Made by a program: the position numbers and the translations under genes. From a virus, in IMG/VR virus record IMGVR_UViG_3300041418_000129, positions 1 to 30,713 of that record: 30,713 bases of DNA. The stretch is one strand, 5' to 3'. Shown in pieces: positions 1-30,713 of the stretch (its first letter is position 1; every line of letters begins with the position of its first letter). The notes beneath the pieces are model-generated. The model had not been told where the DNA came from. It was given only the letters and a program-made list of their open reading frames with translations, and searched no databases.

Positions 1-2115
1 GTCCCGTTTGACGGCGAGCGGGAGTGGCGCGGAACTAAGTGGCGCCCGGTGGACAAGGCCGATTTCTCGATCCCTGGCACCTGGTGCATCTACCGCGTCC
101 CGCAGATGCTGCATAAGTTCGACCGGAACCGTGATGACCAGGTGATCTGGCTCATGATGCAGGATTGGGATTACGACTGGAAGGGTTTTGATCGCATGGA
201 TCGGGTGGTGACGTTATGCCACACGCACGAGAAATGGCTGCTGGAGCGGCATCCGGAGCTCAAACCGAAACTCCACGTCACCTCGAACGGTATCAAGGTG
301 GACTTGATCGAGGAGATCGAGAGAACCAACGAACTCCCACCACGCAATCCGCGGAAAATGATTTATGCGTCGTCGCCGGACCGCGGGCTGAAGCGGCTAC
401 TTGAGATCTTTGCTAAGGCCCAAGCTCAACAGGACCCGGCGCAACCGCTCGAACTTCACGTGTTTTACGGATTCGATGGTCTCGAACAGCTTGTCGCCCG
501 GAATCCGGATTCGGCGCCGCTGCTCAAAGACCGGGAAGAAATCCAGAAGCTGGCGGGGACGATCCCTGGCGTGCATCTACGTGGTCGTGTTTCACAGACC
601 GAACTCTATCGCGAATGGTTTTCAGCCGGCATCTGGTGCTATCCGACCGATTTCGCTGAGATGAGTTGCATCACCTGCCAGGAAGCGCAGGCGATGGGGG
701 CGATCCCGGTGACCTGCGAAGCATGGGCACAGGGTGAGAACACGTTATTCGGCATCACTATCACCGGAGACCCGGCGATTCCGGGGGTTCAGGACGAATT
801 TGTCAAGCAGCTTGTGTCAATCGCGAACGATATCCCGCGGCAAGAACGCATCCGGGCGGAAATGATGCCAGCCATCCGCCAGCGCTTCGACTGGAATCGC
901 CACGTGTCGCAGTGGGAAGACTGGACAGAAGAAGACCGTGTCGTGCATGAAACCCAGATCTGCCGTGGCTGCGGCGAAGACAAGCTCGAGACTGTACTCG
1001 ATTTGGGCGAACAGGCGATCGCCGGCTACTTCCCGGAGCCCGGCGAGAAAGTGCTTCTGGCGCCACTCGAGCTGGTGCGCTGCACCGCCTGCGATCTCGG
1101 CCAATTGCGGCATTCGGTGGATCGCCGGGCGCTATTCGCCGGCGCCTACGGCTACCGCTCTGGAATCAACGAAACCATGCGCGGGCACCTGAAGGGAATC
1201 GCCAAGGAATTCAAGGTGAAGAGCGGCGATCTGGTGGTGGACATCGGCTGCAACGATGGAACGTTTCTGGAGAACTTCCCGGTGCGCTCGCGCGTTGGTT
1301 ATGATCCATCGGAGATCTGCCCATCCAAATACCATCGGGACTTCTTCAGCCAGGAGCACTTCGAGAAACATCACCCCGGCAAGAAGGCGAAGGTGGTGAC
1401 TTCGCTGGCGATGTTTTACGACCTCGAGGATCCGCTCGAATTCGCCAAGCAGGTGCACGGCATCCTAGCCGATGACGGGATCTGGGTGATCGAGGTTCAG
1501 GATTTCGCCGAGACTGCCAAGAAATCGGCCTTCGACACAATCTGCCATGAGCATCTGACCTATTGGGACGCCACTAGGCTGGAAGAAGTCCTCGTGCGCT
1601 CTGGCTTCGTTTCCGTCAAAGTCGACTACAACTCTATTAATGGTGGCAGTATGCGGGTACACGCGATGAAGGTTGTCGTCCGTGAATCAGGACCAAAACC
1701 GTATCCACTGATGCCGATCATTTGGAAACAATTTGCCGCAGACGCACACTGGGCGCGCGCGTCACTTAAGAAGACGCTGGAAGAGTTGAACGGCAAACAG
1801 ATCTGGGGCTATGGCGCATCGACCAAGGGCAATGTGCTGCTGCAGTTCTGTGGTATTACGAACAAGGAGATCGTGGCGATCGCCGATCGTAACCCGGAAA
1901 AGTGGGGTAAGGTGACGCCAGGTAGCAACATCCCGATCGTTTCGGAAACGCTCATGCGCCAGGCGAAGCCGGATTACCTACTGGCCTTACCATGGGCCTT
2001 TATGGAGGAATTCCGCAAACGTGAGCCATGGGCACGCTGGATTGTGCCATTCCCCGAGGCGCACATCCTCGGGGCGGCTGAAAGTGATGCAGTGGAGGTG
2101 CCTGTATGCTCCTAA
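1..2115 (+). CDS. Glycosyltransferase (GT4-like) fused to three-part sugar C-methyltransferase; 5' partial
   Basis: The frame is open from base 1, so the true start lies left of the window; the first usable in-window start is GTG at 49, and residues here are counted from it. The N-terminal part looks like a GT-B glycosyltransferase: a segment beginning YASSPDRGLKRLL, then the family EX7E motif at E204/E212 followed by EAQAMGAIPV. The second part follows the order of NovU/TylC3-type C-methyltransferases: CxxC zinc pairs at 305/308 and 345/348, the SAM motif VVDIGCNDGTF near 395, a conserved CHEHLTYW segment, and a C-terminal Rossmann-like part with WGYGASTKGN and IADRNPEKWG. Such enzymes transfer or methylate nucleotide-activated sugars. 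It overlaps the next glycosyltransferase gene by 10 bp, so the two are probably co-translated. Inference: it decorates the virion, the phage DNA or the host envelope. The domain reading is strong; the substrate is unknown. Confidence 0.85.
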   Translation, partial: VPFDGEREWRGTKWRPVDKADFSIPGTWCIYRVPQMLHKFDRNRDDQVIWLMMQDWDYDWKGFDRMDRVVTLCHTHEKWLLERHPELKPKLHVTSNGIKVDLIEEIERTNELPPRNPRKMIYASSPDRGLKRLLEIFAKAQAQQDPAQPLELHVFYGFDGLEQLVARNPDSAPLLKDREEIQKLAGTIPGVHLRGRVSQTELYREWFSAGIWCYPTDFAEMSCITCQEAQAMGAIPVTCEAWAQGENTLFGITITGDPAIPGVQDEFVKQLVSIANDIPRQERIRAEMMPAIRQRFDWNRHVSQWEDWTEEDRVVHETQICRGCGEDKLETVLDLGEQAIAGYFPEPGEKVLLAPLELVRCTACDLGQLRHSVDRRALFAGAYGYRSGINETMRGHLKGIAKEFKVKSGDLVVDIGCNDGTFLENFPVRSRVGYDPSEICPSKYHRDFFSQEHFEKHHPGKKAKVVTSLAMFYDLEDPLEFAKQVHGILADDGIWVIEVQDFAETAKKSAFDTICHEHLTYWDATRLEEVLVRSGFVSVKVDYNSINGGSMRVHAMKVVVRESGPKPYPLMPIIWKQFAADAHWARASLKKTLEELNGKQIWGYGASTKGNVLLQFCGITNKEIVAIADRNPEKWGKVTPGSNIPIVSETLMRQAKPDYLLALPWAFMEEFRKREPWARWIVPFPEAHILGAAESDAVEVPVCS

Positions 2116-2792
2116 TGCGCCAATCGATTGGCACTGTCGCCTATATGGGCGGCCTGATGGCGGTGCCGGAGCCGTTCGTATGGTCACTGGTACAAATGAT
2201 CCAGTACTCGAACGAGCACCTCTGTGGTCCAAACCAGATCATCCATTTGACGAAGTCCATCACGAGCTACCATGCCTGGGCGCGCAACGGCATCGCGGAC
2301 AACATTCTTGGCGATTGGGTGCTGATGCTTGATACTGACCAGACATTTGAGCCGGATCTGGTTTGCCGAATGGTTTCTCTGCTGAACGAATTTGACCTTG
2401 ATGTGCTGACCGGGCTCTACCACTACAAAATCCCGCCGCACAACCCAGTGCTCTACGCCTGGGAACCGAACAAGCGGCAATTCCACGGGATCGCCGGCTG
2501 GCAGACCATCGGCCGACTGTTGCGCGTTGATTGCGCCGGCGCTGGTTGCCTCATGGTCCGGCGGCGAGTGTTCGAGCGCATCACCAATGAGCTCCACCAG
2601 AAACCGTTTGATCCGATCGGTGAGTGGAGTGAGGATTTCAGCTTTTTTGTGCGACTGATTCAGTTGGGCATCAAGGTCTATTGTGCCCCGGACATCGAGA
2701 CCTACCACCTGATGATTCAACCGATCAGCTCCGAGCATGCGGATTATATGAACGTAGCTGAGGCTCCGCCAGAGCTGGTCAAACGGATGTGA
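2106..2792 (+). CDS. GT-A fold glycosyltransferase (GT2-like)
   Basis: This 228-residue protein carries an aspartate-rich LMLDTDQTFEPD segment around residues 73-84, with D76-T-D78 in the place of the metal- and nucleotide-sugar-binding DxD motif of GT-A enzymes. A further WSEDFSFFVRLIQLG segment resembles the acceptor-side ED motif of GT2 proteins. It is short for a full GT2 but complete from start to stop. The start is supported by GGAGG about 8 nt upstream, inside the preceding gene. Its overlap with the glycosyltransferase/methyltransferase gene suggests that both act in one glycosylation pathway. It lacks membrane segments, so it probably acts in the cytoplasm. The acceptor could be a virion protein, modified DNA or a host glycan; the sequence does not tell. 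Confidence 0.75.
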   Translation: MLLMRQSIGTVAYMGGLMAVPEPFVWSLVQMIQYSNEHLCGPNQIIHLTKSITSYHAWARNGIADNILGDWVLMLDTDQTFEPDLVCRMVSLLNEFDLDVLTGLYHYKIPPHNPVLYAWEPNKRQFHGIAGWQTIGRLLRVDCAGAGCLMVRRRVFERITNELHQKPFDPIGEWSEDFSFFVRLIQLGIKVYCAPDIETYHLMIQPISSEHADYMNVAEAPPELVKRM

Positions 2793-2801
2793 AGGAGCAA
2801 T

Positions 2802-3164
2802 ATGAAAATCGCCTCGTTCGGTCCTAATGCTTCGCTGATGGTGCTGGAGTGGCGACCATGGCTCTATCAGTTGGTGTCGGCCGTGGTCTCCGGAGGCGCC
2901 GGCGCAGTGACGACAGCCGCTATCTCTCCGATCATGGATGCGACGAAGTACAACCCGACGCACTGGGCTTATTACCAGTTCATTGGCCTGATGTTTCTCG
3001 GAACCGGATTTCTCAAGTTGTTCTTCTTTCTGGATACTCACCCGATTCCGGATATCGAAACGGTGACCACCGTGCAAACCGTGGAGCAGCAAGAGCATCC
3101 GCCGGCTACGGTCACGAAGACTGTGCAGACCACGGAAACCGCCCCAAAGAAAGAGAAGGAGTAA
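2802..3164 (+). CDS. Small membrane protein, two probable transmembrane segments
   Basis: This 120-residue protein has hydrophobic stretches at about residues 20-46 and 55-77, followed by a hydrophilic Thr/Val/Lys/Glu-rich tail (repeated TVQT and TVTKT). The start at 2802 has a good GAAGGAG ribosome site. I do not recognise the family. Two membrane spans followed by a charged tail, placed next to another tiny two-span protein, is compatible with a holin or holin-like pair. No endolysin gene lies in the window to support a lysis cassette, so that is only a suggestion. The following membrane gene starts 2 bp after its stop. Confidence 0.6.
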   Translation: MKIASFGPNASLMVLEWRPWLYQLVSAVVSGGAGAVTTAAISPIMDATKYNPTHWAYYQFIGLMFLGTGFLKLFFFLDTHPIPDIETVTTVQTVEQQEHPPATVTKTVQTTETAPKKEKE

Positions 3165-3166
3165 CT

Positions 3167-3367
3167 ATGCCGATCATCTCTGTGCTCATCACCCTGGTTG
3201 TTGTGGGTGTCCTGTTGTGGCTTGTCAACACTTACATCCCGATGGACGGGAAAATAAAGAACATCCTGAACGTCGTGGTGATCATTCTTGTTGTGCTCTG
3301 GCTGCTGAGTGTGTTTGGGGTTTTCAGCGCCGGAAGCCTTGGAAACGTACCTCAATACAGGAGATAA
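3167..3367 (+). CDS. 66-aa two-TM membrane protein (resembles the Thivi_2564-type small membrane family)
   Basis: The start is ATG at 3167, 7 nt after AGAAGGAG. The frame is open further left (to 2849), but that part overlaps the preceding gene. The protein is two hydrophobic helices (about residues 3-22 and 34-53) joined by a short polar loop containing YIPMDGKIKNI. The layout and the 'IPMDGKIK' loop match, from memory, a small membrane protein family common in bacteria and environmental phages (Thivi_2564-type). Its function is not established. It may pair with the upstream membrane protein. Its stop codon lies in the same frame as the following adaptor-like gene, which matters for that gene's start. 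Confidence 0.7.
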   Translation: MPIISVLITLVVVGVLLWLVNTYIPMDGKIKNILNVVVIILVVLWLLSVFGVFSAGSLGNVPQYRR

Positions 3368-3415
3368 ACCATCGCACAGTTCACCGACAATTTATTTAGT
3401 CTCACCGGCCGAGTC

Positions 3416-4543
3416 ATGAGCTTTCGGCCGAACCTCGACCGAAACCTTGTCCAGGGCTGGCTAAACGACCGCGTGCGCCAAGCGCTCGACTCGCGCACTT
3501 ACTGGGCTGACTTACTGTCTCACGGAGTCCTGTCGATCCCAAACTTCTACAAGAACGGAACCGTAAACGTGACGACTGGATCGACGATCGTCGCCGGCGG
3601 GATCCCGGACACTCAAGGCAACACGACCTCGTGGCCCGTGGATGACAAAGTGAACACCACGGTTGCCTCCGGTATCAATGAAATAGGCTATGTGGTAGTA
3701 ACTCCGGTTTCGATGTTGAATATTATGCCCGACACCTATCTCTACGTGGATGCTGCCGGGACTCCGGAGACCGTCGCCGTCGTGCGCACCACGGCGACAA
3801 CCTTCACGGCGCAATTCCAGTTCGTGCACCCAGCGGCCGCGACCACGCTCACGTCTTCCTCTCTCACTGGAATGCAGTTCCGTACCGACGAATCGAGCCC
3901 GGTCTTCACTGTGACGTCAGTCCAGAATGCAAATCAATTGACTATCGATCTGCCATGGGGCTACAACAACTTGACCAATTCGCCATACCAGATCGTGAAG
4001 TCATATTTCACCTTGGCGCCAGACCTCAAGGATTTGTTGTTCATGATCGACGCCTATCAGGGCATTCCGCTGCGCATCCACGTATCTGTTATGGAGATCA
4101 ACTGGCGGGATCCGCAGCGGTCGTCGACCGGGCCGCCGCTAGCTGTTGTTGACCTGGCACCTTCCGCCGGCGGCAGCATGCAATACGAGCTTTGGCCGTG
4201 GCAATTCGGAGCGTACCAGCTCGGGTTCATCTATCAGAAGCAGTGGCCGGATATGCTGAACGACACCGACCGGCCGCCGTGGTTCATTAACCCGAGTGTT
4301 TTCATGTACGGAGCACTCGCAGATGCGTTGAACTTTAAAGTCAACGAGAAAGACGTGTACCACAACCCGAAGTTGGCGATGCACTACGAGCAGAGATTTA
4401 TGAGGGGGCTCGAAGACGCTAAAAATGCCGACGAATCCAAATTCCAGCGCGCGTTCGACTTCAACTTCGAGCAGTTGTTCGGATCGGCCGGAGCCAACTT
4501 CTGGCAGTCGCACGATCCCGATGTGATTTCCTGGAATCTGTAG
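3416..4543 (+). CDS. Head-tail adaptor/connector-like structural protein
   Basis: The protein is 375 residues from ATG 3416. It has an N-terminal helical part with a WLNDRVRQALDSRTYWADLL pattern, then a beta-rich middle starting NGTVNVTTGST and containing FTVTSVQNANQLTID, then a segment with RSSTGPP and YELWPW. This combination recalls podovirus-type neck or adaptor proteins with an inserted 'G-T-V-S-V-T-x-G-S' beta domain. ATG 3416 has no visible ribosome site. The frame stays open back to the upstream TAA, and an ATC at 3371 sits just behind an AGGAG at ideal spacing, so the protein may begin there and be 390 residues. Its place beside other adaptor-like genes supports a neck role. The exact homologue is not identified. 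Confidence 0.7.
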   Translation: MSFRPNLDRNLVQGWLNDRVRQALDSRTYWADLLSHGVLSIPNFYKNGTVNVTTGSTIVAGGIPDTQGNTTSWPVDDKVNTTVASGINEIGYVVVTPVSMLNIMPDTYLYVDAAGTPETVAVVRTTATTFTAQFQFVHPAAATTLTSSSLTGMQFRTDESSPVFTVTSVQNANQLTIDLPWGYNNLTNSPYQIVKSYFTLAPDLKDLLFMIDAYQGIPLRIHVSVMEINWRDPQRSSTGPPLAVVDLAPSAGGSMQYELWPWQFGAYQLGFIYQKQWPDMLNDTDRPPWFINPSVFMYGALADALNFKVNEKDVYHNPKLAMHYEQRFMRGLEDAKNADESKFQRAFDFNFEQLFGSAGANFWQSHDPDVISWNL

Positions 4544-4565
4544 GCCGCAACTATAAGAAATCATT

Positions 4566-4591
4566 TGTGATGTCAGAAATGACGGATCACA
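4566..4591 (+). promoter_or_regulatory. Stem-loop with GAAA tetraloop in the leader of the small basic genes
   Basis: TGTGATGTCA, then GAAA, then TGAC-GG-ATCACA can fold into a 10-pair stem interrupted by a two-base GG bulge and capped by a GNRA-type loop. It lies in the 68-bp gap after the adaptor-like gene and 20 nt before the ATG of the first basic protein. It has no T-run, so it is unlikely to be an intrinsic terminator. It also contains GATGTCAGAAATG, a degenerate (10 of 13) match to the GTTGACAGAAATT element found elsewhere, so it could instead be a DNA site. Role unknown. Confidence 0.4.
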
Positions 4592-4611
4592 ATTGATGGA
4601 AGGAGTTTCGA

Positions 4612-4725
4612 ATGAAGAAGGGAAGACTCAAGAAAGCGAAAATGTACGGTGGCCGCAAGAAGCTGGACAAGGAAGCCCGCGAGACCACACACAGGACCGG
4701 CAAGCGCGGCAAGAAGCGGCGCTAA
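4612..4725 (+). CDS. 37-aa highly basic protein (tandem paralogue 1)
   Basis: The start is ATG 4612, with GGAAGGAG 6 nt upstream. The product is 37 residues, nearly half Lys or Arg, beginning MKKGRLKKAKMYGGRKK and ending GKRGKKRR. It is too short for default gene calling. It aligns with the next small ORF in the same frame (LKK-x-[KR]-MY, then KK, then ET-x-H, then a basic tail), so the two are tandem duplicates. Composition suggests nucleic-acid or acidic-surface binding, in the manner of small protamine-like or core proteins of virions. That is inference from charge and its place among structural genes. A longer overlapping frame (4593-4886) lacks a ribosome site and looks like a shadow. 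Confidence 0.7.
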   Translation: MKKGRLKKAKMYGGRKKLDKEARETTHRTGKRGKKRR

Positions 4726-4749
4726 CTCAAGTACGAAAAGGACAAGCAC

Positions 4750-4872
4750 ATGCCCAAATTGAAAAAGGATCGGATGTACCGGCACGGCAAGAAGCGCGGG
4801 ATTCACGCAATGCACCGCTCGGCGTTGGAAACTGCGCACAAGAGCAAAAGCGTCCGCAAGAAGAAGCGGTAG
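4750..4872 (+). CDS. 40-aa highly basic protein (tandem paralogue 2)
   Basis: The start is ATG 4750 with AAAAGGA about 7 nt upstream. The 40-residue product starts MPKLKKDRMYRHGKKRG and ends SVRKKKR. It shares the LKK-x-[KR]-MY-x-x-x-KK core and the ET-x-H motif with the neighbouring 37-residue protein, 24 bp upstream and in the same frame. The pair therefore arose by tandem duplication, possibly from one longer gene. A DNA-binding or virion-internal role is inferred only from charge. The stop is directly followed by the CACTCCTATATAGGAGTG palindrome. Confidence 0.7.
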   Translation: MPKLKKDRMYRHGKKRGIHAMHRSALETAHKSKSVRKKKR

Positions 4873-4873
4873 C

Positions 4874-4891
4874 CACTCCTATATAGGAGTG
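4874..4891. repeat. 18-bp perfect palindrome, copy 1 (CACTCCTATATAGGAGTG)
   Basis: This is a perfect inverted repeat starting 1 bp after the stop of the second basic protein and ending 11 bp before the ATG at 4903. In RNA it can fold so that its AGGAG half pairs with CTCCT, hiding a Shine-Dalgarno-like sequence near the next start. A second weaker site (GGGAG at 4893-4897) lies closer to the ATG. The same sequence recurs near 15949, 22097 and 27888. Confidence 0.85.
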
Positions 4892-4902
4892 AGGGAGAGC
4901 CT

Positions 4903-5247
4903 ATGACCAAAAGTGTCCCTCCTGGACCGAACACGAACGACACCGGCCCACGGTCGGTGGAACACTACATCACGCAGGCTAACCGGCAGAACTTGGGATT
5001 CGAGCATCCGGTGGCCGCGTTCGCGCGCGCGAAGACGCGAGAGCTGAACCGGCACGATGCTGCCCGGATCGAGCAGAAGAACACCGGTATGCGCCAGAGC
5101 AAAGCGGAGATTATGGCTAACCAGAAGAAGTGGGAAGCCGAGTGCCGGGATCGCGAAGCGATGCGCCACTATGAGCACCACTTCACCGACATGCGCGGGG
5201 CGAACACGGTGAAGCGCGCCAATATCGTAGTGAAAAAGGTGGAGTAA
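4903..5247 (+). CDS. Hypothetical charged protein, 114 aa
   Basis: The start is ATG 4903 after GGGAGAG. The 114-residue product is hydrophilic, rich in Arg, Lys, Glu, Gln and His, with probable long helices from about residue 20 to 90 (a segment containing PVAAFARAKTRELNRHDAAR). There are no membrane segments, cysteine motifs or recognised domains. It lies between the tiny basic genes and adaptor-like genes, so it is probably a virion component or assembly factor, but I do not recognise it. The palindrome in its leader could control its translation. Confidence 0.65.
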   Translation: MTKSVPPGPNTNDTGPRSVEHYITQANRQNLGFEHPVAAFARAKTRELNRHDAARIEQKNTGMRQSKAEIMANQKKWEAECRDREAMRHYEHHFTDMRGANTVKRANIVVKKVE

Positions 5248-5250
5248 CCC

Positions 5251-5532
5251 GTGCCGACCACCGTTGATGAGCGCACCCCTGAAGGGATGGTAACGTACAT
5301 TATCACGTACGCCCTGCCAGACGGGCACATCATTGAGTGTTATCGTCAGGATTTTGCGCCCACAAATGACTTAGACGAGGCCCATTCGTGGTTATTGCGA
5401 AAAGCTAAGATGGAAAAGGAACTCTTTGATGGATGGAATGCCGAGCATGGATTTGTGCCAAATCCCGTTCCATACGTCGCGGGGAACTGGGGATGGAAGG
5501 CGTATGTGAAGGCGGAGGCGGTCAGTACGTGA
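5251..5532 (+). CDS. Hypothetical protein, 93 aa
   Basis: The start is GTG 5251, 3 bp after the preceding stop, with GGTGGAG at good spacing. The 93-residue product opens with a polar segment, then VTYIITYALPDGHIIECYRQDF, and ends rich in aromatics (GNWGWKAYVKAE). It is a small soluble alpha/beta-looking protein. I recognise no family. Its stop abuts the ATG of the next adaptor-like gene without a gap, so the two are translationally coupled. Confidence 0.6.
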   Translation: MPTTVDERTPEGMVTYIITYALPDGHIIECYRQDFAPTNDLDEAHSWLLRKAKMEKELFDGWNAEHGFVPNPVPYVAGNWGWKAYVKAEAVST

Positions 5533-6183
5533 ATGCCTCAATATCAGCTCCAAGACTTGGACGCCCGCGTTCTCGACCGGTTGGAGGGAAACTCGCTGTT
5601 CTACGTCCAGACGGAACGCTACAACGCCATCAACGAAGCACTGCGCGTTCTCAACGTCTTCACGGGGTTCACTCAGGCTGTGGTTTCGGTGCCGGGCGGT
5701 ACGCAAATCGGCCGGTACATTTACGATCAGCCGGCGGGTCTACTCTTTCCCATGGCGGTGGCCTTCAACAACCGGCAGTTGCGGCGCACGACGTTTCGCG
5801 CGCTCACCCAGCGCTACCGGCTCTGGTATCAGGACACGGCTACAAGCTTCGGGCCTGTGGCGCAATGGTGGCCGATCGGCACGCAGAAGTTCGGCATCCA
5901 CCCGGCTGACGTCATTGGCGGGCTCCCGCTCGCCATTGTCGGCGTCGTCGAGCCGACGCTGTTGGTCAATCCCACGGACGTCATTGACCTGCCGGATGAG
6001 TACACCCAGATCATCGATGACTACGCGGCACACGTGTTGCAGTTGAAGGAAGGTGGAAAGATCTTTGCCGACGCGAGTTTGCTCTACCAGAAGTTCCTGA
6101 GTGTCATGAAGGATTACGGCCGCTGGCGCTATTTGGTCCAGCCCCGGTACTGGATTGAGGCGCAGGCTGTCAAGAAGGGCTGA
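5533..6183 (+). CDS. Head-tail adaptor-like protein, 216 aa
   Basis: The protein starts with MPQYQLQDLDARVLDRL and a helix with ERYNAINEALRVLNVFTGF, followed by a beta segment and a C-terminal helix (YTQIIDDYAAHVLQLKEGGK). 'Helix, aromatic-rich beta core, helix' with an 'AINEALRxLNxxTG' motif resembles adaptor or connector proteins that sit below the portal in short-tailed phages. That match is from memory, not a search. The start at 5533 directly follows the upstream TGA, and GGAGG lies about 14 nt upstream within that gene. Its TGA overlaps the next ATG (TGATG). Confidence 0.6.
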   Translation: MPQYQLQDLDARVLDRLEGNSLFYVQTERYNAINEALRVLNVFTGFTQAVVSVPGGTQIGRYIYDQPAGLLFPMAVAFNNRQLRRTTFRALTQRYRLWYQDTATSFGPVAQWWPIGTQKFGIHPADVIGGLPLAIVGVVEPTLLVNPTDVIDLPDEYTQIIDDYAAHVLQLKEGGKIFADASLLYQKFLSVMKDYGRWRYLVQPRYWIEAQAVKKG

Positions 6184-7016
6184 TGACTTACGTGTCCGAC
6201 ATATACGATGCCGTGTGCGCTGTGCTTTTGGAACCCGTGTTGTCCAACTTACCGGAGACGACCGGCTTGCAGCTTGGTATGCTTACCGTCGACCAATTTC
6301 TCGGGTTCTTTTCTAGCGCGTTCAAGGACTTTACTCAGGAATCCGGGCTTGTCAAAAAGTTATTTTGCCAGGCCGTGACAAACGGCACAGGAGTATACAC
6401 GGAAGCCGACGCCCAGATGCAGGTTGAGGATGTATTCTACAACAACCGTTTCCTGAGTCCGACGGATTCTTACAATCTCGATGCGCTGTTCCTTAACTGG
6501 CGGACCGCTACTGGCGCACCGCAAACCTGGAATGAAGATCGCGTCACCGTGAAAGCGATCCAACTCGTGCCGGCGCCGATCATCAACGGGAATACAGTCG
6601 GCGTGTCGGCGAACTACTTCGGCACACTCAGTGCCGTGACGAATCCAGTCAACTTCACCTTCAGTACCACAGCACCGTTTTACGGGACGATCAGTAGCTA
6701 TTCCGGTGGGTCTTATCTGGATCCGATTTCGGCCGAGTTTGGGACAGTCAGCAACTTGGTTCCGTCTAGCGCGAACCTGATGATGTCATCGACGGCGCTC
6801 CCAGTGCAGAGTAAAACCTACGCGCTCACGGATCTGATTCAAGGGATACCGGACAGCTTCACGGTGTATCTGAAGTACGGCGTGCTCGAGCGTGTTTTCA
6901 AGATGGATGGAGAAATGAAGGATGAACTCCGAGCACGCTATTGCGCTGCTCGTTTCCAGGAAGGCGTTAACCTCGCGCGCGCCATCATGCAGGAAGTCGA
7001 AGAGGAAAAAATGTAA
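6183..7016 (+). CDS. Neck/adaptor-like structural protein, 277 aa
   Basis: An N-terminal helical part (FLGFFSSAFKDFTQESGLVKK) leads to a beta-rich middle (about residues 120-215) and a C-terminal motif IPDSFTVYLKYGVLERVFKMD followed by RARYCAARFQEGVNLARAIM. The ending 'P-x-S-F-x-x-Y-L-K-Y-G-V-L-x-R-V, then R-A-x-Y-C-x-x-R-F-x-E-G-V' is shared by structural proteins next to the tail nozzle gene in environmental podovirus-like contigs, as far as I recall. The gene overlaps its upstream neighbour by TGATG and its downstream neighbour by TAATG, indicating a tightly coupled cluster. Confidence 0.6.
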   Translation: MTYVSDIYDAVCAVLLEPVLSNLPETTGLQLGMLTVDQFLGFFSSAFKDFTQESGLVKKLFCQAVTNGTGVYTEADAQMQVEDVFYNNRFLSPTDSYNLDALFLNWRTATGAPQTWNEDRVTVKAIQLVPAPIINGNTVGVSANYFGTLSAVTNPVNFTFSTTAPFYGTISSYSGGSYLDPISAEFGTVSNLVPSSANLMMSSTALPVQSKTYALTDLIQGIPDSFTVYLKYGVLERVFKMDGEMKDELRARYCAARFQEGVNLARAIMQEVEEEKM

Positions 7017-7279
7017 TGGCCACACCAGTCATCACTCTCACACCGCGGCCAATCTTCAAGGAAGATTGCTCGCTAACAATCTCGCCAGTGCCGGTTACAA
7101 CGAGTGCTAACGTACTCACCGCTTCCGGGAGCGTCCCGGCGACGGTGCATGCGATGGATATCGTGTTCTACAGCTCGCTCGTAATCGCTGCCAACGACGC
7201 TGCAGCGGCGGCCGCCGGCGTCGCCGTTGGACAGCTCTACGTGACCGGATCGAGCGTGCTGCAAACCAGGATGACCTGA
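7016..7279 (+). CDS. Small virion protein with C-terminal GQLY motif, 87 aa
   Basis: The 87-residue product ends with AANDAAAAAAGVAVGQLY then VTGSSVLQTRM. The ending 'A-A-x-G-V-x-V-G-Q-L-Y' is a short surface-protein motif often seen at the C-terminus of phage fibre or collar proteins. It recurs in the next gene (7279) and in the gene at 11222. The N-terminal part (ITLTPRPIFKEDCSLTIS) is unrecognised. The start overlaps the upstream stop by one base, and its own TGA overlaps the next ATG. Confidence 0.65.
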   Translation: MATPVITLTPRPIFKEDCSLTISPVPVTTSANVLTASGSVPATVHAMDIVFYSSLVIAANDAAAAAAGVAVGQLYVTGSSVLQTRMT

Positions 7280-7419
7280 TGGAAAACGACAAACTTCAAG
7301 ACATCATCATCGAGGTTCCAATCGCCGAAAACGACGAAGACGCAAAAGCCAAAAACGTGCGTCAGGGGGAACTATATTCCACTCCAGATGGCGAACTTCG
7401 GGTCAGGATGCTTGAATGA
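7279..7419 (+). CDS. 46-aa acidic protein with GELY motif
   Basis: This short ORF runs from ATG 7279 (overlapping the upstream TGA) to TGA 7419, overlapping the nozzle-like gene's ATG by 4 bp. The product starts MENDKLQDIIIEVPIAEND and ends with VRQGELYSTPDGELRVRM. It is a minimal version of the 'G-x-L-Y-x-T-x-x-G-x-L-x-V-R' motif of the upstream gene. The overlaps at both ends, TGATG and ATGA, argue strongly that it is translated. Function unknown; a small structural adaptor is the simplest guess. Confidence 0.65.
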   Translation: MENDKLQDIIIEVPIAENDEDAKAKNVRQGELYSTPDGELRVRMLE

Positions 7420-10400
7420 ATCAACCGGCGCCATACAAACAAACCACGAAGGTCTTCGGCAACATGGGGATGGTCACGAAGTTGGACCCTGCCCAGTTGC
7501 AAGAGGGCATGTTCCAGCAATTAAACAACTTAGTGAGCTTACAGGAAGGCGCCATCGTCACTCGCAACGGGTTTTTCCGTATCAATTCAACGCCGCTGAC
7601 GGACAATTTCGGCAATGTTCTCGATTTCATCCACGTGCTGGCTAGGTTGGCAACGGGATCTAACGCAGCGAACAACTATCGCTACTTGGGCAGTGGCCAG
7701 CAAATCTTTCGTGTGTCCTCGACGGTGAATCCGATCGCCGGCTATGCCGTGGCGACGCTAGGCAATGGCACCAACCTCAACGAATTTGGCGCCTACTGGA
7801 GCATGGTGGCGTACCGCAAGAACTCAAGCGGATTGCCTTACGCCTACTTTGCTACTCCGACGCTGATGCTCAAAGACGTGTTGACGGACACGCCTAATGG
7901 CAATCTGCAGCCACTCGAGAAGTTTGGAATCGATCGCCCAGTGTTCCCGATGCGCGCGGCAATCGGCGCCGCCCTGCCGACGACCACCAGCAGCGGAAGC
8001 TGCAACACCCAGCTTTACACGGTCATCAATGTCAGCGGCAGCCCATTCAGCATTTCCTGGGGATCCGGCACACCCATCACCATCAATGGGCAGCCTTACG
8101 TGATCACCGCGGTCCAGGACGTGAACCACTTAACCATCCAGACCTCGGCCGGATATCAGAACGGGGTCGGTTTCACTGTTACGTTTGCCACCAATCCTGG
8201 CCCGAATGCGACGATCACCGACTACACCTACGTTTACACCTTTAGGAATCCAATCACGGGGGCAGAATCCAACCCTTCTATGTTCATGGTCACCGGCCTG
8301 TCACCGGTGAACCAAGCTGTCAATTTGACGATCAGCCCGATCTGCCCGGCGCCGCAACAGCCGAACGACATCACTCAGGCCGTCTACGTCGATCCACAGA
8401 TCTATGGCCCGAATTCGATTGCGATCTACCGCGCTGGCGGCTCTTTTGCTGACAACTTCTATCGTTTAATCGGCTATACGCAAGCCAACACAAACACCGT
8501 AACTGGAAGTCAAGTAAGCACTTCGGGCTACAATGTCGCACTCACCACTGGAGCGTTTTTCAATATCAACTGGCCGACCGGAACCCCCATCACGATCAAC
8601 AACGTCGTGTATACGATTCAGCAGGTGACTTCCACGACGGCACTTACGTTGCAGCAGTCAGCCGGCACCCAGACCAATGTCGCCTATTCTCAGACGTTCA
8701 GCCTGTCGACCGACGTGACTTTCATCGACACAATGTCGGATGCGGCGATCGCCAGCAACCCACAGGCGCAATTCGACAATGATCCGCCGGTCACTTCCAC
8801 CTTGCCGATTGCGTTTTCTGCCAGCATCAACGCCTTTGTTTCTGGTGGCACGGCAGGCAATATGGCCGAATATACCCTGACCGTCAACCAGGGATTCGCA
8901 CCTGGCCAAACCGACCTCGCGGAAGTTCTGCGGCCGGGCACCGCATTGAGTATCGGGACAGGCAACACACAAGAATTCGCCGTGCTTGAAGCGATTACCG
9001 GCAACCTGCAGATCCGGACTTTCTTCCAGTACACGCACAGTACCGGGGAGACTGTAAGCACTGGCAGCGTCTCGAACCAGCCTTGCAGTCTCTCGGCGCT
9101 GGCTTTCAACTCGCTATTCCTCGCCGGCGACGTAAACAACCCGACCTATCTCTACAAGTCCAAGACTGGCATCCCGGAGTCCTTCCCCGTTGTGGACCTC
9201 GAAGATGGCTCGCCGGGGTCGATCGAAGTCGGCAGCCCGTCGAATCCGATCATCGCCATCACGGAATTCAACGGACAAATCGTTTGCCTAAATCGCGACA
9301 ACATTTTCGTAGTCAACGTCTGGAATGGGGCGATGACGGATCCGATCATCTCGCCGGCGCAGCGCGGGCTGTACGGCCAACAGGCATGGTGCAAGGTCGA
9401 CAATGCCATCTGGTACGTCTCCTATGATGGCATCTACGCCTGGTCCGGCGGCCCATCCACTAAAATGAGCGAGCCGATCGACCCCTTTTTCAAAGGTGAG
9501 ACGGTCAACCAATTCGCCCCGGTCAGTTTCAGTACGGTCCCGGACGGCAATGGCGTAAGCGACGTCGCCTTCATGCAATTGAGTTACTTCCGCAATGAGG
9601 TGAGATTCCTCTACCGGGACACCGCCGGCAACACGCCCCTGCTTCGCTACCATACCATCTACAACCGCTGGTCAATCGATACGCTTTATGTCACGGACAC
9701 TTATGCGACGACGCCGTTGTCGATGTTGTTTGAAGAAGATACCGGTGATTTGCTGGTTGGCACCATCGAAAGCTCGAGCGGTGGGCCTTTCCAGGGTTAT
9801 CTGAATCAGATGGACATGCCGATCACGTCCACTGCGCTGGACACGACCGATGGATTCACCGATGCCGCCCAGGACAACGGGCATCCGATCTCATGGTTTC
9901 TACTCACGAATTTCTACACCTTGGGAATGCCGTCATTACAGAAGCAGTTCGGCGACATCGTGTTTGAGCTGCAAAATCCTTCAACCGTGACAGTGAACGT
10001 TTACTATGATTTCTCAACCACGCCGGATCCTATTGACGTGTTCGTCATCCCGCAAGCCGTTGGACGGCGCCGCGTGGTGCTGCCACTGAAATCTGGGTCC
10101 GCCCAGGAAGCCTACGCGATCGCCTTCAAGATCAGCGGCACAACCGCGACTCCCGTGACGCTGTACACGATCACGTTTAATTACCTGCCACTGGAGCAGA
10201 TCCAGCTCGGTCGCGCGCTCGACTGGGACAACCTTGGTTGGCCGTACGACAAGAAACTGCAGCAGCTCACTATCGAATATGACACTCAAGGGGAAGCAGT
10301 CACGCTGAACCTCGACATGTCGAGCGGGATCAGCCCAGCGCTCGAGACCCAAACGTTCCAGACCGTCACCTTGCGGAGTCCAACAAGCACGCTGGCAGTT

Positions 10401-11219
10401 GGCCCGGTGCGCAATCGGGACAACTTCCCGATCCCGAATGATGTGATTTGCAAAGCCATCCGGCTCCGACCAACGCCGCCTTCGACGAATTTCAAAGTTT
10501 GGGACTATGGTTTTGATTTCATCAAATATCCTCCAGACAAGGTCCTCTTTACGGACTGGGAAGATCTGGGGTACCTGTGTGATAAAGTGTTTCGCGAGAT
10601 CCTGCTCACGATCGATACGGGCTCCGTCGATTGTGAAGTGGACCTCTGGTTGGACGGTGTGGAGCGCCAGAGCTGGTACATCAATACCTCGACGATTGAT
10701 CGCGATCGGATATTAACAACCTCCAGCGATATCGTGGGGAAAAGTGTCCGTCTGGTCTTCACACCGGCAGCCGGGGGTAAAGCCCAGCTTTTCAATTACA
10801 AGTACAACTGGATTGTCGACCCATGCGCCGTGTTGCACTGGGATTCGTATGAAACGGCTTTTCAGTACGATGGCTTCAAGTTCATCAAACAAGTCTGGGT
10901 GGAGTACGTGTGCGAAAGTTCATTGACGGTCAAGATCTTCCGGGATATGAATCAGCAATTCCTCTCGACAACATTGCCGCCGCACACGTACCGCAACGTC
11001 GAACGCTTCTATTTGCCGCCGATTTCCACGAGTGGGTATACGAACAAGAGCAAGGTCTACCGGTTCACCATCGATCCGTGCAACACCTGTTCGCCGTTCA
11101 AGCTCTATAAGGACGGCACGAAAGTGGAAGTCATGTACTTGTCCGGCGACCAGCGCCAGGGTTATCAGCAGCAGCCGCTCTGGGAGAAGATTCCCATTGA
11201 TGTGCCGCCTGGAGCTTAG
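7416..11219 (+). CDS. Large tail protein, probable nozzle / tubular-B-like
   Basis: At 1267 residues this is the longest gene in the window. It opens with YKQTTKVFGNMGMV and LNNLVSLQEGAIVTRNGFF, like short-tail nozzle or stabilisation proteins that begin by listing parameters for a 'source and result' beta-propeller. Propeller-like segments follow (about residues 560-780), including QIVCLNRDNIFVVNVWNG and AWCKVDNAIWYVSYDGIYAW. Two inserted beta modules of similar sequence (PITINGQPYVITAVQD near 210 and PITINNVVYTIQQVTS near 385) are internal duplicates. The C-terminal 350 residues are beta-rich with a CNTCSPF motif. It is much longer than T7 gp12 (about 800 aa). Context fits the distal tail tube: adaptors upstream, fibres downstream. 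Identification by pattern and context only. Confidence 0.6.
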   Translation: MNQPAPYKQTTKVFGNMGMVTKLDPAQLQEGMFQQLNNLVSLQEGAIVTRNGFFRINSTPLTDNFGNVLDFIHVLARLATGSNAANNYRYLGSGQQIFRVSSTVNPIAGYAVATLGNGTNLNEFGAYWSMVAYRKNSSGLPYAYFATPTLMLKDVLTDTPNGNLQPLEKFGIDRPVFPMRAAIGAALPTTTSSGSCNTQLYTVINVSGSPFSISWGSGTPITINGQPYVITAVQDVNHLTIQTSAGYQNGVGFTVTFATNPGPNATITDYTYVYTFRNPITGAESNPSMFMVTGLSPVNQAVNLTISPICPAPQQPNDITQAVYVDPQIYGPNSIAIYRAGGSFADNFYRLIGYTQANTNTVTGSQVSTSGYNVALTTGAFFNINWPTGTPITINNVVYTIQQVTSTTALTLQQSAGTQTNVAYSQTFSLSTDVTFIDTMSDAAIASNPQAQFDNDPPVTSTLPIAFSASINAFVSGGTAGNMAEYTLTVNQGFAPGQTDLAEVLRPGTALSIGTGNTQEFAVLEAITGNLQIRTFFQYTHSTGETVSTGSVSNQPCSLSALAFNSLFLAGDVNNPTYLYKSKTGIPESFPVVDLEDGSPGSIEVGSPSNPIIAITEFNGQIVCLNRDNIFVVNVWNGAMTDPIISPAQRGLYGQQAWCKVDNAIWYVSYDGIYAWSGGPSTKMSEPIDPFFKGETVNQFAPVSFSTVPDGNGVSDVAFMQLSYFRNEVRFLYRDTAGNTPLLRYHTIYNRWSIDTLYVTDTYATTPLSMLFEEDTGDLLVGTIESSSGGPFQGYLNQMDMPITSTALDTTDGFTDAAQDNGHPISWFLLTNFYTLGMPSLQKQFGDIVFELQNPSTVTVNVYYDFSTTPDPIDVFVIPQAVGRRRVVLPLKSGSAQEAYAIAFKISGTTATPVTLYTITFNYLPLEQIQLGRALDWDNLGWPYDKKLQQLTIEYDTQGEAVTLNLDMSSGISPALETQTFQTVTLRSPTSTLAVGPVRNRDNFPIPNDVICKAIRLRPTPPSTNFKVWDYGFDFIKYPPDKVLFTDWEDLGYLCDKVFREILLTIDTGSVDCEVDLWLDGVERQSWYINTSTIDRDRILTTSSDIVGKSVRLVFTPAAGGKAQLFNYKYNWIVDPCAVLHWDSYETAFQYDGFKFIKQVWVEYVCESSLTVKIFRDMNQQFLSTTLPPHTYRNVERFYLPPISTSGYTNKSKVYRFTIDPCNTCSPFKLYKDGTKVEVMYLSGDQRQGYQQQPLWEKIPIDVPPGA

Positions 11220-11221
11220 TT

Positions 11222-11539
11222 ATGGCAACACCATCCAACCAGCAGTTCTCGTTTGTCACAATCACAAAGACTGACCTGGAAAAAGGAGACCCGACCCGGC
11301 TCAATCAGGCGCTGCGCTTCATTGCCGAGCAGTTGGCCGCGACACAGGGTGGCCAGGGGCCGTTCACCTTCAAGGCCGGGCCGTTTACGTTCAACGGGAA
11401 GGTGACGGTGAACGGCGGCCTAGTGGTGGTGCTGCCGAAATTCAGTGGGAACCAGGCCGCTAAGGCCGGCGGTTTGGTAGTGGGCCAGCTTTATCAATCA
11501 ACCGGGTCTTCAGTTGGTCAGGTAATGGTCGTATACTAG
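11222..11539 (+). CDS. Small virion protein with C-terminal GQLY motif, 105 aa
   Basis: The start is ATG 11222, 2 bp after the nozzle-like gene's stop. The N-terminal half is helical (TKTDLEKGDPTRLNQALRFI, then AEQLAATQGG), then comes a short beta part with PFTFNGKVTVNGG, then AAKAGGLVVGQLYQSTG at the end. This is the third protein in the window with the 'GG-x-x-V-G-Q-L-Y' ending, and the three flank the nozzle-like gene. The layout is typical of short proteins bridging tail and fibres. Exact function unknown. Confidence 0.65.
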   Translation: MATPSNQQFSFVTITKTDLEKGDPTRLNQALRFIAEQLAATQGGQGPFTFKAGPFTFNGKVTVNGGLVVVLPKFSGNQAAKAGGLVVGQLYQSTGSSVGQVMVVY

Positions 11540-11557
11540 CGCAAGAAGGAGAAATCG

Positions 11558-11761
11558 ATGAAACTCACGGGGTTTAATCTGCAGTCCAAGGATCACGAAA
11601 ACGGGCAGCTTGTATTCCAGCATGCTTTTAGCGGCAACTGTTTCACGATTGCGGCGACGCCAGAAGAGATGCGCCACTATCGCATTGGCGAGTACTACGA
11701 TTTGCATTTTGCATTGAACAACTTACACCACGAGAAAGCCAGCGGAGCGCAGGCCGCGTAG
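11558..11761 (+). CDS. Hypothetical protein, 67 aa
   Basis: A clear AAGAAGGAG ribosome site lies 7 nt before ATG 11558. The 67-residue product begins MKLTGFNLQSKDHENGQLVF and has a middle segment TPEEMRHYRIGEYYDLHF. It is soluble with mixed helix and strand and no recognisable motif. It ends 3 bp before the next gene. Probably a small virion or assembly protein by position only. Confidence 0.6.
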   Translation: MKLTGFNLQSKDHENGQLVFQHAFSGNCFTIAATPEEMRHYRIGEYYDLHFALNNLHHEKASGAQAA

Positions 11762-11764
11762 CAA

Positions 11765-12406
11765 ATGTTCATCGCCAAAATCCCGGAATTCAAAGGCCAA
11801 CTTTCTGTCGTCGTCCACCGGGCGAATGGCAGCACCGAAAAAGAGCGTATCGTCTCCAGCGATATGCTCTACACGCAGCCACGCAGCTTCTGGCGGGCTT
11901 TGTGGCGCCGGTTGAGGCGAGAGGCCCAGATCCCCGCGGCGATGGGTTTCACGGCCTTCCTGGCGTGGATGCTGGATCACGAATTCGGCGTCAGGGCGCC
12001 CATGATGTACAGCTTGGTGACGACCGCCGGGGTCAACTACCTCTGCAATAACTTCGCCAATGCCGGCGGCGCCAATGTCGCCAACTTCCTGTACCACGAA
12101 ACTGGCACCAGCAACACGCCAGCGACCATCAGCCAGACTGATTTGAGCGCTCCGATCAGCCAAGCGCGTGTCGCGGGCTCGAACAGCAATCCGGCCGCCG
12201 GGCAGTTCCTCAGTTCAGCCACGATCGCCTACAGCAACACGTACACGCTTCAGGAATGGGGTCTGTACTCATCTCTCGGTGCTGGGTTGCCGCCGACCGG
12301 TGGAACGCTCTGGGACCGTCGGGTAATTTCGCCACCACAGGGCGTGAATTCCGGAGATTCTGTTACTTATTCCTATCTCGCGATTGCTACGGCGGGTGGC
12401 TCTTAG
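11765..12406 (+). CDS. Virion-associated protein, 213 aa
   Basis: Two parts are visible. Residues 1-75 contain a basic helical stretch (FWRALWRRLRREAQIP) and a hydrophobic patch (MGFTAFLAWMLDHEFG). From residue 80 a beta-rich domain follows, with VTTAGVNYLCNNFANAGG, FLYHETGTSNTPA, LQEWGLYSS and a final SGDSVTYSYLAIA. The second part resembles a small phage surface domain ('Y-H-x-x-G-T-x-x-T-A, W-G-L-x-S, G-T-L-W-D-R') found in fibre or collar proteins. An internal ATG at 12001 could begin a separate form covering only this domain. No clear SD precedes 11765. The gene closes a tightly packed run; a 96-bp AT-rich control gap follows. Confidence 0.6.
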   Translation: MFIAKIPEFKGQLSVVVHRANGSTEKERIVSSDMLYTQPRSFWRALWRRLRREAQIPAAMGFTAFLAWMLDHEFGVRAPMMYSLVTTAGVNYLCNNFANAGGANVANFLYHETGTSNTPATISQTDLSAPISQARVAGSNSNPAAGQFLSSATIAYSNTYTLQEWGLYSSLGAGLPPTGGTLWDRRVISPPQGVNSGDSVTYSYLAIATAGGS

Positions 12407-12408
12407 TA

Positions 12409-12475
12409 GTTGACATTTATTCCTCGTAAGTCATTGAAAAAATAGATTCAGTTGACAGAAATTACGCGCTATCCT
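12409..12475 (+). promoter_or_regulatory. Control region with tandem GTTGACA elements
   Basis: The 96-bp gap after 12406 is AT-rich. It contains GTTGACATTTATT (12409-12421) and GTTGACAGAAATT (12451-12463), 42 bp apart, which is about four helical turns. The second copy is followed after 12 bp by TATCCT (12470-12475). ATG 12503 follows with a proper GGAGGG site. The element recurs in other control gaps. Promoter or operator role is inferred. Confidence 0.5.
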
Positions 12476-12502
12476 TCTCTCTGAAAAGGTTGGAGGGAAT
12501 TC

Positions 12503-12937
12503 ATGAAAGCGTATGCTACCAGCGGCCAGGTTACCGGGGCTTCGACCAAAACCATCATCTCACTGCGGGCCACCTCCTCGCGCCGCCCGAAACTACTTCA
12601 GGTTGTCATTGGATGCGAGGGCACGCCGGCTGACAACGTGGCTGAGTTCGCAATTCGCCGCTTCACCGTCGATGGCACCGGCACGGTCGGTAGCTGCTAC
12701 CAGGCTGATCTTGCTGATGGCACCCCTGTGGTCACGACCCAAAACAACTACACCACCGAGCCGACGTACATTGGCGGCAACATGTATGAGATCTCGCTTA
12801 ACCAGCGCGCCACGGTGATTTGGAATGCACCACTCGGCGCCGAACCATCAGTGACGCTCGGTAGCGGCGGCATCGGCATCCAGGCGATCACGGCACCAAC
12901 TCTGCCATACACAATCGGACTTTTGTGGGATGAATAG
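12503..12937 (+). CDS. Virion protein, probable fibre/decoration type, 144 aa
   Basis: The start is ATG 12503, 5 nt after GGAGGG. The 144-residue product is beta-rich, opening MKAYATSGQVTGASTKTIIS with ATSSRRPKLLQVVIGCEG, and closing TLPYTIGLLWDE. Its length, beta content and the terminal 'G-L-L-W-D-E' resemble small virion surface proteins; I cannot name the family. It is the first gene after a control region, so it may be made in large amounts. The HNH gene follows after a 57-bp gap with its own promoter. Confidence 0.65.
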   Translation: MKAYATSGQVTGASTKTIISLRATSSRRPKLLQVVIGCEGTPADNVAEFAIRRFTVDGTGTVGSCYQADLADGTPVVTTQNNYTTEPTYIGGNMYEISLNQRATVIWNAPLGAEPSVTLGSGGIGIQAITAPTLPYTIGLLWDE

Positions 12938-12957
12938 ACTCAATAGCTTACGTGTTA

Positions 12958-12986
12958 TTGATGGTACTTGGTAGGAGTGATATAAT
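12958..12986 (+). promoter_or_regulatory. sigma70-like promoter of the HNH gene
   Basis: TTGATG (12958-12963), a 17-bp spacer, then TATAAT (12981-12986). This is nearly ideal for a bacterial housekeeping sigma factor. The predicted transcription start (about 12993) is 2 nt from ATG 12995, so the mRNA would be almost leaderless. A TAGGAGTG half of the palindrome sits in the spacer (12972-12979). Confidence 0.65.
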
Positions 12987-12994
12987 GACTCATT

Positions 12995-13879
12995 ATGAGC
13001 AAAAAATCACACGCCGAGTACATGCGGAAATGGCGCAACGGGAACGAAGACTATGCCGAATACATGCGTCAATATCGCCAAGAGAATCGCGACAAGATTG
13101 CTAGCGATCATCAAGCTTGGCGCCAGCGTAACCAGAAACGTAACGCTGAACTGGCGCGCGAGTGGATTGTTAAAAATCCCGTTCTTGCTGCCTGTATCCG
13201 CAAGGCTCAGGCGGCCAACAGCCGTTTTCCTGGAAGACTCACGGCGCAGGATGTCTTTGAGATTATCGAGCGTTCTGGCTATAAGTGCCACTGGTGTGGT
13301 AAAGAAAATCTACGGGGGCCAGATTTGACGTTGGAGCATTTACAGCCGGTGAATGACAAGCGGTATCTCACGGTCGCCTGTCGCTCGTGCAATGGGGCGC
13401 ATAAGCACAAATATTCAGATCGCATCCCGATCACCCCGGAGGAGCGAAAGGCTAAAGATGCCGTTCGCCTACGTGGTTGGTATCTCAACAATCAAGATCT
13501 CCAGCGCCAGCGGCAGCGTGATTATGAGGCTCGCATCAGGCTTCGGGAACAAGGATTTCCCGTTGATGATGCGCCTCGGACTAAGGCGATCAAGTGGAAT
13601 CAGGCACACAGCGATATCAAACCGGCTGGCACATCGATGGCACAATTCCTCCACTCTCACGTAAAGTCTTCCATGGCACGCTATTCCGGCGACATCACGA
13701 TCAACGATGTGCGCGAGATCATCGACCGGGAAGAGCGGAAGTGCCGCTGGTGCGGCAAAGAGCGCCTTTTCGGCGAAGACCTGACGCTTGAGCACCTCGA
13801 CGAAACGAATGCGAAAGAAGCGATCGTTCTGGCGTGCCGGTCGTGTAACTCAAAGAAGTTACAGGAGGTAACAATTTGA
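12995..13879 (+). CDS. HNH endonuclease with two HNH/zinc modules
   Basis: The 294-residue protein has a basic N-terminal region with repeated EYMR and [RQ]xxNR elements. Two homologous modules follow. Module 1 has C98-x2-C101, LTLEH (H115) and C129-x2-C132. Module 2 has C250-x2-C253, LTLEH (H267) and C281-x2-C284. Both CxxC pairs hold zinc, and the EH lies in the beta-beta-alpha metal active site. HNH enzymes of this kind are typical free-standing phage homing endonucleases. The gene has its own sigma70-like promoter and sits between two structural genes, as expected for an intruder. Its TGA overlaps the next gene's TTG. The internal duplication is unusual and suggests a pseudo-dimer cutting both strands. 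Confidence 0.85.
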   Translation: MSKKSHAEYMRKWRNGNEDYAEYMRQYRQENRDKIASDHQAWRQRNQKRNAELAREWIVKNPVLAACIRKAQAANSRFPGRLTAQDVFEIIERSGYKCHWCGKENLRGPDLTLEHLQPVNDKRYLTVACRSCNGAHKHKYSDRIPITPEERKAKDAVRLRGWYLNNQDLQRQRQRDYEARIRLREQGFPVDDAPRTKAIKWNQAHSDIKPAGTSMAQFLHSHVKSSMARYSGDITINDVREIIDREERKCRWCGKERLFGEDLTLEHLDETNAKEAIVLACRSCNSKKLQEVTI

Positions 13880-14343
13880 GCGTAGTCTCCCCGCTCTATG
13901 GATCGAGCGGCCAAACCATCACGTGCACGTTCACTTCGCTCGGCGGAAGCTCACAGCGATGCTCCCTAGCGGTCGCGAGCGCTTCCGGAAGCAGCCTTGA
14001 AGTGTTTGTTGGAGTAGAGGCCACCACGGGTCCAGGCGGCGCTGGTTCGGTCAACGTCTACGGATACGGCACTGCGAACGGTGGAACAAATTACACTGAC
14101 GGTGTGCCGGGAACCGATTCGGCGGTTGTGCTCACCAGTCCACCAAACGTCAGAATCATCGGCACAATCAACTGCCCTTCCAGCGGGTCGAGCTACATCG
14201 GCGGGCCTTTCCCGTTGAGCCTTGCCTTTGGGGGTACGATGCCGGACCACTGGGGCATTGTCGTGGAAAATGCAACAGGAACTTCGCTTGCCGGCTCGTC
14301 CTGCAGCGCCTGGTATCAGTCGGTTCAACAACAGGTCGTCTAG
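13876..14343 (+). CDS. Virion surface protein, 155 aa
   Basis: The start is TTG 13876, overlapping the HNH stop as TTGA, with a strong AGGAGGT site 7 nt before. The product is Ser/Gly/Thr-rich and beta-predicted, with VASASGSSLEVFVGVEATTG and GGPFPLSLAFGGTMPDHWGI. The composition is that of a phage decoration or fibre-associated protein; I recognise no family. Overlap with the HNH gene means the endonuclease insertion left it translationally linked to the upstream gene. Confidence 0.6.
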   Translation: MSVVSPLYGSSGQTITCTFTSLGGSSQRCSLAVASASGSSLEVFVGVEATTGPGGAGSVNVYGYGTANGGTNYTDGVPGTDSAVVLTSPPNVRIIGTINCPSSGSSYIGGPFPLSLAFGGTMPDHWGIVVENATGTSLAGSSCSAWYQSVQQQVV

Positions 14344-14358
14344 GAGGAGGGCCTAGCG

Positions 14359-16638
14359 ATGGCACTCCTCTATCGCACACTTCGCTCGAGCCTCAAGCCG
14401 ATCCTCGGCCTCAATGACATCAGTGCCCCTTCTGCGCAGAATCTGCAAGCTGGGTACCTGCTCAACGAAGCAGGCGGCGCGGTCCTCCATGATGTGCGTG
14501 GCGTCACGCCGGCGCAGCTCTCCGGAACTTACAACTGGCTACAAGGTCCAAGCGGGCCGGTAGTCAACTTCAACGGTGGGCTCGCCACTGGCCCATCTGC
14601 CGCACTTGACCCGTTCACAATCGGGTTCTGGCTGAAGTTGAGCACAGTGGCGCCGTCCAACCAGGACCCAATTTGTAAGTGCGATTCCTCTATCGGCCAT
14701 GGTTGGATTATCCAGGTTGAATCGAGCGGTGGTGGAAATATCCGGTTTGATGCCGCATTCACCGGAGCGAATAACTTTCAGCTTCAAATGGCGGTCCCAG
14801 ACACGACACACTGGCATTTCTACGTCTTTTACTGGGACAAAACCGGAGCCCACACCGGCGGCAACAGCAACGATGCGCACTCAGGCATCTATCTTGATGG
14901 CAAGCCTGCATTCATCAATACGGCGATCAGTGGCAGTGGCAGCCGCGTCTCCGATTCCGGCCAGCCCTTGACATTTGGTGCATTTACAGGCGGGATTTCC
15001 CCGCTGAGCAACGGGCAAATTGGATCCGTGTTCTTTTGGAATCGCATCGTTTCAGAGGCGGAAATTCAGGATCTTTACACTAAGACCTACCCCGCCATTA
15101 GGCCCTTGCATGTTTACCCAGCGCCACCGCCAATCCCCTCGCAGGACTATATCTTCTACGATTCCTTCGATTACCACCTCAAACAACAGCTAGCCCAGAA
15201 GTCATTCAATAGAAATGTCGAAACAGAAGGTTTCTGGGGGGAAGTGGTGCCAACCGGGGTTCCGACGTTCGGTTATGCTTTCGACGACCGCACCGATTAC
15301 CGACAGGCTCCACTGCGCGCCGCTCACTTCCCGCGCGACCAGGTTGCTTTCCTTGACTTCGCGCCAGTAACGCCCGTGGTGCCATCCCAGGATTACATCT
15401 TCTATGATTCGTTCGACTATCGCGCGGCCGCCAGCCGGATTCAGCAGGCACATTTCGATCGAAACGCGGTTTTGAGCAACTTTCAAGCAACGGTTCCACC
15501 GTCATTCGGCTGGAATTTCTATGACTCCTTCGATTACAAGGCACGGCAGAATCGCTTGGCGCACTTTCCGCGCGACTACGTGGCTGATGCCGGCATCATC
15601 TTTGCGGCAACCGGCGCGGCCGCGGCACCCAGCATCGGCTACCTGTTCTACGATTCCTTCGACTACAACAAAGCCAAGCGGTTGAATCTGCAGTTCCCGC
15701 GGAATTATGTGGACAACACAGCGGCGCTATTCACGCCGGTTGGGTTGAGCGTTCCCTCGCAGGACTACATCTTCTACGACTCGAACGACTACGTAGGGCA
15801 CGCGCGCCAGGCCGCGCAGCATGCGTTTCGACGGGACTACGTCGCCGAGCCACCGTGGAGTGCTCTTATCACACCGGCCTTTGTGGACCCGGCCGGCTGG
15901 TATCCCATCGTCACGCCGATCTCTGTCCCGGTACGCCAGCGACAAAGTTACTTCTATATAGGAGTGCCGAATGATCTCCGCGATGGCACCCTGTTGCCGG
16001 CCTGGAATTTCCTGCAAATCGGAGATTCGTCGCAAGAGCCATTGCGCCAGCGGGAATTGTTTCGACGCCTGCAACAGAATGTCGACCCAGTGAAGCCACC
16101 AAAGACCTTCCTGAGCGTCTTTTTCAGCGCCACCTGGGCACCATGGAACGCCAATCTGAGCAAGGCCGCAACCCGTAATTTCGTGGCGAGGATGCAAGCC
16201 TGGGCGGCGAGTCTCTCGATATTGTCACCGCACCCGCCGGCAATCGTCGGCTTCATGCTCAACGTGTGCTCGGAGTCGCGTCTGCTCGCAGCCATAAAGT
16301 ACACCATAGCAACAGTTTGCCAAGATCCAAGGACGGTCACCGTGCCTCTCAATACAACGCCAGTTTGCATGACATTCGTGAAAGACCCACAAGCCACCAC
16401 CGACTATTCGATCGACTGGACGATGCCGCTCACCGCCGCCTCGGACACGATTAAGACCTCTTCCTGGGCTACCGATCCAGGGGTCGCGGTGGCGAAATCA
16501 ACTTACGTCGGCTATGTGGTCACCGCGTTCATCTCGGGTGGCACGGTGGGCTCCAGCTACTCGGTCACAAACACGATCACCACTCCCGGCGGGCGCACGC
16601 TGGCACAGAACTTTATCGTCAAAGTGCAATTGCTATAG
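14359..16638 (+). CDS. Fibre protein: LamG-like domain, 40-42 aa repeats, C-terminal Ig-like domain
   Basis: ATG 14359 follows GGAGGAGGG. Residues about 30-250 form a LamG / concanavalin-A-like jelly roll: LQAGYLLNEAGG, PFTIGFWLKL, HWHFYVFYW, SGIYLDGKP, and the closing IGSVFFWNRIVSEAEIQDLY. Residues 260-505 hold six repeats of 'DYIFYDSFDY, then H-F-P-R-D-Y-V'. The last 80 residues (DYSIDWTMPL onward, with AFISGGTVGSSYSVTN) are an Ig-like 'D-T-I-x-x-S-x-W, S-G-G-x-x-G-x-x-Y' module that occurs twice more in the protein at 20803. LamG domains bind carbohydrate, so a receptor-contact or virion-surface role is likely. The mid region (about 510-660) is unrecognised and carries a palindrome copy in its coding DNA. 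Confidence 0.75.
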   Translation: MALLYRTLRSSLKPILGLNDISAPSAQNLQAGYLLNEAGGAVLHDVRGVTPAQLSGTYNWLQGPSGPVVNFNGGLATGPSAALDPFTIGFWLKLSTVAPSNQDPICKCDSSIGHGWIIQVESSGGGNIRFDAAFTGANNFQLQMAVPDTTHWHFYVFYWDKTGAHTGGNSNDAHSGIYLDGKPAFINTAISGSGSRVSDSGQPLTFGAFTGGISPLSNGQIGSVFFWNRIVSEAEIQDLYTKTYPAIRPLHVYPAPPPIPSQDYIFYDSFDYHLKQQLAQKSFNRNVETEGFWGEVVPTGVPTFGYAFDDRTDYRQAPLRAAHFPRDQVAFLDFAPVTPVVPSQDYIFYDSFDYRAAASRIQQAHFDRNAVLSNFQATVPPSFGWNFYDSFDYKARQNRLAHFPRDYVADAGIIFAATGAAAAPSIGYLFYDSFDYNKAKRLNLQFPRNYVDNTAALFTPVGLSVPSQDYIFYDSNDYVGHARQAAQHAFRRDYVAEPPWSALITPAFVDPAGWYPIVTPISVPVRQRQSYFYIGVPNDLRDGTLLPAWNFLQIGDSSQEPLRQRELFRRLQQNVDPVKPPKTFLSVFFSATWAPWNANLSKAATRNFVARMQAWAASLSILSPHPPAIVGFMLNVCSESRLLAAIKYTIATVCQDPRTVTVPLNTTPVCMTFVKDPQATTDYSIDWTMPLTAASDTIKTSSWATDPGVAVAKSTYVGYVVTAFISGGTVGSSYSVTNTITTPGGRTLAQNFIVKVQLL
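15133..15870 (+). repeat. Six tandem coding repeats of 120-126 bp
   Basis: The core codes for SQDYIFYDSFDY or a variant. Cores start near 15149, 15275 (degenerate, FGYAFDDRTDY), 15394, 15514, 15640 and 15766. Spacing is 119-126 bp. Each core is followed about 12 residues later by [HA]F-x-R-[DN]-x-V. Nucleotide divergence between copies is substantial, so the array is old and held by selection on protein. Confidence 0.8.
15949..15966. repeat. 18-bp palindrome, copy 2 (two mismatches)
   Basis: TACTTCTATATAGGAGTG lies inside the LamG/repeat fibre gene and codes for FYIGV. It differs from the perfect copies by two C-to-T changes in the left arm. In the sense RNA both become G-U wobble pairs, so the hairpin could still form. 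Confidence 0.7.
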
Positions 16639-16639
16639 T

Positions 16640-16664
16640 GTTGACCGAAATCTTCGCGTAGGAT
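16640..16664 (+). promoter_or_regulatory. GTTGACCGAAAT element before the tail-paralogue cluster
   Basis: GTTGACCGAAATC (16640-16652) lies in the 36-bp gap before ATG 16675. After a 12-bp spacer from TTGACC comes TAGGAT (16659-16664), ending 10 nt before the ATG. No real Shine-Dalgarno is present (only TTGGGG). This is the same geometry as at 12452 and 27838. Promoter function is inferred. Confidence 0.5.
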
Positions 16665-16674
16665 TGGGGTTAGT

Positions 16675-17469
16675 ATGGCGATCCAGTACAGTGGCGGTCC
16701 GATCGTTTACAACAACTTCCTGGGCGATACCATCGCCGATCTCAAAAACGGCATCAACACGAACCTCTCGAACGCTGGCTGGAGCTCCTCGGTAGTGGCC
16801 GGGGGTTACACGCTGACCTGCGCATTGACCCCGCAATCACTGCAGTGCTCGATCAAGCTGCTCGACAACGGCACCAGCGTCACGATCCAGTTCTGCAACG
16901 TGGCCTTGACACAGCTCGGCGTCATCCACACCTCCACGCCGGCCGCCAACAAACGGTACCAGATCCTCGCCGATCCTTACCAGTTCTTTCTGTATTTGCC
17001 GAACGTGTCGACGCCATCGAGCGGCGCCATTATGGGCGGGGTTCCATGGATCCCGGCATTCCTACAGGCCGGCACAACCACAGCCATCTGGTCAATCGGC
17101 GACGGTGCGGGCAACGCGACGTTTCGGAATAGCCTCGCGCCGAATTCTTCGGATACTGACTATCAGTTCAACGCCAATGTCGGCAGCGGGTCCGGGCAGG
17201 GTAGTCCACAGCTCTTCGGCGTCCAAAGCAATGCGACTACGCTGGGTCTGGCAGGTCTCTGGTTTAATAATGCCGCGATCATCTGTGAGCCGATGTTGGG
17301 CTACGGAACCAGTAACAACGCGCTTCCGGTGATCGTCGGCGAATTGTGGGATGCCGCGCTGGTGATGCAATCCTACCAGCTCGATCTGCAGACAAATTTC
17401 AACAGCCACAATTACACCAACATCACCGACAACAACGCCAACGGCAGCCTGTTTGTCGCGACTACATAG
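16675..17469 (+). CDS. Tail protein paralogue 1 of 3 (short form), 264 aa
   Basis: It opens MAIQYSGGPIVYNNFLG, then DLKNGINTNLSNAGWSS, and closes with GELWDAALVMQSYQLD then FNSHNYTNI. The same opening ('I-Q-Y-S/T-G, helix, GI, AGW') and closing ('G-Q-L-W-D-A-A-L, D-A-H-N-F/Y') occur in the next two genes. Between these it has RYQILADPYQFFLYLPN, also shared. It lacks the inserted module of about 120 residues seen in the other two. I do not recognise the family; tandem placement with fibres suggests a tail or collar subunit with a paralogue-specific insertion. First gene after a GTTGACC element; no good SD. Confidence 0.7.
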   Translation: MAIQYSGGPIVYNNFLGDTIADLKNGINTNLSNAGWSSSVVAGGYTLTCALTPQSLQCSIKLLDNGTSVTIQFCNVALTQLGVIHTSTPAANKRYQILADPYQFFLYLPNVSTPSSGAIMGGVPWIPAFLQAGTTTAIWSIGDGAGNATFRNSLAPNSSDTDYQFNANVGSGSGQGSPQLFGVQSNATTLGLAGLWFNNAAIICEPMLGYGTSNNALPVIVGELWDAALVMQSYQLDLQTNFNSHNYTNITDNNANGSLFVATT

Positions 17470-17478
17470 GAGGTTTTT

Positions 17479-19125
17479 TTGTCGATCCAATATTCGGGCA
17501 CCGTGATCAACGACAGCTTCACCGGGCAGTCGGTGCAAAGTATTCTCGACGGAATCAAGACCGCGCTGCTTGCCGCAGGTTGGACGCTGTACAACCGGCA
17601 TCGCGCTGGCGCGACGTTTCTGAATTATCCGTTCAACGGAATCCCTGCTAATGGCGAATGGGTTGAGATCGGCCAAACCGTCTACAAGTTCTACACGTCC
17701 ACACCTTTCACGGACGGATCCTTCCCGGTGTTCGCAGGCTCCGGCGCTTCCGCACAAACCTGTTTCTCAAATCTCGGGAGCGCAATTCAAAACAATGACC
17801 CCATTTTCAACTGCATTCAGGCTGGTACATTCGATCTCCCGCAAGCATGGAATGGAGTCCAAATCGTAGCCGGCAGCAGTACGACAGCCTACAACAACAT
17901 CACGCTAGGCGTGGACAGCGCTAATTTAGGGAGCTGGTTCGTGACTCCTGCTGCATCTACCGGCGTGGGGATTACCACCGAGGGTGGTTGGGAGTTGGAA
18001 TCGCAACAGACTGGAGAAGGCTTGAAGCTGCGCGTGCGCCTGGTCGGAGAGTTCAACCCATCAGCGGGGCTCCAAGCGAATCTGTACGTCACAACAGTGC
18101 TAGAGGACACCACCAGCGCGGTTTATTCGATCACTGTTAACCCGGTTTTGACCTATCGGATCATCTGCGGGCCGTACCAACTGTTCATTTTCGCCAGCGA
18201 GTCAACCACGAACGGTACGGCCGTGTCTGGCGGCGTTCCTTATTTGCAGAGCTTTCTTGTCCCAAATCCGATCACGGCCGCTACTTCGGCAACGCCAGTC
18301 CAGTGTACAACGCTCAACGCACACGGCTTATCGACCGGCCAAACCATTTCGATTACGGAAGCGCTCGAAAAGATGACCATCGGATCGATGGGGCGCCAGC
18401 CAAGCGGCTTACAAACCGGGAACATTCTCGTCAGCGGCAATAACACGTTCCGGACCGGAGACACAGTACGAATTAGCACCGGCGACGCTGTAGTCGACGG
18501 AATCTACACCATCAGCAACGTCAGTAGCACCTCATTCTCGCTCGACAACTCCACGCCGAATATCGGGACGGCAACCGGCTTCTGCTACGGGCCGAAACAT
18601 TCTGTGAACGGTACCTGGACCGTCACGGTGATCGACAACTTCAACTTCACATTGAATGGTTCTGTGGGCGCCGGCTCGCAGCCGTATTACGGCGTCGGAT
18701 TGGTGGCTGCGCCAGGCACACTGAACCGCGCTATCTGGTCAGTCGGGTCTTCTGGCGCCAACTTCCGCACGGGCCTGTACTCCGCCGGCAATGCGCAATT
18801 CATGGCGCTGAACTCGGCGAGTTACGAAGCGCTGACGAATATCGATCAGGCCAATCCGCGTTTAGTGATGCCGGGATTGCCTGGCAAGCCCTTGAATTTC
18901 TCTAACGGATGCGCAGCAGTGATCGAGCCGCTCATTGCCGCCGGCGCGAATGGGGCTGGCTCGCCGCCAATGGTCTTCGGACAGCTCTGGGACTCAGCTC
19001 TGGTGACGACGATCTACACGCTGGACATTGAAACCAGCTTTGACAACCATAACTACCACTTGTACAGCTCGCAAGTTGGCGACTCCACACACTTCCAGGG
19101 CGGCTTTTTCTTGGCAATTTCGTGA
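17479..19125 (+). CDS. Tail protein paralogue 2 of 3 with FCCH-like insertion, 548 aa
   Basis: The start is TTG 17479, directly after an AGGAGG and a seven-T run. It opens SIQYSGTVINDSFTG and SILDGIKTALLAAGWTLYN. Residues about 273-397 are an inserted beta module (PVQCTTLNAHGLSTGQTISI, later GTWTVTVIDNFNFTLNGS). 'H-G-L-S-x-G-x-x-x-x-I, N-G-T-W-T-V-T-V-x-D-x-x-x-F-T-L' is a common phage surface module sometimes annotated as FCCH-like. The C-terminus (GQLWDSALVTTIYTLD, SFDNHNYHLY) matches its paralogues. Probably a virion tail subunit; the insertion may face outward. Confidence 0.7.
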   Translation: MSIQYSGTVINDSFTGQSVQSILDGIKTALLAAGWTLYNRHRAGATFLNYPFNGIPANGEWVEIGQTVYKFYTSTPFTDGSFPVFAGSGASAQTCFSNLGSAIQNNDPIFNCIQAGTFDLPQAWNGVQIVAGSSTTAYNNITLGVDSANLGSWFVTPAASTGVGITTEGGWELESQQTGEGLKLRVRLVGEFNPSAGLQANLYVTTVLEDTTSAVYSITVNPVLTYRIICGPYQLFIFASESTTNGTAVSGGVPYLQSFLVPNPITAATSATPVQCTTLNAHGLSTGQTISITEALEKMTIGSMGRQPSGLQTGNILVSGNNTFRTGDTVRISTGDAVVDGIYTISNVSSTSFSLDNSTPNIGTATGFCYGPKHSVNGTWTVTVIDNFNFTLNGSVGAGSQPYYGVGLVAAPGTLNRAIWSVGSSGANFRTGLYSAGNAQFMALNSASYEALTNIDQANPRLVMPGLPGKPLNFSNGCAAVIEPLIAAGANGAGSPPMVFGQLWDSALVTTIYTLDIETSFDNHNYHLYSSQVGDSTHFQGGFFLAIS

Positions 19126-19131
19126 GGTGCA

Positions 19132-20802
19132 ATGGCTATCCAGTATACGGGCTCCGTGCAAACCACGACTTTCTCCGGAGCGAGCGTCAATTCTATTCTC
19201 GATGGCATCAAAAACGGTCTCACTGCTGGCGGTTGGACGCTCGTTAAGAATCGTTTTCGTGCGCAGAATACCTTCACGAATGAGCCATTTTTGGAGAATC
19301 CATTCAACGGGGAGATCCGCGGAATCGGTGCGACAAACTATCTCTTTTTGAATACGGCAATCGGTTGTCCAACTGTGCAGATCGAGCCAAGCGCATCGGG
19401 CTCGATCTTCAATTGGAGTCTGCAAATCAATGCCTGTGACCCTCTATTCTACTCGCCCTTCGGCGGGCAGGTGCCAGCACAGACCGACGCGCGCGCGCCA
19501 TCCTATCTGTACATTGTGGCTCAGCACGATGGCACGGTCGGAAACAACCAAGCCTGCACATTACAGAGCGCGAATTTCGGGACCTGGCAATCTGGCGTCA
19601 CCTTCGGTGGCGGCTGGGAGATGGTCTCGGCAATAACGCCAGAGGGGCTGCAGATCAAAGTTCAGGCGGTCTGTGACTTCATCTTCGGCGTTGGAATCGT
19701 CGCTGACATCTATATTTCCTCCGTGCTCGAAGACGTCATCAGCCAGCCAATTCAAATCAACGTGCAGAATGTCGCTTACACAGTTACCGCGGATCCGTAC
19801 CAGTTCTTTCTCTACCAGAACGGCAGTGCGAACGCCTTCACATCGGCAAGCGGTGGCACGCCGTACCTCTATTCGATCACCGCACCGCTGCTCATTTCGA
19901 GCGTGGTTGCTCCGCTGAACGGAAGCGTCACCTGCCAGACGGCGAGCCCTCATGGCCTAGTCAATGGGCCAAACGGGACTGGCCCGATCATCCAGATTTT
20001 CGAAGCACGGGAAACGATGGGGGTCAGCGGATCGAATGTCAGTTCGTTGCCTAGCGCACTCGGGAACACCTTTTTGCAAGCGGCATCGGATTTCCAGAAT
20101 GGTGATGTGATTCAATTAACAGGAAGTGGGGCTGCAACGGATGGAACCTTCAAAATTCACAATGTGATTCCGTTCAATGCGTTGTCCGGGACACCGGGGT
20201 TCACCCTCGACAACACGCTTGGGGTGTCTGGTTTAGGGGGAACGATTATCGGGCCAGCTCATAGCATCAATGGCAGTTGGCAAATCACAGTTGTCGACAC
20301 GACGCATTTCGTTCTGAACGGCGCGGTTGGCACCGGTATCCAGTACGTCGCGAACACTGGGCTGGTCGCCGCCGCGAACCACATCGCCCGCTGCCTCTGG
20401 GGTTTTGGGTCGAACAGCAATTATAATCTCCGGAACTCGCTGCGATCGGATTCGAACGCGCAATTCATCTGCGTCAATGGTGCCAGCTATAACCAACTCA
20501 ACCAGGGGGATCCGGCTGCCCCACGCTTTATCTACCCCGGCATACCGGGTCAGCCCCTGCGTTACAGCAACGGCTGTGCCGTTCTGATGGAACCGCTGTT
20601 AGCCGCCGGCTTGGATGGCACGAGCAGCCACGCGCAAGTTCTTGGCCAGCTCTGGGATGCCGCGTTGATCACCGGCGCTTTCATGACAGATCAGCAATCG
20701 GCTGTCGACGCGCATAACTTTTCGGCGTACTGTAATGACCAGGGACAGACCTTCCCTCTGCCGCTCATCTTGCAGGGTAGCCTTTGGATCGTGTATCAGT
20801 AG
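19132..20802 (+). CDS. Tail protein paralogue 3 of 3 with FCCH-like insertion, 556 aa
   Basis: ATG 19132 follows GAGGTG by 3 nt. It opens MAIQYTGSVQTTTFSG and SILDGIKNGLTAGGWTLVKN, very close to the upstream paralogue. The inserted module spans about residues 264-401 (SVTCQTASPHGLVNG, then GSWQITVVDTTHFVLNGAV). It closes with GQLWDAALITGAFMTD and SAVDAHNFSAY. The two long paralogues align along their length, so they are the most recent duplication, with the short form at 16675 either ancestral or a deletion. The next gene starts immediately at 20803. Confidence 0.7.
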   Translation: MAIQYTGSVQTTTFSGASVNSILDGIKNGLTAGGWTLVKNRFRAQNTFTNEPFLENPFNGEIRGIGATNYLFLNTAIGCPTVQIEPSASGSIFNWSLQINACDPLFYSPFGGQVPAQTDARAPSYLYIVAQHDGTVGNNQACTLQSANFGTWQSGVTFGGGWEMVSAITPEGLQIKVQAVCDFIFGVGIVADIYISSVLEDVISQPIQINVQNVAYTVTADPYQFFLYQNGSANAFTSASGGTPYLYSITAPLLISSVVAPLNGSVTCQTASPHGLVNGPNGTGPIIQIFEARETMGVSGSNVSSLPSALGNTFLQAASDFQNGDVIQLTGSGAATDGTFKIHNVIPFNALSGTPGFTLDNTLGVSGLGGTIIGPAHSINGSWQITVVDTTHFVLNGAVGTGIQYVANTGLVAAANHIARCLWGFGSNSNYNLRNSLRSDSNAQFICVNGASYNQLNQGDPAAPRFIYPGIPGQPLRYSNGCAVLMEPLLAAGLDGTSSHAQVLGQLWDAALITGAFMTDQQSAVDAHNFSAYCNDQGQTFPLPLILQGSLWIVYQ

Positions 20803-22092
20803 ATGGCTTTCATCATCAATTTCGTCACCCCGCGCAACGTCGGGAACGCCACTACCTGGATCCAGATCCCGGAGAGTTTACAATTCACCGCGGGCGGTAA
20901 AACAGCCGCCGGTGGCGCTTCCTTACTTGGCGCCGTTGCGGTCGGTGAACAAGGTATCGGCTTTGACGAATGCGTGCAGCAGTCTTCGGGTGTCCTAGCA
21001 ATCAGCTTCCAGGACATCCATGCGCTGGACAAAACCACCGAAAATGCTCCTATCCTGGAAGATCAATATGAGCTTCCGGCGAATACGGCGAATGCGAATA
21101 CCTGGCAGCCGATGAATCCGTTCCCATGGCCAGTGGCGGGATTCTCGGATTTCTCCTGGCAGCCGATGAATTCCGGGACAATGAGCAACCCGTGCGCCGT
21201 AGGCGCGAACGTCGCCGGCTCGAACGCTCCGTTCGACGGCGTGATGTCGCCTGGTTCATGCTTGCTCACAGAGAGCTTCATGGATGGCGCCTTTGCGCCT
21301 GGCTCGTGCCTGCAGGGTTTTAGTTTCATGCTTGGAGCGGAAGCTATCCCGCGCTGCGCTGCCGAATGGAATGGTTGCCAGCTCTCGCATATCGTTCCAC
21401 CACCACTACCACCAATTGCGCCACAGCCTGTGCTGCCGCCCAGCATACCGCCACCATCGACATTGGGCTCCGGATTCCAATGCGAGATCATTTTCCAGAA
21501 GGCGCCACAAGACATCATCGACTTCTCGGAAGTCTGGGGCAACTGGCTGATCGGGAGCGATACGATCGTTTCTGCATCTTGGGCGGCCGATTCTGGGTTG
21601 ACGATTCTTAGCTCGAGTTTCACCGCGACCACAACCACCGTGTTTGTGAGCGGCGGCATAGCCGGACAGATCTATGCCCTCCGTGGCGCGATCGCCACAG
21701 CCGCCGGCCGTATTGAATTGCGATCTGCATTGGTTTACGTGCTGACCTGCAATCCGAACTCGGCATCGCCCCCATCGAAAGCAGCAATCCAGTGCTTCCG
21801 GATTGCCCCGAAGAACCCGGCATCCGTTGTCGATATTCAGATCAGTTGGGCTTCCTACTTGGCGCCGGGGGATTACATCCTCAATTCGAGCTGGTTTGGC
21901 CCAGGCGGAATCGGCTTAGGATCAAGCACATATACACAGAATTCCGCGTCAGTGCGAGTGTCTGGGGGGATTTCTGGCACCAACTACGCGATCACGAACC
22001 TGATAACTACAGCGCTAGGGCAAACAGCAGTTCGCCGGGTGGAAGTAGAAGTCGGCACCTGTATAACGACCAACTCACCGCAGCAATCCTGA
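20803..22092 (+). CDS. Virion protein with Pro-rich linker and two Ig-like domains, 429 aa
   Basis: ATG 20803 directly follows the upstream TAG. Residues 1-200 are unrecognised and have several Cys (NPCAVG, GSCLLT, GSCLQG, RCAAEWNGC), unusual for a cytoplasmically assembled protein. A Pro-rich linker (HIVPPPLPPIAPQPVLPPS) follows near 200-225. Two Ig-like modules come next: DTIVSASWAAD with VSGGIAGQIYALRG, and DYILNSSWFGPG with VSGGISGTNYAITN. Both resemble the C-terminal module of the LamG fibre at 14359. Last gene of the rightward unit; the palindrome-terminator lies 4 bp after its stop. Confidence 0.65.
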   Translation: MAFIINFVTPRNVGNATTWIQIPESLQFTAGGKTAAGGASLLGAVAVGEQGIGFDECVQQSSGVLAISFQDIHALDKTTENAPILEDQYELPANTANANTWQPMNPFPWPVAGFSDFSWQPMNSGTMSNPCAVGANVAGSNAPFDGVMSPGSCLLTESFMDGAFAPGSCLQGFSFMLGAEAIPRCAAEWNGCQLSHIVPPPLPPIAPQPVLPPSIPPPSTLGSGFQCEIIFQKAPQDIIDFSEVWGNWLIGSDTIVSASWAADSGLTILSSSFTATTTTVFVSGGIAGQIYALRGAIATAAGRIELRSALVYVLTCNPNSASPPSKAAIQCFRIAPKNPASVVDIQISWASYLAPGDYILNSSWFGPGGIGLGSSTYTQNSASVRVSGGISGTNYAITNLITTALGQTAVRRVEVEVGTCITTNSPQQS

Positions 22093-22096
22093 CCGG

Positions 22097-22120
22097 CACT
22101 CCTATATAGGAGTGTTTTTT
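22097..22120 (+). terminator. Palindrome copy 3 plus T-run: terminator of the rightward unit
   Basis: A perfect CACTCCTATATAGGAGTG (22097-22114) is followed at once by six T, between convergent genes ending at 22092 (+) and 22119 (-). Hairpin plus T-run fits an intrinsic terminator for the plus strand. On the minus strand the hairpin is followed by CCGG, not T, so it should not stop leftward transcription the same way. The T-run overlaps the last bases of the leftward gene's stop codon. Confidence 0.7.
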
Positions 22121-22541
22121 AGAGTGTCCCGTTATCGCTCTTGCCGTTGGCGGTCGCCTTCCAAGCCAATAGCGGCGTCCCGATATCGAACTGAATCGTA
22201 AGGCTGTCGGAACCCGATGTGAGCGTCTTGGAGACACTCACGCCCGGCTGAAGCACATCGGTGTAGGTGCCGATGAGTGTGGTCCCTTTCTCACAGATTC
22301 CGGTGACTTGGCTGTACATGGCCGCGCGCGGAGCCATGGTCGGGCGCTGGGTGACGGAGATGTCGCAGGAGAGTGCCCCGGCAGTCACACGCACGCCGGT
22401 TGTAACACCGTTTTTGTTGGTGAACCGGGTGACGTCACCAGCCCGGACATTGGTTTGCGCCCGTGTGTTGATGGCAACATTGAGGAGAAAGCCTAGTGTT
22501 AGGGTGGCAAAGGTTAAAAGCGTGAACGTGTCAACTTTCAT
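22119..22541 (-). CDS. Small exported protein with signal peptide, 140 aa
   Basis: The N-terminus MKVDTFTLLTFATLTLGFLL with VAINTRAQT is a Sec-type signal peptide with a likely cleavage after TRA (near residue 28), although the first residues hold only one Lys. The mature part of about 110 residues is beta-rich with two cysteines (LSCDISVTQ, TGICEKGT) that could form a disulphide. I recognise no family. A secreted product from a phage late region could be an envelope-located factor or a host-surface modifier; this is inference. No SD precedes the ATG; TATACT lies 7 nt upstream, so it may be made from a leaderless mRNA. It ends at the convergent terminator. Confidence 0.65.
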   Translation of the reverse strand: MKVDTFTLLTFATLTLGFLLNVAINTRAQTNVRAGDVTRFTNKNGVTTGVRVTAGALSCDISVTQRPTMAPRAAMYSQVTGICEKGTTLIGTYTDVLQPGVSVSKTLTSGSDSLTIQFDIGTPLLAWKATANGKSDNGTL

Positions 22542-22548
22542 GTTGACA

Positions 22549-22577
22549 AGTATACGCTAATTGCCGACGCCCATCAT
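22549..22577 (-). promoter_or_regulatory. Possible leaderless promoter of the exported-protein gene
   Basis: Reading the minus strand, TATACT (22554-22549) lies 7 nt before ATG 22541. A weak ATGATG (22577-22572) sits 17 bp further up, inside the tiny ORF that precedes it. There is no Shine-Dalgarno. Transcription would begin within a base or two of the ATG. Confidence 0.4.
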
Positions 22578-22679
22578 AGGCAATTGCTGCTGGGCTGCTG
22601 TGACCACTACGGGTGTCACCGTTGCGGCGATCGCGCCACCAAATTCCAGGACCGCAGTTTCAACTCCACCGAACATCAT
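22557..22679 (-). CDS. 40-aa hydrophobic small protein
   Basis: On the minus strand an AAGGAGG (just after the stop of the glycine-rich gene) lies 11 nt before ATG 22679. The 40-residue product starts MMFGGVETAVLEFGGAIAA, continues with a Val/Thr/Ala-rich hydrophobic stretch, and ends QQQLPMMGVGN. One membrane span is possible (about residues 8-28) but not certain. It is too short for default gene calling. Position between adhesin genes and the exported protein suggests a small membrane or chaperone-like partner; function unknown. Confidence 0.5.
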   Translation of the reverse strand: MMFGGVETAVLEFGGAIAATVTPVVVTAAQQQLPMMGVGN

Positions 22680-22695
22680 AGTTTAATGCGCCTCC

Positions 22696-29270: not shown

Positions 29271-30713
29271 ATGCCACAACAACAGCCTCCACAATTCGAC
29301 TTCAATCCGGGAGCGGTGCAAGGTCCCTTTAGTGGTATGCTCACGGGCCAAGCGCCGACGTACCAGACCGCGCCGAACACTGGCTGGAGCACAAAGACCG
29401 GTTCAGTACTCAATGTGGTGACGAGCTTCCTGGGCGGCATCGAACGAGGTCGGGTCAAGAGCTATGAGCGCGAGCAGCAACAGGAAGCCAAGCAGCGCGG
29501 CGTGGTGATGGACTACATCAACATGAAGCTGCGCGATCCGAACCTCACCGATGAAGGCCGCGCCGCGCTCGAGAAGCAAGGCATGCAGTACATGGCGCGG
29601 ACTGTCCTCAGCGAAACCGATGGCAAGGGGAAGAAGAAGGGTGGGGATGAGCAACAAGGGATCATGGGACACATCGCTGGCGCGTTCCACGATATCGCCC
29701 TGGGCATGGTTGGCGGACAGTTGCCTAAAAAAGGCAAAGGCGAAGACATCGACCCAGCGCAGTTCATGGCGAATGTTGACGCTTTGTCGCAAAACCCGAA
29801 ATTCTCGAAGGCGGCGGCCGTACAGATGGCACAACAGCAAGTCCAGAATATCCTCAAACAAGTGCCTACCGGTGCCGACCAACAGGTGATCCTACGTGCA
29901 TTGCAAGGTAGCCCAGACCAACCGGGACCGTTGGTCGTGATGCAGAAGAATATGGATCCGCAGGCGTTCAGGGATTATGTCGGAAATCTCATTGGCGGTT
30001 ATGCGGAGCCATTACGCACAGCCGGAACGTTCCAATCCAAGCTCGCTGAACTTGAGAAGGCCGGCGTCCACCTAACTGAAGCCCAAAAACAACAAGCCGG
30101 CGAAGCTTACATGGGCGTGAAACAGCAGGCGGAACGTTTTATGCCGTTCTTCCTGGATGGCCGCCAAGCGCCGGACAGTGTAACCCAGGATGCCATGGGT
30201 AATCCGATTGATCGTACCGGAAACACCCAATACAAGATCGAAGAGGGAACTAACCGATGGTTCCCGGCGACCGCTGGCCCTGTTGGTGGTACCAGGGCGA
30301 TCACGGGACCAGACGGGAAACCGGTGATTGTCCGTGGTGCTGAGGCAATCGGCAAAACACCAGCACCGCCACAACTAAGGCCCGAAGAGATCAAGAAAGC
30401 GGCCGCTGCCCGTTTCCAGAAGATCCAGGATACCGAGCAGGCTGAATACGAAAAAGCCGACAAGCAATGGGCCGAGATCAAAGCTATCACAGATAATCGA
30501 AACGCGGATGCTCTTAAAAAGAAGCTTGGTGTCGACGCTACCGGCTTCACTTCGGATCAGTGGAAAGCGGTGCGTGTGATGGCCGACAACGAGCGGGCAC
30601 GCGCGCGCAACGAAGCTTTACAGCGCAAGCAATTGGCGGTCGACCAAGCGAACCGGGAATTTTACGGTATGGATACGAACTATGCGAAAGAAGCTGAGGG
30701 CGGTGGCGGTGAA
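29271..30713 (+). CDS. Internal-virion-like protein, 3' partial (481+ codons)
   Basis: An open frame from ATG 29271 runs through the window end without a stop. The product begins MPQQQPPQFDFNPGAVQG, has helical charged stretches (GRVKSYEREQQQEAKQRGVV, AQMAQQQ-like VQMAQQQVQNIL, LAELEKAGVHLTEAQ-like KLAELEKAGVHLTE), and a Lys/Glu/Ala-rich C-terminal part (ARFQKIQDTEQAEYEKADKQ). There are no membrane segments or recognised catalytic motifs. Composition and position after the Gln/Ala-rich protein point to a large internal or ejection protein of a short-tailed phage. The start follows the upstream TAA by 1 nt with only a weak GGCGGG site, so it is likely coupled. The size is unknown because it is cut. 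Confidence 0.75.
   Translation, partial: MPQQQPPQFDFNPGAVQGPFSGMLTGQAPTYQTAPNTGWSTKTGSVLNVVTSFLGGIERGRVKSYEREQQQEAKQRGVVMDYINMKLRDPNLTDEGRAALEKQGMQYMARTVLSETDGKGKKKGGDEQQGIMGHIAGAFHDIALGMVGGQLPKKGKGEDIDPAQFMANVDALSQNPKFSKAAAVQMAQQQVQNILKQVPTGADQQVILRALQGSPDQPGPLVVMQKNMDPQAFRDYVGNLIGGYAEPLRTAGTFQSKLAELEKAGVHLTEAQKQQAGEAYMGVKQQAERFMPFFLDGRQAPDSVTQDAMGNPIDRTGNTQYKIEEGTNRWFPATAGPVGGTRAITGPDGKPVIVRGAEAIGKTPAPPQLRPEEIKKAAAARFQKIQDTEQAEYEKADKQWAEIKAITDNRNADALKKKLGVDATGFTSDQWKAVRVMADNERARARNEALQRKQLAVDQANREFYGMDTNYAKEAEGGGGE

What the first reader, a model, noticed from the sequence alone, without database searches (positions are those of the whole stretch)
4612..4872. Two tiny, strongly basic tandem paralogues
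Products of 37 and 40 residues, nearly half Lys or Arg in the first and similarly rich in the second, share LKK-x-[KR]-MY, KK and ET-x-H and follow an adaptor-like structural gene. They are missed by length cut-offs, and a shadow frame (4593-4886) may be annotated instead. Candidates for virion DNA-condensing or capsid-binding peptides.
Basis: partly seen in the sequence, partly recalled or inferred. Interest (0 to 1): 0.6.

Follow-up and report, generated by a model that had tools for sequence, protein, structure and literature searches.

The report
Tiny basic twin phage proteins
A soil-type phage known only from metagenomes carries two real but easily missed genes, next to its head-to-tail adaptor genes, for tiny sister proteins that are 40-49% lysine and arginine; several relatives carry unrelated but equally basic small genes in the same place, which suggests, without proof, a nucleic-acid-binding job in building or filling the phage particle.

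Summary
ORFs 4612-4725 (37 aa, 18 K/R, calculated charge about +15) and 4750-4872 (40 aa, 16 K/R, about +14) each have ATG and a Shine-Dalgarno sequence. They are the only 2 of 259 ATG ORFs of 30-60 aa with K+R >= 40% in about 83 kb of this virus. They resemble each other beyond composition (p about 0.001), with 8 synonymous codon differences in this frame against 2 on the opposite strand. The 4593-4886 frame lacks the codon signature of the phage's genes. The preceding gene is a head-tail adaptor by predicted fold (GP4, Pa223, VP1, SU10). No homologue of either peptide was found beyond contigs of the same virus. What recurs is the position: between this adaptor and the next adaptor gene, relatives carry unrelated strongly basic small genes; other relatives have none. 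Small ORFs there are basic in 5 of 16 cases against 7 of 377 far from the capsid gene. Most likely they are late virion-assembly or internal-head peptides that bind nucleic acid, analogous to T4 internal proteins. Bulk DNA condensation is unlikely: 300 copies of each would neutralise about 5% of the genome charge. Virion presence is untested.

The parts
4612..4725 (+). b1: 37-aa strongly basic protein MKKGRLKKAKMYGGRKKLDKEARETTHRTGKRGKKRR, SD AAGGAG
4750..4872 (+). b2: 40-aa strongly basic paralogue MPKLKKDRMYRHGKKRGIHAMHRSALETAHKSKSVRKKKR, SD AAAAGGA; same frame as b1
3416..4543 (+). S: head-to-tail adaptor-like protein (375 aa) with an inserted beta domain; upstream border of the slot
   Evidence: AF2 pLDDT 88; Foldseek GP4 8jov_G 1.4e-5, SU10 7z4f_H 8.5e-4; VIA Z 10.0 Pa223, 9.0 SU10
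4903..5247 (+). 114-aa protein of unknown function; homologue in relative L034
   Evidence: 27% over 91 aa, E 4e-9; 5.7e-8
5251..5532 (+). 93-aa ORF (GTG start), no family match
5533..6183 (+). SU10-type adaptor protein; downstream border of the slot
   Evidence: Pfam PF24175, 30.0 bits against cut-off 27
6183..7016 (+). second SU10-adaptor-like protein
   Evidence: Pfam PF24175, 27.3 bits against cut-off 27
4593..4886 (+). overlapping shadow ORF (97 aa, TTG start, no SD), judged not a gene
4573..4839 (-). antisense ORF (88 aa, GTG start, no SD) in codon register with b1/b2, judged not a gene
4874..4891 (.). perfect 18-bp palindrome CACTCCTATATAGGAGTG, a dispersed repeat of this virus, just after the b2 stop codon

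Best explanation
b1 and b2 are genuine late genes in the head-tail operon, made by duplication of a unit of about 40 codons. They encode basic, probably largely disordered or helical peptides that bind polyanions (DNA or acidic virion surfaces) during head filling or head-tail joining, and probably end up inside or at the neck of the particle. They would work like the small basic internal proteins of T4 heads, not like a protamine that neutralises the whole genome. Shown here: gene reality on sequence grounds, paralogy, position, and recurrence of unrelated basic genes in the same slot. Inferred: late expression, nucleic-acid binding, virion location.
For: Shine-Dalgarno sequences and uniqueness of composition. 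Paralogy with 8 synonymous codon differences in frame against 2 on the antisense strand. Position between head-tail adaptor genes. Non-homologous basic genes in the same slot of relatives: L040, L072 and G018 (L200) RRGTxGxFG family, L034 72 aa, L042 46 aa; L092 and L047 have the family downstream of S, with no adaptor found in the stretch held. Enrichment 5/16 against 7/377, Fisher p = 4e-5; without the window virus 3/12, p = 0.002. Precedent: T4 IPI-III are basic, about 300 copies per head, bind DNA at low salt, are poorly conserved, and relatives have other basic proteins that may substitute (PMC9026906).
Against: No homologue of b1 or b2 outside this virus, so frame conservation cannot be tested across species. 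Most relatives with the slot have no strongly basic gene there; one RRGTxGxFG copy lies elsewhere in its genome (L177). Position in a late operon alone does not prove a virion role. No expression, proteomic or binding data. The enrichment rests on few genes, and the 5/16 count includes a hand correction (a shadow ORF removed in L034).
Confidence: 0.45

Rival explanations
1. The peptides are made late but act in the cell, for example as RNA-binding or host-takeover peptides (ribosome, nucleoid or RNA polymerase), and their place in the virion operon only sets timing.
For: High charge suits RNA binding; the slot also carries unrelated small proteins of ordinary charge in many relatives; basic small genes also occur far from the capsid gene.
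Against: Repeated use of this one slot for unrelated basic genes fits a link to assembly better.
Confidence: 0.25
2. Injected peptides: packaged in the head, ejected with the DNA and acting early in the host, for example against restriction or nucleases, like T4 IPI.
For: Rapid turnover and non-homologous replacement resemble T4 internal proteins, which are poorly conserved, possibly because of the arms race with host restriction (PMC9026906).
Against: No cleavage signal of the T4 type (no [LI]xE in either peptide, read from the sequence; the T4 motif is from general knowledge); no data on packaging.
Confidence: 0.15
3. Protamine-like condensation of the whole packaged genome.
For: Composition; many eukaryotic dsDNA viruses use small arginine-rich proteins (PMC3281028; PMC6163548).
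Against: 300 copies of each supply 8,520 charges for at least 163,000 phosphates, about 5%; 1000 of each about 17%. A study of chlorella viruses states that there is no evidence that basic proteins neutralise much phage DNA (PMC3281028).
Confidence: 0.07
4. Not genes: a Lys/Arg-rich stretch with chance starts, the true gene being the 4593-4886 frame or the antisense ORF 4573-4839.
For: No homologues in other species; the antisense ORF is in codon register and so also shows self-similarity (44 against 22.1).
Against: SD before both sense ORFs, none before the rivals; third-position GC 0.80-0.81 in the sense frame against 0.38 (shadow) and 0.48 (antisense); 8 against 2 synonymous differences.
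Confidence: 0.08

Closest known systems
T4 internal head proteins IPI, IPII, IPIII
   Same: Small, basic, from a phage head; poorly conserved, with other basic proteins in relatives that may substitute (PMC9026906)
   Different: 8-20 kDa against 4.4-4.8 kDa; carry capsid-targeting sequences; b1/b2 lack a T4-type cleavage motif and virion presence is unknown
RRGTxGxFG small basic family of related phages (alignment A4, no Pfam or PHROG match)
   Same: Strongly basic small gene between the S adaptor and the next adaptor gene
   Different: 68-79 aa, no sequence similarity to b1/b2; one copy lies outside the slot
DUF6496 (PF20106)
   Same: Small Lys-rich phage protein, found in relative L086 upstream of the capsid gene
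   Different: Not matched by b1/b2
Protamine-like core proteins of eukaryotic dsDNA viruses (adenovirus, baculovirus)
   Same: Very small, very basic, encoded by a dsDNA virus (PMC3281028)
   Different: Eukaryotic hosts and condensation of the whole genome; the charge budget here does not fit
SU10, GP4 and Pa223 head-tail adaptors
   Same: Identifies the neighbouring gene S by fold
   Different: Neighbour, not the peptides; S has an extra beta domain of about 100 residues or more

Membership tests
T4-type internal head protein | Small strongly basic protein | tested here: met
   charge +14.6 and +13.8
T4-type internal head protein | N-terminal capsid-targeting sequence with [LI]xE cleavage site | tested here: not met
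   no [LI]xE in either sequence (read directly)
T4-type internal head protein | Present in the mature head at hundreds of copies | not testable with these tools
   needs virions
RRGTxGxFG small basic family (A4) | RRGTxGxFG...GG...KRA...N core | tested here: not met
   family HMM search finds no b1/b2; the b1/b2 HMM finds no family member
DUF6496 | Pfam PF20106 match | tested here: not met
   no Pfam hit at E <= 1
Any PHROG family | significant PHROG match | tested here: not met
   b1 none; b2 only E 0.13 to an HNH family
Head-tail adaptor (neighbour gene S) | Adaptor fold of SU10/GP4 type | tested here: met
   Foldseek E 1.4e-5 to 8.5e-4; VIA Z 8.6-10, 171-183 residues aligned
Head-tail adaptor (neighbour gene S) | Pfam PF24175 match | tested here: not met
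   S has no PF24175 hit; the genes at 5533 and 6183 do

The most novel reading that the evidence does not exclude
This group of phages keeps a swappable slot in its head-tail operon for unrelated, very small, very basic peptides that are packaged with the genome, a bacteriophage counterpart of viral core peptides that turns over faster than the structural genes around it.
Probability: 0.2. Interest if true: 0.7.

Novelty: new member of a known kind. Interest (0 to 1): 0.4.

Why it matters
Genes this short fall below usual annotation cut-offs, yet here two are supported by duplication and codon evidence, and the same operon position holds unrelated basic genes in relatives. If they are packaged, they would show how phages other than T4 use small cationic proteins in the head, a point on which the literature read here says evidence is scant (PMC3281028), and would give a positional rule for finding more of them.

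Tried and rejected
Back-translated motif scans of 2.9 million viral contigs (LKKx[KR]MYxxxKK, and an SD-anchored LKKx[KR]MY) found only this virus; other hits were interrupted, not basic, 13-aa fragments or parts of other proteins. tblastn of b1, b2 and the 114-aa neighbour against 50,697 phage records: nothing. Genome-contig scan with the S alignment: no relative, so no host clue. The search for related loci refuses queries this short. Pfam and PHROGs: nothing for b1/b2. Enrichment within 12 kb of the capsid gene as a whole is modest (6/89 against 7/377); the slot-level count is the stronger one. Structure prediction of the RRGTxGxFG family gave a low-confidence all-helical model (pLDDT 64), not used further. 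Isolated phages with distantly similar capsid or terminase (Mx8, BUCT555, ppBjS10J-1, Tunturi_1) show no clear equivalent among the small genes checked. The other contigs of the same virus at the locus are identical or differ by one base in 9.5 kb, so population variation gives no test.

Full report
What is there. The window is a 30.7-kb record of a virus. Two more IMG/VR contigs of 75 and 43 kb carry the locus; over the 9.5 kb compared one is identical and the other differs by one base. Combining the window with the 75-kb contig, the genome is at least 81 kb (from the coordinates). Upstream of the window lie a terminase-like gene, a portal-like gene and a major head protein. In the window, after glycosyltransferase-like genes, come S (3416-4543), b1 (4612-4725), b2 (4750-4872), a 114-aa and a 93-aa ORF, and two genes matching the SU10 adaptor family of Pfam.

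The two small ORFs are genes on sequence grounds. Both have ATG and a Shine-Dalgarno sequence. In about 83 kb of this virus they are the only 2 of 259 ATG ORFs of 30-60 aa with K+R of 40% or more, and they are adjacent. They resemble each other beyond composition (p 0.0012-0.0016). Of 27 differing aligned codons, 8 are synonymous in this frame and 2 on the antisense strand; of 12 single-base differences, 7 against 2. The alignment was made on the sense proteins, which leans somewhat towards that frame. Self-similarity alone does not separate the sense frame from the antisense frame in codon register (p 0.0016 and 0.0013), so the synonymous counts, the Shine-Dalgarno sequences and third-position GC (0.80-0.81 sense, 0.48 antisense, 0.38 shadow) carry that argument. 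The two ORFs are in the same frame, separated by TAA and 8 codons.

The neighbour. S was predicted from 25 homologues at pLDDT 88. Its best structural matches are head-tail adaptors: GP4 8jov_G E 1.4e-5, Pa223 9nwi_A 1.4e-4, SU10 7z4f_H 8.5e-4, and Z 10.0 Pa223, 9.5 VP1, 9.4 GP4, 9.0 SU10 over 171-183 residues. These entries are portal-tail or tail complexes; that the matched chains are the adaptor rings follows from their length and from the SU10 paper's description of that protein (PMC9509320), and is partly my inference. S itself has no Pfam adaptor hit.

Relatives. The S and major-head-protein alignments brought in 17 and 80 loci. Where both S and the next adaptor are present, the interval between them varies from 5 bp to several kb and its genes are replaced between viruses. 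b1 and b2 have no homologue there. Instead, L040, L072 and G018 (L200) have a homologous 68-72-aa basic gene between S and the adaptor, in G018 even though that block lies about 17 kb from the capsid gene; L092 and L047 have the same family downstream of S, with no adaptor in the stretch held. L034, the closest relative with the slot (79% capsid identity), has a 72-aa ORF with 39% K+R that ends at the adaptor start; L042 has a 46-aa ORF with 35% K+R. About a dozen other lineages have no strongly basic gene in the slot. One copy of the RRGTxGxFG family lies elsewhere, in G004 (L177).

Enrichment. With one ORF rule, 6 of 17 small SD-preceded ORFs in 19 slots have K+R of 0.32 or more, against 7 of 377 more than 12 kb from the capsid gene. 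One of the six is a 26-aa shadow ORF inside the L034 homologue of the 114-aa gene; without it the counts are 5/16 (p = 4e-5), and without the window virus 3/12 (p = 0.002). The rule missed the L072 and L034 basic genes, so it is not tuned in favour of the claim; but the slot was chosen after seeing b1/b2 and the numbers are small.

Function. Position and composition point to a late, polyanion-binding role in assembly; this is inference. The charge budget argues against bulk condensation: 300 copies of each give about 5% of at least 163,000 phosphates. The nearest characterised analogues are T4 IPI-III: basic, about 300 copies per head, DNA-binding at low salt, poorly conserved, with other basic proteins in relatives that may substitute (PMC9026906). 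b1/b2 lack the T4-type [LI]xE cleavage motif, so they are not filed as members. A study of chlorella viruses states that there is no evidence that basic proteins contribute much to neutralising phage genomes (PMC3281028), which is why packaging of these peptides would be worth testing.

Verdict. Observation confirmed. Interpretation partly supported: virion-related small basic peptides are plausible, condensation of the whole genome is not, and direct evidence is missing.

Noticed in passing
window 4874-4891, 22097-22114, 27892-27909, 15949-15966 (2 mismatches); L027 912, 7845, 15741; L028 2180, 7175, 12850, 14664; L029 579, 7022, 8131, 12633: Perfect 18-bp palindrome CACTCCTATATAGGAGTG dispersed through the genome (4 copies in the window at up to 3 mismatches against 0.01 expected). 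Some copies are followed by a T-run, others place AGGAG just before a start codon. Exact copies in the viral collection fall on only a handful of contigs, including this virus: operator, terminator or translation-control hairpin.
   Followed up: partly
window 22696-23973(-) and 23977-25263(-): Two adjacent paralogous glycine-rich fibre-like genes of about 425 aa on the minus strand.
   Followed up: no
window 12995-13879(+); L027 4196-5368(-): The window ORF has two repeats resembling an HNH CxWC...H core by eye; the L027 gene next to the capsid gene matches HNH endonuclease PHROGs.
   Followed up: no
L029 6606-7666 and 7715-9498: A block of about 1.1 kb appears twice in tandem: the same minus ORF and the same start of a plus ORF recur.
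   Followed up: no
L086 373-546, L098 261-473, L110 4085-4300, L117 1737-1913, L102 5835-5957, L105 5750-6057: Further small Lys/Arg-rich ORFs upstream of the capsid gene in relatives; the first matches DUF6496, the others no Pfam or PHROG family where tested.
   Followed up: partly
window 49-2115(+): A 688-aa ORF that reads by eye as a glycosyltransferase-like domain fused to a methyltransferase-like domain, upstream of the adaptor genes.
   Followed up: no
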